A stretch of 64,000 nt of DNA from Sulfurihydrogenibium sp. YO3AOP1 (GTDB taxonomy: Bacteria; Aquificota; Aquificia; Aquificales; Hydrogenothermaceae), in assembly GCF_000020325.1 (NCBI RefSeq), contig NC_010730.1:1447501-1511500 (forward strand). The letters are read 5' to 3'. A program made the translations under genes and the position numbers. The notes below the pieces were generated by a model that worked only from the letters and a program-made list of their open reading frames with translations, made no database searches and was not told the origin of the DNA. Position 1 is the stretch's first letter; each line of letters opens with the position of its first letter. Positions 1 through 64,000 of the stretch are shown piece by piece.

Positions 1-96
1 AGCAATCTGAAGTACTGATAAAGATAAAAAATTTTCAATCAATCTTTTTCTTGTATCGGATTTAAAAAGCTTTTCTTTATATTCTTTTATATTCAT
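1..96 (-). CDS. Polysaccharide flippase (Wzx-type), N-terminal fragment
   Basis: Reading leftwards from an ATG at 96-94, 32 codons run off the window edge. The visible protein begins MNIKEYKEKLFKSD and continues to NFLSLSVLQIA. The last part is the typical start of the first membrane helix of O-antigen/teichoic-acid flippases, which move undecaprenyl-linked repeat units across the inner membrane. It lies 21 bases downstream of the GDP-fucose synthase gene on the same strand, which fits a surface-polysaccharide locus continuing to the left. Only the N-terminus is visible, so the family call is an inference from a short motif and context. Confidence 0.55.
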   Translation of the reverse strand, partial: MNIKEYKEKLFKSDTRKRLIENFLSLSVLQIA

Positions 97-117
97 GGAT
101 TTTATCTTATATACTTC

Positions 118-1248
118 TCACATTTCACTTTTGTACTCCTCACTTCCTTGCTTTTCATTTTCTAATTTTCTTATATATTCCTCATAAGTCTTTAGAATTC
201 CCTCTTCCAAGCTTGTTTTTGCTTTCCAACCAAGCTGATTTATTTTACTAACATCTAAAAGCTTTCTTGGAGTTCCATCTGGCTTAGTTAAGTCATGTAT
301 TATCTCACCTTTAAATCCTACAATATCCTTAATCAAGATAGCAAGGTCTTTAATCTTAATATCCTTTCCAGTTCCAACGTTTACAAAGTAGTCATTACAC
401 AGCTTAGCCATATCTAGAGCATTTATATTTTCCATCAAGTACACACAAGCATCAGCAAGGTCATCAACATATAAAAACTCACGATAAACTTCACCAGACC
501 CCCAAATGGTTAGCGAAACCTTGGAGGCAAGAGATATTATACCAAGTTTGGATAAAACTTTTAGAATACTATCATTATCATTAAAATCAATCTCCTTGTC
601 TAAACCAAAGCCTATTGTATATTTTCTAAAATCTTTTTTTATTCCTTCAATATCTCCTTGTTCTAATAACTTAGCTAAATGAAATTTTCTTATTAAAGCT
701 GGTAGCACATGAGATGTTTCAAGGTTAAAATTGTCATTTGGACCATATAAATTTGTAGGCATAACAGAAATAAAGTTAGTCCCATACTGCTGATTGTAAT
801 ATCTAACAAGCTTTATAGCAGAAATTTTGGCAATGGCATAAGCTTCGTTGGTTGGTTCTAAACTTCCTGTTAGCAAATACTCTTCTTTCATAGGCTGTGG
901 AGCATATTTTGGATAAATACACGAAGAGCCTAAATTTAAAAGCTTTTTTACTCTGTATTCATATGCTGAATGAATAACATTTAGAGCTATTGCTAAATTA
1001 TCATAAATAAATTCAGCTGGATAGGTGTTGTTTGCTAATATTCCGCCAACTTTTGCGGCAGCAAGAAATACATAGTCTGGTTTTTCTTTTTCAAAAAATC
1101 TTTCAACCTCTTCCTGTCTTCTTAAATCAACCTCTGATTTATCCTTAGTTATTATATTTGTATAGCCTTTTTCTTTTAATTTTCTAACAATAGCAGAGCC
1201 AACTAATCCCTTATGTCCAGCTACAAATATCTTTGCTTCTTTTTCCAT
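118..1248 (-). CDS. fcl: GDP-L-fucose synthase
   Basis: A short-chain dehydrogenase/epimerase-fold enzyme that turns GDP-4-keto-6-deoxy-mannose into GDP-L-fucose with NADPH. The nucleotide-binding loop GHKGLVGS is at residues 11-18, and the catalytic set is SSC (108-110) with Tyr137 and Lys141 in YAIAK. I start at MEKEAKIF; the in-frame ATG five codons upstream lacks a better context. At 376 residues it is longer than the roughly 320 of the E. coli enzyme: about 50 extra residues (near 195-243) sit between the conserved HVLPALIRKFH and WGSGEVYREFLYVDD segments. Longer versions of this enzyme are known in other bacteria, so this is probably functional. It follows gmd directly, the usual pathway order. 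Confidence 0.93.
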   Translation of the reverse strand: MEKEAKIFVAGHKGLVGSAIVRKLKEKGYTNIITKDKSEVDLRRQEEVERFFEKEKPDYVFLAAAKVGGILANNTYPAEFIYDNLAIALNVIHSAYEYRVKKLLNLGSSCIYPKYAPQPMKEEYLLTGSLEPTNEAYAIAKISAIKLVRYYNQQYGTNFISVMPTNLYGPNDNFNLETSHVLPALIRKFHLAKLLEQGDIEGIKKDFRKYTIGFGLDKEIDFNDNDSILKVLSKLGIISLASKVSLTIWGSGEVYREFLYVDDLADACVYLMENINALDMAKLCNDYFVNVGTGKDIKIKDLAILIKDIVGFKGEIIHDLTKPDGTPRKLLDVSKINQLGWKAKTSLEEGILKTYEEYIRKLENEKQGSEEYKSEM

Positions 1249-1278
1249 ACAAAATATCCTCAATTTTTAAAAATAATA

Positions 1279-2433
1279 CTATCTTTCACGTAGTTTTTCA
1301 TAGAAAGAGTATTCATGATTAGTCCAACCATAACCAAGCTCTTTGGAAATTTTTATCCCTTCTCCTTTTGGCTTTATTCCATTTTGGAGAAGGTCATAGT
1401 CTACCATAATTTTAACTAAATGCTCAAATTTTACTACCGGCTCCCAGCCAAGTTTTTGCTTAGCTTTTGCTATATCTGCTTGTAAAAATTCAACCTCTGT
1501 TGGTCTAAAATACCTTGGGTCTATTTCGATCACAATATCCCCTGGTTTAACATGATTAGTAAGATTTGATTCAACAGATTTAACAATACCTTTTTCTTCT
1601 ATACCTTCGCCTCTCCATTCAAGCTCTATCCCTGCATAACTAAATGCAAAATTTACAAATTCTTTAACCGTATGGCTTTCCCCCGTTCCAACTACATAAT
1701 CATCTGGATCGTCTTGTTGAAGCATTAACCACATCATTTTTACATATTCAGGAGCATAGCCCCAGTCTCTTTTTGCATAAAGGTTCCCAAGATATAGAAT
1801 TTTTTGCTTACCAGCTATAATGTTAGCTAGAGCTCTTGTTATCTTTCTGGTAACGAATGTTTCTCCTCTTCTTGGGCTTTCATGGTTAAACAAAATACCA
1901 TTACAAGCAAAAAGGTTATAAGCTTCTCTATAATTCACTGTCATCCAGTAAGCATAAACTTTTGCAGCTGCATAAGGACTTCTTGGATAAAAGATTGTAT
2001 TTTCGTTCTGAGGAGAAGGGGCAGCTCCAAACATCTCTGAGGAAGAAGCTTGATAAAATTTTGCCTTTACTCCGCTTCTTCTAATGGCTTCAAGGAGTCT
2101 TGTTGTTCCAAGTCCTGTGATATCTCCTGTGTATTCAGGCATATCAAATGACACTTTAACGTGAGATTGAGCTCCAAGATGGTAAATTTCATCTGGTTTT
2201 ATTTTCCAAATTATTTCAGTAAGGACTCCAGGGTCAGAAAGGTCGCCATAATGTAAAAATAACCTTGCGTTTGGGTCGTGAGGGTCAACATAGATATGGT
2301 CTATTCTTTGTGTGTTAAAGGTTGAACTTCTTCTAATGATACCATGAATTTCATAATCTTTTGATAATAAAAATTCGGCCAAATAAGACCCATCTTGTCC
2401 AGTTATACCAGTAATAAGAGCAATTTTTTTCAT
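1279..2433 (-). CDS. gmd: GDP-mannose 4,6-dehydratase
   Basis: This enzyme converts GDP-mannose to GDP-4-keto-6-deoxy-mannose, the step before fcl. Visible hallmarks are the Rossmann loop [10 protein letters not shown] near the N-terminus, the SSSEMFG segment, and the catalytic YAAAK within [12 protein letters not shown]. The frame extends 28 codons further upstream, but a GGAGG nine bases before the ATG at 2433 decides the start at MKKIALITG, giving 384 residues. The coding end is 30 bases from fcl, so the two are very likely co-transcribed. The GDP-mannose supplier that should lie next to it (manC) is broken, so substrate must come from another copy or route. Confidence 0.95.
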
Positions 2434-2666
2434 ACTAAACATATCCTCCATAAAATTGTAATATAAAATCATCTGGCGTTTTTCTGCAGAGACATATTTT
2501 ATCAAAGTAAGAATCAAAGCTTACAGTGATTAAATCAAACTTTTCTGCTATTATATATTGATAATCTTATCAAATTCAAGATTAAACTTTTGCTTTATTA
2601 GTTCCAATTGCTTCAACTTCTTTTTTAAATCTTCTAGTAATTCTTTTATAATATCCTCTAATTTTT

Positions 2667-3297
2667 TTAGTCCCTGGCATGATTTTTATCTCTAATATTA
2701 GGGTTATTAACCAAAAGGATTGTTTGAATGCTGAATGTAAACATTCCGCTGTTCCAATAAAAATTTCCTTTCATCAGATATTCTGTAGCTTTTTCTATGG
2801 ATGGTTTTTCATGAAATTTTATGACTTTATATCCATCTTTTATCTTTTCTCCAGCTTCTATATAACCATAACCAGTTTCCGGCTTTGTAGGTTTTACTCC
2901 AAAGGTTACAATATATCCTTCTTTTGCAAGCTCATCTGCTTTTTTAACATACTCTACAAACTCCTGGACAGGCTGTATAATATGGTCTGATGGTGATATA
3001 AAAATAGTTTCATTAAATGATAATTCTTGTTTTTCTGTTAGATATTTAACTGCTAAAGCTATGGCTGGTGCTGTATTTCTTCCTACTGGTTCAGTGATAA
3101 TGTGAAAATCTTTTTCAGAATGATTTATTTCTCTTAGCTGGCTTTTTAAGTGAAAAAAATACTCTTTGTTTGTTATGATTAATATATCTTTTGGATTTTT
3201 CACTATTTTTAAGGCTCTATCTATGGTTTTTTGGAAAAGTGATTGATCATCTGCAATTTTTAAAAACTGCTTTGGCAGGTTTTTTCTGGATAATGGA
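2667..3297 (-). pseudogene. manC: Mannose-1-phosphate guanylyltransferase remnant
   Basis: The minus strand encodes HPLSRKNLPKQFLKI followed by the nucleotidyltransferase core (TEPVGRNTAPAIALA, FISPSDHII, FGVKPTKPETGYGYIE, KFHEKPS, YWNSGMF). These are the signatures of ManC/Cpsb GDP-mannose pyrophosphorylases. Both ends are missing. A TAA immediately precedes the HPLSR segment, so the glycine-rich start (normally LSGGSGTRLWP) is lost. After WNSGMFTFSIQ the frame ends at 2667, about 240 residues short of the normal 460-480, so the rest of the transferase domain and the isomerase domain are absent. A GTG at 3203 could start a 178-residue peptide, but that would lack the nucleotide-binding loop. 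I regard it as decayed. Confidence 0.85.
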
Positions 3298-3333
3298 TGT
3301 TATATTAAAAGGTTTAAATTGTTTTCATAAAAA

Positions 3334-5421
3334 TTAACGAGATGTAGGTTCACTAACTATTTTATCTATAAGAAATTTTGCCAGCTCAAAACTTCCGTCT
3401 GGGCTAAGGTGATCATCATCTCTATAAAGCAGTTTACCATTTCTTATAGCATAACAGTATTTTTCGTCGCAAAAAACATTAATAGGATCAATAACAACAA
3501 CATTTTTATAATTTTTTGCCAAGCTATACACTATATTTCTGTATTCAGAAGCTCGTTTTAAATAAGATTCTAAAGTTATTCTACAATTGTTTTGTGGATA
3601 ATTGTTTTGTGGACATATGTTAAAAGGGTGTGGAATACATTTTTCTTTTAGGAAAAAGCCTAACTCGGGATTATCAATTACATAATAAAGTTTTATGTTT
3701 CTTTCATCAAAGTATTTAAATGTAAAATTTAAAGCTTTAGTAAACTCTCTCTTTTGATCATAGTTAGCCGGATTTTCATAAAAGCTTTCAAAAACCGTTT
3801 TTGCAGTCTTCTCTGCCTCTCCAAAACCTTTACCGTACATATAATACGGGCCTCGTGTTATGAATATAACTTTCGATATATGAATGTTTTTATTTTCTAT
3901 AAGTTTACTTGTAGCATTAATTGTCTCTTTACATTTCATTAATCTTTCTTTAGTATCACCAACATCAGCTACAACTGGGTTATTTACAAGTGGACAACAT
4001 CCAGAATTCATAAATAAAATTGTTTCATAACCATACTTTTTTAAATAATAAGCAAATCCAGGATATGCCACTTGTGCATGGCTATCTCCAATGATGAGAA
4101 CATATCTTTTTGAAATGTCATTAGAGGTTGATCTAACTATTTCAATTAAAGGTATATATCCTAATACTTTAGAAATTGATACCAGCTCTTTTTCATTCGC
4201 TTGCGTTATTTCAGTTAACTGTTTCTGAAAATAAGAATAAGTTGAAGATTTAAATTGAGGTCTGTCAGGCAATCCATCCTTTACATAAATATACTGACCT
4301 ATTAAAGCTATTATAATCATAGTGAAAAATAAGGCGATAGCAAATTTATAGCTTTCAATAGAACGGGTATAAAACTCAACAAATCTATATGTTAAGAAAG
4401 CAAGGATTATTGACGCTATTATAATGGTTAGTCCTGCCCAAAAAGACCTTATATCACATCCAAGTATAGCTCCAAAACTAATTATCATATAATGCCACAA
4501 ATATAAAGAATAACTTATAATTCCTATGGATACTAAAAAGGTATTTCCTAAGAAAAACTTTTCCTTAGAATAAGTCAAAACCAAGATCAGTAATCCTGAG
4601 GATAGAACAATAAGAAAAGTTTTAAATATGTTATAAGAGTTATTATTTGATGATAAAGCTATAGAAAAGATAAAAAATATAATAACTCCAAATGTAAACC
4701 ATTTTTTATCTAAAATTTTATTCACAAATTCTTTATATTGATAAGATAAAATGAAAATGAAACCACCAAAAGCAAGTTCCCAAGCTCTCGATAACGTATG
4801 ATAAAACTTATCTACATTTAAAAATACAGAAAATCCAAGTAGAATAGAGAAAATGATAAAGAAGTTTATAGATATAAACTTTTTAAATCTATAAAGTAAA
4901 TAAATAAGAAATGGCCAAAAGATATAAAATTGCTCTTCAATGGATAATGACCATAAATGAAGAAGAGGTTCAAAAATCGCTCCTGTATCCCAATAATCAG
5001 ACTTTTCTTTTATTAATTTAAAATTTACACTATATAATGCTGAAAATTCAATATGCCTTGCAAGTTGCTTATACTCTTCTGGATACAAAAATAAATAGCC
5101 CAAGATTAAAGCAGTTATCAGCAGAATAATTAAAGCAGGAAAAAGTCTTCTGATTCTATTGCGATAAAATTCCTTAAATGAAAAAGAATTTTTTTCTAAT
5201 TTAGTAAAAATGATTTGAGTTATTAAAAATCCGGATATAACAAAAAATATATCAACCCCTACGTATCCAAACGAAAAATAGTCAGGCCAAACATGAAATA
5301 AAACCACAAGGAGTATAGCAACTCCTCTCAAACCATCTAAATAAGGATTATAATTTAAGCTATGTTTTAATATTGGAATAAATTTTTGCCAAAGCATTAA
5401 CTCGATTTTAAATTCTAACAT
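3334..5421 (-). CDS. Membrane acyltransferase (AT3 family) with C-terminal SGNH domain
   Basis: An OafA-like enzyme that O-acylates surface polysaccharide. The N-terminal half (about residues 20-385) has some ten hydrophobic helices and the AT3 signatures NPYLDGLRGVAILLVVLFH and GYVGVDIFFVISGFLI. The C-terminal part is a periplasmic SGNH hydrolase/transferase domain: GDSHAQ carries the nucleophile Ser, and Asp668/His671 sit in DDDHLSPDG. Length 695 fits this two-domain class. The start at 5421 lies inside the 3' end of a transposase remnant (7-base overlap), and no ribosome site is visible, so the native upstream region was probably lost to the insertion. A second ATG eight codons in is possible. 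It fits the adjacent fucose-containing polysaccharide locus. Confidence 0.9.
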   Translation of the reverse strand: MLEFKIELMLWQKFIPILKHSLNYNPYLDGLRGVAILLVVLFHVWPDYFSFGYVGVDIFFVISGFLITQIIFTKLEKNSFSFKEFYRNRIRRLFPALIILLITALILGYLFLYPEEYKQLARHIEFSALYSVNFKLIKEKSDYWDTGAIFEPLLHLWSLSIEEQFYIFWPFLIYLLYRFKKFISINFFIIFSILLGFSVFLNVDKFYHTLSRAWELAFGGFIFILSYQYKEFVNKILDKKWFTFGVIIFFIFSIALSSNNNSYNIFKTFLIVLSSGLLILVLTYSKEKFFLGNTFLVSIGIISYSLYLWHYMIISFGAILGCDIRSFWAGLTIIIASIILAFLTYRFVEFYTRSIESYKFAIALFFTMIIIALIGQYIYVKDGLPDRPQFKSSTYSYFQKQLTEITQANEKELVSISKVLGYIPLIEIVRSTSNDISKRYVLIIGDSHAQVAYPGFAYYLKKYGYETILFMNSGCCPLVNNPVVADVGDTKERLMKCKETINATSKLIENKNIHISKVIFITRGPYYMYGKGFGEAEKTAKTVFESFYENPANYDQKREFTKALNFTFKYFDERNIKLYYVIDNPELGFFLKEKCIPHPFNICPQNNYPQNNCRITLESYLKRASEYRNIVYSLAKNYKNVVVIDPINVFCDEKYCYAIRNGKLLYRDDDHLSPDGSFELAKFLIDKIVSEPTSR

Positions 5422-5746
5422 GTATAAGTCATACCAGTTTGGGAAAATTCTGATTTATTCGAATTTATAATATCACAAAAGTAATGTATATGTGATTTTT
5501 TATTTAAACTATGATAAGGTCTTTCTATGTTATACCATAGTATATATTGCAACATCTTTTCGTTAAACTCATGAATATCTTCTAATTCGTAATTCTTATA
5601 GTTCATCACGAACTTTCCTTGTAATATCCTATTCATTCTCTATACATATGCCTGTTCTTTTGAATATCTTGGATAGTTAAAATAATGTTTTATTTCTTTT
5701 TCCTCTGCTGCTTTGCTAAACTCACCTAAGAATTCACTCCCCGCTG
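5415..5746 (-). pseudogene. IS481-like transposase, C-terminal remnant
   Basis: The minus strand encodes SEFLGEFSKAAEEKEIKHYF, then NYPRYSKEQAYV, an in-frame TAG at 5641-5643, then RMNRILQGKFV, NEKMLQYILWYNIERPYHSLN and a final GMTYTC. This is the C-terminal half of a DDE integrase-core transposase: the motif normally reads TDNGSEF...AYVERFNR...YN.ERPH.SLN, and here the catalytic Glu region is hit by the stop codon and one residue is missing before GSEF. The 5' end is cut at about 5746 by an IS256-type fragment in the opposite orientation. The peptide that could start at 5636 is therefore only a fragment, not a gene. Confidence 0.8.
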
Positions 5747-6383
5747 TACATTTTTCAGTAGTGAAAATAAAGCAGACTGGATAAAAGTATTCAATGATTT
5801 AATAGATAGAGGACTAAAAAGGGTAATGCTTATAGTAAGTGATGATTTTCCTGGAATATCAAAAGCCATAGAAACACTATTTCCTTTTACAGACCATCAG
5901 CTATGTTTAGTCCATTTACAAAGAAATGTCAAAAGTCAAATGGGTAAGGAAGATTCGCAAACATTTAACAAAGAGCTGAAAAACATAAAAGAAAACAGCT
6001 TAGATTATGAAGATGGATTAGAAAAATTAGATGATTTATGTAGTAGATTTAAATCTAAATATCCAAGCTTTATAAAACATATTCAATCTAACAAAGAGAG
6101 ATACTTATGTTTTTTAAAAATATCCAGAAAATCTAAGAAAACACATATACACAACAAATCCAGTTGAAAGTGTTAATAGCATGATAGAGAAGGTAAGAAT
6201 AAATTTAGGTGGATATTTTCAATCTGTGGACATTCTTGAGGTAAATCTGCTTATCCAGAAAGATAATTTAAAGAATGGAAAATTGAATAAGTCTATACCT
6301 GCTTTTAAAGGAGCTTCTTATGAAATTTTACAATTGTTTAATAAAAAGTTTTCAATCCAGACACAAAATTATTGACAAGTCTC
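5747..6383 (+). pseudogene. IS256-family transposase fragment (5'-truncated, frameshifted)
   Basis: From 5747 onward the sequence is almost identical to the second half of the complete IS256-type element found at 13945-15243. It includes the segment coding SSENKADWIKVF, the LIVSDDFPGI catalytic Asp region, DHQLCLVHLQRN and the final SIQTQNY. The first half of the transposase is missing. One extra A in the run near 6114-6120 (five versus four A) shifts the frame in KYPENLRK, so it reads as two pieces (5826-6167 and 6181-6375). The element end, ATTATTGACAAGTCTC, is retained at 6368-6383 and abuts the IS3-type remnant. Non-functional. Confidence 0.9.
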
Positions 6384-6386
6384 CTT

Positions 6387-7198
6387 TTACAGTGCTATAG
6401 CCTTTAGATATAAATTCTCATATTTCAATGTCCTCCAAAATCTCTCTATTACTATATTGTCTATACTCTTACCCTTTGCATTCATTGATATTTTTATACC
6501 GTTTTTCTTTAATTTTTCTATGTGTTCTTTTAATGTGTACTGGCTTCCTTGATCTGAATTGAATATTTCTGGCTTTCCGTATTTCTCTATTGCCTCTTCT
6601 AAAATGCTGGTTGTTAAATAGCTACCCATCGTATTGCTTAGCTTCCAGCTTAATACTTTCTTGCTATGCCAGTCTATTGAGCCTTCTATGTATGCATAGC
6701 CTTTCTCTAATTTAATGTAGGTTATATCACCGCTCCATATTTGGTTTGGTTTTTGTGTTGCAGTTGTCTGGTTTAATAAATATGGATATTTCTTGTTTTC
6801 TTCGTTTAAAATGGTTGTTTTTGGTGGTGGATATAATGCCCTTATACCCATAAGCTTATAAATTCTACTTAACTTTCTCTTTCCTACTTTTATTCCTATG
6901 CTTTCTAATGCTTTCTGCATTCTTCTGGCACCATAATATGGATGTTCTGTATAGATTTTATCTATCGCATCTAATAGAATTTTGTCTTTTTCACTTGAAA
7001 ATGGTTCTTTTTTAGTGTAATAATAAGCTATTTTTGATATGCTTAGTAGTTCAAGCTGTCTGTTTAGTGATAGTGAAGGATTTTTTTGGGTTTTAGCTTG
7101 GACACTTTCACTGTTATCGATTAGAGTTTTTCTAATCAATAAGTCCAAGCTTTTTAGCTTTCCCTGTAGCCAATCTCTCTCTACGATTACTTTTCCTA
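6387..7198 (-). pseudogene. IS3-family transposase OrfB, C-terminally truncated
   Basis: The catalytic part of an IS3 transposase: an HTH_21-like region (SISKIAYYYT...HPYYGARRMQ) followed by a rve integrase core. The acidic triad is visible: Asp in WSGDITYI, Asp in FNSDQGSQYT and Glu in VIERFWRTLKYE. The protein stops seven residues after YENL, whereas family members continue about 40-50 residues through a YNN.RPH.SLGY motif, so the end is missing. It has no convincing start of its own; the frame overlaps the end of orfA at a run of six A (7200-7205, read on minus), the usual site for -1 frameshifting in this family. Confidence 0.8.
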
Positions 7199-7444
7199 AT
7201 TTTTTACTAATTTTTCATTTTCTTCTTTTAGGTTTTCTATTTCTTGTTTGTATTCTTTTGCAACTAAACTTTTGTCAAATGCTAAGGCTGCATTTTCTAA
7301 GAATTGTTTTTTCCATTCTATAAGGCTTTTAGGAAGAATGTCATATTTGCTTGTTATTTCGTTCATGGTTTTGTTTTCTTGAAGTAGCTCTAAAACTACT
7401 TTAGCTTTAAACTCTGGACTGTAATTTTTCCTGGTTCTTTTCAT
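7196..7444 (-). CDS. IS3-family transposase OrfA (helix-turn-helix subunit)
   Basis: An 82-residue protein of the HTH_Tnp_1 type. It starts MKRTRKNYSPEFKAKVVLELL, contains the helix-turn-helix with YDILPKSLIEWKKQFL, and ends in a leucine-zipper-like coiled coil (EIENLKEENEKLVKN). A GGAGGACATTAAG sequence precedes the ATG. In this family OrfA binds the terminal repeats and a -1 ribosomal frameshift near its stop makes the OrfAB transposase. The shift site AAAAAA at 7200-7205 (minus strand) is present two codons before the stop. Intact in itself, but its OrfB partner is truncated. Confidence 0.85.
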   Translation of the reverse strand: MKRTRKNYSPEFKAKVVLELLQENKTMNEITSKYDILPKSLIEWKKQFLENAALAFDKSLVAKEYKQEIENLKEENEKLVKN

Positions 7445-7515
7445 CTTAATGTCCTCCTTTTGTTAAATAGTTTACATTCATGGAATAAAATTTTTCAATT
7501 TTTTGGTTACAATTT

Positions 7516-7954
7516 GCGAGGACATTATAAAGATAAATGAATCTTGGTACTTTCTTGGTATACCTTTTTTATTATTTTGTTTTTTATCTTCGTAATTAAT
7601 TTCTTTAAGGAATATTTCTGTAGTTTTTTATATTTCTTTAAAGAGTATTGTTGTTCTTCTCATGCAAACATTCTATCCTTTCTTGATTTTGCATATTTAA
7701 TTTACCAAAAAATAATCTTGGAACATTCCCTATCATTCTGTTGAAATATTGAATAATTGCTATATAAATTAGATTATACACATTTTAACTCCTTTTGGAA
7801 GGTTTTTATCTGTTTTGCTTACAGATAAATATCAAACCTTTCAAGGAGAGATTTTAATAATAATGTATATCAAAACCTAAGACTTAATAAATGCCACTTG
7901 TTGGAAAACATAGAAATAATAATTTAGAAAGAAGACTAAAAAAAACCACAGGAG
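7516..7954. other. Non-coding gap upstream of the secreted-protein island
   Basis: No credible gene. A plus-strand frame at 7544-7744 is hydrophobic only because the DNA is T-rich, and its complement is lysine-rich nonsense. A possible promoter is TTGAAA at 7741-7746 and TATAAA at 7763-7768 (16-base spacer). Downstream of it, 7790-7849 forms an imperfect inverted repeat (outer arms TCCTTTTGGAAGGTTT and AAACCTTTCAAGGA; inner stem ATCTGT/ACAGAT). It would lie in the 5' leader of the island's first gene. AGGAGG at 7950-7955 is the ribosome site for that gene. Confidence 0.4.
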
Positions 7955-8233
7955 GTGTCTTATGAAGAGTTAAAAGCATGTTTGTTTGGTATGGTATTTA
8001 TGTTGTTGGTAGCAGGTATGTCTTATGGTTCAGATTCTGCTCATGATCAAATGAATGGTGTATCTGGCGATAGCTGGCATGCAACGAAAGATCCGGGAAG
8101 CGATGAAGATGTAAGAGTAAAAGCAGGGCAGGGATTTGATACTGAAAGGTCTTCAAACCTAAGCGGTGGCGGATCGCAGTATATCCCCCCAATTCCAAAA
8201 CCCAAAATTGAAAAGACCGAAAACAACGAGTAA
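7955..8233 (+). CDS. Small secreted protein, start disrupted
   Basis: Unrecognised. The frame gives a hydrophobic segment (LFGMVFMLLVAGMSYG) that looks like a signal peptide, followed by a short Gly/Ser/Asp-rich mature part and a C-terminal proline-rich YIPPIPKPKIEK. A strong AGGAGG at 7950-7955 points to the ATG at 7962, but that ATG reads only three codons (ATGAAGAGT) before TAA. The signal-peptide frame is one base off, so a single-base change near 7966-7974 seems to have separated start and gene. Translation could still begin at ATG 7992 without a good ribosome site, or the GTG at 7955, which overlaps the Shine-Dalgarno. First gene of the island; ends 57 bases before the next. Confidence 0.5.
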   Translation: MSYEELKACLFGMVFMLLVAGMSYGSDSAHDQMNGVSGDSWHATKDPGSDEDVRVKAGQGFDTERSSNLSGGGSQYIPPIPKPKIEKTENNE

Positions 8234-8246
8234 TGCTTAAAGAATG

Positions 8247-8269
8247 AGAGCTCTCCATGGGAGAGCTCT
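8247..8269 (+). terminator. Perfect 10-bp hairpin between two island genes
   Basis: AGAGCTCTCC and GGAGAGCTCT form a perfect 10-bp stem closed by ATG. It lies between the stop at 8233 and the ribosome site at 8276 of the next gene. There is no T run after it, so it is a weak terminator at best; it might instead protect or separate mRNA segments in the operon. Confidence 0.45.
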
Positions 8270-8290
8270 TGCTAAAAAGGAGTGTGTAAA

Positions 8291-9427
8291 ATGGCTCAAC
8301 ATAACAAAATCCCTGCAAGTATATTTTTCTTTATTATTTATTTAACTTTATCCTCCACAGCTTTTTCTGATATGGGAGCTATAAGTCTTGACTTAGCTAA
8401 AATAAGTGAGGATGCCCAGAAGGCTATAATAATGCATAATGGTTACGAGGAGGTTCTCATCCTTGGAACTGAATTCAAATCAGATAAATCTGTAGAAATA
8501 TTAAGGTTTATTCCTTTGCCATCAGAACCAGAAGTAACCACTGCAGAAAATAACCCATTTGAAGAGCTTAATGGATTACTACAGAAAAGGCGTATATATT
8601 TCAAACAATATTCAAAAGGTGGGGGTTCTGATTTGTCTCCCGTTGAAGTCAGACTGTCTAAGAAAATTGGTTCTCATGATGTAACAGTAGTAAAAGTAAA
8701 TAATGCTGAAGATTTTAAAAACTGGGTAGAAAATTTCTTTAAACAAAAAAATGTCAATAAATCTATCTATAAACAACTCGATAATATAGATTTGATTGTT
8801 AATGATTATGTTAAAAGGGGTTTCATATATTTTGTTTTTGATGTAGTTGAGCTTAAAGAAGAAAAAAGATTTATAAATCCTCTTATAATGAAATTTAAAT
8901 CAGAAAAGCTATATTATCCTTTAAAGACATCAAACACAATAGGTGGTCATGGTAGAATTGAGCTTATTTTTATAATGCCTGGGTCATTTGGAGCAGATTT
9001 TGCAATAGAATTTGAAGCACTGCAAAAAAAACTTTCTCCAAAATATAGTAGTTATCGTGACGAATTAAGAGCAGTTTTTGGAGAAATATATCCCCATAGA
9101 TTAGAACTAAGCTCATCAGTTAAAGTTTATCCAGAAGATCTTATAAATATATATAGAGATGCTAAGAATTTTTTTGCTTTAAATAATGTAATTTATTTAC
9201 AAATGTTAAGAGGTTATATGGAATACAAGTTTGACAATGATTTATGGCTCGATTTAAAAAAACTTCCACCACATAAGCTTGTGTATATTCCGGAGAGCCT
9301 ATTTGGGTATGATTTCGAAGAGGGTAAAAAGGATATCCTTGATTACTTTACTTTAGACGAATTAAAAGATTATATTAGAGCCCATAAAGAAATTTTAGAG
9401 CATATAGAGAGAAACGCTGCCGAATGA
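8291..9427 (+). CDS. Secreted DUF2330-like protein
   Basis: A 378-residue protein with a signal peptide (IPASIFFFIIYLTLSSTAFS). It opens with a mature region typical of DUF2330: DMGAI..., EDAQKAIIMHNGYEEVLILGTEF, and then FIPLPSEPEV. In that family a periplasmic or secreted domain follows this pattern; no biochemical function is known. The rest (FKNWVENFF, YFVFDVVEL, YPLKTSNTIGG, IELIFIMPG) also resembles the later DUF2330 blocks. I choose ATG 8291 because AAGGAG lies eight bases upstream; a GTG at 8282 overlaps that site. The stop overlaps the next start (ATGA), so the two are translationally coupled. Confidence 0.7.
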   Translation: MAQHNKIPASIFFFIIYLTLSSTAFSDMGAISLDLAKISEDAQKAIIMHNGYEEVLILGTEFKSDKSVEILRFIPLPSEPEVTTAENNPFEELNGLLQKRRIYFKQYSKGGGSDLSPVEVRLSKKIGSHDVTVVKVNNAEDFKNWVENFFKQKNVNKSIYKQLDNIDLIVNDYVKRGFIYFVFDVVELKEEKRFINPLIMKFKSEKLYYPLKTSNTIGGHGRIELIFIMPGSFGADFAIEFEALQKKLSPKYSSYRDELRAVFGEIYPHRLELSSSVKVYPEDLINIYRDAKNFFALNNVIYLQMLRGYMEYKFDNDLWLDLKKLPPHKLVYIPESLFGYDFEEGKKDILDYFTLDELKDYIRAHKEILEHIERNAAE

Positions 9428-9912
9428 AAAGATATGAAATTGTTCCAATAGATTTTTTTAGTCATGACTATGAGATATTTGACGGAAATAGACCAATTGT
9501 GTATATAAAACACAAATATATAGATTTTGATTCTATAACTATTCTTGAAACAAATAAGGTCTATAAGCTGAGAGGTTATAGAGAATGGTATGAAATGGGA
9601 TGGAAGGAAAATGACTGGATAAAAATTATTAGAGCTGATAAGTCGAGTATATTTAGGAATCAATTTACAATTAGGTTATTAGATGGAAGAGAGATAATTT
9701 TGAGAAAAGAATTCGGACTTTTTATAGAAAGATATACAATCTTAGAGAAAGAGGGCTTGGAAATAGGTTTTATAAAACGCAAGATATTTCATAGAAAAAG
9801 AGAATGTTTTTTAAATTATGAAATACCTTTAGAGATATTGGCTTTTATGGTATGGATAACAATAATATTAAAATTACAACCGGATCTTGATTATTTATTA
9901 ATACCCAATTAA
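9424..9912 (+). CDS. Hypothetical protein, possible LURP/Tubby-C-like fold
   Basis: Not firmly recognised. 162 residues, overlapping the previous gene by four bases. No signal peptide. The pattern of short beta-strand-like stretches (YEIFDGNRPIVYIKHKY, RNQFTIRLLDGREIILRKEFGLFIERYTIL, GLEIGFIKRK, CFLNYEIPLEILAFMVWITIIL) and the closing hydrophobic helix next to an Asp resemble the LURP-one-related/Tubby-C-like superfamily, which often sits at membranes. This is a pattern judgement only. The tight coupling to the DUF2330-like gene suggests a shared task. Confidence 0.55.
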   Translation: MKRYEIVPIDFFSHDYEIFDGNRPIVYIKHKYIDFDSITILETNKVYKLRGYREWYEMGWKENDWIKIIRADKSSIFRNQFTIRLLDGREIILRKEFGLFIERYTILEKEGLEIGFIKRKIFHRKRECFLNYEIPLEILAFMVWITIILKLQPDLDYLLIPN

Positions 9913-9930
9913 AAATTAGGGGATGTAACT

Positions 9931-11136
9931 ATGAAAAAGTTAGTTAACATACTTTTAATGGTCTTAGTAATATTCTTTTGTAATGTAGCTATGGCAGATA
10001 CAGACAAGGATTTAAAAGTTGTATCACAGGGCATAAACAAGTTTAGTTTTGATTTGTATAAAAAACTAAAAGATAAAAATAAAGAAGAGAACCTCTTTTA
10101 TTCACCTGCTAGTATATCAATTGCTCTTGCAATGACCTATGCTGGAGCAAGGGGGAATACGGAAAAGCAGATGGCTAATGTATTAAACTTTACTCTTCCA
10201 CAAGATCGTCTTCATCCAGCTTACTCTAAGCTAATTGAAAATTTAAAATCTAATAAGGATTATGAACTCAATATTGCTAATGCTTTATGGTTGCAAAAGG
10301 ATTATAAGTATCTTCAGGAATTTTTAAATACAATGGAAAAATATTATAAAGGTGGATTTAACGAAGCAGATTATATAACAAATCCTGAAGGTGCACGAAT
10401 AAAAATTAATGATTGGGTTTCAAGAGAAACAAAAGAAAAGATTAAAGATATATTAAATCCAAAAGATATAACAAGCCTTACAAGATTAGTGCTTACAAAT
10501 GCTATTTATTTTAAAGGAAAGTGGCAAACAGAATTTAATAAGATGGCTACGAGAGATGAAGATTTTTATTTAATAAACGGGCAAAAAACTAAGGTTAAAA
10601 TGATGTACCAAAAAAACACATTCAATTATTACGAAAACGATGATCTTCAATTATTGGAGATATCTTATAAAGGTAATAAAATTTCAATGGTTATAATCTT
10701 ACCAAAAGTAGGAAAGTTTAAAACAGTTGAAAATATGATGGATGAAAAGAAATTACAAGAGTGGTTGAAAAATGCTACGGAAACGAAAGTTGAAGCATAT
10801 ATTCCAAGATTTAAATTTACACAAAGATTTGACTTGAGTAAAAATTTATCTGATATGGGCATGAAAGATGCTTTTGACGAAGTTGAAGCTGACTTTTCAG
10901 GAATTAATGGTGAAAAGAATGATCTTTATATAAGTAAAGTTATTCACAAAGCATTTGTAGAGGTGAATGAAGAGGGAACAGAAGCTGCAGCAGCTACTGC
11001 TGTAGTATTAGACACAAAAGCATTAATTGAAGAACCCGTATTTAAAGCAGATCATCCTTTTATCTTTTTGATTCGTGATAAAGAGACGGGGTCTATTTTG
11101 TTTATGGGAAGAGTTATGGATCCCAATAAGGAATAG
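9931..11136 (+). CDS. Secreted serpin (serine/cysteine protease inhibitor)
   Basis: A complete 401-residue serpin with a signal peptide (residues 1-22, ending NVAMA). Family hallmarks are NLFYSPASISIALAMTYAGARG, NAIYFKGKWQ, KVIHKAFVEVNEEGTEAAAAT and DHPFIFLIRD...ILFMGR. The hinge EEGTEAAAAT (347-356) has only small residues at P12-P9, as inhibitory serpins require for loop insertion. Counting from Gly349 as P15 puts Lys363-Ala364 at P1-P1', which would suit a trypsin-like target; the exact bond is an inference. It has GGGGATG upstream of the ATG and stands alone between two secreted-protein genes. Serpins are uncommon in bacteria; those in thermophiles usually protect against foreign or own proteases. 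Confidence 0.95.
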   Translation: MKKLVNILLMVLVIFFCNVAMADTDKDLKVVSQGINKFSFDLYKKLKDKNKEENLFYSPASISIALAMTYAGARGNTEKQMANVLNFTLPQDRLHPAYSKLIENLKSNKDYELNIANALWLQKDYKYLQEFLNTMEKYYKGGFNEADYITNPEGARIKINDWVSRETKEKIKDILNPKDITSLTRLVLTNAIYFKGKWQTEFNKMATRDEDFYLINGQKTKVKMMYQKNTFNYYENDDLQLLEISYKGNKISMVIILPKVGKFKTVENMMDEKKLQEWLKNATETKVEAYIPRFKFTQRFDLSKNLSDMGMKDAFDEVEADFSGINGEKNDLYISKVIHKAFVEVNEEGTEAAAATAVVLDTKALIEEPVFKADHPFIFLIRDKETGSILFMGRVMDPNKE

Positions 11137-11173
11137 GATAATCTTTAAAAATAAATACAGGAGGTAAATAGTC

Positions 11174-11401
11174 ATGAAAAAATTAGTAGTTATGTTTACC
11201 TTTTTCCAATTATTGAGTGGTATTGCTTTGGCAGAAGACGAAAATAAACAGTCAGAATCTACTAAAAAATGTGAAAAAGTGTGTGTACAATGGGAGGAAA
11301 GGAGATTCTGTCAGCCAGATCCGGTTTTTCCTGGTAAACAAATATGTGGAGTATATAAGACTTGTGTAAAGTATGAAGAAAAATGCAGTGACGATAGATA
11401 A
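11174..11401 (+). CDS. Small Cys-rich secreted protein
   Basis: 75 residues with a clear signal peptide (MKKLVVMFTFFQLLSGIALA). The mature part is about 55 residues with six cysteines (CEKVC, RFC, QIC, KTC, EKC), enough for three disulfide bonds, and is rich in Lys and Glu. AGGAGG lies eight bases upstream of the ATG. I do not recognise a family; size and cysteine density resemble small secreted inhibitors or toxins, but the spacing does not match one I can name. Its signal peptide resembles that of the adjacent serpin (MKKLV...). Confidence 0.75.
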   Translation: MKKLVVMFTFFQLLSGIALAEDENKQSESTKKCEKVCVQWEERRFCQPDPVFPGKQICGVYKTCVKYEEKCSDDR

Positions 11402-11451
11402 GGTAGAAGAGAAAAATATAGTAACGTATTAGAGTAAGAGAGTAAGTAAGA

Positions 11452-11967
11452 TTGAAAAGGTTAATAACTTCCATAACATTTATCATTGCTCTTTTCCTTT
11501 TATCCTGTTCATGGACAACGAGTTTTTATGTTGTAAGCAAGTCCGAGATGTCAATAACGATAGCAGTTAAATACAGAAAAATTGAAAAACCAAAACAGCC
11601 TGCTCCAACGCCAGAAGTTGAAAAAAGATGGGAGGAATTAGAAAAGAAGTCATGTTGGTATATTGGATTTAAGAAAGAAATCTATATATGTAAAGAAGGT
11701 GGTGAGTGCAGAACCCTTCAACCTGATGAATACAAATACGATAAAGAAAAATATGAGCTTGAGGTTACTTTAGCACCGGGAGAATCAATAAAAGTAGCTG
11801 AAATATGCTGTAGCTATACAGGTCCAGAGAAAAGATTTGCTGATGAACTTAATGTTGAAGAACTTAATATTAGTACACCCGATGGTTTAATCAAATACAA
11901 GGGCTTTGAACTACTGAAGATATTTAAAAAGAAGGATAAGACTGAATATGTTTTGGAGTATAGTTAA
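11452..11967 (+). CDS. Lipoprotein, unknown function
   Basis: 171 residues starting at TTG. The N-terminus MKRLITSITFIIALFLLSC ends in the lipobox LLSC, so it is probably lipid-anchored in the outer or inner membrane. The mature part has four more cysteines (KKSCWY, YICKEGGEC, EICC) and an alternating beta-rich pattern (SMSITIAVKYRK, YELEVTLAPGESIKVAEICC). No family recognised. The TTG start lacks a strong ribosome site, so it may rely on read-through from upstream. A ribosome-binding site for the next gene follows after 18 bases. Confidence 0.7.
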   Translation: MKRLITSITFIIALFLLSCSWTTSFYVVSKSEMSITIAVKYRKIEKPKQPAPTPEVEKRWEELEKKSCWYIGFKKEIYICKEGGECRTLQPDEYKYDKEKYELEVTLAPGESIKVAEICCSYTGPEKRFADELNVEELNISTPDGLIKYKGFELLKIFKKKDKTEYVLEYS

Positions 11968-11996
11968 ATTTTAAAATAACTTAACAAGGAGGTTTT

Positions 11997-12311
11997 ATGT
12001 TTGGATTATCTGAATTAGCAGCGATAATTTATCTTGCTTCTTTTGCATTCTATTTATTAGCAATTATAAATTCGGCAAAAATAAAGGGAAAGAAAATTTT
12101 TTATCTCCTTTTATCTATTTTATCTTTGCCAGCTTTAATACTTCTAATTAAATTAGTTAATAACTTATTAATACAAATAAATATTATTTCATCTTTAGAA
12201 GGGAGCGTTATTCTGTTCTTATTAAGTACTATTGCAGTGCTTCTGATAGAAATAGTTATATATGTTTACATTAGAAGAATAAAAATTAAAACCATTTATA
12301 AGGAGGGTTAA
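11997..12311 (+). CDS. Small membrane protein, three helices
   Basis: 104 residues, preceded by AAGGAGG seven bases from the ATG. Three hydrophobic stretches are visible (about 5-24, 33-56 and 69-92), with a basic tail ending RRIKIKTIYKEG. No family recognised. It is two bases from the next start, so it is surely co-transcribed and probably coupled. In this island it is one of the few proteins without a cleavable signal peptide. Confidence 0.7.
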   Translation: MFGLSELAAIIYLASFAFYLLAIINSAKIKGKKIFYLLLSILSLPALILLIKLVNNLLIQINIISSLEGSVILFLLSTIAVLLIEIVIYVYIRRIKIKTIYKEG

Positions 12312-12313
12312 TT

Positions 12314-13990
12314 ATGAAAGCTTTTAAATATATAATTATGTGGATTTTTTTACTTATGATACAATCAGCTATAGCTTTAGAAGATTCTAATAATCTAAAT
12401 GAAGAAACCGTTAAGAATTTCACATATCATTTAAAGTATTCAAAGCAAACAGTCACATTGAAGAATGGAGAATATAAAACTCCATTAAGACCTAGTAACG
12501 AAGGGGATATGAAAAATTATCTCAGTGTAAAGATAGAAAATTACGGCATATTTAAACCCGAATTCTTGCCACCATTTGCCATAGTTATACTTTCCGAAAA
12601 TTTTGGTGGAAGTGGCGTGTTTTTTGAAATAACAGCTCTTGTAAAAGAAGATGATAAAATCGTTCAAACTAATTCAATTAAACTTGGTGATAGAGTTATA
12701 ATAAAAGATTTAAGGTTTGAGCCAGGATTTGTTTATTTTAATGATATAAAGAGAGACTCCATATATTTATCACTTCTTACCCATAAAGAAACTGATCCTT
12801 CTTGTTGCCCAACTGAGCAAAAAACACTTTGCTTTACTTTAGTAAGAGATAAAAATAAAGAAATGAAATTATTAACCTGCTTAGAAAGTTTTCTTTTAGA
12901 AGAACATCCTACACACATTTTAAAAAAACCGGCTCTTTATCTTTATCCAAATAAAACTGAAAAAGTAGAAGTAATTTTGAAACCAAAAGGACAGATTACA
13001 AAAACCATTCCAGAATACAAAGATAAATGGTTAGTTGTAGCTAATCCAAATGGGTTGATAGATAATAAATATCCGTATCTTTTCTACGAAGTAGCATTAG
13101 AAAATTCAGTTGATTTACCAAAAGAAGGTTGGATAGTTAAAACCACAGATTTGGAAAAATGGTTTGATGTAAATCTTCCCAAATTAGGACTTAATAAAAA
13201 AGAAATAAAAGACTTTAAAGAATATTGGCTTGGTGAACTAAAAGGATATCCTTATTATAAAATTAGATTACTAAGTGAAGAATTTTTAGATGAAAATATA
13301 GCAGTTAAAATAAACCCAAAACCAGATACTTTTATTAGGGTAATCTTTTATTTTGAGGGTACTTACGATAGTAAAGAAAAATTAATAGAACCTCAAATTA
13401 AAACACCTATAAGAAAAGGATTTACCGCAGTAGAATGGGGAGGAATTTTAGAGACTTCAGATAAGTCTGATATAAAATCATTAAAATACTCTTTTTCCCC
13501 AACAGAAGAAGGCATATTAGTTTTACGTTCTTTAAATATTGAAGATCACAAAATCAAAATAAAAGTAAATGCTAACGGTTGCACTGATAAAAACTCAATT
13601 AAGGCTGTTGTTAAAAAATCATCAAGAATAGATTCAAGAGTTCCAGATTATAAAATAACTTTTATAAGAGAAAAACCAGACAATTGTAAAGCCTTTATTC
13701 CCGATGGAGCGGTTATTGAGTATGATTTAAAAAGAGATTTTAATATTCAAATGCCTTATACTTTAAAAATTGAAAACCCTGTAATGCCTTTTACTAAGGA
13801 CGACCCTTATTTTACAATAGGAGAAATTGAAAAAACAATTCAAGAAGAACCAATTGAAGGAGAACAAGGAAAATTTATTCTTGGTGCAATTCAAGAAATG
13901 ATAACAGAGATAAGACGAGATGTAAAAAATGCAACTATTTATGCGAGACTTGTCAATAATTTTGTGTCTGGATTGAAAACTTTTTATTAA
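12314..13990 (+). CDS. Secreted two-domain protein, C-terminus cut by IS256-type insertion
   Basis: 558 residues with a signal peptide (residues 1-21). The first domain (about 45-190) matches a widespread periplasmic domain of unknown function by its markers FGGSGVFFE, KLGDRVIIKDL and TDPSCCPTEQ. The second (about 205-380) begins KKPALYLYPNKTEKVEV and ends FTAVEWGGILE; this KP-YLYP/VEWGG domain is known from surface proteins, mainly of Firmicutes, without a function. A further beta-rich part follows. The IS element begins at 13945, so the last 15 residues (from RLVNNF on) are read from IS sequence; the native C-terminus is lost or displaced. Whether the product still folds is unknown. Confidence 0.8.
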   Translation: MKAFKYIIMWIFLLMIQSAIALEDSNNLNEETVKNFTYHLKYSKQTVTLKNGEYKTPLRPSNEGDMKNYLSVKIENYGIFKPEFLPPFAIVILSENFGGSGVFFEITALVKEDDKIVQTNSIKLGDRVIIKDLRFEPGFVYFNDIKRDSIYLSLLTHKETDPSCCPTEQKTLCFTLVRDKNKEMKLLTCLESFLLEEHPTHILKKPALYLYPNKTEKVEVILKPKGQITKTIPEYKDKWLVVANPNGLIDNKYPYLFYEVALENSVDLPKEGWIVKTTDLEKWFDVNLPKLGLNKKEIKDFKEYWLGELKGYPYYKIRLLSEEFLDENIAVKINPKPDTFIRVIFYFEGTYDSKEKLIEPQIKTPIRKGFTAVEWGGILETSDKSDIKSLKYSFSPTEEGILVLRSLNIEDHKIKIKVNANGCTDKNSIKAVVKKSSRIDSRVPDYKITFIREKPDNCKAFIPDGAVIEYDLKRDFNIQMPYTLKIENPVMPFTKDDPYFTIGEIEKTIQEEPIEGEQGKFILGAIQEMITEIRRDVKNATIYARLVNNFVSGLKTFY

Positions 13991-15243
13991 ACAATTGTAA
14001 AATTTCATAAGAGACTCCTTTAAAAGCAGGTATAGGCTTTTTCCATTTTCCATTCTTTAAATTGTCTCTTTGTATAAGCAGATTTATCTCAAGAATGTCC
14101 ACAGATTGAAAATATCCACCTAAATTTATTCTTACCTTTTCTATCATGCTATTAACACTTTCAACTGGATTTGTTGTGTATATGTGTTTTCTTAGATTTT
14201 CTGGATATTTTAAAAAACATAAGTATCTCTCTTTGTTAGATTGAATATGTTTTATAAAGCTTGGATATTTAGACTTAAATCTACCGCATAAATCATCTAA
14301 TTTTTCTAATCCATCTTCATAATCTAAGCTGTTTTCTTTTATGTTTTTCAGTTCTTTGTTAAATACTTGTGAATCTTCTTTATCCATCTGATTTCTAACG
14401 TTTCTTTGTAAATGGACTAAACATAGCTGATGGTCTGTATAAGGAAATAGTGTTTCTATGGCTTTTGTTATCCCAGGAAAATCATCACTTACTATAAGCA
14501 TTACCCTTTTTAGTCCTCTATCTATTAAATCATTGAATACTTTTATCCAGTCTGCTTTATTTTCACTACTGAAAAATGTATAAAATCCAAATATATCTTT
14601 ATTTCCTTGTAAATCTATTCCAAGAACTACATAGACAGAAGCCTTTCTGATTTTGTTTTTCTCTTTTATATCACAGTGATATGCGTCTATATACAGTACA
14701 AATGCATCCGATGGAAGCTCTCTTGTTTTAAAATCATTAAGTCTTTCTATAAGCTCTTTTTTGATTTTATCCATATGTTGTTTTGAGTAGTTTAAGCCCA
14801 AGCTTTTTAATGTAGAATCTATCTTGCTTTCTGAGTATCCATTGGATACTAAACTCATAAGAAGGTTTATGTAATCTTCATTAACTCTTTTGTAAGGGTC
14901 AGGTAATATTTGTGGTCTAAATCTACCCTTTCTATCTCTTGGGACATTTATGTTAAGCTTGAAAGAACCAGTATTTAGGCTTCTTTCATAATATCCGTTT
15001 GCTTTGTTGTCTTCATCATTTTCAAGGAAGAAATTTCTTTCCTGATTCATAATCAGTTCCACAACAGATTCTAAAAGCTTTCTTATACCTATCTTTTCTT
15101 CTTGAGTTGTTATACCGTTTGGGAAAAGTTCTTTTACTAATTCTTCGGTAGATCTGTCTAATATTTTTTCAAAGTATTCTTTCTTATCCATTACTACTCC
15201 TCCTTATAATTTTATTTAGACACAACATTATTTTAACTCCCGT
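13945..15243 (-). mobile_element. Complete IS256-family (Mutator-type) insertion sequence
   Basis: About 1.3 kb with one transposase gene. The left end GAGACTTGTCAATAATTTTGTGTCT (13945-13969 in two halves) is matched imperfectly at 15219-15243 by the inverted AGACACAACATTATT and following bases. I see no 8-9-base target duplication: the left flank ends in ATTTATGC and the right flank begins TTACCCTA. That suggests either a deletion next to the element after insertion or misplacement of one end by a few bases. A truncated copy of the same element lies at 5747-6383. Confidence 0.85.
13953..15191 (-). CDS. IS256-family transposase
   Basis: 412 residues, full length for the family. The DDE catalytic residues are visible: Asp in FVLYIDAYHCDI, Asp in LIVSDDFPGI, and Glu in the late NPVESVNSMIEK segment. 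The C/HxxH-type helper motif DHQLCLVHLQRN lies between. AGGAGGAGTAGTA precedes the ATG. It opposes the direction of the surrounding island genes, so it should not add transcription to the island. It appears intact and could act on the shorter copy's remaining end. Confidence 0.95.
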   Translation of the reverse strand: MDKKEYFEKILDRSTEELVKELFPNGITTQEEKIGIRKLLESVVELIMNQERNFFLENDEDNKANGYYERSLNTGSFKLNINVPRDRKGRFRPQILPDPYKRVNEDYINLLMSLVSNGYSESKIDSTLKSLGLNYSKQHMDKIKKELIERLNDFKTRELPSDAFVLYIDAYHCDIKEKNKIRKASVYVVLGIDLQGNKDIFGFYTFFSSENKADWIKVFNDLIDRGLKRVMLIVSDDFPGITKAIETLFPYTDHQLCLVHLQRNVRNQMDKEDSQVFNKELKNIKENSLDYEDGLEKLDDLCGRFKSKYPSFIKHIQSNKERYLCFLKYPENLRKHIYTTNPVESVNSMIEKVRINLGGYFQSVDILEINLLIQRDNLKNGKWKKPIPAFKGVSYEILQLFNKKFSIQTQNY

Positions 15244-15512
15244 TTACCCTATCATTTGGTCCTATTTATCCCTGCAAAGCTATACAAACTGAAATTATTG
15301 CAGATAAAATAATTTCAATAGGAGATATTTTAAAAGTTAAAGGTATGACAAGATCAGGACCTTTTTATCATGTAGCAGGTATAAGGAAAGATATATTGGA
15401 AAAAATGAAAGTAGGGAAAACATACAAAGCAAGTTTATGTTTAGTTTATAAAAGGGAGTATTTTGGTTTTATACCTGATTATTATGTATATTTAGCTGAT
15501 GTGGAAGAATAG
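15240..15512 (+). pseudogene. 3' remnant of a gene cut by the IS element
   Basis: An open frame enters from the IS border with no start codon and ends at TAG 15510-15512. It codes EIIADKIISIGDILKVKG, then MTRSGPFYHVAGIRKDI, then FGFIPDYYVYLADVEE. Codon use matches the island, so it is real coding sequence. It may be the displaced C-terminus of the 12314-13990 gene or the tail of a different, deleted gene; I cannot decide. An internal ATG at 15345 has no ribosome site. The next gene begins 20 bases later. Confidence 0.55.
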
Positions 15513-15612
15513 AAAGATTTTGGAGGTTAAATATGGCTAAAGTATGTAGAGTTTTAATAGGAATTTTTCTAATATTTTTTTATTTCTCACCTGTAAATGC
15601 ATTAGAAGAACC
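15477..15612 (+). repeat. Duplicated leader module, copy 1
   Basis: About 135 bp comprising the last 12 codons of the upstream remnant (DYYVYLADVEE), the gap with TTTTGGAGG, and the signal-peptide codons of the 15533 gene through ALEEP. It is repeated at 16711-16845 with scattered point changes and one single-base indel. Confidence 0.85.
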
Positions 15613-16690
15613 AAATGACTTTGCACAATCAGGATATGCAGACCCCGTAAATTGGTATAAAATTAGTGAGGCTGCACACTTTCTTGCAATTGATGACAGT
15701 GAAAGATTTTTAGCTTCGGTAGATGCTATTAGAAGCAAGATAAGAATATGGGACATACAAAGTGGGCGTCAAGTATCGATTATTATAACTAATCATTTTA
15801 TAGAAGATATGTTCTTTATAAAAAATTCTTTATTAGTTATAAAACCGTATGATGAACCCATAGAAATATACAGTATTTTTGGTAAAAAGATAGAAACTCT
15901 TGAAACTTTAACTAAAATAAAGGTAGATGGAAGAATAAGAAAAATTTCAAACAATAGAATATACTTATTAGAAGGAGTTTTTGGGGATATAAGTAATCGT
16001 TTTGGGGGTATAAGTAATCGTGTGCGTATCATTAATTTAGAAAATGGCTCCGAGGTTAAACTCCCTGATTTTTCTTCAATAGATGATGAACTATACAACA
16101 AAATTGATTTACATTTATATGATCTTGGTTTATATATTGGTCACTTTAAAGGAATTAGTCGTAAGGATTTATCAGATCACGGTAAAGAAAAACTTTTGGT
16201 AATGTTATATGACAAAGAAACATTAAATCCCGTAACAGAATTCCAAATAGACGAGAGAGAATCATGGGATATTATTTGGGCAGCGATAGACATTAATAGA
16301 AAATATCTTTATTTAGATAAAGGGCAAAATTTGAGATTATTTGATATAAATACTGGCAAAAAAGTTTGTGATATTTTTCATAATAATATGGCTAATAAAG
16401 TGATTCTAAAAAACGGGGATATAGAGATTATTCATTCTGAACAAGACAAAAAAAACATATTTGCAAAACATTTTTATGTTTCGATATTCAATATCACGGA
16501 TAATTGTTTAACTAAAGAGAAGAAATTTCACTTCGACCAAGCAACTTCATTATTAGTTACAAACGGTGGATTTATTATTGTAGGATATACTGATGGAAGC
16601 ATAAAGATTCATAGTATTTCTGATGGAAGTGTAGTTAAAGAATTAATAGTTAAACCTGTTATTGATAGTTATCAATTAATGACTATGTAA
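15533..16690 (+). CDS. Secreted WD40-like beta-propeller protein
   Basis: 385 residues with a signal peptide (VLIGIFLIFFYFSPVNA). The mature part is a series of four-stranded units typical of WD40/quinoprotein-type propellers: FLAIDDSERFLASVDAIRSKIRIWDIQSGRQV near the start and FIIVGYTDGSIKIHSISDGSVVKEL near the end, with weaker units between. Such propellers act as scaffolds or ligand-binding platforms; here it would be exported. TTTTGGAGG lies upstream of the ATG. The protein ends just after its last recognisable blade, without the downstream domains that follow such propellers in related multi-domain proteins; those occur in the next gene. Confidence 0.75.
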   Translation: MAKVCRVLIGIFLIFFYFSPVNALEEPNDFAQSGYADPVNWYKISEAAHFLAIDDSERFLASVDAIRSKIRIWDIQSGRQVSIIITNHFIEDMFFIKNSLLVIKPYDEPIEIYSIFGKKIETLETLTKIKVDGRIRKISNNRIYLLEGVFGDISNRFGGISNRVRIINLENGSEVKLPDFSSIDDELYNKIDLHLYDLGLYIGHFKGISRKDLSDHGKEKLLVMLYDKETLNPVTEFQIDERESWDIIWAAIDINRKYLYLDKGQNLRLFDINTGKKVCDIFHNNMANKVILKNGDIEIIHSEQDKKNIFAKHFYVSIFNITDNCLTKEKKFHFDQATSLLVTNGGFIIVGYTDGSIKIHSISDGSVVKELIVKPVIDSYQLMTM

Positions 16691-16710
16691 GTAAACATCT
16701 ATTTTTAATA

Positions 16711-16845
16711 GATAATTATGTATCTTAGCAGACGTAATAGAATAGAAAGCTTTTGGAGGTTTATTATGGTTAAAGTATATAAAGCTTTAATAGGAATTTT
16801 TCTAATATTTTTGTATTTTTCCCCTGTAAATGCATTAGAAAAGCC
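16711..16845 (+). repeat. Duplicated leader module, copy 2
   Basis: Second copy of the module at 15477-15612. Here the gene-tail part is no longer open (GATAATTATGTATCTTAGCA shows the decayed tail), while the TTTTGGAGG ribosome site and the signal-peptide codons (GIFLIFLYFSPVNALE) are kept and serve the 16766 gene. Confidence 0.85.
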
Positions 16846-18562
16846 AGAAGTTTTTCTACCAGAAGAAAGTAGCAAATTGCTTTTAGATGAATTTTCTTTT
16901 GTTTCAGGAAAGTTTACAGATTACTTGATAGTTTATTCACCTGAGAACAACGGAATTTACTTTATATGGGATGTTACGAGTACTTATGTAGAGTCAATTC
17001 CTTCAGAGACATTAAAAAAAGATAATAAGATTTTAGAAAATTTTTTATTTTATCTCAAGGGATTGAACTATACAAAAAAGAAATTTGATAATAATTTAAA
17101 CATAGATATAAGTAATGAACCTCAACATTCTAAGGATGGTAAATTAACTGCAAAAATTATTCCATACCAAGGAAAACAAATTATAAGCTTAGTAAGAACA
17201 TCGGACAATAAAGAACTTGCAAAACTTTTTATTTTTAAAAACAGAGAGTGGATAATTCTTACACCAGCGGGTTATTACAATGCAAGCGATTTTGCAGGAA
17301 AATATCTGAACGTTAAAATTGGTGATAAAGTTTATAAAATGGATGACTTTGAAAAAGTTTTCTATCGTCCAGAAATTGTTGAAGCAGCTCTTGAAGGAAA
17401 ATCTATATCAGAATTAAAGTTCCCGAATATAAAGTTGCCTGATATTAAGAATGAAACAAAATACAACATGATTGTAACAGAAGTTTTGTCTAATTTTCCT
17501 TTCGAAAAAGCAGGTGGCAAAATTTGGGATATTATTTATTCTTTAAATGGTAAGACTTTTTATGAATCAACTAATAAAGATTTGGCAAAAGAATTTAGTG
17601 AATATATAAAAAGCTTACCAGCAGGTTCTTATGAAATGACTCTCATAAGAGAAGGAAGAAAAATTACTACAACTATAAATCTTTCTAATATATCATCTAC
17701 ACCAAGGTTAGGAATTACTATTTTAACTATTGAAAACAATCCTCAATTTTATTTTTTAGAAGCTTTAAAAAATGTGTCATCAAGGGAAGACTTGAAAAAT
17801 GTTGCACAATTGCTTGAAATAGCCAAAGCATTATCTCCAGAATGGGCTGATATTTATTATAACTTGGGATTAGTTTATGAGGAACTAAGTTACTACGATA
17901 AAGCTGCAGAGAATTTTTCTAAATATGTAGATTTTGTAAAAGACAAGAATTCTGTAGAAGCTAAAAATATGACTTTTAGAATTGAGGAGAATAGAAAGAA
18001 ATATGAGAAATTGGAATATATAAAGAAAAGAATGGTAGAAGTAATGGGAGAAAAGCAAGATTATGATGAAGTTATATATTATAAGTATGGAAATATAAGA
18101 TTTAAATACGACAAATCAAATCAAATAGTAATGATAAATCCTGCTTTTATTGAACAAGAATTTCTTAAAAAGAATTTTGAAAGAACATGGGTATGGTGGG
18201 ATATAAATTCAAAACGACTTCCTTTTTTCCCTGTTAAATTTGATGGCAAATATTTTGAAGTTAGATATTTTGGTGTTTTTCCAGACATAATGTCAAACAA
18301 CCTGGAAATTTCTCTATTTTTAATAAAGGGCGAAATAAATATGGATACTTCTACGGTCAAAATATCAAAGTTTAGGCACGATATTTATGGATATAGTCGA
18401 GACAATGTTGAAGAAGTATTTAGGCAAGCAAATAATATGATATCAACTTTCAAGTTTGATGAAATTGAAGATTCTAAGTATGAGTTTTTAATAGGCACAG
18501 AAAAGCCTATAGAAAGGCATCTTATATGGCGTAATCCGATAAAGGTTTATAAAATTGAATAG
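16766..18562 (+). CDS. Secreted PDZ+TPR protein with a caspase/WD40-associated linker
   Basis: I start at MVKVYKALIG because TTTTGGAGG is seven bases upstream; the frame is open 16 codons further but without a ribosome site. The product is 598 residues. Order: signal peptide almost identical to the previous protein; a beta-rich part; the segment REWIILTPAGYYNAS...FEKVFYRPEIVEAALEGK, a block that usually follows WD40 propellers in bacterial caspase-like proteins; a PDZ-like domain (VLSNFPFEKAGGKIWDIIYSLNGKTF to MTLIREGRKITTTI); a TPR pair (ADIYYNLGLVYEELSYYDKAAENFSKYV); and a basic C-terminal domain. No peptidase domain is seen. Probably a periplasmic scaffold. Confidence 0.75.
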   Translation: MVKVYKALIGIFLIFLYFSPVNALEKPEVFLPEESSKLLLDEFSFVSGKFTDYLIVYSPENNGIYFIWDVTSTYVESIPSETLKKDNKILENFLFYLKGLNYTKKKFDNNLNIDISNEPQHSKDGKLTAKIIPYQGKQIISLVRTSDNKELAKLFIFKNREWIILTPAGYYNASDFAGKYLNVKIGDKVYKMDDFEKVFYRPEIVEAALEGKSISELKFPNIKLPDIKNETKYNMIVTEVLSNFPFEKAGGKIWDIIYSLNGKTFYESTNKDLAKEFSEYIKSLPAGSYEMTLIREGRKITTTINLSNISSTPRLGITILTIENNPQFYFLEALKNVSSREDLKNVAQLLEIAKALSPEWADIYYNLGLVYEELSYYDKAAENFSKYVDFVKDKNSVEAKNMTFRIEENRKKYEKLEYIKKRMVEVMGEKQDYDEVIYYKYGNIRFKYDKSNQIVMINPAFIEQEFLKKNFERTWVWWDINSKRLPFFPVKFDGKYFEVRYFGVFPDIMSNNLEISLFLIKGEINMDTSTVKISKFRHDIYGYSRDNVEEVFRQANNMISTFKFDEIEDSKYEFLIGTEKPIERHLIWRNPIKVYKIE

Positions 18563-18572
18563 GAGGACAACT

Positions 18573-19658
18573 ATGTTAAAAAGTAAATATTTACATACTT
18601 TTTTGTTGTTTTTAGGTTTCTTATACTTCTCACCTATTCCATCCTATGCTTATTGGGAAATTGACCAATCTGAATTTAATAGCTTTTTATGTAGATATGA
18701 GCCAAGAGCTTGTAATGCTCCATCAAGAACTGGCAGATTTGCAACTTATCAAGAATGCGAAATTGCTCGAAGGAGTGCATTACCAAATGATGTGCACTGG
18801 CAGAATAAAACAAGATGTGTAGGCTACGATGAACAATCAAGCTCTTATACTCCATCTCAACAGCCTGATTTCCAGCAACAGCAAGAAGAAGAATTAAGAC
18901 AGCAACGAGAACGTCTAAAGTTAGAACAACAAAAAGCTCAACAAGAAAAAGAAAGATTCATAAAAGAATTAAAACACAAACAAGCAGAAGAAATTTTAAA
19001 ATATGAATTACTATCAAACTACATGAAAATATCATCCCCACCAATGTCACACTCTCAAAAAGAGGAATACAGAAAGATTTTAAAGCAAGCAAACTGCATA
19101 GCCTATAACTCAATTCAAGCTGCAGAATTAGCATTAAAAGGAAATTTTGAAATATCTAAAAATATACTAACTAACTTAGAGATAATGACAGATAAAGCTA
19201 AAGCAGGATTTGATGATAAGACTTCAATTGATTGTCCTGGAAATATAGAATTTAATATTCCAGAGCCAAAAATGTCTATTGACCAAGATCCTATTTATAA
19301 TAGTTATCAAGAAATAACTCAATCAGTATCAAATTTAATTCTTGAAATACAAGCAAATAATGAAGAATCAAAAATAATTCAAGACAAGAAGCAAAGACTT
19401 CAAAAGGAAATGGAACAGCTGAAAAATGAATTAAAAGATTTGCAAAAGAAAATTAAAACAACCAAGAATCCAGAGAAAAAAGAAGATTACGAACTTCTTG
19501 AAGAAGAAGCTAAAATTTTACTCCAACGAGCAGAACGAAATTATCAAATTGCCTTGAAAAACGAAGAGAGATTATCAAAAGAAAAGCTGGAAATCGAAAA
19601 TAAATTAAATGATTTAGAAAAGGGATTAATAGGAAAGAAAGAAGAAATAAACAAATAA
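18573..19658 (+). CDS. Secreted coiled-coil protein with N-terminal Cys domain
   Basis: Start at ATG 18573 (MLKSKYLHTF) with AGGAGG nine bases before; it follows the previous stop by ten bases. 361 residues: signal peptide ending PIPSYA; a small cysteine-bearing domain (FLCRYEPRACNAP, TYQECEIARRS, TRCVGYD); a glutamine-rich linker; then long charged helices. The last 50 residues (ERNYQIALKNEERLSKEK and EIENKLNDLEKGLI) are clearly related to the end of the 20811 protein. No known family. Probably an elongated periplasmic protein. Confidence 0.75.
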   Translation: MLKSKYLHTFLLFLGFLYFSPIPSYAYWEIDQSEFNSFLCRYEPRACNAPSRTGRFATYQECEIARRSALPNDVHWQNKTRCVGYDEQSSSYTPSQQPDFQQQQEEELRQQRERLKLEQQKAQQEKERFIKELKHKQAEEILKYELLSNYMKISSPPMSHSQKEEYRKILKQANCIAYNSIQAAELALKGNFEISKNILTNLEIMTDKAKAGFDDKTSIDCPGNIEFNIPEPKMSIDQDPIYNSYQEITQSVSNLILEIQANNEESKIIQDKKQRLQKEMEQLKNELKDLQKKIKTTKNPEKKEDYELLEEEAKILLQRAERNYQIALKNEERLSKEKLEIENKLNDLEKGLIGKKEEINK

Positions 19659-19693
19659 TTTTACTATTAGATTGAAAAATTGGAGTTTAAAAA

Positions 19694-20818
19694 ATGATTA
19701 AAAAACTTTTTACATTCCAAATTATATTTGTTGCTCTCTTGATATTTTCCTCAAAAGTTTTGGCACAAAATGTTTGTGACGTAAGCATAACTGAACTGAA
19801 GAAAAAACTTATTGATTTACAAAAAGATCAAGAAGAAGCAGAAAGAGGAATAATAGAAAGCGACAGGATTCTTATGAAAGCTCAGGAAATTATTCTGCTT
19901 GCAAGAGCCAATGGAGATGTAAAAGCTGGTCAAATAGCTGAAGATACAGCAAGAAAGGCAGAACAGGCAAAGAATATACATCTAAAAAATAAACAAAAAG
20001 CAGAAGAAGAAATTGAGATTATTAAACGTTATATTGATATTGCTCAACAAAATAATTTTCAATGTATGTCAGATGTATGTAATAAGTTTAGAGAACAGAT
20101 TGCACGTGATAAGGAAGCTTTGAAAAGGCTTTTAAAAGAGGCGGAAACATTAAGTAAAAGACAAAACGAACGTTTAGAAGAAATTAAAGAGGAAAAGAAA
20201 GACTTTGCTTTAGATATTATTCCGACATTTGGAGAAATTTCAGTAAATCTTCATCAGGTTTATGGAAAAATTTTGAAATTAAAACGTTTGAAAGAGAAAG
20301 ATCCTGCAAAATACAAGGAGATTTTAAATAGTCTTGATAAATTAAGTAATTATTATAAGGAGGCACAAAAGCATGCTGGTTTATTGGACGAGGGAACCAA
20401 GCTTTTTAAAGTAGAGATGCTCTATGAGAATTTTATAGAAATTAAAGAAAATTGCGAATCTGCAGAAGAAGAATTAGAAAAATTGAAGCAGTTATTAAAA
20501 GAAACAGTAGACTTTTTAATAGATTATGAAATCGATAGAGCGATTGATAATTTGGATAAACTTGATAAAAAATTAGGTTATAGATTAGCAAAAGCTGGTC
20601 CTATAATAAGTACTCTTAAGTCAATAAGCGATGTATCATATCACATCATTAAAATAGATTTTTTAGATGAAGAGGTTAACAGAGACTATAAACTTACGGA
20701 TGATTTACTTAAATCATATGAAAGATTAAAAGACCAGTTAGATAAAGACATGAAAAAACTCAAAGAGTGTGAAAATTATTCTAAAAAACTCTCAGAAAAG
20801 GAGGAGAGTAATGAATAA
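19694..20818 (+). CDS. Secreted coiled-coil protein
   Basis: 374 residues, signal peptide MIKKLFTFQIIFVALLIF to VLAQ. The mature part is nearly all charged alpha-helix (KKKLIDLQKDQEEAERGI, AEEEIEIIKRYIDI, LKRLLKEAETLSKRQNERL) with four cysteines (NVCD, FQCMSDVC, NCES) plus one near the end. No catalytic motif and no recognised family. The gene end overlaps the next start by eight bases, so the two products are probably made together, perhaps in fixed ratio. Confidence 0.75.
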   Translation: MIKKLFTFQIIFVALLIFSSKVLAQNVCDVSITELKKKLIDLQKDQEEAERGIIESDRILMKAQEIILLARANGDVKAGQIAEDTARKAEQAKNIHLKNKQKAEEEIEIIKRYIDIAQQNNFQCMSDVCNKFREQIARDKEALKRLLKEAETLSKRQNERLEEIKEEKKDFALDIIPTFGEISVNLHQVYGKILKLKRLKEKDPAKYKEILNSLDKLSNYYKEAQKHAGLLDEGTKLFKVEMLYENFIEIKENCESAEEELEKLKQLLKETVDFLIDYEIDRAIDNLDKLDKKLGYRLAKAGPIISTLKSISDVSYHIIKIDFLDEEVNRDYKLTDDLLKSYERLKDQLDKDMKKLKECENYSKKLSEKEESNE

Positions 20819-22052
20819 AAAAATAACATACTCCGGAATATTACTTTTCTTAATAGCAATTTTAGTTTCACCATCCTTTTCACAAAGTATTCCAGAACCT
20901 AGACCAGTATGTGAGGGAAGTCAACTGTCAGATGGAACATATATACCTAAGGGCGAAGTAAGAGAAGTTATTATAAATGGAGTAAGATATAGATGCGTTG
21001 GCTGTGGTGGATGTACTCCAATAAGTAGTAATTCTACGGGAGGCACATCTAGCTATGCACCCTCTCCCAGTCTTAGTCCCTCCCAGCAGATGCAACTTCA
21101 AATGTTTCAAGGAATTATGGCTCCATTGTTTGGAGCCTTAGGACAAATGATACACGATAGTATGATGAATCTTATGATGCCAGAACCTGATACTTCTTAT
21201 CAACAACGTCAGCAGCAAGAGGTATTAAGAAAACAGCAAGAAGAAGCCAAAAAGAAAGCCTATGAAGCATGGCAAAGATATATGAAAGAAGCAGAAGAGC
21301 AGGCGAGAAAAGAGGAAGAGGCAAGAAGAAGGGCAGGACAAGATATCCTTTCTCAAGTTAGAATTGGAAGTGGACAGTTTGGAAGTTATACTATAATTGG
21401 TCCAAGAGTATCAGAAAGAGAGACTTTATCACGAATTGATTGGGATAACCCAAGACCCCAATCATCCTCTGAAACAAAAACTCAAGAGTTAGCAAAGGAG
21501 CAATTATTAAGAACTGCTTATTTTTCCAAGATGGCAGAGACATTTTTGCAATCAGGAGACCTTGAGGCAGCTCGCTTTTATGCAGAACTTGCATTTGAAG
21601 GAGATGCTGGTTCTCCAAGGCACATCAATTATAATCCTCCTAAAGAACTGCTTGATGCGATGGATAGTAAAAAAGTGATTGAGTTAAACGATAAACTCAC
21701 TAAAATGGCTAAATTTTACAAATTGGCTATGCCGAATTTTGAAGCACTTCAAAAAATTTACATAGAGCTTGAAGATATTAAAGCAAAAAAAGAAGAATCG
21801 AAAAAGAAAATTGAAGAATTAGAAAAACAGATTAAAGAATTAGAAGCAAAGAAACAGGCTGAAACAAAACCAGACCAAGAAATTCCCTCAGAAACTGAAA
21901 ATCTTCTTGCCCAGGCTCTTAACTTAAAACAAAAAGCAGAGCAGGAATATCAAGAGGCATTGAAGAATGAAGAAAAATTTTTGAAGGAAAAGAAGGAAAT
22001 TGAAAACAAGTTAAATGAGTTAAAAAAAGATTTGATAGAAATAAAAAAATGA
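20811..22052 (+). CDS. Secreted Cys/coiled-coil protein, paralogous tail to the 18573 gene
   Basis: Start at ATG 20811 after AAAGGAGGAG, inside the end of the preceding gene. 413 residues: signal peptide (ILLFLIAILVSPSFS); a cysteine segment RPVCEGSQLSDGTYIP, RYRCVGCGGC; a Ser/Gln/Met-rich region with a possible membrane-active stretch (FQGIMAPLFGALGQMIHDSMM); an Arg/Glu-rich coil; a TPR-like helical pair (YFSKMAETFLQSGDLEAARFYAELAFEGD); and a tail EYQEALKNEEKFLKEKKEIE related to the tail of the 18573 protein. Unknown function; a structural partner role is inferred. Confidence 0.75.
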   Translation: MNKKITYSGILLFLIAILVSPSFSQSIPEPRPVCEGSQLSDGTYIPKGEVREVIINGVRYRCVGCGGCTPISSNSTGGTSSYAPSPSLSPSQQMQLQMFQGIMAPLFGALGQMIHDSMMNLMMPEPDTSYQQRQQQEVLRKQQEEAKKKAYEAWQRYMKEAEEQARKEEEARRRAGQDILSQVRIGSGQFGSYTIIGPRVSERETLSRIDWDNPRPQSSSETKTQELAKEQLLRTAYFSKMAETFLQSGDLEAARFYAELAFEGDAGSPRHINYNPPKELLDAMDSKKVIELNDKLTKMAKFYKLAMPNFEALQKIYIELEDIKAKKEESKKKIEELEKQIKELEAKKQAETKPDQEIPSETENLLAQALNLKQKAEQEYQEALKNEEKFLKEKKEIENKLNELKKDLIEIKK

Positions 22053-22088
22053 CATAAAATTAGTAAAAAAGCTAAGGGAGGTTATCCA

Positions 22089-24095
22089 ATGAAATCTATT
22101 ATTAAAATTGTAATTGTAGTATTAGCATTATCTCTATTTAGTTGTACAGAAACCTTAGAAATATCAAAAAATGCTGAGCGATATTTTTCTTCTGGTCAAT
22201 TAAATGAAGCGATAAACGAATATAAAAAACTTGGTGATAATACTGCAGCGCTTTTTCTTATAGGTGTAGCATATTATATGCAAGATAGATATCAAGAATC
22301 CATTTCTTATATGAACAAAGTTATTGATTTATGTTCGGAAGGTAAACCATGCCCTTTGACTGTTGATATGATAGGATTTTGGTCTGGAAAAGCACATTTG
22401 GCAATAAAAGATTATGATAAAGCAATACATTTACTAGAGATCGCAGCAAAAGAGTCAAAAGAAAATCCAAGTGAACCTCTTTGGCAAGGTTTCTATTCGA
22501 GATTTGTTCCTAAAAAAAGTGAGGCTCTTTCATTGCTTGGCAGTGCTTATTATTTGAAAGGAGAATATCAAAAAGCAGTTGAAGCTTTAAATGAATCAAT
22601 AAAATTAGATCCCAATCTTTCCGATCCATTTTTCTTCCTTGCGATGTCCTATGGAAAATTAAAAGAATATGGTAAGGCGGTTGAAGCTGCAAAAAGAGCA
22701 ATCGAGCTTGACCCTAAAGCCCCTACTTATTATGCAGTTTTAGGCCTTATATATAAAGACCAGAAGAAATATAAAGAAGCTGAAGAGAATCTTAAAAAGT
22801 CTATAGAATTAGATCCAAAGTCCATTGTTTCTTATCTAAAACTGGCAGACCTCTATTATGAAAAAGAATCTTATAAAGAAGCTGTAAATACCCTTACAAA
22901 GGTATTAGAAATTAATCCATCAAACATGGAAGCTAATTATTCGCTAATATATACCTATATGGCTATGGGACAATTTGATAAGGCAATAGAAAGTGCAAAC
23001 AAAGCAATTAAACATAATACGATAACTGAAGCCGGCATAAGGATAAAAAAAGCAGAAGGAGATTACCCTGTTGTTGAAATGGTATCTGAAGACAGTCCAG
23101 CAAAGATGGCTGGTATAGAGATAGGAGATAAAATCATCAGAGTTAATAATCAATCAACAGAGAAATTAAAACTTGAAGATGTAATTAATCTATTGCGTGG
23201 TGAAGAAGGAACTCGGGTTACATTAATCATAAAAAGAGGTGATAAAGAATTTGAAAAAACAATTACAAGAAAAACAATGATTGACAAAATAGTATCTGTA
23301 TTTTTTGCCGAGAGGAGTCTTTGCTATAGAGAGAAAGGTAATCTTGATCAGGCTATGAAAGACGCAGAAAAGGCATACTCATTTAATTTAAATTTAGATA
23401 ATATAAAAGAAGCTCTTGGTGCTGTTTATATTGATAAAGGAAAGTATGATGAAGCCATAAATATCCTTTCTTCTACAGATAAGGATAATAATTTTTCCAA
23501 GTTATTGCTTGCAACAGCCTATGCCAAGGCTGGTAAATTTAATGAAGCTGTAAGTGTTTATAAGAATATCCCTGAAGATTATTTAATAACCAAATCAGTT
23601 TTAAGAAATAATGCAATAAACACTCTTTATAACGCATTAAAGCCTTACAAAGATAATTTGATGCAAAGCATTAAGGCTCTTGAAGCAAAAGGTCAATATA
23701 AAGAGGCAATTAAAGAGTATGCAAACCTTTTAAGGATATCTGATGAGAAAGAAGCAAAAGAAATAAGAACTCATATTGCAGAACTTATGATTAAATATCC
23801 ACATCTTTTTGCTTTACCAGAAGAAGCAAGAAGATCTGTAATAAAAGCAGAAGCATTTACAGAAGAAGGGAAATTTGAAAAAGCGATTGAAGAATATCAA
23901 AAAGCTTTAGAATTATCACCTTTTTATCCTAATCTTTATAAGGCGCTGGCATTAAGTTATGGCCAGATTAAAGACTACAAAAAAGCAATTAAGAATATGA
24001 ATATTTACCTTGAACTCTACCCCGATGCTCCTGATATTAGGGCAGCCAAAGATCAGATTTATAAATGGGAATTTATGATGGAAAAAGGAGAATAA
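22089..24095 (+). CDS. TPR lipoprotein with an internal PDZ domain
   Basis: 668 residues. The N-terminus IVIVVLALSLFSCTE carries a lipobox (LFSC), so it is membrane-anchored. TPR units run from about 25 to 300 (clear ones: ALSLLGSAYYLKGEYQKAVEAL, YYAVLGLIYKDQKKYKEAEENL) and again after 400 to the end. Between them, about 315-400, is a PDZ domain (PVVEMVSEDSPAKMAGIEIGDKI, VTLIIKRGDKEFEKTITR). PDZ inside a TPR array is typical of scaffold proteins that collect partners by their C-termini. It shares the PDZ+TPR theme with the 16766 gene. GGGAGG precedes the ATG; one base separates it from the next gene. Confidence 0.85.
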   Translation: MKSIIKIVIVVLALSLFSCTETLEISKNAERYFSSGQLNEAINEYKKLGDNTAALFLIGVAYYMQDRYQESISYMNKVIDLCSEGKPCPLTVDMIGFWSGKAHLAIKDYDKAIHLLEIAAKESKENPSEPLWQGFYSRFVPKKSEALSLLGSAYYLKGEYQKAVEALNESIKLDPNLSDPFFFLAMSYGKLKEYGKAVEAAKRAIELDPKAPTYYAVLGLIYKDQKKYKEAEENLKKSIELDPKSIVSYLKLADLYYEKESYKEAVNTLTKVLEINPSNMEANYSLIYTYMAMGQFDKAIESANKAIKHNTITEAGIRIKKAEGDYPVVEMVSEDSPAKMAGIEIGDKIIRVNNQSTEKLKLEDVINLLRGEEGTRVTLIIKRGDKEFEKTITRKTMIDKIVSVFFAERSLCYREKGNLDQAMKDAEKAYSFNLNLDNIKEALGAVYIDKGKYDEAINILSSTDKDNNFSKLLLATAYAKAGKFNEAVSVYKNIPEDYLITKSVLRNNAINTLYNALKPYKDNLMQSIKALEAKGQYKEAIKEYANLLRISDEKEAKEIRTHIAELMIKYPHLFALPEEARRSVIKAEAFTEEGKFEKAIEEYQKALELSPFYPNLYKALALSYGQIKDYKKAIKNMNIYLELYPDAPDIRAAKDQIYKWEFMMEKGE

Positions 24096-24096
24096 T

Positions 24097-25164
24097 ATGA
24101 AAATAATGCTATCAATATTAGCTTTATTCTTAATTTTACCTAATTTATCATCAGCCCAGAGTCTTACTTCAGGAGATAAACTCTGGCTCAGTACATATTT
24201 TGATCTTCAAAATGAAAAAATGAAAGTAGAGGAAAGAATTAAGGAAATTGATTTAAAGATAGCTCAAAACGAACAAGAGATATGGCAAATAAATGAATTA
24301 CTTGCAAAGATACAAGGAACATTGATTATGGGCACAGAAAAACAAAAAGAAGATGCTCAAAAGGCAAAACCTGTAGCGGAAAAGGCCTTGATGCAGGCAA
24401 AAGAGACTCAAAAGAAGCTAAAAGATCAGAAAATGGAATATGAATGGCTTATGTCAAGATTAAATGAAGAGGAAAGATCACTTAAGGATTCATATTCAAA
24501 AATGGAATCTAATAATAATGTTGCTGGTTTGGTAAAGGAATGTTCAGGTACAGTAAGGATTATGAATTTGCGAACCAAAAAACTAGAGGATGCTTGCCAT
24601 TCTTTTATGCCAATAAATGATGGAGATAAAATAACAACTTCTTCTGATGGACGAATAGAATTAAAAATTTTAGATGGGCGAGGAAACTTCATTGTAGGTC
24701 CAAATTCTGAGGTCATAGTGAAAAAGAAGTCAGCGGATGAGGAGGGAGTTGAGTTTATCCAAGGTAAGGTCTATACAAAAGTTGATAAATCGGATGAATA
24801 TTTACAAAAGGTTAAGGACTATATAGAGAGATACAAAGAAGATTTAAAAACAATAAAAGGATGGACGGAAGAGAAATTAAAAAAATTCGGTATTGAAATG
24901 TGTATCTTACTTTGGGGTCATAGCCATTGTCATTCTCGTCCTGAATGGGTCATTGGTATCCGTGGAACAGAATTTACTATTGAAAGGGAAGGTGCAAATA
25001 CTGTAAAAATTTCTGTGAAAGAAGGAATTGTAGAAGTTACTCATAACGTTAACAATAGTAAAAACGAGTCTTATGAAATACCGGAAGGATATGAAGCCAT
25101 AATTACAGGAGAAACTTTAACTAAAAGAAAAATAGAAAAACTTGAAAAGTGGTGGGAAAAATAA
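24097..25164 (+). CDS. Secreted FecR-domain protein
   Basis: 355 residues, signal peptide MKIMLSILALFLILPNLSSAQ. A coiled-coil region (residues about 30-140, KERIKEIDLKIAQNEQEIWQI) leads to a FecR domain: LVKECSGTVRIMN, INDGDKITTSSDGRIELKILDG, NFIVGPNSEVIVK, and after an insertion WVIGIRGTEFTIE, VSVKEG-like ISVKEGIVEVTH. FecR domains occur in periplasmic sensing and in secreted scaffold proteins; there is no adjacent sigma factor here, so signalling is not supported. An insertion with four His/Cys (MCILLWGHSHCHSR) splits the domain and might bind metal. Last gene of the island. Confidence 0.85.
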   Translation: MKIMLSILALFLILPNLSSAQSLTSGDKLWLSTYFDLQNEKMKVEERIKEIDLKIAQNEQEIWQINELLAKIQGTLIMGTEKQKEDAQKAKPVAEKALMQAKETQKKLKDQKMEYEWLMSRLNEEERSLKDSYSKMESNNNVAGLVKECSGTVRIMNLRTKKLEDACHSFMPINDGDKITTSSDGRIELKILDGRGNFIVGPNSEVIVKKKSADEEGVEFIQGKVYTKVDKSDEYLQKVKDYIERYKEDLKTIKGWTEEKLKKFGIEMCILLWGHSHCHSRPEWVIGIRGTEFTIEREGANTVKISVKEGIVEVTHNVNNSKNESYEIPEGYEAIITGETLTKRKIEKLEKWWEK

Positions 25165-25243
25165 ATAATCATAAGACTTGCATATTTTTATTTTTGATAT
25201 ACTTTTACCGTTCCTGGGTTTCTAATATAATGCATTCCCAAAA

Positions 25244-25299
25244 TGTAGCCAAAAAATTGAAAAATTTTATTCCATGAATGGTAAACCGTTTAACAAAAA
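25244..25299 (-). repeat. Relic of the IS3-type element end, inverted relative to 7458-7510
   Basis: Read on the minus strand, this stretch matches the segment upstream of orfA at 7458-7510: both contain TTTTGTTAAA, then GTTTAC, then CATTCATGGAATAAAATTTT followed by TCAATTTTTTGG and TACA. About 50 bases match with a few differences. The rest of the element is gone. The matching ends face each other across the 17.8-kb island. Confidence 0.8.
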
Positions 25300-25385
25300 G
25301 CATTATATTCACGTTGGTACAATATTTCACACAATGGTAATTGAACAGGTTTTGCGAACTAATTATTGACTAAAAAATTAACAGG

Positions 25386-25477
25386 GTTCCATCTGGATCG
25401 TGTGGGTTAGAAAGCAGTGATAATTTTTTCCTCGATGGAGATGAATCGTTCCATCTGAACCGTGTGGAGAAATGGAG
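25386..25477 (+). CRISPR. Two degenerate CRISPR-like direct repeats with one spacer-sized gap
   Basis: GTTCCATCTGGATCGTGTGG at 25386 and GTTCCATCTGAACCGTGTGG at 25448 agree at 18 of 20 bases and are 62 bases apart, leaving room for a 28-30-base repeat and a 32-34-base spacer, the layout of type I arrays. After 20 bases they diverge. No further copy is seen 62-66 bases to either side, and no cas gene is in the window. It could be a dying array end or a chance duplication. Confidence 0.35.
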
Positions 25478-25710
25478 TTCTATAAAGAAACTCCCATTAT
25501 ATCTAAATTACACATCATTTCTCTAATCTAATATCTTCTCAATATAATATAAGTTATATTAAAGGGGTAAAAACAAATCAAAGAGAAGATAAAATAGAAA
25601 GGTTAAAAAAATAATCCCTAAAGATAAATTTAAGAACCAGAGATTAAGATTGCTTTAGAATATAAGAAAGAGAGCTATTTATAGTTACAGATAATTTAGT
25701 CAACTTCCAT

Positions 25711-25795
25711 ATCTTGGGGTGAGAAATTAATGATTTTTATATAATTCAAAAAAGAGATCCTTCAGCCTTATGGTCTCAGGATGACAGAGAAAGGT
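25711..25795. repeat. Dispersed palindromic intergenic repeat
   Basis: Unit with the leading motif ATCTTGGGGTGAGAAATTA, an AT-rich linker, and the palindromic core GAGATCCTTCAGCC...CTCAGGATGACA. Same family as the copies listed elsewhere in this window. Confidence 0.8.
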
Positions 25796-25854
25796 AAACT
25801 TACAAAAATTTTTGCAGCACTTTCATTTCAATTTTAAAAATTAACCTTTTGTAT

Positions 25855-26310
25855 CTAAATTTTTTTTTCAAAGCTTTTTATAAATTCTTCAAAATCTTTA
25901 ATGTCTTCAAATCCATCAAATACAGATACAAATCTAAGATAAGATACAGGGTCTAACTCTTTGAGTCTGTTTTTAACTAAGTCTCCAATTTCTGCAGAAC
26001 TAACTTTTAATTTTCCTTCATCAAGAAGATATTTTTCTATGTCGTCTGCTATCTGCTTGATCTGCTCTTGCGTAATTGGTCTGTTTTTGGATGCAAGCAG
26101 TATTCCTCTGATAATTTTTTCTTTATTAAATGGTTCTACTGTATTATTTTTCTTGATAACTTCTATATGCTCTTCTTCAATTCTTTCGTAGGTTGTAAAT
26201 CTGTATCCACAGTTTAAACATTCTCTTCTTCTTTTTATAACAACGCCTTCTTTTGATTGTCTTGTTTCTAAAACCTTATCATTGAGACTTCCGCATTTAG
26301 GACACTTCAT
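25855..26310 (-). CDS. nrdR: Transcriptional repressor NrdR
   Basis: 151 residues, full length. The zinc ribbon [16 protein letters not shown]...[17 protein letters not shown] is at 3-46 and the ATP-cone ([20 protein letters not shown] onward) at about 51-140. NrdR senses ATP/dATP and represses ribonucleotide reductase genes by binding NrdR boxes. Its start overlaps the stop of hemL (ATGA), so it is translated with it. No nrd gene is in this window. Confidence 0.96.
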
Positions 26311-27593
26311 GATAGTTGCTTAAAGCACTCATAAGCTTTATTTAATGTATCTTCTAAATCTCTTTGACTATGTGCTGTGCTTAAAAAAAAGGCTTCAAAT
26401 TGTGATGCAGGTAAGTATATTCCTTTTTCAAGCATACAACGGAAGAATTTTGCAAACTTTTTCGTGTCGGAGGTTTTAGCCGTCGCAAAGTCTACAACTT
26501 CTTTATCTGTGAAGAATACGGTTATCATAGATCCAACCCTGTTAACTACAACCGGGACTCCTGTTTCCTGGGAGATTTTTTTAAATCCTTCTTCCAAAAA
26601 TCTTCCTTTTTCATTAAGCTCTTGGTATGGATTTAGTTGTTTTAAAAGCTGAAGCTGTGTTAAACCTGCAGCCATTGCTAATGGGTTTCCAGACAGTGTT
26701 CCAGCTTGATATACAGGTCCAACCGGTGCTACGTACTCCATAATTTCTCCTTTTCCACCGTAAGCACCAACAGGCAACCCACCACCTATTACTTTTCCAA
26801 AAGTTGTTAAATCCGGTTCTATATCGTAAAGTTCCTGAGCTCCCCCATATGAGAGTCTAAATCCTGTCATAACTTCATCAAAAATAAGTAAAGCCCCGTA
26901 TTTTCTTGTAATTTCTCTCAGTTTTTGATGGTATTCTTTAGATGGAGCTACAACCCCCATATTTCCAGCTACTGGTTCAATGATTACACAAGCAATATCG
27001 TCTCCATATTTTTCAAATGCTTCTTCAACGGCTTCTATATTATTGTATGGTAAAACTATTGTTAAACTTGCTAATTCTTCCGGTATTCCGGGAGTTCCTG
27101 GTATTCCAAGAGTTGCCACCCCTGAGCCGGCAGAAACTAATAAACTATCTCCATGTCCATGATAACATCCATCAAATTTTATTATTTTCTTTCTTTTTGT
27201 GTAGCCTCTTGCAAGTCTGATTGCACTCATCGTAGCTTCTGTTCCTGAGTTTACAAATCTTACCATCTCGACAGATTTAACAGCATCTATTACAGCTTTA
27301 GCCATCTCTACTTCAAGTTCAGTTGGTGCTCCAAAGCTTGTTCCATAGTTAGAAATCTGTTTTATTGCGTTTATAACCTGGTCGTGAGCATGCCCTAAAA
27401 TCAACGGCCCCCAAGACAAAACATAATCTATATATTCATTGTCATCAACATCCCAAATTCTGCATCCCTTTCCTTTTTTTATGAAAATCGGGTCTGCTTC
27501 AACAGCTTTAAAAGCTCTAACTGGAGAATTTACACCACCAACCAAGTATTTTTGTGCTTCTTGAAAAAGTTCTTTAGATTTTTGATTGTTCAT
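26307..27593 (-). CDS. hemL: Glutamate-1-semialdehyde 2,1-aminomutase
   Basis: PLP-dependent enzyme that forms 5-aminolevulinate in the C5 haem pathway. Class III aminotransferase markers are present: [40 protein letters not shown], and the PLP lysine in [16 protein letters not shown]. 428 residues. The ATG at 27593 has GGAGG five bases upstream and is preferred over an in-frame TTG that overlaps that site. Upstream lies a repeat-filled gap of about 400 bases with an ATTATA (minus TATAAT) at 27625-27630 that may be its -10 element. Confidence 0.97.
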
Positions 27594-27605
27594 CAAATCC
27601 TCCAA

Positions 27606-27998
27606 TTGGAAAAAGTTAGTAAATATTATAGCTTAAGATTGATTTTATGCTGATTCTAAACTTAAAATTATACCTTGGAATGAGAAAATAGTAATTAATT
27701 TTTATAGAATTTAAATACATCTTGGGGGGTGAGAAATTAGCGGTTTTTATAAAATTTAAAAAATGAGATCCTTCGGGCTAAAGCCCTCAGGATGACAAAA
27801 ACAATACAATAATGTCATTCTGAGCGTCAGCGAAGAATCTCAGTCCTTTTACCTCTCACTTACTCATTGTATTGGCAATTCATGAATTGCCTCTACTCAT
27901 TTTCTCGCTCTTTTAAAGAGGAGATCGTTTGACCTTACGGCCTTAGGATGATGGACAAAACAAACATGATGAAATTTTTACAACACTCTCAGCTTCAT
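27606..27998. repeat. Gap filled with dispersed repeats and an 18-bp palindrome
   Basis: No gene. From 27717: forward unit (GTGAGAAATTAGCGG...GAGATCCTTCGGGCTAAAGCCCTCAGGATGACA), inverted half at about 27811-27842 (TGTCATTCTGAGCG...GAAGAATCTCAG), the perfect palindrome GGCAATTCATGAATTGCC at 27874-27891, and another forward unit at about 27917-27957 that has drifted (GAGATCGTTTGACCTTACGG). Confidence 0.8.
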
Positions 27999-30784
<2,786 letters not shown>

Positions 30785-31573
30785 CCGGTTTTCCGATTTC
30801 TGGTTTTGATTGTACTTCTATTATATCTAAATTGTTATTTTGGCACATCTTTATTATCTTTTCTTTCTCATCTTTAAAAATTCCTGAAATAAGCCAGTAT
30901 TTTTTAAATTTATCCTTTAAGTCTTTGAAATATTTATCAAAAATTTCCATTTGCAGGTTTGATAAAACTACATCGTAGGTCTTTGAAATGTCTTCTATAC
31001 TTCCTTGCCAGCAATTTATAGAAACTCCATTTTCCCAAGCATTTATTTTACACTCTTCAACTGCTTCTCTTTCTATATCTATTGCGTCAACCTCTGCACC
31101 AAATTTAGCTGCTGCTATGGATAAAATTCCGGTTCCACATCCCACGTCAATTACTTTATCTCCTTGTGAAACATACTTAGGAATTAAAGAAAGCATTATT
31201 TGAGTTGAAGGGTGAAGTCCTGTTCCAAAAGCCATGGCAATTTTTAATCTTATAGGAATTAAATCTTTTCCTTCGTATATTTCCCATTCTGGCAAGATAA
31301 TAAAAGGTGGTATTTCAATCGGTTTAAAATTTTCTTTCCAGACTTCTTCCCAGTTTTCTTCTTTTATATCTTCTTCTAATACTATTTTTCCGGCTCCTAA
31401 ATCTTCAAAAATATTGTTTATCATAGATTTTATCTCTTCATAGGTTGAATCTTCGGAGTATATCGCAAAATAAACTTCTTTTTCATTTTTGTTTAATATC
31501 TCTACACCATAGCCATTTAATTCTACTAAAAAGACCTCAAATAAATCCGACGGTATTTCACAAACGAATTTTT

Positions 31574-31996
31574 TCATTTTTCATCCTTTTTTTTGTATTT
31601 TTTATAAATATACTCTTCGACTTTTACAATTTCCACTTTTGGTATATGCACCAATGCTTCATTTTGTTTTTCTACATCTGAGCTGTATCTTGTTTTTATC
31701 TCTTCTTTTAAGTAATTAAGTAAAAAATCTATCTGTTTTTGAAGTTCTTCTATTTGGTTTTTCATCTGTAAAATCGCATCTACGCCGGCAAGGTTAACTC
31801 CAAGCTCTCTAGTTAAAAATAGAATAAACTCCAATCTTTCTAAATCTTTTTCTGAATACATTCTTGTTTTTCCTTTTGTTCTTGACGGTACAAGCAAACC
31901 TTCCCTCTCGTACAATCTTAGTGTTTGCGGATGTATATTATACATCTTTGCTACTGTTCCTATCATAAACAACGGCTCTTCTTTTCTTGTCTTCAT
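31574..31996 (-). CDS. hspR: MerR-family heat-shock regulator, HspR-like
   Basis: 140 residues from ATG 31996, chosen because GAGGTGG lies close upstream (a GTG three codons earlier overlaps that site). N-terminal MerR winged helix: LFMIGTVAKMYNIHPQTLRLYEREGLLVPSRT, then RMYSEKDLERLEFI. A coiled-coil follows (ILQMKNQIEELQKQIDFLL). HspR represses dnaK/dnaJ-type operons through HAIR inverted repeats, usually with DnaK as co-repressor. It follows dnaJ by 22 bases, the classical arrangement. I did not find a HAIR repeat upstream of dnaJ. Confidence 0.9.
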   Translation of the reverse strand: MKTRKEEPLFMIGTVAKMYNIHPQTLRLYEREGLLVPSRTKGKTRMYSEKDLERLEFILFLTRELGVNLAGVDAILQMKNQIEELQKQIDFLLNYLKEEIKTRYSSDVEKQNEALVHIPKVEIVKVEEYIYKKYKKKDEK

Positions 31997-32018
31997 GGCT
32001 TCCACCTCTTAATAAAAG

Positions 32019-33158
32019 TTATAATTTTTGATAAAAACGTTGATTTATTTTTTGGTCTTTTCCCAAAAAATCTATACATTTTTGACTATCTTTTGATAAT
32101 TCTTCTATCTTTGGAATAATAACATTGAACTGTAAAATCAGGTCACCATAACCTGATTGTTTAAGCCTTGGCATACCCTTTCCTTGTATTCTTAACGTAT
32201 CTCCAGGCTGTGTTCCGGAAGGTACTTTAACCTTTTCTGTTTTACCATTGATTAGCGGTATTTCTAACTCTGTACCTGCTATTGCTTCAGCAACGGCTAA
32301 ATTAACATTCAGATAAAGATTATCTCCTCTTCTTTCAAAAAGAGGATGTGGTTTAACATTAACTACTACCCATAAATCCCCAGGAATTCCGCCAAATCTT
32401 CCACTGTGTCCTTTTCCCGGTATTCTTAATTTACTACCATTATCTACTCCCGGTGGAACTCTAACCTTAACTTTTTCTTTTTTGATAACAAGTCCTCTTC
32501 CATTACATACCGGACAAGGCTCTTGCAATACTCCTGTTCCGCCACAAGTTGGACAGGTTTGAGATATTCTCATAAATCCACCAAGACTTTGATATATTTC
32601 TCCGATTCCACCACAGGTTGGACATGTTTTTACATCTGAACCGGCTTTAACGCCAGTCCCACCGCATGCTTCACAAATTACATAACGTGGCACTTCAAGC
32701 TCTATAGTTGTACCGTTGTAAGCATCTTCTAAGGATATTGTTATAGTCTGATAAATATCAGCTCCATCTTCTCTTTGCTGATAAGCTTTTCTTCTACCTT
32801 GCGAAGAAGCTCTTCTTCCACCACCGCCAAAGAATCCAAAAATATCATCTAAATCTCTGAAAATATCTTCTAAATTAACGCCACTTCTTGCACCAAAACC
32901 TGCAAAATCTTCATAATTTACCCCGCCTCCACTTAAACCTGCATGACCAAACTGGTCGTATATCTTTCTTTTCTCAGGGTCTGAAAGTACTTGATATGCT
33001 TCGTTTATTTCTTTAAATTTCTCTTCTGCTTCAGGATTGTTTGGGTTTAAATCCGGATGATATTTTCTTGCTAATTTTCTATAAGCTTTCTTTATTTCAT
33101 CTTGAGTTGCATTTCTACTTACACCTAAGACTTCATAATAATCTCTTTTTTGCTCCAT
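32019..33158 (-). CDS. dnaJ: Chaperone DnaJ (Hsp40)
   Basis: 379 residues. J domain at 1-70 with the HPD motif (RKYHPDLNP); Gly/Phe-rich linker ([10 protein letters not shown]); zinc region with four CxxCxGxG repeats ([32 protein letters not shown]); and the C-terminal peptide-binding domains. It delivers unfolded clients to DnaK. No dnaK or grpE is present in the window. First gene of a five-gene run, with its own promoter at 33192-33219. Confidence 0.98.
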
Positions 33159-33191
33159 TGGAAACCTCTTTTTAAATTATTGATAAATAAT

Positions 33192-33219
33192 AATATAATG
33201 TTTAGTGTGTTATTGTCAA
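33192..33219 (-). promoter_or_regulatory. Sigma70-type promoter of dnaJ
   Basis: On the minus strand TTGACA (33219-33214) and TATATT (33197-33192) are 16 bases apart, and the -10 lies about 34 bases before the ATG. No HAIR-type repeat is apparent nearby. Confidence 0.6.
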
Positions 33220-33516
33220 GTTGATTAATATTTGAAATATTAAATAGTGAAAAGTGAGAGGTTGATGGATGTTGGAGCAATTCATGAATTGCCAGTACGT
33301 TGAATAATTGAAAGATAAAAGGACAGAGTTTCTTTGCCGGCTGCAGAATAATAAAAAAGTTATCCTTTCTCTAATGCTTATCATTCAATCTTTCTCTGTC
33401 ATCCTGAGGCCGTAAGACCGAAGGATCTCATTTTTAAATTTTACAAAAACCACCAATTTCTCACCCAAAGTATATTTTTTGTATAATATTTACATCTTGC
33501 ATTAAAGGATACTAAA
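33220..33516. repeat. Gap with dispersed repeats between dnaJ and the dnaQ-like gene
   Basis: Divergent intergenic region. Contains the palindrome GCAATTCATGAATTGC (33277-33292; also at 27874), a degraded unit near 33325-33350 (TTTCTTTGCCGGCTGCAGAAT), and an inverted full unit at about 33393-33470 (TGTCATCCTGAGGCC...GAAGGATCTCATTTTT, ending CCAATTTCTCACCC). TATAAT at 33482-33487 may be the -10 for the rightward gene; no good -35 is seen. Confidence 0.75.
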
Positions 33517-34134
33517 ATGATTAACTTAACTATAGAAGAAGCAACGTTTACAGTAGTAGACTTAGAAACAACAGGACTAAATCCTAAAACAAGCGAGATA
33601 ATAGAAATTGCCGCAATTAAGGTTGAAGGCAGTGTCATCACTGAAAAATTTCATACATTAGTAAAGCCATCAATTGGATTTATTCCGGAGCATATTACAA
33701 AGCTTACAGGAATCACAAACCCTTTAGTAATAGATAAACCAAAGATAGAACAGGTTTTTCCACATTTTTTAGAATTTACTAAAAACTCAATTATCATAGC
33801 CCATAATGCTAAATTTGATATATCATTTTTAAATGAAGCATCACTTCAATTGACAGGAAAGCTTATTCAAAATCCTGTAATATGCACTTTGGTTCTTGCA
33901 AATAGATTGTTTCCGGATTTAAAAAGTAAATCACTTACTAACTTAGCTTATCATTTTAACATTCCTTACCATAGGAAGCACAGAGCTTTGGCAGATGCAG
34001 AAGTTACTTATGAGCTTTTTAAAAAGTTTGTTGATTATCTTCAAAACTATAAAGTTGATAAAGTTATTGATTTAATAAGACTTTCTAATGGTAAAGATTT
34101 AAAACTGCCATCAAAAAGGAGAAGGTATGTTTAA
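33517..34134 (+). CDS. DnaQ-like 3'-5' exonuclease
   Basis: 205 residues. DEDDh exonuclease: Exo I VVDLETTGLNP, Exo II IIAHNAKFDISFLN, Exo III HRALADAEVTYEL. This is the fold of DNA polymerase III epsilon proofreading subunits; without a matching alpha subunit nearby, it may be the replicative proofreader or a general exonuclease. AAAGGA lies nine bases upstream. It overlaps proC by eight bases. Confidence 0.88.
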   Translation: MINLTIEEATFTVVDLETTGLNPKTSEIIEIAAIKVEGSVITEKFHTLVKPSIGFIPEHITKLTGITNPLVIDKPKIEQVFPHFLEFTKNSIIIAHNAKFDISFLNEASLQLTGKLIQNPVICTLVLANRLFPDLKSKSLTNLAYHFNIPYHRKHRALADAEVTYELFKKFVDYLQNYKVDKVIDLIRLSNGKDLKLPSKRRRYV

Positions 34135-34915
34135 GATAGGAATCATTGGCGTTGGAAATATGGGAGAAGCCATTTTAAAAGGTCTGATTGAAAAAGCAGG
34201 TATAAATGGACCGGAAATTGTCATCACAGATATTAATCAAGTCAGAGTAAAAGATATTATAGAAAAATACAATGTAGCCGGTGCTGATATAAGAAAGGTT
34301 GTAAATCTGTCTGAAATAATATTTCTTGCAGTAAAGCCAAAAGACATTGAAAGCACTTTGGAGCCGGTTAAGGATTTATTTAAAGAAAATCAGATATTGA
34401 TATCGGTTTTAGCCGGTATAAAAATAGAAAAGATAAAAAAGCTTGCTGAAAAGCCCTTGATAGTTAGAATCATGCCAAACACTCCTGCCTTGATTGGTGA
34501 AGGTGTGATTGGTGTTAGCTTTGAAAAAAATACAGAAAAAAAAGATTATATTCTAAGCTTGCTTAAAACTTTGGGAGAAGTTTATGAGGTTAAAGAAGAG
34601 TTGTTAGATGTAATCACAGGTTTGTCCGGAAGTGGTCCTGCTTATGTGTTTAATTTTATTGATGCTTTGGCTCAAGGTGGGGTTAAAATGGGGTTATCTT
34701 ATGATATGGCTTTAAAAATTGCAACCCAAACAGTCTTAGGCTCTGCTAAATTACTAAAAGAATCCGGTCAGCATCCGGCGGTTTTAAGGGATATGGTGAC
34801 TTCTCCGGCGGGAACGACTATTTATGGCTTACACGAGCTTGAAAAGAAAAATTTTAAAGATGCCGTAATGTCTGCGGTAGAATCTGCAACAAAGAGAAGT
34901 AAGGAATTGAGTTAG
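34127..34915 (+). CDS. proC: Pyrroline-5-carboxylate reductase
   Basis: 262 residues, final step of proline synthesis, NAD(P)H-dependent. The Rossmann start KIGIIGVGNMGEAILKGL, the MPNTPALIGEG segment, and the C-terminal signature SGSGPAYVFNFIDALAQGGVKMGL, with LRDMVTSPAGTTIYGLHELE, are all present. AAGGAGAAGG is upstream inside the dnaQ-like gene. Its end overlaps the oppositely directed helicase gene by four bases. Confidence 0.97.
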   Translation: MFKIGIIGVGNMGEAILKGLIEKAGINGPEIVITDINQVRVKDIIEKYNVAGADIRKVVNLSEIIFLAVKPKDIESTLEPVKDLFKENQILISVLAGIKIEKIKKLAEKPLIVRIMPNTPALIGEGVIGVSFEKNTEKKDYILSLLKTLGEVYEVKEELLDVITGLSGSGPAYVFNFIDALAQGGVKMGLSYDMALKIATQTVLGSAKLLKESGQHPAVLRDMVTSPAGTTIYGLHELEKKNFKDAVMSAVESATKRSKELS

Positions 34916-37900
34916 GGAATTAGGTTTTCTTTTAACTCCCTTTTAATTCTATCTAATTCTTCCTTCATAATAGGATTACTTGAATCTAACCATCCGTTAA
35001 TATACCATTTGTAATATGGTGTATGGATTATTTTCCATCCAGCTCTTTTTAACCTTTCTGCTCTTTCTATATGCCAATCAGCATAATTAATATTTTGTAA
35101 ACCTGCCATTTCATAATGATATGGTCCGTCAACTTCTAATGCAATAAACTTTTTATTTTTTCTGTTGTATAATACAAAGTCCAGCCTATAGCCACAGGTT
35201 TCATATTGGTTATATATTCTTATATCTGCATCATAATTTTTATTTATTTCGTTTACTATATCTTTTAAGTAGTTGTAAACAAATTCTTCTAATTCCGAGT
35301 CAAATTTAGATTTATCTAAGGAAGCATTTTCTGTATCAATGTCTTTTCTGTCTATGTTTTCTATGCTTTCAAAGTGTATGATGTATTCCTTAGTCAAATG
35401 GAAGTTTTCAGGAATTCCACCATAAACTAAAAACGTAAAATATTTTGCTCTACTTGTAGCAACATTAAATCTATTTTTATTTTCATAATGGTTTTTACTT
35501 CTTGTACATGTCTCATCTAAAGCAAGTGATATAATCATTACATCTTTCTCATGACCCTGAAACTCTTCCGGCGTTCCTATTAGTATATCTTCAAAGCCAT
35601 ATTCATAGCTTCTAATTCTCAAACTATCCACTTGGTCTCTTGTAAATGATAATACCCCTATTGAAAAATTTTCTGGAACATAATCTGGTAAAACAACTTC
35701 TTTATATCTCCTGTGTGTTTTTAGACTTTCAATAATTTTAAATACTTCATTTATTTCTTCTTCAACAACATTAAATTTTAAATGCCTTTTACCATTGACT
35801 TTGACACTTTTAAATGCTTTGTCTTCTAAATTCGGATTTTTTGTCATTATGTAGATCTTGTTTTCGTAAAATTTCTTTGATGTAAAGCTTGCCAAAGAAA
35901 AAACTGACCTAAAATGTTCATTTAACATGCTCTGAGCTTCTGCACTTATGTAGCTAAAAGATTCTCTATTTGATTTTTTATCAGAACCATCAGAAACTAA
36001 AAAATCTAAAATAGAAGATTTCGTTAATGTTAAATTCCTGCTTTCTGCTTGGTCGTAGCTCATGTTATTTGGTCTAAATTTTTCCCAAATATACCTATCT
36101 AATCTTTTACTAATAGAAAATCCTAACCCTGTAGCCTCAAGGCTTAGTTGTTTATGGTCTCCAACTACACAAATATGCTTACCTCTATAAAATACAGGAA
36201 TTATCTGAGCTAAATTTACCTGAGAGGATTCATCAACTACAACGATATCAAATAAATTTGGCTTCATAGGCAGTATTCTGTCTACGTTTGGAATATCTAC
36301 AATCCAAATATTAAAAATTTCCAATATATTTTCATAATTAACTTTTTCTTGAGCATTCTTTAATAAACGATCTTTTGCCCAATGAAAAACCTTCTTAAAA
36401 TTGGCTAAATCATTTTTATATTTTTGAGCATTTTCATAAATCTTAAGTAATAGCTTTAAATTTACCATCTCTTTTGAAACTTGCATTAACTGGCTTTTTA
36501 TATGATTTATCCGATTGACTAAATTTTGTATATCTCCAAATGATATAATCTTACTTTTTGCATATTGAATTTTATTATAATCGTCAATTATTTTTATCAA
36601 AGAATCTAAGAATAAAGATTGGCTAATATTTAAGAATTTCCTAAGCTCAAGCTCTTTGTGATAGTTTTTTAAAAATCTATAAAGAAATACTTTTCTTAAC
36701 TGCAAAAGTCTTGTATTTCCATATTTTTCTAATACTTTAAAAGTATTTTTATGAAGATTTAGCTCTTCAATTTCTATCCATTTTAAGTGATTGAGATAAT
36801 TTTTGATATTAAAAAATCCTTCCTCAAAAAATTTGACTTCATCATTTAAATCTTTTCTTATAGAGTAATATTTATGTTCCAATGCAAGATATTCTTTATA
36901 ATTTTTCTCTAATTCTTTTAACTCACTAATGTAATCTATTGCTCTTTTTCCCAAGTATCTTAATCTTTCTTTTAAATCATCTTTTATATTTAATCTCTCA
37001 ACAGCTTCTACATTTTCTTTCATTCTTCTTTTGTATTCATCATAGTAATAAATAAATGGAATAATGTTATTTTTTTCTAAAATTTCTGTTAGCTTTTCAA
37101 ATAGAACCTTAATGGCAGGTGGTTTCTGAGAAACGATTAGAATTTTTTTATCAAGCAAAATGGACAACAAAGCTAATGCAGTTATTGTATGGCTTTTACC
37201 GGTTCCCGGAGGTCCTTGTATGTAAGAAATTTCATAATTTATTGCATTTTCAATAGCATTTTTCTGACTTTCCGAAAGTTGCAAAGGAATTAAATATTCA
37301 TAGTCTTCAAGTTTAAAATTGTTAACTTTATCTAAATTTATCTTTTCTTCAAAGGCTGATACAAAAAGTTTCTTTAATGTACTGTTTTTAAAATCTCCTT
37401 CTTCATTTATTTCTTGAATTAACAATTCTAAAGATTTGTAAGTTGATAGTTCAGAAGGAAAGGTGTTGACAAAAAAATAATTTCTATCTAAATAAAAGCT
37501 TTCTTTTTTATCAAGTATTTCTCCTATATTTTCTCTTTCTATTTTAATGCTTTGGTCTATCATAAGGTTAAATTTTTTAGGAATTTCTAAAATAACATCC
37601 TTTGCAAGGGTTTTTAAATCAAATAAATCATGCGATTCTTCAAGTTTGTCTTCTATGCTTTTTATAAAAGTTACTGCTTGTTCTAATTGGATAGAGTTTT
37701 CATTATCTTCTAAATTTTCAGATAAGTTATTAAAAAGGTCATAGTTTATAAATGGATCTCCAATATGAATATATATACTCCTATCCTCATCATCTACTTC
37801 TATTTCCAAATTAGTTATAAAAATAGGTCCAAAAGCTTTATTTGTATAACTTCCGTTATCTTTTATTACATATTTAAATAATCCGATACCTAAAAATATT

Positions 37901-38157
37901 GCTTGATTTAAACCGTCAATCTCTTTAAGCTTTTGCCTCAAAAACCAATACAGTTTTTCATCTGCTTCTTGATTAACTTTATAAGTTTCTCCTAAACTTA
38001 AGTTTTCATCAAAGTAGAAAAAAATATTTTCAAGATTTTTATTTTTATTTCTTGGTTTAGATTTAGCAAGATTTCCGAAATCAACTCTAACACCGATTTT
38101 TCTGCTTAACTCTTTTAAATATCCAATGTAATCTAAGATATATTGTTTATCATTCAT
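34912..38157 (-). CDS. SF1 helicase fused to a Vsr/MTES_1575-type nuclease
   Basis: 1081 residues. After about 290 unassigned residues comes an AAA_11/AAA_12-type superfamily 1 helicase: Walker A GPPGTGKSHT at 315-324, a long coiled insertion, Walker B VVVDESSQVN, VGDHKQLSLEATG, then EEFQGHEKDVMIISLALDE and RFNVATSRAK. The C-terminus is a PD-(D/E)xK nuclease: YRLDFVLYNRK and FIALEVDGPYHY, followed by RAERLKRAGWKIIHTPYYKW, as in REase_MTES_1575/DUF559 proteins. Such fusions are often phage-defence or DNA-processing effectors. Its start overlaps the 38154 gene (ATGA), so the pair is coupled. No methylase or other defence gene is adjacent. Confidence 0.85.
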   Translation of the reverse strand: MNDKQYILDYIGYLKELSRKIGVRVDFGNLAKSKPRNKNKNLENIFFYFDENLSLGETYKVNQEADEKLYWFLRQKLKEIDGLNQAIFLGIGLFKYVIKDNGSYTNKAFGPIFITNLEIEVDDEDRSIYIHIGDPFINYDLFNNLSENLEDNENSIQLEQAVTFIKSIEDKLEESHDLFDLKTLAKDVILEIPKKFNLMIDQSIKIERENIGEILDKKESFYLDRNYFFVNTFPSELSTYKSLELLIQEINEEGDFKNSTLKKLFVSAFEEKINLDKVNNFKLEDYEYLIPLQLSESQKNAIENAINYEISYIQGPPGTGKSHTITALALLSILLDKKILIVSQKPPAIKVLFEKLTEILEKNNIIPFIYYYDEYKRRMKENVEAVERLNIKDDLKERLRYLGKRAIDYISELKELEKNYKEYLALEHKYYSIRKDLNDEVKFFEEGFFNIKNYLNHLKWIEIEELNLHKNTFKVLEKYGNTRLLQLRKVFLYRFLKNYHKELELRKFLNISQSLFLDSLIKIIDDYNKIQYAKSKIISFGDIQNLVNRINHIKSQLMQVSKEMVNLKLLLKIYENAQKYKNDLANFKKVFHWAKDRLLKNAQEKVNYENILEIFNIWIVDIPNVDRILPMKPNLFDIVVVDESSQVNLAQIIPVFYRGKHICVVGDHKQLSLEATGLGFSISKRLDRYIWEKFRPNNMSYDQAESRNLTLTKSSILDFLVSDGSDKKSNRESFSYISAEAQSMLNEHFRSVFSLASFTSKKFYENKIYIMTKNPNLEDKAFKSVKVNGKRHLKFNVVEEEINEVFKIIESLKTHRRYKEVVLPDYVPENFSIGVLSFTRDQVDSLRIRSYEYGFEDILIGTPEEFQGHEKDVMIISLALDETCTRSKNHYENKNRFNVATSRAKYFTFLVYGGIPENFHLTKEYIIHFESIENIDRKDIDTENASLDKSKFDSELEEFVYNYLKDIVNEINKNYDADIRIYNQYETCGYRLDFVLYNRKNKKFIALEVDGPYHYEMAGLQNINYADWHIERAERLKRAGWKIIHTPYYKWYINGWLDSSNPIMKEELDRIKRELKENLIP

Positions 38158-38678
38158 CTTAAATCTTCCTCTGTTAATGGCTCTTTAAGAAGTTTAATAA
38201 TATGCTCAATTTTCTTCTCAAGTTCTTGAATCTTTTTATAATTTTCTTCTACTTCTTTAAATAATTCTTCGTATTTTGACTGTGTTAAATCTGTAATTTC
38301 TTTTTCAAATTCTTTTAAAATTGAACCGGTTTTCATAAGAAGATTAATGGTGTATTCCATCCTATCTTTATTTTCTATCATTTTTTCGTCTATGCTTTTA
38401 TGCTTTGATTCTATATTAATTAAAATATCCTTATGAAGTTTGCTAAGTTCTGTTTTAAATTCATTCTTGTTCTCATTAATAAGTGTTTCAAAGTGTTGAA
38501 AGCCTTTTTGAATTTGCTGAATATTTAAAACAATCTGACTTATAATATTTGTATAATTTGACAACTCTTTTAAAATTGAGTTTTTCTCTTTCTCGATCTT
38601 AAAATAGGTAAAGATATTCAAAACAATCGAAATTAACAGTAAAATTAATACAGCAATCAATATTATTTCTAAGGACAT
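38154..38678 (-). CDS. Membrane-anchored coiled-coil protein, partner of the helicase-nuclease
   Basis: 174 residues. One N-terminal membrane helix (IILIAVLILLLISIVLNIF) followed by a continuous charged coiled coil (NIQQIQKGFQHFETLINENK, EEVEENYKKIQELEKKIEHI). The layout is like the N-terminus of RmuC but the nuclease part is absent. No catalytic motif. Because it overlaps the helicase-nuclease by four bases, it may tether or trigger that enzyme at the membrane; this is inferred from context. Confidence 0.7.
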   Translation of the reverse strand: MSLEIILIAVLILLLISIVLNIFTYFKIEKEKNSILKELSNYTNIISQIVLNIQQIQKGFQHFETLINENKNEFKTELSKLHKDILINIESKHKSIDEKMIENKDRMEYTINLLMKTGSILKEFEKEITDLTQSKYEELFKEVEENYKKIQELEKKIEHIIKLLKEPLTEEDLR

Positions 38679-38722
38679 ATTTACCCCCGCATATTTAAAA
38701 ATATTTGCTAAATTTTAAAAAA

Positions 38723-39829
38723 TTATAACACACTTAAAACCTTCCTAACTATTTCATTAATAACCATTATTCCCTTTGGAAGTAGATAAAACCTTCCATC
38801 TTTTATATCTCCATAGCCTTCATCTACTAACTCTTTTAGAAAATCTTTATTCTTAATCAAATCTACATCTATACCCTCTTTAAGCCTCAAGCCTAAGAAG
38901 ATTTTTTCTTCATGCTTTTTCTTTTCATCTAAAACCTCGCTAAACTTAACAGGTTTTATACCTTTTTCAACATTCTCTAAATACTCATTTATATTCTTAG
39001 TATTTCCAAACCTTTCATTATTTACATAAGACCAAGCAGAAACGCCAATGCCGAGAAAGTTTACATCTGTCCAATAAAATAGATTGTGTTTACATTCATA
39101 GCCTTTTTTTGCCCAGTTTGAAAGTTCATATCTTTCAAAGCTTTTGTTATGTAAAGCTTGGTCTATCATTAAAAACATTTGATATGCTAAATCTTCGTCA
39201 GGTAGATGATAAAGTCCTTTTTCTACAAGTGTTCCAAGGGGTGTGTCTTCGTAGGCAGTCAACATATAAGCTGATATGTGAGTTATAGGTAGTGATGTGT
39301 ATATTTCTAAATCTTTTTCAAGGTCTTGCAAAGTTTGGTTTTGAATTCCATAAATCAAATCAAGATTTATGTTAGATATTCCGGCTTTAAGGCAGTTTTC
39401 TATGGTTTTATAGCTATCTTCCGGTTTGTGGTCTCTGCCAAGCATTGTAAGATTTTTTTCTACAAATGATTGATTGCCAATGCTTATTCTGTTTACTCCT
39501 GCATCTTTTATGATTTTAAACTCATTATATTCATATGTTTTTGGATTTATTTCAACCGTTATCTCAAGATTTTTTTGATGCTTTACGTTATTTTTTATAA
39601 ACTCTATTATTTCAGCGATCTTTTCAGGTTTTAGTGTTGATGGTGTTCCGCCTCCAAAGTAGATGGTTTGAATATCAAAATCATTATCTAAGTACATCAA
39701 AAGCTCTTTTTTAAGAGCTTCTACGTACCTATCTTTCAATTTATCTTCTTGCCAAACAAAAGATGTAAAATCACAGTATGGACATTTTATATTGCAAAAT
39801 GGTATGTGTATATAAATTCCTTTTATCAT
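38723..39829 (-). CDS. hemW: Radical SAM coproporphyrinogen-oxidase-family protein HemW
   Basis: 368 residues. The 4Fe-4S motif CNIKCPYCDF is at residues 12-21, and the SAM-site block YFGGGTPSTL follows. HemW lacks the fourth HemN cysteine and acts as a haem chaperone rather than the oxidase; here CPYCDF has no further Cys directly after, as expected (HemN reads CxxxCxxCxC). The C-terminal HemN_C domain is present. It overlaps the upstream helicase gene by four bases. A HemN gene proper starts at the right edge of the window. Confidence 0.9.
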   Translation of the reverse strand: MIKGIYIHIPFCNIKCPYCDFTSFVWQEDKLKDRYVEALKKELLMYLDNDFDIQTIYFGGGTPSTLKPEKIAEIIEFIKNNVKHQKNLEITVEINPKTYEYNEFKIIKDAGVNRISIGNQSFVEKNLTMLGRDHKPEDSYKTIENCLKAGISNINLDLIYGIQNQTLQDLEKDLEIYTSLPITHISAYMLTAYEDTPLGTLVEKGLYHLPDEDLAYQMFLMIDQALHNKSFERYELSNWAKKGYECKHNLFYWTDVNFLGIGVSAWSYVNNERFGNTKNINEYLENVEKGIKPVKFSEVLDEKKKHEEKIFLGLRLKEGIDVDLIKNKDFLKELVDEGYGDIKDGRFYLLPKGIMVINEIVRKVLSVL

Positions 39830-42237
39830 GCTAAGATTAATTCTAAAAATTTTTCTGTAGCCAGTTTATCAAGATGTTCGTTTGCGTTTCCACACTTTGG
39901 AGATAATATACAAGACGGACAACCATTTAAACATTTACAGTTTTTAATGTTTTTGTAAGTTGCTTTTAAAATATCTTCCAATCTTTCAAAACCCGCTTCT
40001 GCGTAGCCTATCCCGCCTTCGTAGCCATCATAAATAAATATACTTGCTTTTTCTGTCTGTGGATGGTAGTTTGTAGACAATCCGCCAATATCCCATCTGT
40101 CATTCATGGCAAAGATGGAATAAATACCAATCATTCCATGCTCAGCTCCATGTAAAGCACCTATGAAAATATTTTTCTCGTTCAGTAATCTTTCAGCTTC
40201 TGTCGTCAAAATCTCAATCTCTGTTTTGGATAGGTTTTTTAAATAATTTTTTATAAAATTAGAATCATTCTCTTTTAAAATTTCTCCAAGTTTTTTGTAT
40301 GGAGTTTTACTATTTGAAACTATGTTTAAAACCATCTCATAGACTGGTTTTTCAAGCTTTCTTTCAAGCAAAGATAAAACTGTTTTCTGACTGTTTTCTA
40401 ATGTATTCTTTTTTATCAAACTTTCATAATAATCCGGAATGGTAAACCATACTGCTTTTGTAGCAAAATTTCTTTCTAAAATTTTTTCATCATCAAACAT
40501 AACATTGTTGATTCTTTTATTAGATTCTATCTCTATTTTTGAGTATCCTATTATCATAGACCTAACATTAACGCTTCCATAAAAGATCTCTATATCTTTA
40601 AATTTTCTTGATTTTTCGATGCTTTGTATTTCTGTCTCTGAAGACAGCACCGGTTGTGTAAAGTAATTTAAATCTGCTTCTTCAACATACACCACCTTAT
40701 CATCATTATCTACGCTAACAACTTTATAAGTTTCTCCGGAATGAATATAAACTGCGTTTGGAAAAGCTTCATAAAATACATACTCTTGATTAAGATTTCC
40801 AATAGAACGATTGGTCTTTATGTCTACTATATCATAACTATCTCCTGCAGACCTGATGCTAAAAGAGATTTTTTTTCTTGATTTGATTTTATCTTTATCA
40901 ATATAAAGAATTTTATCTTCTAAAAGCTCTTTTACCGCTTCTTTTTCTGATGGCTCTATATCCCGAATATGAATAGGAAGTTCTTTAGCTGATAATATTA
41001 GATGTTTTTTAAGAATGTATTTATTTTCAGGATTGATGATTGGCTCTTCTACGTTTCTGTTGAAAATATCTTCAGGATTTTTAAGATAATATTGGTCTAA
41101 GGCATCTTGTTTTGTGATTAGGTAGTTGTATGCTGTTTGGCCTCTTCTGCCGGCTCTTCCAAAGCGTTGCCACATAGCAGCCAGCGTCCCAGGAAAACCT
41201 TTTAAAACAACGCACTGAATCTCTCCAATATCTATACCCATTTCTAACGCACTTGTAGAAAGTACAACTGTTATATCTCCATTAGCTAAGCCTTTTTCTA
41301 TTTCTCTCCTTTCTTCCTGTCTGTATCCAGACCTGTAAGGTTTTACTTTATTTATAAGTTGAAAAAGCTTTCTTTTTATAAGCTCTTTTCTTATGTTTAG
41401 ATAAATAACTTCTATATCTTTTCTGCTGTCTATAAAAACTATCGTTGATGTTCCTGTTTTTAGAAATTCTATTATAATCTCTATAAGTTGATAGTTAGAA
41501 GCTGGCTCTGCGATGTATATTAATTTTTTTGGAGATGGTGCTCCAGATTTTGATATTTCTATAAAATTTTTCTTTCCTGTAAGTTTTTCTGCAAAAAGGC
41601 TTGGGTTTCTAATGGTTGCAGAGTTGCAGATGTATAAAGGCTCTTTACCTGTGTAAAAATTAGCTAATCTGTTTAATCTTCTAAAAATGTTTGCAACATG
41701 AGACCCAAGCACTCCTCTGTAGGCGTGAATTTCGTCAACAACGACAAACTCTAAATTTGTAAAAAATTTATCCCAGCTCCAATGATTTGGCAAAATTCCC
41801 TGATTTAACATATCCGGAGTTGTGATTAAAAAGTTTGGCGGGTTTGACCTAATTCTTGCTCTTTCAGTATTTGAAGTGTCTCCATAGTATGTTTCAACAG
41901 TTGCTTTGATTTTTGTCATTTTTATAAGGTTTTCTATTTTTTCTTTTTGGTCTCTTGCAAGGGCAACAAGGGGAAAAATTAAAATGGCCGTTGTGTCCGG
42001 GTTTTGGTCTATTTTTTCTAAGATTGATAAAGTATAGATTAAAGATTTTCCTGAAGCTGTAGGTGTAGTAACGATTATGTCATTTCCTTTTAGTATCTGC
42101 TCTAAAGCTTCGGCTTGATGGCTGTAAAGTTTTATGCTGTTTTCTTTTATAAGGTTGTTGATTTTTTGAGAATTAAATTCAAATTCTTTGTATTCTGGTT
42201 TTGTAGCCGGTATTAATCTCTCATAGACTTTTTTCAT
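39826..42237 (-). CDS. DEAD/DEAH-box helicase with C-terminal DUF1998 (MrfA-like)
   Basis: 803 residues. SF2 helicase motifs: Q-like YSHQAEAL, Walker A TPTASGKSL, DEIHAYRG, SAT in CNSATIRNP, STSALEMGIDIGEI, and QRFGRAGRRGQ. The C-terminal DUF1998 region ends in four cysteines (NCKCLNGCPSCILSPKCGN), which in MrfA bind zinc. Relatives (YprA/MrfA) help repair mitomycin-type crosslinks. TTTTTCATTTTTC around the start gives no clear ribosome site. It is coupled to hemW by a four-base overlap, likely without functional meaning. Confidence 0.9.
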   Translation of the reverse strand: MKKVYERLIPATKPEYKEFEFNSQKINNLIKENSIKLYSHQAEALEQILKGNDIIVTTPTASGKSLIYTLSILEKIDQNPDTTAILIFPLVALARDQKEKIENLIKMTKIKATVETYYGDTSNTERARIRSNPPNFLITTPDMLNQGILPNHWSWDKFFTNLEFVVVDEIHAYRGVLGSHVANIFRRLNRLANFYTGKEPLYICNSATIRNPSLFAEKLTGKKNFIEISKSGAPSPKKLIYIAEPASNYQLIEIIIEFLKTGTSTIVFIDSRKDIEVIYLNIRKELIKRKLFQLINKVKPYRSGYRQEERREIEKGLANGDITVVLSTSALEMGIDIGEIQCVVLKGFPGTLAAMWQRFGRAGRRGQTAYNYLITKQDALDQYYLKNPEDIFNRNVEEPIINPENKYILKKHLILSAKELPIHIRDIEPSEKEAVKELLEDKILYIDKDKIKSRKKISFSIRSAGDSYDIVDIKTNRSIGNLNQEYVFYEAFPNAVYIHSGETYKVVSVDNDDKVVYVEEADLNYFTQPVLSSETEIQSIEKSRKFKDIEIFYGSVNVRSMIIGYSKIEIESNKRINNVMFDDEKILERNFATKAVWFTIPDYYESLIKKNTLENSQKTVLSLLERKLEKPVYEMVLNIVSNSKTPYKKLGEILKENDSNFIKNYLKNLSKTEIEILTTEAERLLNEKNIFIGALHGAEHGMIGIYSIFAMNDRWDIGGLSTNYHPQTEKASIFIYDGYEGGIGYAEAGFERLEDILKATYKNIKNCKCLNGCPSCILSPKCGNANEHLDKLATEKFLELILA

Positions 42238-42548
42238 TTTTCTACTGTCTCATGGTTTTCTTGTTTAGTTTAAAAAAGAATATTATAACAGATGGTTTGG
42301 ATGAAAAATTAGAAAGTTTTTAATACTTGAATGAAGTTAAGGCTCTTTTTTATGTCTATTTAAAGAAAGATAAAAATGAGATCATTTACTTCGCTGTTGA
42401 ATGACAAGGAAAATAAAAATTTGTCATTTCTGAAGCTGTGCAAAGAATCTCTCACTTTTACCCAATTTCTCACCCTGATGCAATGTATTTTATTGTATAA
42501 TTATTTTGATGGATTTAAATTAATGGAATACCACTTGAAGTATATCAA
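42238..42548. repeat. Gap with a divergent dispersed repeat
   Basis: No gene. At about 42376-42480 a worn unit reads GAGATCATTTACTTCGCTG...AATGACAAGG, with the inverted half TTTGTCATTTCTGAAGC...AAAGAATCTCTCAC and the closing CCAATTTCTCACC. An open frame over it (42376-42627) is a by-product. TATTGTATAATTATTTTG at 42489-42506 holds a TATAAT that may serve the next gene. Confidence 0.65.
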
Positions 42549-42902
42549 ATGTTTGAAAAAGTACTTGGAAAAGAAGATGCTCAAAAAACCGTTGAAATAC
42601 CACAAAAATCTATTAATGAATCCTTAGAGTCTTCTGAAGAAAAATTGAAAACCTCTATTTCAGATAACCTTAAAAAAGAACTTGCTTCTAAGTATGATGT
42701 TGAATTGCTAAGACAAGAAATGAAAACGTTAGAAGTAGAATTTAAGAAAGAGATTGATGTTGTTAGGAAAGAAATTGAAATAACAAGACTGGAATTCAAG
42801 AAAGATTTAAGAATTGCGGTCATCATTTTGATTGCTATTATTGTAATTTTGAATCAAAACTCTTTAGAGCTTTTAGCTAAATTGTTCGGTATCGTTAAAT
42901 AA
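42549..42902 (+). CDS. DUF1640-like coiled-coil membrane protein
   Basis: 117 residues, mostly coiled coil (LRQEMKTLEVEFKKEIDVV, RKEIEITRLEFKKDLRIAV) with one C-terminal membrane helix (IAVIILIAIIVIL). Proteins of this kind, related to the DUF1640/CCDC90 group, are common in Aquificales. The frame is open upstream and codes IPLEVYQ just before the Met, a sequence that usually lies after the start in relatives, but the nearby ATG at 42522 is one base out of frame. The true start may therefore be lost or non-standard. Function unknown. Confidence 0.6.
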   Translation: MFEKVLGKEDAQKTVEIPQKSINESLESSEEKLKTSISDNLKKELASKYDVELLRQEMKTLEVEFKKEIDVVRKEIEITRLEFKKDLRIAVIILIAIIVILNQNSLELLAKLFGIVK

Positions 42903-43209
42903 TATAGCTTCTTTTTAACTGAGGGTGCTGAAATTTTTTTAAGATGTGGAATGAGTATGTAAATATAATTTTACCTTTCCTCGCCATTTTGAAGACTTTA
43001 GTCCTACGGGTCTCTCTTTTATTGTTATTCGAAAGCAAGATAAGAACAAAAATGAGATTCTTCGCTTATGCTTAGATTGACAACAATAATCTCTTTGTTA
43101 AAAACTTTTTAGAACAGTCTCAATGAATATGTGGATATAATTTTACTTTTGCCGGTCAAATTTGAGGACTTTAGTCAGATGGATTACTTCTTTTAATCAT
43201 CTCCTTTAT
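42903..43209. repeat. Gap with worn dispersed repeats
   Basis: No gene. Two similar strings, GAATGAGTATGTAAATATAATTTT (about 42950) and GAATATGTGGATATAATTTT (about 43124), each lead into a decayed core containing GACTTTAGTC. Between them is a unit AATGAGATTCTTCGCTTATGC...GACAACAAT. This looks like a local tandem duplication of about 175 bases inside the repeat family. Confidence 0.55.
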
Positions 43210-44268
43210 CTACTTAATCAATCTTTTTAATTTTGGGTCTAAAGCATCCCTTAAAGCATCACCTAAAAGATTAAAAGCAAGTACTGTTAGAAATATAGCA
43301 ACCCCAGGGGCAAGTATCCATGGATACTGAGATATGGCTGTTATGCTTCTTGCTGATGCAAGCATATTCCCCCAGCTTGCGTAAGGCTCCTGAATTCCAA
43401 GACCAAGCAAGCTCAGCGCACTCTCTCCAAGAATATAACCCGGAATAGCTAAGGTTGCGGCAATCAAAAGATATGAGTAAGTATTTGGTAAAATATGTTT
43501 TATTATAATTCTAAAAGATGAAGCACCATAGCTTTTTGCCGCTAAGACAAAATCCTGCTCTCTAATAGATAAAACCATTCCTCTAATTACCCTTGCAAGT
43601 CCAGCCCAGCCAATAAAAGAAAGTATAACAACTATCAGAAGAAAAACCTCCACAGAAGACAATGTGATTGGAAATACAGCCCTTAGCGTTAGCATAAGAT
43701 AAAAGCCCGGAAATGACATTACAATTTCTGAGATTCTCATCAGAATATTGTCAACTCTTCCGCCAAAGTATCCAGCAATCCCGCCCACTATCGCACCTAT
43801 TAAAAATGAAAGAAAAACTCCAATAAGTCCAATAGATAATGAAATCCTTGATGCATAAAGCATTCTTGAAAATATGTCTCTGCCAAGATTATCAGCACCA
43901 AGCAAAAAAATCTTTCCTTCTTTTACTCCAAAAAGATGTAAGTCTGTTTTAATAAACCCAAGAAGGTAATGAGTATGTCCATGGGTAAAAAAGTATATAG
44001 GATGCTTAACATCATAGTTAATTTTATAGCTTTTTGAAATTGGGTCTATCAATTCGTATTTATAAACAAAAGGTCTAAGATGAAAGTTTCCTTTTTCGTC
44101 AAAAAAATGTATCTGGGTAGGTGGGTGATAAGGTGTATCTCTATGCTGAATGTCGTAAGGATAAGGGGCTATAAAGTCGGCAAAGATTGCTAAAAAGTAA
44201 AAAATCCCAATCAGATAAAGGGATAAATAAGCTAATTTATTTTTCTTTATATACTTAAGCAGCTCCAT
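43210..44268 (-). CDS. ABC transporter permease, peptide/nickel type (DppC/OppC)
   Basis: 352 residues. BPD_transp_1 permease: N-terminal helix plus five more, with the EAA loop VLAAKSYGASSFRIIIKHILPN and the start-up segment LGADNLGRDIFSRMLYASRISL typical of OppC. An extended loop of about 80 residues (DTPYHPPTQIHFFDEKG onward) lies between helix 1 and 2, as in several thermophile homologues. It shares a base with the oppB-type gene (TAATG). No ATPase or binding protein gene is adjacent, so the rest of the transporter must be elsewhere. Confidence 0.93.
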   Translation of the reverse strand: MELLKYIKKNKLAYLSLYLIGIFYFLAIFADFIAPYPYDIQHRDTPYHPPTQIHFFDEKGNFHLRPFVYKYELIDPISKSYKINYDVKHPIYFFTHGHTHYLLGFIKTDLHLFGVKEGKIFLLGADNLGRDIFSRMLYASRISLSIGLIGVFLSFLIGAIVGGIAGYFGGRVDNILMRISEIVMSFPGFYLMLTLRAVFPITLSSVEVFLLIVVILSFIGWAGLARVIRGMVLSIREQDFVLAAKSYGASSFRIIIKHILPNTYSYLLIAATLAIPGYILGESALSLLGLGIQEPYASWGNMLASARSITAISQYPWILAPGVAIFLTVLAFNLLGDALRDALDPKLKRLIK

Positions 44269-45254
44269 TACTTTAAGATTCCTTCAACTTCTCTCATTCT
44301 AATTCTTGGGTCAAGCTTTGCAAGGAGAATGTCGGCTATTAAGTTTCCAATAATAAGCATAATTGCGCCGATGTATAAACCACCCATCACAAGGTATAAA
44401 TCCTGTGATAATACAGCGTCAAGCATTAACATTCCCATTCCAGGCCAGTTTACGATTATTTCTATCAATGCAGCACCGGAAAGCAATGAAGCAATTTCAA
44501 ATCCAAGTATAGTTATAAAAGGATTTAAAGCATTTCTCAAAGCATGTTTTAAAATTATATCCTTTTCTTTTAGTCCCTTTGACCTTGCAAACATTACATA
44601 CTCAGATTGAAGAGATTCTACCATAGCACTTCTTACTAGTCTAACAAGACCGGCTAAAGATGTTATAGCTAAAACAAAAGCCGGTAGGCTCACATGCCAT
44701 AGCCTATCTAAGATTTTTTCAAACAAGCTCATTTGGTCGTAATTTGGGCTAACTGCTCCACCGGTTGGCAGAACTCCTGTTTTAACTGAGAAGAATAATA
44801 AAATAAAAGCCAAAAAGAAGCCGGGTAGAGACATAAACGTAAAAGAAAAAACTTGAACTACTTTATCAATGATGCTATTTTGTTTAACCGCTGCCAAAAC
44901 TCCAAGTGGAACTGCCAAAAGCCATGCTAAAACGCCGGAAGTGATGGATAGAAATAGGGTGTTTCCTATCCTATCTTTGATTAAGTCTAAAACCGACATG
45001 TTGTAGCTAAAAGAGTATCCAAGGTCAAATTTGATGGCATTTATAAGCCATTTAAAGTATTGAACTAAAATTGGTTGGTTTAATCCGTAAGTTTCTTCAA
45101 GCTGTTTTAAAGTTTTTTCTGAGATTTGAGGGTTCATTTTAAGCTGGTCTAAGTAATCACCCGGTGCCATTTGAATGATAAGAAAGGATAAAAAAGTGAT
45201 TCCCAGCAAAATGGGAATCATTTGATAAAGTCTTTTAATAATGTACAAGAACAT
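44268..45254 (-). CDS. ABC transporter permease, peptide/nickel type (DppB/OppB)
   Basis: 328 residues. Signature N-terminus YIIKRLYQMIPILLGITFLSFLII, then ETYGLNQPILVQYFKWL, and the EAA loop FARSKGLKEKDIILKHALRNA with ALIEIIVNWPGMGML. Six hydrophobic helices. It forms the heteromeric channel with the 43210 product. It starts at TAATG overlapping the aminotransferase stop, so it is the sixth of eight tightly packed genes. Confidence 0.94.
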   Translation of the reverse strand: MFLYIIKRLYQMIPILLGITFLSFLIIQMAPGDYLDQLKMNPQISEKTLKQLEETYGLNQPILVQYFKWLINAIKFDLGYSFSYNMSVLDLIKDRIGNTLFLSITSGVLAWLLAVPLGVLAAVKQNSIIDKVVQVFSFTFMSLPGFFLAFILLFFSVKTGVLPTGGAVSPNYDQMSLFEKILDRLWHVSLPAFVLAITSLAGLVRLVRSAMVESLQSEYVMFARSKGLKEKDIILKHALRNALNPFITILGFEIASLLSGAALIEIIVNWPGMGMLMLDAVLSQDLYLVMGGLYIGAIMLIIGNLIADILLAKLDPRIRMREVEGILK

Positions 45255-46450
45255 TACTTTCTCATTAATTTTTTGATGTTAGAAACCGCCTGTCTTATTC
45301 GTTTTTCGTTTTCTACAACAGCAAATCTAACATAACCTTCCCCGTGTTCACCAAAGCCAATACCCGGTGCAACGGCTACCTTTCCTTCTGTTAATAAAAA
45401 CTTACTAAATTCAACAGAACCCATATGTTGGAATTTTTCCGGGATTTTAGCCCATAAAAACATGGTTGCTTTCGGCTTTTGTACATTCCAGCCGGCTTTA
45501 TTTAATCCATCAACAAGAATATCGAGTCTTTTGCTGTAAATATCTCTTGCTTTTTCCACAACTGAATAATCACCTTCCAAGGCGATGATGCTTGCAACCT
45601 GTATAGGTGTAAACATTCCATAATCTAAATAACTTTTTATTCTTTTAAGATTGTATACTAAGGTTTCATTTCCAAGAACAAATCCTACTCTCCAACCAGC
45701 CATTGAAAAACCTTTTGTTAAAGAGTAAGTTTCTACTGCAACATCTTTTGCGCCTTCTACTTGAAGAATGCTTGGAGCTTTATATCCATCGTAACATAAG
45801 TCTCCATATGCAAGGTCATGGACAATCCATAATTTTTTCTTTTTAGCAAATTTAACAATTTCTTTAAAAAATTCTATATCAACTGTCATTGTCGTTGGAT
45901 TGTTTGGAAAGTTTAGAATCAATACCTTTGCTTCAGGGTAAGAGTCTTCATATGTTTCATAAATATTTTTTAAAAACTGCTCTTGTTTTTGAGAGTCATC
46001 CCCTTCAAAAGGTAGCGGAACTGTTAAAACGCTTGCCCCTGCTATTACCGGTGCGTAGTAATGAATAGGATATCTTGGACTTGGCACCATTGCTATATCG
46101 CCCGGCTCAAGCATTGCAAGCATAAGATGCGCTAAACCTTCCTTTGAACCAATGGTCATAATAACTTCTTTTTCCGGGTCTAAATCAACGTCATATCTTT
46201 TTTTATAAAAGTCTGTTATAGCTTTTCTTAATCTTGGAATTCCTTGAGACATAGAATATCTATGGGTTGTTTTCTTTTTGGCTGATTCACAAAGTTTTTC
46301 TATTATATGCGGTGCTGGTGGTAGGTCAGGGTTTCCCATACCAAGGTCTATTATATCTTCACCTTCTTTTCTTAACCTTGCCTTTAAATCATTAACTACA
46401 GCAAAAACGTATTGTGGTAATCTCTTTATTCGCGGAAATTCTTCAACCAT
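45254..46450 (-). CDS. Class I/II aminotransferase, AlaC-like
   Basis: 398 residues, PLP fold type I. Visible: DLGMGNPDLPPAPHI, GSKEGLAHLMLAML, PRYPIHYYAPV, NFPNNPTTM, and the PLP lysine in TYSLTKGFSMAGWRVGF. The pattern is closest to alanine/glutamate-pyruvate transaminases and related LL-diaminopimelate-type enzymes; the substrate cannot be fixed from sequence alone. GGAGTGACAG lies upstream. Neighbours on both sides are unrelated, so the operon is not informative. Confidence 0.85.
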   Translation of the reverse strand: MVEEFPRIKRLPQYVFAVVNDLKARLRKEGEDIIDLGMGNPDLPPAPHIIEKLCESAKKKTTHRYSMSQGIPRLRKAITDFYKKRYDVDLDPEKEVIMTIGSKEGLAHLMLAMLEPGDIAMVPSPRYPIHYYAPVIAGASVLTVPLPFEGDDSQKQEQFLKNIYETYEDSYPEAKVLILNFPNNPTTMTVDIEFFKEIVKFAKKKKLWIVHDLAYGDLCYDGYKAPSILQVEGAKDVAVETYSLTKGFSMAGWRVGFVLGNETLVYNLKRIKSYLDYGMFTPIQVASIIALEGDYSVVEKARDIYSKRLDILVDGLNKAGWNVQKPKATMFLWAKIPEKFQHMGSVEFSKFLLTEGKVAVAPGIGFGEHGEGYVRFAVVENEKRIRQAVSNIKKLMRK

Positions 46451-46462
46451 TCTGTCACTCCT

Positions 46463-47992
46463 TTATTCTAAAATATTCAATGGGTCTACAGGTGTTACAT
46501 TTTTTCTAACTTCAAAATAAATTCCACATTTGTCAGAATTCTTAAGCTTTCCAGCTTTACCTATTACATCTCCTCTATTGACAACCTTTCCTTCTCTAAC
46601 GGATATATCATCCAAATATCCATATACAGTTGTTAATCCGTTATTGTGTCTTATAACTACCAAGTTTCCAAATGCTTTTATTCCATCTCCGGCATAAATA
46701 ACTCTTCCATCTGCAGCAGCTTTTACACTTTGACCGCAGTCTGTTTCTATATCTATACCAAGATGTCTAACCTGTTCGTCATTTTGAAATTTAGCTACAA
46801 CATTACCTTTTACAGGCCATGATAATTTAACACCTTCTAACTTTACAGTCTCTTTTTCGGTTTCTTTTGGTTCAACAGGTTTTGGTAAAGGTGGTTGCTT
46901 GGTCTCTACTTTAACTTGAGTTTCTTCTGACTTTTCTTTTTCTCTCGGTTTTTCAGGTTGTTCTGTTTTAATAGCAACAGTTGCCGGTATTTTCAGTCTT
47001 TGACCATAGTAAACTTTTTCTCTTTTAAGATTGTTTAATGAGATAATATCTTCTTTAGAAACACCAAATTTTTCTGCAATCTTTTCAAGCGTATCTCCTC
47101 TTTTTACTTTATAAACTATAATTTTTGTTTTTTTCTCTTCTTGGGTTGCTTGTTCAGACTCAACCTCTTCTTTAGCTACGCAGACTTCTTGACCGGCCGG
47201 AATTGTTGATTTTGATAAATTATTCCAATTTTTGAGTTTTTCTACAGGTACGTTGAATTTTCTTGAAATTTCATTTAAAGAAACTGTACTTTTGGGTCTA
47301 TAAACTAAAGTACATTCTGAAGCTTTCTTTTGGGTTGTCTCGGCTGTTTTTTCCTCCTTCTTTTCTCCGATACAAATTTTTTCTCCAGCTTTTAGCCACT
47401 TATCAGCCGAAATATTGTTTAATTTTTCTAAGGTTTTAACATTTACGCCAAGTTTTTTAGATACGTGCTTTAATGTTCCACCACGTTTTAAAACATAAAC
47501 TTCACAGCTTGACAAGTCTCTTTTTTCTTGTTCTTTTTGTTCTTGTTTTTGTGCTATTTTTGCGCCTTTTGGGGGTATCTTAAGCTCATCCCCTGCAAAG
47601 ATTTTTTCATCCTTCATACCGTTGTAATCCATAAGTTCTTTAACAGTAAATCCATATTTTTTAGCTATCGTTTCTAATGTATCTCCCTTTTGAACTACAT
47701 AAGTTAATTCTTTATTTCTTTCAGATTCTTTTTTTGATGTCTTTTTAATTTCTTTCTTAGTTTCTTTCTTAGAATTAGTCTCTTTTGTTGGTATTTCTAA
47801 TTTCATTCCATCTCTTATTTTTCTTTCATCTTTTATATTATTTACCTTTTTTATTTCTTCTACGCTAACGTTAAATTTTCTTGCTATTTTCTCAAGTGTA
47901 TCTCCTTTCTGAACTGTGTATGTTTCAGCAAAGGCAATTAAAGGAAAAATAGAAGAAAACAAACCTATTTTAATACTCAATTTTAAACTCAT
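46463..47992 (-). CDS. LysM-repeat protein with degenerate LytM (M23) domain
   Basis: 509 residues from ATG 47992, chosen for GGAGG five bases upstream; the frame runs ten codons further. Signal peptide IGLFSSIFPLIAFA, then five LysM repeats (YTVQKGDTLEKIARKF, YVVQKGDTLETIAKKY, YVLKRGGTLKHVSKKL, TVSLNEISRKF, YKVKRGDTLEKIAEKF), a Pro/Glu-rich linker and a C-terminal M23 domain. That domain keeps HLGID, but the two later zinc/catalytic histidines are replaced (YGYLDD for Y.H., IYFEVR for LHFEVR). It is probably a non-hydrolytic NlpD/EnvC-like activator of an amidase. It overlaps acyP by 23 bases. Confidence 0.88.
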   Translation of the reverse strand: MSLKLSIKIGLFSSIFPLIAFAETYTVQKGDTLEKIARKFNVSVEEIKKVNNIKDERKIRDGMKLEIPTKETNSKKETKKEIKKTSKKESERNKELTYVVQKGDTLETIAKKYGFTVKELMDYNGMKDEKIFAGDELKIPPKGAKIAQKQEQKEQEKRDLSSCEVYVLKRGGTLKHVSKKLGVNVKTLEKLNNISADKWLKAGEKICIGEKKEEKTAETTQKKASECTLVYRPKSTVSLNEISRKFNVPVEKLKNWNNLSKSTIPAGQEVCVAKEEVESEQATQEEKKTKIIVYKVKRGDTLEKIAEKFGVSKEDIISLNNLKREKVYYGQRLKIPATVAIKTEQPEKPREKEKSEETQVKVETKQPPLPKPVEPKETEKETVKLEGVKLSWPVKGNVVAKFQNDEQVRHLGIDIETDCGQSVKAAADGRVIYAGDGIKAFGNLVVIRHNNGLTTVYGYLDDISVREGKVVNRGDVIGKAGKLKNSDKCGIYFEVRKNVTPVDPLNILE

Positions 47993-48242
47993 CAAAGCCT
48001 CCGTCTTTTTCAATAAATTCATATCTAATGCCGTTTACTTCAGCTAAAGGGGGTCCGTTTTCAATAGCGTCAAAAAAAGATTTTAATGTTTCTTCATCTC
48101 CTTCTGCTAAAACTTCAACAGTCCCATCTGGTAGATTTCTAACAAAACCTTTTACTCCAAACTCATCTGCCTTCCTTTTCACAAACTTTCTAAAGCCAAC
48201 ACCATGGACTCTTCCGGCAAAAATTATATGAAGAAGCATCAT
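47970..48242 (-). CDS. acyP: Acylphosphatase
   Basis: 90 residues. It hydrolyses acyl-phosphate bonds. The catalytic Arg is in the loop GRVHGVGFRKF and the catalytic Asn in GFVRNLPDGTVEV; both are intact. The start is ATG 48242, or one codon later. It overlaps mobB by four bases (ATGA) and the LysM gene by 23. Confidence 0.95.
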   Translation of the reverse strand: MMLLHIIFAGRVHGVGFRKFVKRKADEFGVKGFVRNLPDGTVEVLAEGDEETLKSFFDAIENGPPLAEVNGIRYEFIEKDGGFDEFKIEY

Positions 48243-48736
48243 TTCGCCCCCAACATACTTGATTTTAAATAGTCAATAAATTCCTTCGGATTATTAATAT
48301 CAAATCTTAATGGAAAATCGTAATAATCGGTTATCACTCCAACTAAATCCAAATCGTCTTTCAGCATTAAATCTCTATTCTCTTGTTTTCTGATTACTTC
48401 AAATTTTTTAAAGTTTTTAGCGGTTTTAAATCCTTCTACTATTATTATATCAATCTTTGGGTCTACAGATTTTATTAAATCTTCTAATATATAGTCTTGA
48501 ACTTTTTTAAAATGCGATATTTTATTTGGAGATGCTACTATAACCTCTGTCGCTCCTGCGTTATAAATTCTATAACTGTCTTTTCCTTCTGTATCTGTTT
48601 TAGCTTTGCCTTTTGGATCATGTTTAATATATGCTACTTTTATACCTTCCTCAGATAGTATAGATACCACTTTTTCAATAAAGGTTGTTTTACCGCTATT
48701 ATGGGCACCTACTATAACTATTACGTTTCTATCCAT
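48239..48736 (-). CDS. mobB: Molybdopterin-guanine dinucleotide biosynthesis protein MobB
   Basis: 165 residues. P-loop GTPase-like fold: VIVGAHNSGKTTFIEKVV at the N-terminus, then VAYIKHDPKGKAKTDTEGKDSYR, and IIIVEGFKTAKNFKKFEVIR. It helps MobA attach GMP to molybdopterin for enzymes such as formate dehydrogenase or nitrate reductase. No mobA is in the window. It overlaps accD by eight bases. Confidence 0.93.
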   Translation of the reverse strand: MDRNVIVIVGAHNSGKTTFIEKVVSILSEEGIKVAYIKHDPKGKAKTDTEGKDSYRIYNAGATEVIVASPNKISHFKKVQDYILEDLIKSVDPKIDIIIVEGFKTAKNFKKFEVIRKQENRDLMLKDDLDLVGVITDYYDFPLRFDINNPKEFIDYLKSSMLGAK

Positions 48737-49571
48737 GAGTATGTCTTATTAAAGTATATATTGTCTTTTTTAGATTTTTTCTATCCACTACCATATCTAT
48801 CTGTCCTTTTTCTAATAAAAACTCTGCTCGTTGAAAGCCTTCTGGAAGCTGTTGTCTAATAGTTTGTTCTATAACTCTTGGACCGGCAAATCCTATTAAA
48901 CTTTCTGGTTCCGCTATTATTATATCTCCAAGAAATGCAAAGCTTGCGGAAACACCACCCATTGTCGGGTCTGTTAAAACAGAAATATACAAAATCCCTG
49001 CTTTATTTAATCTGTCTATCGCAATTGCAGTCTTTGCCATTTGCATTAAAGAGACTATACTTTCCTGCATTCTTGCTCCACCGGATGCTGCAACAGAGAT
49101 AAAAGGTATACTTTTTTCTATAGCAAACTCAACTCCTCTAACAAATTTAGCACCTACGACACTTCCCATACTACCGCCCATAAAGTTAAAGTCCATAGAT
49201 GCTAAAACAACTTCTCTATCATAAATATTTCCATGAGCTATGATGATTGCATCGTTTAAGCCTGTTTTTTCCTGTGCTTCTTTAAGCCTGTCTTTGTATC
49301 TTTTTGTGTCTTTAAATCCTATAATATCAACAGGTTTTATCTTCGGAAAAAGGTCATAAGAATAAACTTTATCTAAAAGAGAATCTACCCTCTCTTTTGC
49401 ATTCATTCTAAAAGTATATCCACAATGAGGACATATCTTTAAGTTTTTTAATAAATCCTCTATATATAAAATGTTCTTACATTTATCACACTTTATCCAG
49501 GCTCCTTCTTCAATCTTTATCCTGCTTTTTTTTATATTTTTAAGCTTATCTACAAAATCTTTTAATCCCAT
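48729..49571 (-). CDS. accD: Acetyl-CoA carboxylase carboxyltransferase subunit beta
   Basis: 280 residues. N-terminal zinc ribbon (IKCDKCKNILY...LKICPHCGYTFRM) then the crotonase-fold carboxyltransferase: MGGSMGSVVGAKFVRG, SGGARMQESIVSLMQMAKT, VLTDPTMGGVSASFAFLGDI, and the end QLPEGFQRAEFLLEKGQIDMVV. It works with AccA to make malonyl-CoA. Two bases separate it from pgeF. Confidence 0.97.
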   Translation of the reverse strand: MGLKDFVDKLKNIKKSRIKIEEGAWIKCDKCKNILYIEDLLKNLKICPHCGYTFRMNAKERVDSLLDKVYSYDLFPKIKPVDIIGFKDTKRYKDRLKEAQEKTGLNDAIIIAHGNIYDREVVLASMDFNFMGGSMGSVVGAKFVRGVEFAIEKSIPFISVAASGGARMQESIVSLMQMAKTAIAIDRLNKAGILYISVLTDPTMGGVSASFAFLGDIIIAEPESLIGFAGPRVIEQTIRQQLPEGFQRAEFLLEKGQIDMVVDRKNLKKTIYTLIRHTHG

Positions 49572-49573
49572 CC

Positions 49574-50206
49574 CTATTCTCCTTCAATAAATGCTAAGGT
49601 TAAAATTCTCTCTTCTAAATTGCCATTTCTGTAAGAAAAAAAGTTTTTACCACATTTTGTACACTCATCAATCTCGTATACTACATTAACATGCAATTTT
49701 TCAAGCTTATTTTTAAGAATTTTATTTAAATCAACAAAATATTTATCCTTAGATATTGTAAAGAAATCATTTGATATGTTCAACTGATTTATAAAATCAA
49801 AACAAACTTCATAACAGCATCCTCTTATAGATGGACCAATAAAAGCAAATATATTAGATTTATCTTTAAATTTTTTGTATGCATTTTCCACAATTCCGCC
49901 TAATAATCCTCTCCAACCTGCATGAATTAAAGATATTTCATTATCATTGAATAAAACTAATGGTATACAATCTGCAGTTAGCACTCCAACGGCAGCAGCT
50001 GGTTTATCTGTATAAACTGCATCTGACGGCTGAGTTAAATCTTCATTGTAGTTTAAAACGATGTTTGTATGTTTTTGATTTGGCAGAAAGATTTCTTTTA
50101 GATTTAATTCTTTTTTGACTCTTTCCAAGTTTTTTCTATCTCTGAAATTTCCATCAGATTTTTCGCTTACGTATATATTTGTCTTATTAAATTTGAACTT
50201 TTTCAT
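49574..50206 (-). CDS. pgeF: Polyphenol-oxidase-fold protein (YfiH/PgeF)
   Basis: About 210 residues from MKKFKFNKTN; an in-frame ATG eight codons upstream is also possible and neither has a clear ribosome site. Cu-oxidase_4 family: VLTADCIPLVLF, SLIHAGWRGLLGGIVENA, IGPSIRGCCYEVC and the late CTKCGKNFFSYR. The zinc ligands His (IHAGWRG) and Cys are present. Members are purine nucleoside phosphorylases or peptidoglycan-editing factors. It is the first gene of the accD operon; the gap before it carries dispersed repeats. Confidence 0.9.
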   Translation of the reverse strand: MKKFKFNKTNIYVSEKSDGNFRDRKNLERVKKELNLKEIFLPNQKHTNIVLNYNEDLTQPSDAVYTDKPAAAVGVLTADCIPLVLFNDNEISLIHAGWRGLLGGIVENAYKKFKDKSNIFAFIGPSIRGCCYEVCFDFINQLNISNDFFTISKDKYFVDLNKILKNKLEKLHVNVVYEIDECTKCGKNFFSYRNGNLEERILTLAFIEGE

Positions 50207-50252
50207 TTTAAAATTATAACACATAGACATTGTTTATTGGAAAATATACCTT

Positions 50253-50405
50253 GGATGAGAAATTAGTCGTTTTTATTGAATTAAAAAAGAGATCCTTAGG
50301 ACTTACGTCCTCAGGGTGAAAAATAAAGTGGAAAAGTGGAAGTAAAGTTGTCATTCTGCAGCCGCCAAAGAATTTCCTACTTTTATTGAGTTTCTCACCC
50401 CGACA
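50253..50405. repeat. Dispersed repeat, forward plus inverted half
   Basis: ACCTTGGATGAGAAATTAGTC, then core GAGATCCTTAGGACTTACGTCCTCAGGGTGA, then the inverted half TTGTCATTCTGCAGCC...AAAGAATTTCC and the closing TTTCTCACCCC. It occupies most of the gap between pgeF and the petABC promoter (50207-50503), which holds no gene. Confidence 0.8.
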
Positions 50406-50503
50406 TATAATTTTCATATCTGATATACCGGTAAAATGTTCTTCTATAAAAAATTGATAGATATCAATGAAATATAAAAAATCAGAATTTAATTTAGTAA
50501 GTA

Positions 50504-50532
50504 TTTACAAACTGTTTAAAACGGGTTATGAT
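50504..50532 (+). promoter_or_regulatory. Sigma70-type promoter of petABC
   Basis: TTTACA (50504-50509) and TATGAT (50527-50532) are separated by 17 bases. Transcription would begin near 50539, about 28 bases before the petA start. Confidence 0.6.
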
Positions 50533-50541
50533 AATTATCAT
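50528..50541. promoter_or_regulatory. Fur-like palindrome over the petABC -10 element
   Basis: ATGATAATTATCAT is a perfect 14-bp palindrome made of the half-sites TGATAA and TTATCA that Fur/PerR-type repressors recognise. It overlaps the -10 and the start region, where a bound repressor would block transcription. The half-site spacing is tighter than in the classical 19-bp Fur box. Confidence 0.4.
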
Positions 50542-50566
50542 TAAAAATTTAGCAGGAGGTAAAGTT

Positions 50567-51073
50567 ATGGCAGATGAAAAAATGTCCCGTAGAGACTTCC
50601 TACTGTATGCTATGGGTGGATGGGCTGCGGTAGGCGTTGGTGGAGTTTTGTATGGAATGTATAAAACTTGGGAACCACTTCCAGAAGTAAAAGCCCAAGC
50701 AACAGTAAGCTTTGACATTTCAACAGTGCAACCTGGAGAACTTAAAGTTGTATCGTGGAGAGGAAAACCTGTATTTGTTTTGAGAAAAACTCCGGACATG
50801 GTTCAATGCAAAGACAGAAGTGTAAAAGACGAGTACACAGTCGTAATGGGTATTTGTACGCACCTTGGTTGTATTCCAAACTGGGAAGCAGACAAAAAAA
50901 TTTGGCACTGCCCATGTCATGGCGGTGAGTATGATGCTTGCGGAAAAAACATATTTGGACCACCACCAAGACCGTTAGATGTTCCACCATTTAAAATTCA
51001 AGGAACTACTATTGTTTTAGGTGAAGAAGGTCCTGAATACAAACAAATGAAAGAAAAAGGTCTAACTACATAA
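50567..51073 (+). CDS. petA: Rieske iron-sulfur subunit of cytochrome bc1
   Basis: 168 residues from ATG 50567, set by AGGAGG eight bases upstream. A Tat-type signal/anchor begins MSRRDFLLYAMGGWAAVGVGG. The 2Fe-2S ligands are in CTHLGC and CPCHGG, with FGPPPRPLDVPPF after them. It passes electrons from quinol to cytochrome c1 on the periplasmic side. First gene of a three-gene operon, transcribed from the promoter at 50504. Confidence 0.97.
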   Translation: MADEKMSRRDFLLYAMGGWAAVGVGGVLYGMYKTWEPLPEVKAQATVSFDISTVQPGELKVVSWRGKPVFVLRKTPDMVQCKDRSVKDEYTVVMGICTHLGCIPNWEADKKIWHCPCHGGEYDACGKNIFGPPPRPLDVPPFKIQGTTIVLGEEGPEYKQMKEKGLTT

Positions 51074-51093
51074 AAACATAGAGGAGGTTGAAG

Positions 51094-52278
51094 ATGAAAT
51101 TTATAGATTGGTTGGATGAGAGATTAGCCGTTAGAGAACTTGTAAAAGTAATGCTTACAGAGTATTATGTGCCAAAAAATATTAACTTTTTATGGAGTTT
51201 TGGCGTACTTGTAATGCTTGTTTTTGCAATATTAGTAGTAAGTGGTATTTTTGTATTGATGTACTACAAACCAGATGCACACCTTGCATTTGACAGTGTC
51301 AATAAAACAATAATGATGGATGTTGAGTACGGATGGTTATTTAGGCATACGCATGCCGTTGGTGCATCTATTATGTTTTTAGTTTTATTTATCCATATGG
51401 CAAGAGGAATTTACTATGGTTCTTTTAAAGCACCAAGAGAAATAGTATGGATTACAGGATACATTCTTTTTGTTTTAATGTCTGCAACAGCATTTACTGG
51501 TTATCTTCTTCCTTGGGGTCAAATGTCTTACTGGGCAGCTCAAACAATCACTACATTATTTGAAAAAATCCCATTTATTGGTCCAGATTTAGTTATTTGG
51601 ATAAGAGGTAACTACATAGTTGAAGATGCAACATTGACAAGATTCTTTGCATTACACGTAGTATTTTTACCATTATTACTTATTGTATTTACAGCAATTC
51701 ACCTTTATGCAGTTAGAATACCTGGTTCAAACAACGAAGATGGTGAACATTACACAAAAGAAGAGAAAAAACATGGAAAAGGAATCCCATTCTGGCCAGT
51801 ATTTATGGCTAAGGAATTCTTTGTTATGTCAATTTTCTTAATTTTCTTCTTCTATTTAGTTTTCTATCAATATGAATTTGCAATGGACCCAATTAACTTT
51901 CAACCTGCGGACTACTTACAAACTCCAATGCATATTTATCCAGAATGGTATTTCTTGGCGTTTTATGAAGTTTTAAGAGGATTCTTCTTTAGCCAAAACC
52001 TTGGACTTATCGCATTTGTTCTTAGTATGTTTATTGCAGCATTTTTACCATGGCTTGACACATCTCCAATCGTAAGCGGAAAGCATAGACCAATCTATAA
52101 AGTTCTTTTCTGGATATTTATCGCTGACTTTGTTTTCTTAACAATTCTTGGAAAATTACCTCCTACTGGATTGTATGCTTGGCTTGGATTTGTTGGTAGC
52201 TTAATTTACTTCGCATTCTTCTTGGCACTTCCTATTGTTTCAAAAATAGAAAAGAAAAAAGTGGCAGGAGGTAGATAA
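51094..52278 (+). CDS. petB: Cytochrome b subunit of cytochrome bc1
   Basis: 394 residues from ATG 51094 (GAGGAGG upstream; a TTG six bases earlier overlaps it). Eight membrane helices. Haem ligands: His87 and His101 in RHTHAVGASIMFLVLFIHMARG (as two parts), and a second pair in FFALHVVF and FTAIHLYAV. The Qo-site PEWY motif is present (YPEWYFLAFYE). The protein is of the long bc1 type, not the split b6/IV type. Confidence 0.97.
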   Translation: MKFIDWLDERLAVRELVKVMLTEYYVPKNINFLWSFGVLVMLVFAILVVSGIFVLMYYKPDAHLAFDSVNKTIMMDVEYGWLFRHTHAVGASIMFLVLFIHMARGIYYGSFKAPREIVWITGYILFVLMSATAFTGYLLPWGQMSYWAAQTITTLFEKIPFIGPDLVIWIRGNYIVEDATLTRFFALHVVFLPLLLIVFTAIHLYAVRIPGSNNEDGEHYTKEEKKHGKGIPFWPVFMAKEFFVMSIFLIFFFYLVFYQYEFAMDPINFQPADYLQTPMHIYPEWYFLAFYEVLRGFFFSQNLGLIAFVLSMFIAAFLPWLDTSPIVSGKHRPIYKVLFWIFIADFVFLTILGKLPPTGLYAWLGFVGSLIYFAFFLALPIVSKIEKKKVAGGR

Positions 52279-52280
52279 TT

Positions 52281-53117
52281 ATGAAAGAACTTAAAATATT
52301 AGCAATACTGGTTGTAATAGTTCTGATAGGATACTGGGGGATAGAACCATATGCACATTCTGTTATGCACGGAGAAGTCAAAAAACCAGATTATGTATAC
52401 TCTGATTTAAAAGTATCTGCTCCAACTGGTGGCGATGCTGCAAAAGGAAAAGAGTTATTTATGGCGAACTGTGCATCTTGCCACGGTGTAAAAAATGATG
52501 GTATAAATCCAGGAATGGATAAAAATGCTGCTATAACGTCTTTTAACGTTGTTCCTCCAGATTTATCAAACATTGCTGCAATCGTAGACCATAAATTCCT
52601 TGCTGCGTTTATTAAAAATCCTCAAGAATCAACAAAAAATCCAAAGCTTGCAATGCCACCTATGGCTCAGCTTTCTGACGAAGATGTGGCTAATATAATT
52701 GCTTACTTGTCTTCTGTTGCTAAGAAAGATTTAACAGGTAAAGAAATAGTAGTTGAAGCTTGCGGAAGATGTCACTCTGTAAAATATCAAAAAATTGAAG
52801 CAGAAACTCCAAAAGATAACTTAAAAGCATATCTTGGAAAATTCCCACCAGATTTATCTGTTATGGGTAGAGCTAAGGAATTAGAATACTTAGAAAGTTT
52901 TATAAACAATCCTCAAAATGGTCTTCCTGGTACATCAATGCCAAGACTTGGTTTAACAAAAGAAGCAACAGAAAAAACTGTAGCTTATCTTGATCAGATA
53001 GCAGACCCACACAGAGACCAAAGAAATAGATTAGGTGTTTGGGTATTAGGCTACTTATTAGTCATGGCTGGATTAACTTTTGCATGGAAAAAGAAAATTT
53101 GGAAAAATATTCACTAA
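52281..53117 (+). CDS. petC: Di-haem cytochrome c1-type subunit
   Basis: 278 residues. N-terminal membrane helix (ILAILVVIVLIGYWGIEPYA) then two cytochrome c domains with CASCHG and CGRCHS haem-attachment sites; candidate axial Met residues are in AMPPMAQL and TSMPRLGL. A C-terminal helix (WVLGYLLVMAGLTFAW) anchors the protein. Two-haem c1 subunits occur in epsilonproteobacterial and Aquificales bc1 complexes. It is two bases from petB and ends the operon at a terminator. Confidence 0.95.
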   Translation: MKELKILAILVVIVLIGYWGIEPYAHSVMHGEVKKPDYVYSDLKVSAPTGGDAAKGKELFMANCASCHGVKNDGINPGMDKNAAITSFNVVPPDLSNIAAIVDHKFLAAFIKNPQESTKNPKLAMPPMAQLSDEDVANIIAYLSSVAKKDLTGKEIVVEACGRCHSVKYQKIEAETPKDNLKAYLGKFPPDLSVMGRAKELEYLESFINNPQNGLPGTSMPRLGLTKEATEKTVAYLDQIADPHRDQRNRLGVWVLGYLLVMAGLTFAWKKKIWKNIH

Positions 53118-53149
53118 TATAATCCCTTAGGCTTACCTCCCTAATCCTT

Positions 53150-53172
53150 GCCCGCTTCACGCGGGCTTTTTT
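53150..53172 (+). terminator. Rho-independent terminator of petABC
   Basis: GCCCGC-TTCAC-GCGGGC forms a 6-bp all-GC stem with a five-base loop, followed by TTTTTTA. It lies 33 bases after the petC stop. Confidence 0.9.
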
Positions 53173-53174
53173 AT

Positions 53175-53612
53175 TTGAAAGTGAAAAAGTGAAAAGATGA
53201 GAAAGTTAGATAATTGACAGACAAAAACTATCTTATTTTTACCATAACCAGCGAGAACTCTTCACCTTTTACAAGGTGGGATTGAATTGCAAAAACTGGG
53301 AATGTTCAAAATTTTAACTAAGTCTGAAAATTAATTAACCTTTCGTCCGTCATTCTGCAGTCAGGCAAAGAATCCCCCTTTTTGTTTCTCTTCCTTTTAA
53401 AAGACATTTAAAAAGGAGATCCTTCACTTCGCTGCTATATAATAAAACCATCATTCGTGTCATTCTACAGCCGAGCGAAGAATCTCCTGTTTTTCTTACC
53501 TCTCACTTATTCACTTACTCACTTTCTCACCTTTTTAAAAGAGGAGATCCTTCGGACTTCGTCCTCAGGATGACAAGGAAAGGCAAATTTACAAAAATTT
53601 CGGAACACTCTT
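53175..53612. repeat. Gap with several dispersed repeats
   Basis: No gene. Inverted half at about 53349-53380 (CGTCATTCTGCAGTC...AAAGAATCCCCC); forward half GGAGATCCTTCACTTCGCTGC at about 53416 followed by the inverted GTGTCATTCTACAGCC...GAAGAATCTCC at about 53458; and a clean forward unit at 53540-53580 (GAGATCCTTCGGACTTCGTCCTCAGGATGACA in two halves). Motifs such as CTCACTTATTCACTTACTCAC fill the spaces. Confidence 0.8.
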
Positions 53613-53641
53613 TTGATAAATTATTAGATTTGTCGTATAAT
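53613..53641 (+). promoter_or_regulatory. Strong sigma70-type promoter of the structured RNA
   Basis: TTGATA (53613-53618), a 17-base spacer and a perfect TATAAT (53636-53641). This is the best-matching promoter in the window, yet no protein gene follows it on this strand. Confidence 0.75.
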
Positions 53642-53647
53642 ATACAT

Positions 53648-53865
53648 AAGCTTGGCTAATGTTTCAATAGAAACGTGCCAAGTTTGTTAAAAGGCAAGAA
53701 ATCAAGCTCCTGCGATTTCTACCCAATAGGTAGAATAGCAAGGCGGGTAAGTCTATACCCTAATGGGTATAGAGGGTCGAAGTCTAACAAGCTGATAGGA
53801 AATATCAGTTTTTGTTAGATGTAAGCCGACGGTAAGATTATATTATAATTCTACAAATTGCCTAG
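53648..53865 (+). ncRNA. Candidate structured non-coding RNA, unassigned
   Basis: Following the promoter at 53613 is about 215 bases without an open frame but full of hairpins: CTTGGC/GCCAAG enclosing GTTTC/GAAAC (53651-53682); AGAAATC/GATTTCT (53697-53720); TACC/GGTA (53720-53732); TCTATACCC-TAAT-GGGTATAGA (53752-53773, 9 bp); and TCTAACAA/TTGTTAGA enclosing CTGATA/TATCAG (53783-53819). Two possible long-range helices, AGGCAA (53692) with TTGCCT (53858) and TAGAAT (53731) with ATTCTA (53848), could close the whole. It converges on pyrE. I compared it by memory with RNase P, tmRNA, SRP, 6S and common riboswitches and saw no signature. The ends are estimates. Confidence 0.55.
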
Positions 53866-53899
53866 AATACTCTCAAACTGAATAAGAGAACTCTATATC

Positions 53900-54457
53900 T
53901 TACTTTTTCAAAAACTCTGAAACCTTAAACACCGATATTAGCTCAAAGCCTTCTTTTCTCAGATTCTCTTCTCCGCCTTCCTCTCTATCGACTAACGCAA
54001 TCACACCAAGAATATTTAATCCAAAATCTTTTGCCACTTTGCAAGCTTTAAGAGAAGACCCGGCTGTAGTTACAACATCTTCAAGAATAAACACACTTTC
54101 ACCCGGTTTTATATTTCCTTCAATCTGCTTTCCAGTGCCATGACCTTTCGGCTCTTTTCTTACCACAAAAGGCTTGATAGGATTTTTATTTATAAAAGAA
54201 ATTAAAGATGTAGCGTATGCAATAGGGTCAGCTCCAAGAGTTAAACCACCTACAGCATCAGGCTTTTTATCTTTAACCATCTCATAAATTAGATTTCCGA
54301 TTAAATATCCACCTTCCGGGTCTAATGTGATTGTTCTTAAATCCAAGTAATAATTACTCATTTTCCCGGAAGAAAGCTTAAAAATTGGCTCATCTGCTAC
54401 TTTTAAAGCTCTTTCTCTAATCAGCTCTTCTAATCTTTTTCTGTAATCCATCCTCAA
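53900..54457 (-). CDS. pyrE: Orotate phosphoribosyltransferase
   Basis: 185 residues. Pyrimidine synthesis: orotate + PRPP to OMP. The PRPP-binding signature is [18 protein letters not shown], with [14 protein letters not shown] as the flexible loop and [12 protein letters not shown] at the N-terminal side. It overlaps the next upstream gene by four bases. Confidence 0.96.
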
Positions 54458-55206
54458 AACTCCATCTTTATTTTACTTCTTATTTTATACACCTCATCCA
54501 AATCTATTTCCGCAGAAATTATACCTTCTTCATTTCTTTCAATATCAAGAATATCTCCCCATGGTGAGTATATGGCAGAATTTCCTGCATATTCTAAATC
54601 TCCTATTTTGCCAACGGTATTGGATATAATTACATAAGACTGAGTTTCTATCGCTCGCGCTCTTGATAGTATTTTTAAATGTTCAGCCCTTTCCTTTCCC
54701 CATTGTGCAGGCACAAGGATAATTTCAACATCTTTCTTTCTTAGATTGTAAGATATATTAGGAAATCTAAGCTCAAAGCATATCATAAATCCAAGATTAC
54801 CGGCTGAACTCTCTGTTATATCTAAATGTATATTTTTACCAGCTTTATAATATTTATGTTCATCTGTTGGGGTAAACAGTTTTATCTTTGGTCTTTTTGC
54901 TGTAATCTCTCCATTATCTATTACAAATCCCATATTGTAAATATCATTTCTTTTTCTTTCGGGCAATGTCCCGGCTATAACAAGTTTTTTATCATGAGAA
55001 ATTTTTTGTAATTCTCTATAAATTTTTGGTGTTTTTCTTGAATGGTCCAAAAGCCTTTCATTATCAAAGCCGCAGCTAAACATCTCGGGTAGCAAAACTA
55101 AAGATTCTGATTTAATCTTATCTGACTTTAAAATATCAAATACTTTTTTAATGTTACTTTCAACATTTCCAAGCTCTAAATTAAGTTGCAATGAATAGGC
55201 TATCAT
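54454..55206 (-). CDS. Carbon-nitrogen hydrolase (nitrilase superfamily)
   Basis: 250 residues. The Glu-Lys-Cys triad of the superfamily is visible: Glu in [12 protein letters not shown], Lys in [10 protein letters not shown], and Cys in [12 protein letters not shown]. The pattern is closest to omega-amidase/YafV-type enzymes that deaminate alpha-ketoglutaramate or ketosuccinamate; the substrate is not certain. Four-base overlaps with both der and pyrE show coupling. Confidence 0.87.
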
Positions 55207-56540
55207 TTATCTTTTTCCTCTTCTTTTCCTCTGAATATTAATTTTATCGGTGCATTTTCCAATCCAAGTAATTTTCTTAAATTGTTTTCTAAAAATTTTA
55301 CATAATTTTCTTTGAAGCCTTCGGCTTTATTAACAAAAAGTAAAAATGCAGGTGGTTTACCTTCAAGCTGCGTAGCATAGTAGATCTTTAAAGGTTTACC
55401 TTGATATGTAGGCGGTTGTCTTAGATTTTGTATTTGTTTTATAGCTCTGTTTAACTGACCTGTGCCTACTCTTTTCCATGCTTGATTGTAAACATAGACA
55501 ATCTTTTCCAATAGTTCATCTAAACCTTCTTTTGTCTTTGCAGATGTAAACACTATTGGTGCATAGCTTATAAAATATAACCTTTCTCTAACTTGTTTTT
55601 CTACTTTTTCTAAAGTTTTTTTATCAACAGTATCAATTTTGTTTATAACAATTACTGCCGGCTTGTATCTTCTTTGGATCAATCCTGCTATCTTTGTATC
55701 TTGCTCTGTTGCTCCTTGATTTGCATCTATCACAAGGACAACCACATCAGCCTTTTCTATAGCCTCTATCGTTCTTCCTACAGAAAAAAATTCTAATCCA
55801 AAATCTACTTTTGATTTTTTTCTCATTCCAGCAGTATCTAAAAACAGAAATTTTTGCCCGTCCTTTTCATACAAAATATCAACAGTATCTCTTGTAGTTC
55901 CGGGTATCTCGGAAACTAAAACTCTTTCTTCATTTAAAAGTGCGTTTATTAAAGAGGACTTTCCGGCGTTTGGCTTTCCAACGATAGCAACTTTTATGTA
56001 ATCTCTTTTTTCTTCTTTTTCTTCCTCTTCTTGAATTTCTTTTTCATACTCCGGAATATACTCAACAACTTTATCCAACAACTCTGCTAAACCAAGTTTT
56101 TGAATGGCAGATATGGGAATAATATTCTCAAATCCAAGTTCATAAAATTCATATGCTAATTTTTCTTTCTCCGGGTCGTCAATTTTATTGACTGCTACAA
56201 TGACAGGTTTTTCGGTTCTGTGAAGAATGTTTGCAATCTCTTTATCAAGCGGGGTTAATCCTTGCTTTCCATCAACAACAAAAATAAACAGATCTGATAA
56301 TTCAAGTTCTTTTTCAACCTGTTTTCTTATGTATGGAGCGAATTTATCTTCATCGCCGGTAATATACCCGCCAGTATCCACCACTTCGAATTTTACACCC
56401 CTCCATTCTGCAGTAGATACAATTCTATCTCTCGTTACACCGGGTATATCCTCTACAATGGCTTTCCTTTGTCCTATAATTCTGTTAAACAATGAAGATT
56501 TACCGACGTTTGGTATTCCTACTATTGCGACTCTAAACAT
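55203..56540 (-). CDS. der: Ribosome-assembly GTPase Der (EngA)
   Basis: 445 residues from ATG 56540, set by AGGAG seven bases upstream; the frame is open a further seven codons. Two GTPase domains in tandem: GIPNVGKSSLF with DTGGY, NKID and again GKPNAGKSSLIN with DTAGMRKK, NKID; then the KH-like domain (PLKIYYATQLEGKPPAFLLFVN). Needed for 50S subunit assembly. Confidence 0.97.
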   Translation of the reverse strand: MFRVAIVGIPNVGKSSLFNRIIGQRKAIVEDIPGVTRDRIVSTAEWRGVKFEVVDTGGYITGDEDKFAPYIRKQVEKELELSDLFIFVVDGKQGLTPLDKEIANILHRTEKPVIVAVNKIDDPEKEKLAYEFYELGFENIIPISAIQKLGLAELLDKVVEYIPEYEKEIQEEEEKEEKRDYIKVAIVGKPNAGKSSLINALLNEERVLVSEIPGTTRDTVDILYEKDGQKFLFLDTAGMRKKSKVDFGLEFFSVGRTIEAIEKADVVVLVIDANQGATEQDTKIAGLIQRRYKPAVIVINKIDTVDKKTLEKVEKQVRERLYFISYAPIVFTSAKTKEGLDELLEKIVYVYNQAWKRVGTGQLNRAIKQIQNLRQPPTYQGKPLKIYYATQLEGKPPAFLLFVNKAEGFKENYVKFLENNLRKLLGLENAPIKLIFRGKEEEKDK

Positions 56541-56636
56541 TATTTCTCCTGTGTTTTTCAACGGTTATTTATTTTGTGCTAAAATTTTGAAGGTATATAT
56601 TTTATCACAATAGCAAACTTTTAAAGAGGTGTTGCC

Positions 56637-57158
56637 ATGGCTACAAAAACTGTCAGTAAAGAAGAGCTAAAATCATTATACGATAAAGATTTCTACAAGT
56701 GGATAATAGAAAACGTAGAACTTCTTAAAAACAAAGAGTTTGATTTGGTAGACTGGGACAATGTGATAGAGGAGCTTGAGAGTATGGGAAGAAGCGAACT
56801 TAGAAGTGTAATTAGTTTTATGGCTATTATCTTAGAGCATCTTTATAAATGGGAGAACTTTAGAGAAAATGAAAACATGGGAAATAGCTGGGTTAGAAGT
56901 ATTCTTTCATCAAGAAATCAGATTTATGACTTATTTGAAGAAAGCCCCTCATTAAAGAATAAAGCAAAAGAAGAAATTGAATTAGCTTGGAAAAGTGCAG
57001 TTAGAAGATTGATTAACTGGTTTAAATATCCAGAAAATAAACATTTAGCAAACAAATATTTCGGAAGAAAGCCAACAGAAAAAGATTTTCCGGAAAAATG
57101 TTCATATACTTTTAACCAGATTTTAGAATACGAACCATGGGAGGAAAAGAATGTTTAA
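56637..57158 (+). CDS. DUF29-family protein
   Basis: 173 residues. DUF29 markers: LYDKDFYKWIIENVELLK, DWDNVIEELESMGRSELRSVISFMAIILEHLYKW (in parts), RNQIYDLFEESPSL, and AVRRLINWF. These all-helical proteins are common in cyanobacteria and Aquificales and have no known function. GAGGTG precedes the ATG. It overlaps aroD by eight bases. Confidence 0.9.
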   Translation: MATKTVSKEELKSLYDKDFYKWIIENVELLKNKEFDLVDWDNVIEELESMGRSELRSVISFMAIILEHLYKWENFRENENMGNSWVRSILSSRNQIYDLFEESPSLKNKAKEEIELAWKSAVRRLINWFKYPENKHLANKYFGRKPTEKDFPEKCSYTFNQILEYEPWEEKNV

Positions 57159-57837
57159 AAAAACACCAATGATTGCACTGCCCATAACAGACAAAGATTT
57201 AGAAATCACATTAAACAATGCAATTATAAATAGTATCGATATTATTGAACTACGTATAGACCAATTTGAAAACAAAGAATTAAATCACATAAAAGAAGTG
57301 GCTAATAAAGTTAAGTATTATGATTTTTATACCATCGCAACCGTAAGAAGTAAGTTAGAAGGAGGGTCAGATATACCGGATTCTGAAAGATTGAAAATCT
57401 TCAATGCTGTTATTGATTTTGTTGATATCATAGATATAGAGTACACATCAACAAACATAAAAGAAAAAGTTAAAGAAATTGCCAAAAGCAAAGGTAAATT
57501 GCTTTTAATGTCTTATCATGATTTTGAAAAAACACCGACAGAAGATGAAATCCAAAAATTAATTGACGATTGTAAAATCCAAGGAGCAGATATAGTAAAA
57601 TATGCCTTTAAAGCCAATACCTTTGAAGATGTGGCAAGGGTTATGTGTATCACTAATAAAAATAAGGATAAAAATATTGTTGCTATATCAATGGGTGAGA
57701 TTGGCAAAATTACAAGAGTGACTGGATTTATGTTTGGAAGTTTGATAACATATACGTATATAGGACAATCTTTCGCACCAGGTCAAATAGAAGTTAAAAA
57801 ACTAAATGAATTAATAGAATTTTTCAAAGGAGGTTAA
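57151..57837 (+). CDS. aroD: 3-dehydroquinate dehydratase, type I
   Basis: 228 residues. Shikimate pathway enzyme using a Schiff base. Substrate and catalytic residues: Glu/Arg in IIELRIDQFE, His in LMSYHDFEKTP, and the Schiff-base lysine in DIVKYAFKANT. ISMGEIGKITRV and the GQSFAPGQI end are also typical. GGAGG is upstream inside the DUF29 gene. Confidence 0.95.
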   Translation: MFKKTPMIALPITDKDLEITLNNAIINSIDIIELRIDQFENKELNHIKEVANKVKYYDFYTIATVRSKLEGGSDIPDSERLKIFNAVIDFVDIIDIEYTSTNIKEKVKEIAKSKGKLLLMSYHDFEKTPTEDEIQKLIDDCKIQGADIVKYAFKANTFEDVARVMCITNKNKDKNIVAISMGEIGKITRVTGFMFGSLITYTYIGQSFAPGQIEVKKLNELIEFFKGG

Positions 57838-57839
57838 AC

Positions 57840-58391
57840 ATGGCTTTAATGTATTCAGTTGATATACCACTTGGAACAAGAATGCCAGATTTTGAACTAA
57901 AAGACACATTCGGTAATGTTTATAAAAGTGATGACCTGTATGGTGAAAAAGGGTTATTGGTAGTCTTTATTTGCAATCACTGCCCCTATGCTATTGCTGT
58001 ATGGCCAAGGTTAATAAGATTGTCTAAATACGCAAAAGAACTTGGTATAAATACAGTTGCAATAAATCCAAATATCCATCCAAATTATCCAGAAGATGCA
58101 CCGGAGAAAATGATAGAAAAGATAAAAGAATGGGGAATTCCATTTCCTTATCTAATAGACGAAACTCAAGAAGTAGCAAAAGCTTTTAAAGCACAGTGTA
58201 CACCAGATATTTATCTATTTGATAAAGACCATAAGCTTGTATATCATGGAAGAATTGATGATAATTGGCAAGATGAATCAAAAGTTACAAAAGAAGAATT
58301 AAAAGAAGCGATTACAAACTTAGCAGAAGGAAAACCAATAAACCCGGTTCAGTATCCATCAATGGGATGTTCTATAAAATGGAGAGAATAA
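57840..58391 (+). CDS. Thioredoxin-fold redox protein (PRX_like1 type)
   Basis: 183 residues. AhpC/TSA-Redoxin fold: PDFELKDTFGNVY, then the CxxC site in VVFICNHCPYAIAVWPRL, VAINPNIHPNYPED, and the cis-Pro segment AQCTPDIYLFDKD. The CNHC site and the last block VQYPSMGCSIKW match a group of thioredoxin-family proteins found widely in bacteria and with poorly known substrates. No signal peptide. AAGGAGG is upstream; two bases separate it from aroD. Confidence 0.9.
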   Translation: MALMYSVDIPLGTRMPDFELKDTFGNVYKSDDLYGEKGLLVVFICNHCPYAIAVWPRLIRLSKYAKELGINTVAINPNIHPNYPEDAPEKMIEKIKEWGIPFPYLIDETQEVAKAFKAQCTPDIYLFDKDHKLVYHGRIDDNWQDESKVTKEELKEAITNLAEGKPINPVQYPSMGCSIKWRE

Positions 58392-58668
58392 GGTTTTAAA
58401 TTACGTCGCGTAAGAAATTCAGTAAAAGGTAGAGATTTTTTCGCCGATCTGTAGAATGACAAATAAGGTTACCCTTCTTTAATGCTTGACATTTAACCTT
58501 TCTCTGTCATCCTGAGGACGTAAGTCCGAAGGATCTTCTTTTTTTTAAATAAGGTGAGAAAGTAAGTAAGTGAGAAAGTGAGAGGTAAAAGGTGGAGATT
58601 CTTAGCTTCGCTCAGAAATGACGATATGGATTTGATGCGGATTTTTGTAAGCAGACTCAATTTCAACT
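58392..58668. repeat. Gap with dispersed repeats
   Basis: No gene. A degraded half at about 58421-58460 (GAGATTTTTTCGCCGATCTGTAGAATGACA), an inverted full unit at about 58503-58545 (CTGTCATCCTGAGGACGTAAGTCCGAAGGATC) and a forward half at about 58595-58625 (GAGATTCTTAGCTTCGCTCAG). It closes a convergent gene pair. Confidence 0.8.
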
Positions 58669-61600
58669 TTAAAAATCAAACGGTAATGTAAACGTAATTT
58701 CTCCAGACCTTGCATTGTTTTCAAAGAATTTAATTACAAAAGAACTTCTTTCTGTGAATCTATATCCACCTTCATACCAACCAAAAGTATTCAAAGTGTT
58801 TCCAACAGGTCTTGATAAGCCTAAATAGATTTTTCTTGTAAGGTATTTTTGTACGTAGACGTTAAACGTAATACCCTGTGTAGGGTTGTAAGATGGAATA
58901 ACATTTACATTAAACCCTGTTCCAAACAGTCCTGATTCTTCACTTTCTTCTTTAAACGGTGATAAAATTTTTGCAACACCACCAAGAATATTAAATAGAC
59001 CGCTTGATGCTAACTGTTCAGGTGTTTGTTTTATTAATAGCAAAGTAAGTATTTCATCTTTTGATTTTGGTGGGGTTGAGAAGAAATCATATTTTATATT
59101 TTCAGCCGGTCCTGATAGATTTACATAAATATAAGTTCCGGATACTTGCGTTGACAATCTTCCGCTTACATATGCTTTATTATTTATTATTTTTAAATCA
59201 ATGTAATCAACGTTGTATTTGACTTTTAAAAAGTCAACCTTTCCATAATTGATTCTTATATTTCCATTTACGATTGGATTATATGCTGTTCCTGTGATAT
59301 CTAATTTACCTTCTGCATAAACTTTTCCCCAGCTTCCTTCAACAAAGATAGGAGAGAAAGTATTGATTTTTACGTTTAAATTTATATTTTTCAAAAATTC
59401 AGGCTTTTCTTCTTTTGATTCTTTTGTAAAGAATTCAGGCTCAATTTTTATTTTTCCTGTTGTTTGATTTAAGCTGTTTATAAGAATTTTATCTTTTTCA
59501 ATTTTTACATCTGTATTTGTATTTAAAACACTGTTAAACATGTTTTGATATTTAACCGGTAGAACCTGAGAAATTATCTTAATAGCTCCTATTTTAGCGT
59601 CAGGATTTATATTTCCAATTATTTGGATATAACTATCTCCGAAAGACGACCTTGTATTTCCCTTTATATCAACATATAACAAATCTTTCATTTTAATATT
59701 AAACTTATCTATACTTACGATATTTGATATGTAAGGAGTTTTTAGATTCATATTATTGCCAATTAGGTTTAATTCACTATCTTCTAAAATCTTGTCAATT
59801 TTTCCATTGTACCCATAAACAAAACTAACTTTACCGTCTAAAATAACGTACTTTAAAAACTGAGAGATATATCTTTTGTCAAGTTCACCTTTTACCAAAA
59901 CATCTAAGATTTCATTGTCAAGATTATAAATTAGCTTATTTATATAGCCTTTTGCGATGCCTTCAAAGTATAGGTTTGAAAACTGAATACTTATATCTTT
60001 AATAATACCTTTTAATTCCTTTAGCTTTATTAAAGAAAGTTCATTTTCTTTTATTTCAAAATCTTTTATTTCTATTATTCCACTACTTTTTGAAAAATCA
60101 TCTTTATTAAAGTTGATGATTAATATTCCATCACCAGTATTTAGTTTAATTCTTTTATTTATTTCATAATTTAATCCATCAATATTTGCAACTAATTTGT
60201 CTTTATCTCCACTTATTTTTGGATTTATGACTGTTTCTTTACCATCTTTTAAAATGGATATTTTTAAGCTACCGTCATATTTATCTAATCCGCCAGAAAT
60301 TCTTCCGCTGAAACTTAGCTTTCCATTTGGTATATTTAGGCTTGAAGATAGATTTCCGTTTATCTTATTTTCTGAAATTGAATATAATCCATCTGCTAAA
60401 AGGCTAAGGTTTTTGAATTTATCATTTAGATTACTTGAATTTATTTTCAGCGAATAATTCAACCTATCATTTAAAAGCTTTAAATCTAAATTTAAATCGT
60501 CTATAAAGTAGTCTTTGAAGTTAAACTTATTAGCTTGGGCTGTTATTTTTAAATCTTTTAATTTTTCCGTAATCATTCCAGAGAGTTTAATGTTTAAAGG
60601 TATATTAAATTCCTTTTCTTGAGCTTTTATGTCTTGCAAGTCTAACTTTACATTCCACTGCTTATTTTCAATAGATATATCGACATTTCCAGAAGATTTA
60701 TACACATTAAATCTATTTAAAATTTCAACATGCTTTTTCAAGAATGGATATACAGGAGATAGGTCAAAATCTTTAAGCACAAGATTTATATCTGTTTTAT
60801 TCTTATTCAAATCAGCATTAACAACATAATTAAGACTGCTTTGATAATTTCCATTTACAGTTAGATTTTTATCTTTGAAATTTAATGAGTAATTGACATT
60901 GCTTAGATTAATTTCTTCATAACTAAAAGATTTAGCCAATCCATTTAGATTTATTTCAAAAGATTTTAAATTTCCGAAAATTACACCGCTACCATTAACT
61001 ACTCCTTTGATTGGGATATTTTTTAAAAACATTAAATTTTCAAGAATTGTATTATCAAATGATAGACTAACCTTAAAGTTTAGATTTTCTGAATTAAACT
61101 GATTTACACTTCCGTTAAAATCTAATTTTGAAGTCTTTGAAAAGGAGTTTCCAGAAAATGACATACTATAATTTTTTAAGTCTACATTACCACTACCGCT
61201 TAAAGATTCATATTTAAAGCCTAAAAATGTTGGATTGTTTGATTTTATTTCAAATTTTAAGATTTTAGAGTCTAACGGATAATCAATCTTTAAATTCGCC
61301 GAGCCGTCAATAGAGCTAAGAATTTCATCTTTATGTTTTAACAGAGATAAAACATTTTTAATTGATGAAGTATTTAAGTCTAAAATTAGTCTTTTTTCGT
61401 TAAAGTCAAAGCTTCCATTTGCAAAATTTGAGCTTAATTTCCCAGTAATTTTTTGAGATTTATCATAATCGAATTTTAAATCTAAATTCAACTCTCCAAA
61501 TGACATATTATCAGCAATCAGATTATTAATGCTGCTTTTTAACTTACCTTTTAAGAAAGTTTTATCTTTTTCAATTAACTCTAATTCTCCATCAAACTTT

Positions 61601-62490
61601 TGATTAGTAACGCTTATATTTTCGCGTAATATCTTTGCAACATTTCCATTAAAAGAAACTTTTACATCTTTCTTTTTTTCTATGTTTAAATCAGCATTAA
61701 GATTTATAAGGTTGATACTCTCATAAACAAGATTTGATGCTTTAAGATTTGCATCTATTTTAAAAGTTTTGTCATCATTTAAAATAAGTTGTTTTATCAA
61801 TAAATTTGGATTTTCTGGTTTAAAGTAAGATGTTGTAATGGATATATTTTTTGTGATTAGTTTATTTGGATACACAGTCAAAGCCGGATTATTTGATTGA
61901 TTTTTTATGATGAAATTATAAGTTTTTCCTGACTTTAAATAATCTATAGAAACATCATTTTTAACATAAATGCCATTATCAATATTGTACAAGCTTATAT
62001 TCTTTATGTTTAAATCTGCATTTTCTTCTATGTTCTTGACTAAAAATTCACCATTCTTTATGTTTGCTGATACATAGTTAGTGATTAGGTAAGTGTAAAA
62101 AATTCCATCAATCTTTTTAGATGGAGGAGCTTTTAAATCATTTATGTATGTGCCTTTTAGGTTTTCAATGTTTAAATCTAAAATAGGTTCTGTGTTGAAT
62201 AAACTTTTTAGATTAAATGTTCCGCTGACTTTTTCTAAGTTAACGTCAAATTCTTTTTTGTCTGTTATTTTTATATAATTACAATAAAATTGATTTTTTG
62301 ATAAATTACAATCATCTTCTATGAAAATTCCAAACTGATTAAGAATTAACCTATAGTTAGAAATCACATACAAAGAAATTAAGATTATGATTGATAAAAA
62401 AATAAATACTGAAGTAAGATTTAGAAAAACTTTTATAGCAAACTTTACATATTTATTATCTTTTATGATTTTTATCACTTTTTTCATCAT
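58669..62490 (-). CDS. tamB: TamB-like translocation/assembly protein (DUF490)
   Basis: 1273 residues. An N-terminal membrane helix (FLNLTSVFIFLSIIILISLYVIS, as an anchor) leads into a very long beta-rich repeat region (many D/N/L-rich strands such as GNVDLKNYSMSFSG), the taco-shaped lipid-conducting fold of AsmA-like proteins. The C-terminal TamB domain is recognisable: GKLDITGTAYNPIVNGNIRI, TPPKSKDEILTLLL, GLSRPVGNTLNTFGWYEGGY and the last strand ARSGEITFTLPFDF. It moves phospholipid or helps OMP assembly. The usual TamA/BamA partner is not next to it. Confidence 0.92.
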   Translation of the reverse strand: MMKKVIKIIKDNKYVKFAIKVFLNLTSVFIFLSIIILISLYVISNYRLILNQFGIFIEDDCNLSKNQFYCNYIKITDKKEFDVNLEKVSGTFNLKSLFNTEPILDLNIENLKGTYINDLKAPPSKKIDGIFYTYLITNYVSANIKNGEFLVKNIEENADLNIKNISLYNIDNGIYVKNDVSIDYLKSGKTYNFIIKNQSNNPALTVYPNKLITKNISITTSYFKPENPNLLIKQLILNDDKTFKIDANLKASNLVYESINLINLNADLNIEKKKDVKVSFNGNVAKILRENISVTNQKFDGELELIEKDKTFLKGKLKSSINNLIADNMSFGELNLDLKFDYDKSQKITGKLSSNFANGSFDFNEKRLILDLNTSSIKNVLSLLKHKDEILSSIDGSANLKIDYPLDSKILKFEIKSNNPTFLGFKYESLSGSGNVDLKNYSMSFSGNSFSKTSKLDFNGSVNQFNSENLNFKVSLSFDNTILENLMFLKNIPIKGVVNGSGVIFGNLKSFEINLNGLAKSFSYEEINLSNVNYSLNFKDKNLTVNGNYQSSLNYVVNADLNKNKTDINLVLKDFDLSPVYPFLKKHVEILNRFNVYKSSGNVDISIENKQWNVKLDLQDIKAQEKEFNIPLNIKLSGMITEKLKDLKITAQANKFNFKDYFIDDLNLDLKLLNDRLNYSLKINSSNLNDKFKNLSLLADGLYSISENKINGNLSSSLNIPNGKLSFSGRISGGLDKYDGSLKISILKDGKETVINPKISGDKDKLVANIDGLNYEINKRIKLNTGDGILIINFNKDDFSKSSGIIEIKDFEIKENELSLIKLKELKGIIKDISIQFSNLYFEGIAKGYINKLIYNLDNEILDVLVKGELDKRYISQFLKYVILDGKVSFVYGYNGKIDKILEDSELNLIGNNMNLKTPYISNIVSIDKFNIKMKDLLYVDIKGNTRSSFGDSYIQIIGNINPDAKIGAIKIISQVLPVKYQNMFNSVLNTNTDVKIEKDKILINSLNQTTGKIKIEPEFFTKESKEEKPEFLKNINLNVKINTFSPIFVEGSWGKVYAEGKLDITGTAYNPIVNGNIRINYGKVDFLKVKYNVDYIDLKIINNKAYVSGRLSTQVSGTYIYVNLSGPAENIKYDFFSTPPKSKDEILTLLLIKQTPEQLASSGLFNILGGVAKILSPFKEESEESGLFGTGFNVNVIPSYNPTQGITFNVYVQKYLTRKIYLGLSRPVGNTLNTFGWYEGGYRFTERSSFVIKFFENNARSGEITFTLPFDF

Positions 62491-62545
62491 TATTTTTAAA
62501 AAAGCATTATAATAAATAGTATCATAAATTTTAGAGGTATTTAAA

Positions 62546-63535
62546 ATGAGTGTTGCAAGCGAAGCTTACCACCTATTAAACAAAGCTATTTATCATTACG
62601 AAAATGAAAATTTTGAGATGGCAATTACTTTATTAGACGAAGCTATTTTGTTAGACCCAGAAATTCCAGAGGTTCATTATTGGAGAGGTAAAGTTGCAAC
62701 CCATGACCTAAACCAAGAAAGTTTGGAAGTTGCAATTGTTGAACTATCAGAAGCAATTAGATTAAAACCAGATTATGCAGATGCCTATTTTGAAAGAGGT
62801 AGAGTCTATATACAAAAAGGAGAGTTTGAAGAGGCCAAAAAAGATTTAGAAAAAGCAATCCAGTTAAATCCAAAACTAAAAGAAGCGTATTCTCTTCTTG
62901 CACAGATAGAGCTTATATCTGGAAATGATGAGAAAGCAATGAAATATCTTGAAAAAGTTTCTCATCAAGAAGGGGATGATAGATACTATTACTCTCTTGG
63001 TAAAATCTTTTATAACGCCGGTAAATATCAGCCAGCTATTGAACAATTTAATAGGACTATAGAAAAAAATAAGTATTTCGTGGATGCTTATGTTTATAAA
63101 GCTCATGCCTTGGCAAATATTGGAAATTATCAAGAAGCAATAGAAAATTTGAAAAAGGCAATAATTTTAGTTCCAGAAGAGATTAGTTATTTTATTGATA
63201 TGGCAAAATACTATTTTGAGATAGGAAAGCAAAAAGCTAAGGAAGGTAATAATATTGAAGCAGCAGAGAATTTTATAAAAGGTCTACAGATTGATTACAA
63301 TCTCAAAATAGAAAAAGAATACATTCCGGTTATCATGAAAGCTGTTAAAGAACTTTTAGAAAATAAAAATTATAAAGAAGCCTTAGAATTGATAGACCAA
63401 TTAGAGCTTATTGTAAAAGAGTTAGAGTATGCAGAATTTAAAGAAGATTTTGATAAACTAAAAAAAGAAGTAATGAAATCTTTACCATTGAAGGAGAAAA
63501 TTGTAAAGTTTGTGATGGATATATACACTAAATAA
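62546..63535 (+). CDS. Cytoplasmic TPR-repeat protein
   Basis: 329 residues without a signal peptide. At least six TPR units: AYHLLNKAIYHYENENFEMAI, VHYWRGKVATHDLNQESLEVAI, ADAYFERGRVYIQKGEFEEAK, AYSLLAQIELISGNDEKAM, YYSLGKIFYNAGKYQPAI, AYVYKAHALANIGNYQEAI and two weaker ones. Such proteins are adaptor scaffolds; the partner is unknown. It is divergent from tamB with a 55-base gap that holds TATAAT at 62508-62513. Confidence 0.88.
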   Translation: MSVASEAYHLLNKAIYHYENENFEMAITLLDEAILLDPEIPEVHYWRGKVATHDLNQESLEVAIVELSEAIRLKPDYADAYFERGRVYIQKGEFEEAKKDLEKAIQLNPKLKEAYSLLAQIELISGNDEKAMKYLEKVSHQEGDDRYYYSLGKIFYNAGKYQPAIEQFNRTIEKNKYFVDAYVYKAHALANIGNYQEAIENLKKAIILVPEEISYFIDMAKYYFEIGKQKAKEGNNIEAAENFIKGLQIDYNLKIEKEYIPVIMKAVKELLENKNYKEALELIDQLELIVKELEYAEFKEDFDKLKKEVMKSLPLKEKIVKFVMDIYTK

Positions 63536-63850
63536 GCGAGATGTAAGATGTGATGATTTTTTAAAGTTTTATACACTTCACACGTCATGCGTCATATTGT
63601 TTGTCATTTTTGACATTCTGTAGTAAAGGCGACATTAAATGACTTGGATGAGAAATTAGCGATTTTCATAAAATTTAAAGAGGAGATCCTTCGGACTAAA
63701 GTCCTCAGGATGGCAAGGAAAACTTGATAATCAAGCATATGAAAGAAGAATCTCATATTTTTATTGAATTTCTCACACAGGGTATTTCTAAATATACGCA
63801 TAGATATTTAACTCTTAACTTTTTCACTCCTTTACATCCACCATAAAAAT
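63536..63850. repeat. Gap with dispersed repeats
   Basis: No gene. At 63647-63785: GATGAGAAATTAGCG, forward core GAGATCCTTCGGACTAAAGTCCTCAGGATGGCA, then a worn inverted half ending GAAGAATCTCA and TTTCTCACAC. Small complementary strings (ACACTTCACACGTCATGCGTC) near 63570 are unexplained. Confidence 0.75.
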
Positions 63851-63879
63851 TTGACAAGAATAAATTTAAATTATAATAT
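63851..63879 (+). promoter_or_regulatory. Promoter of hemN
   Basis: TTGACA at 63851-63856 with TATAAT at 63872-63877 (15-base spacer) or TAATAT at 63874-63879 (17-base spacer). The ATG is 36 bases further on. Confidence 0.5.
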
Positions 63880-63913
63880 GTTAAATAATTAGCATCAAAA
63901 AGGAGTGATAAAT

Positions 63914-64000
63914 ATGGAATTTTTATCTCAAAAAGTAGAGTTCGATATTGATATGATAAAGAAATACGATAAGCCAGCACCAAGATATACCAGTTATCCA
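63914..64000 (+). CDS. hemN: Oxygen-independent coproporphyrinogen III oxidase, N-terminal part
   Basis: AAAAAGGAGTG lies before the ATG at 63914. The 29 visible codons end KKYDKPAPRYTSYP, the highly conserved HemN start that precedes the radical-SAM cysteines. The enzyme decarboxylates coproporphyrinogen III to protoporphyrinogen IX without oxygen. The gene runs off the window, so the CxxxCxxCxC motif cannot be checked. The different HemW gene at 38723 is its relative. Confidence 0.85.
   Translation, partial: MEFLSQKVEFDIDMIKKYDKPAPRYTSYP

Follow-up and report, generated by a model that had tools for sequence, protein, structure and literature searches.

The window analysed here, a stretch of 64,000 nucleotides from the chromosome of Sulfurihydrogenibium sp. 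YO3AOP1, contains in its petC-pyrE gap a region that raises a simple question: what is the RNA expected behind a strong promoter that is followed by hairpins and by no gene? The promoter, TTGATA-17-TATAAT (53613-53641), is present as first described and matches the consensus at 11 of 12 positions. Downstream of it, the 222 nt from 53649 to 53870 fold with a minimum free energy of -77.1 kcal/mol, against -46.6 +/- 4.1 for shuffled sequences (z = -7.4), and none of 200 dinucleotide shuffles is equally good. The 9-bp stem closed by a TAAT loop, already pointed out in the preliminary description, is real (53752-53760 paired with 53765-53773). The claimed absence of an open frame also holds, the longest one being limited to 47 aa from a GTG start (53675-53818). 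The final residues of this frame, SNKLIGNISFC, are a relic of a TnpB C-terminus, which reads SNKLIENISFC in a complete transposon copy of the same genome. The RNA was rightly said to converge on pyrE (minus strand, 53900-54457) and is not the leader of this gene. One of the proposed long-range closures, that with TTGCC near 53858-53862, reaches outside the element, which ends at 53832, ~190 nt behind the promoter; from 53833 onward the DNA is chromosomal target.

The Rfam search of the whole window at gathering scores produced no match, and none appeared on the element up to E <= 10, where a single chance match of snoRNA type was obtained on the opposite strand (53883-53960). The tRNA and tmRNA search of the window was equally negative. 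The picture of a structured, non-coding RNA with its own promoter and no Rfam family is thus retained, but the RNA is no longer unassigned: it corresponds to the right end of an IS607-type element, that is, to an omegaRNA (reRNA).

An IS607 right end under a left-end promoter

BLAST searches against 61 related genomes matched the RNA to a second place in its own genome (82% over 101 nt, E = 2e-20) and to G053 (79% over 62 nt, E = 6e-8), in both cases at the last codons and 3' end of a tnpB gene. A weak match in G022 (26 nt, E = 8e-4) was discarded, as no right end is found there. The homologues of 53699-53832 are the tnpB 3' ends of four IS607-type elements: G053 carries two of these, G047 (a Hydrogenobacter MAG) carries one, and the fourth lies elsewhere in the same genome. 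This fourth element is complete. Its first gene matches the IS607 transposase model NF033518 (MerR helix-turn-helix plus resolvase) with 191.7 bits, and its second gene matches NF040570, the model of RNA-guided TnpB, with 107.9 bits. The TnpB proteins of the three other elements are 78-79% identical to that of this copy, and 48 of the last 52 scaffold nucleotides are identical between the omegaRNA of the window and that of the complete copy. An origin of the RNA in the right end of an IS607-type tnpB can be regarded as practically certain. The parts of the locus are listed below, with positions in the window unless another record is named.

53285-53612, no strand assigned: dispersed repeat abutting the -35 box, in the place expected for the left tip (62 own-genome matches, many of which end at 53611-53612)
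53613-53641, plus strand: left-end (transposon) promoter TTGATA-17-TATAAT; putative counterpart TTGACA...TATAAT before tnpA in the complete copy (L040:893-)
53648-53685, plus strand: 5' hairpin of the predicted transcript (start predicted near 53648), recognised from the fold and absent from the complete copy on comparison with the L040 leader
53680-53698, plus strand: left-end leader AAGTTTGTTAAAAGGCAAG, matching AAGTTTGTTTAAAGGCGAG just before the tnpA ATG of the complete copy
53698-53699, no strand assigned: deletion junction, at which the leader meets tnpB sequence beginning at codon ~494 (2076 bases of L040 are lost)
53699-53832, plus strand: omegaRNA/reRNA scaffold of 134 nt from the tnpB 3' end and right end (BLAST, covariance model, alignment, pair counts)
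53717-53735, plus strand: stem-loop A, TTCTACC-CAATA-GGTAGAA, fully paired though shorter than in the tnpB-borne copies
53752-53773, plus strand: stem-loop B, 9 bp with TAAT loop
53776-53779, plus strand: helix C, 5' strand GTCG (UA to CG change in two copies)
53784-53818, plus strand: stem-loop D, subterminal right-end hairpin, CTAACA...TGTTAG with inner CTGATA/TATCAG
53827-53830, plus strand: helix C, 3' strand CGAC, guide-proximal, adjoining the terminal GG and pairing with GTCG at 53776-53779
53831-53832, plus strand: GG closing the right end, crossover dinucleotide of IS607 (five right ends, G057 empty site, G005 and G002)
53833-53852, plus strand: TAAGATTATATTATAATTCT, flanking DNA that would be the guide if ISXfa1 is taken as model (PMC10711439)

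The left-end promoter of the complete copy, TTGACA...TATAAT, has behind it AAGTTTGTTTAAAGGCGAG and the tnpA ATG (L040:893-954). Behind the window promoter come a 38-nt hairpin, AAGTTTGTTAAAAGGCAAG (53680-53698) and, joined to it without a gap, sequence aligned to tnpB from codon ~494 (L040:3029). As this alignment establishes, an internal deletion of ~2.08 kb relative to the complete copy took tnpA and nearly all of tnpB and fused the left-end promoter to the omegaRNA; what is left at the locus is the promoter, the leader, the guide-RNA scaffold and the right tip. No tnpA or tnpB open frame is found in cis, so this is not a complete IS607 element. By its sequence the leader is clearly homologous to that of the complete copy, and a homology of the two promoters is faintly suggested by their position and a weak alignment. 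In the three Aquificaceae elements (L041 and L042 in G053, L043 in G047), tnpA is reduced to a short 5' remnant before an intact tnpB, which indicates that internal deletion happened elsewhere in the lineage too.

No left tip can be recognised at the window copy, where the dispersed repeat abuts the -35 box. The tip seems to have been lost or displaced, and the window copy is therefore probably no longer mobile. The repeat contains a ATCCTTCGGACTTCGTCCTCAGGATGAC-type core and ends in GGAACACTC; related repeats are present in the same gap of the sister strain G005 (L002:1573-1731) and beside the complete IS607 copy. Between this repeat and the petC-side flank common with G005, positions 53212-53284 have no G005 counterpart and contain ACAAGG; a decayed left tip may lie in this segment. 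A stretch resembling a CRISPR repeat (53271-53286) has one other match in the genome, with 2 mismatches, and no array. The left end of the complete copy is itself split by a DDE-type insertion sequence and a repeat (L040:700-890, L066:2680-3701), and TAAAACCTAT recurs at the joints. The tip of this left end, AAAGG/TTGTTTAACTGCTAAAC..., is therefore located ~1.2 kb upstream of tnpA; its alignment to the left ends of the G047 and G053 elements is better than that of all 500 shuffles.

A covariance model run on 112 genomes of the order retrieved five places, the window RNA and four tnpB 3' ends, and the window copy is the only one of them devoid of tnpB; the model was built from these same five sequences, and this search excludes further close copies while saying nothing on sensitivity to distant ones. 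No further stand-alone copy was detected in the 112 genomes with either BLAST or the model. The RNA is not a general Aquificales RNA, the other four places being tnpB 3' ends. The right ends of other Hydrogenothermaceae TnpBs (about 33% identity) have no visible similarity to it. The alignment could not be deepened, because, apart from the Hydrogenobacter copy already known, a contig scan with the TnpB alignment returned a single distant relative, from Campylobacteraceae and close to the end of its contig.

Conserved structure, boundary and guide

Homology to tnpB right ends and the deletion junction are completed by two other established features of this locus, a conserved RNA structure and a GG boundary. 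When the five right ends are aligned, a small number on which the whole structure comparison rests, the 25 pairs of four helices hold in 97.5% of cells, and 8 of the 25 have changed on both sides. The covariation score of 0.348 was reached by none of 500 shuffles (0.226 +/- 0.035), and slid controls remained at or below 0.12. Most of the covariation is carried by stem-loop B, in which 6 of 8 counted pairs changed on both sides. The structure first proposed from a single sequence is in this way backed by covariation. The window and the complete copy differ by 15 substitutions in 90 aligned positions, and 24 of the 25 pairs survive. As many pairs are kept in only 0.9% of runs when the complete copy is mutated at random to equal divergence; 0.65% of such mutants are as stable in their fold, or 1.5% at half the divergence. 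The old tnpB frame is broken in the scaffold stretch of the window by stops and a frameshift. Survival of the pairs in a broken frame favours, at the level of sequence comparison, a selection acting on the RNA after coding was lost. The RNA may nevertheless owe its preserved shape to the time before tnpB was lost, because the extreme tail of TnpB may tolerate truncation.

Recombination of IS607 elements takes place between GG dinucleotides, and the RNA scaffold of ISXfa1 includes the flanking nucleotide (PMC10711439). A GG terminates the right end in all five copies. When the flanks of a G053 copy are joined at this GG, the resulting 240-nt sequence is found ungapped and 97% identical in the congener G057, and this empty site confirms the GG boundary rule. 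The right flank of the window copy is homologous from the GG onward to sister strains G005 and G002, where the sequence is uninterrupted and preceded by AAGG. Conservation in the same petC-pyrE gap, envisaged in the preliminary description, accordingly fails, both sister strains reading through at the insertion GG. The element occurs as a single copy and in one strain only.

An AGG closes the left flank of each of the four other copies. This suggests an AGG-type TAM, which would agree with the G-rich TAMs described for other IS607 TnpBs (PMC10711439, PMC11061315), including those that use RAGATH-18-derived reRNAs (PMC11061315). The scaffold ends at the GG crossover dinucleotide, and the DNA that follows would act as the guide by analogy with the published case (PMC10711439). 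A one-base indel occurs soon after the GG, TAAGATT... in the window being replaced by TATAGATT... in the sister strains, so targeting of that allele by this guide would be poor. Elsewhere in the genome no guide target stood above chance; one AGG-flanked site was found with 3 mismatches, and controls gave similar sites.

The genome contains one complete IS607 copy, whose TnpB is encoded at 1,779,045-1,780,661 (L040:1546-3162), about 280 kb from the window RNA. In this partner TnpB the canonical RuvC-II Glu is missing (FISRNL), as are most of the zinc-finger cysteines, a condition conserved in the four copies. A conserved Glu, E416 (VDERYTSK), is located close to the alternative site known from one IS607 clade (PMC10711439), and catalysis by this protein may be possible on that ground. 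The unclean match of the guide to the sister-strain target and the missing RuvC-II Glu and cysteines of the partner weigh against present activity.

Interpretation and relation to known systems

We consider it likely that the RNA is the tnpB-less omegaRNA of a non-autonomous IS607 derivative, probably transcribed and possibly used in trans by a resident TnpB; that it is so used at present can be put forward only tentatively. According to this scheme, RNA polymerase would start near 53648 from the left-end promoter and produce a transcript made of the 5' hairpin, the ~134-nt scaffold and flanking DNA. The TnpB encoded at 1,779,045-1,780,661 would bind this transcript in trans and trim it. The ~16-20 nt past the GG would then serve as guide and direct TnpB to the AGG-flanked empty site in DNA that lacks the element. 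Such targeting would favour retention of the non-autonomous copy, just as guide use against the empty site has been proposed for TnpB in general to favour retention of elements (PMC8612924, PMC10278001). It appears rather unlikely, even if conceivable, that the omegaRNA has already become a free-standing gene (promoter, 5' hairpin, scaffold and guide) that works with a TnpB ~280 kb away, its locus being kept by the nuclease of another element.

The same IS607 derivation is compatible with a non-functional transposon scar, whose structure would be inherited from the days of tnpB and whose transcript, if any, would have no role. This is a serious possibility, to which we give a little less than even weight. 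The single copy in one strain, the missing left tip, the repeat lying against the promoter, the guide without a clean match to the sister-strain target and the lack of any other genomic target above chance are all expected of a dead relic. A scar accounts less well for a near-consensus promoter that has been kept, for a fold attained so seldom by random mutants (0.65%) and for stems maintained while stops and a frameshift broke the tnpB frame, even if the tolerance of the tail to truncation leaves this last point non-conclusive.

A more elaborate proposal is that of a domesticated guide RNA acting in trans for the host, for example by leading the resident, perhaps nuclease-poor, TnpB to a chromosomal or foreign target in the manner of TldR systems. 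An own promoter with a 5' hairpin, the presence in the same genome of a TnpB with an unusual RuvC-II site, and the idea, put forward in the literature, of a broken TldR locus as a continuing source of gRNAs in trans (PMC13418256) would fit such a function. It is made improbable by the lack of a plausible second genomic target and of vertical conservation in the 112 genomes searched with the covariance model. As for an independent host regulatory RNA unrelated to transposons, the original reading of this region, it drew on the strong fold, the promoter and the lack of an Rfam match; with IS607 tnpB right ends as homologues, a GG boundary that also contradicts it, and its absence from the same gap of the sister strains, it is scarcely tenable.

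The closest parallels bring out what is particular to this locus. The ISXfa1 reRNA/omegaRNA is likewise a right-end RNA of ~130-150 nt with several stem-loops, a GG end and a guide in the flank, and its guide-proximal bases form a pseudoknot with an apical loop (PMC10711439); this RNA has its tnpB in cis, whereas the window RNA has lost both tnpA and tnpB and stands immediately behind the left-end promoter. RAGATH-18-derived reRNAs (ISFba1, PMC11061315) are also orphan structured RNAs re-read as IS607 TnpB guide RNAs. They lie downstream of tnpB without overlap, in contrast to the window-type scaffold, which overlaps the tnpB 3' end in complete copies. The window RNA is not itself a RAGATH-18 RNA, as no Rfam model, that of RAGATH-18 included if it is in the set, matched the plus strand up to E = 10. 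The PATEs of Haloquadratum (PMC3119063) became protein-less through core deletion, some with short C-terminal remnants, but they are multicopy and of IS200/IS605 type and were described as DNA elements; the window element is IS607-type and single copy and has kept its promoter and a full guide-RNA scaffold. TldR guide RNAs (PMC13418256) provide a case of TnpB-family guides outside a complete mobile element, with trans supply suggested from a broken tldR locus. TldRs are, however, encoded beside their own gRNA and have defined host targets, and no host target was found for the window guide. IStrons (PMC4227781) are also non-standard IS605/IS607-type derivatives with a structured RNA part; they require a group I intron, and as no intron family of Rfam matched, over the window at gathering scores or on the element up to E <= 10, this reading is rejected. 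An Aquificales ncRNA survey predicted novel ncRNAs in A. aeolicus, its main text naming neither petC, pyrE nor transposons (PMC4227106). No paper on a promoter-fused full IS607 omegaRNA devoid of a cis nuclease was found by a search that covered few subscription journals. Such an RNA is a variant of the PATE and RAGATH-18-type cases.

As with RAGATH-18, an orphan structured RNA is explained here by its origin, and this is a warning that such elements will turn up when new RNAs are sought by promoter and fold. The locus indicates that a TnpB guide RNA can outlast the protein genes, an internal deletion placing the guide under the left-end promoter of the transposon. Should this RNA be loaded in trans, a resident TnpB is open to exploitation by non-autonomous elements, and nature contains unlinked guide genes, which would be a plausible stage on the way to guides of CRISPR type.
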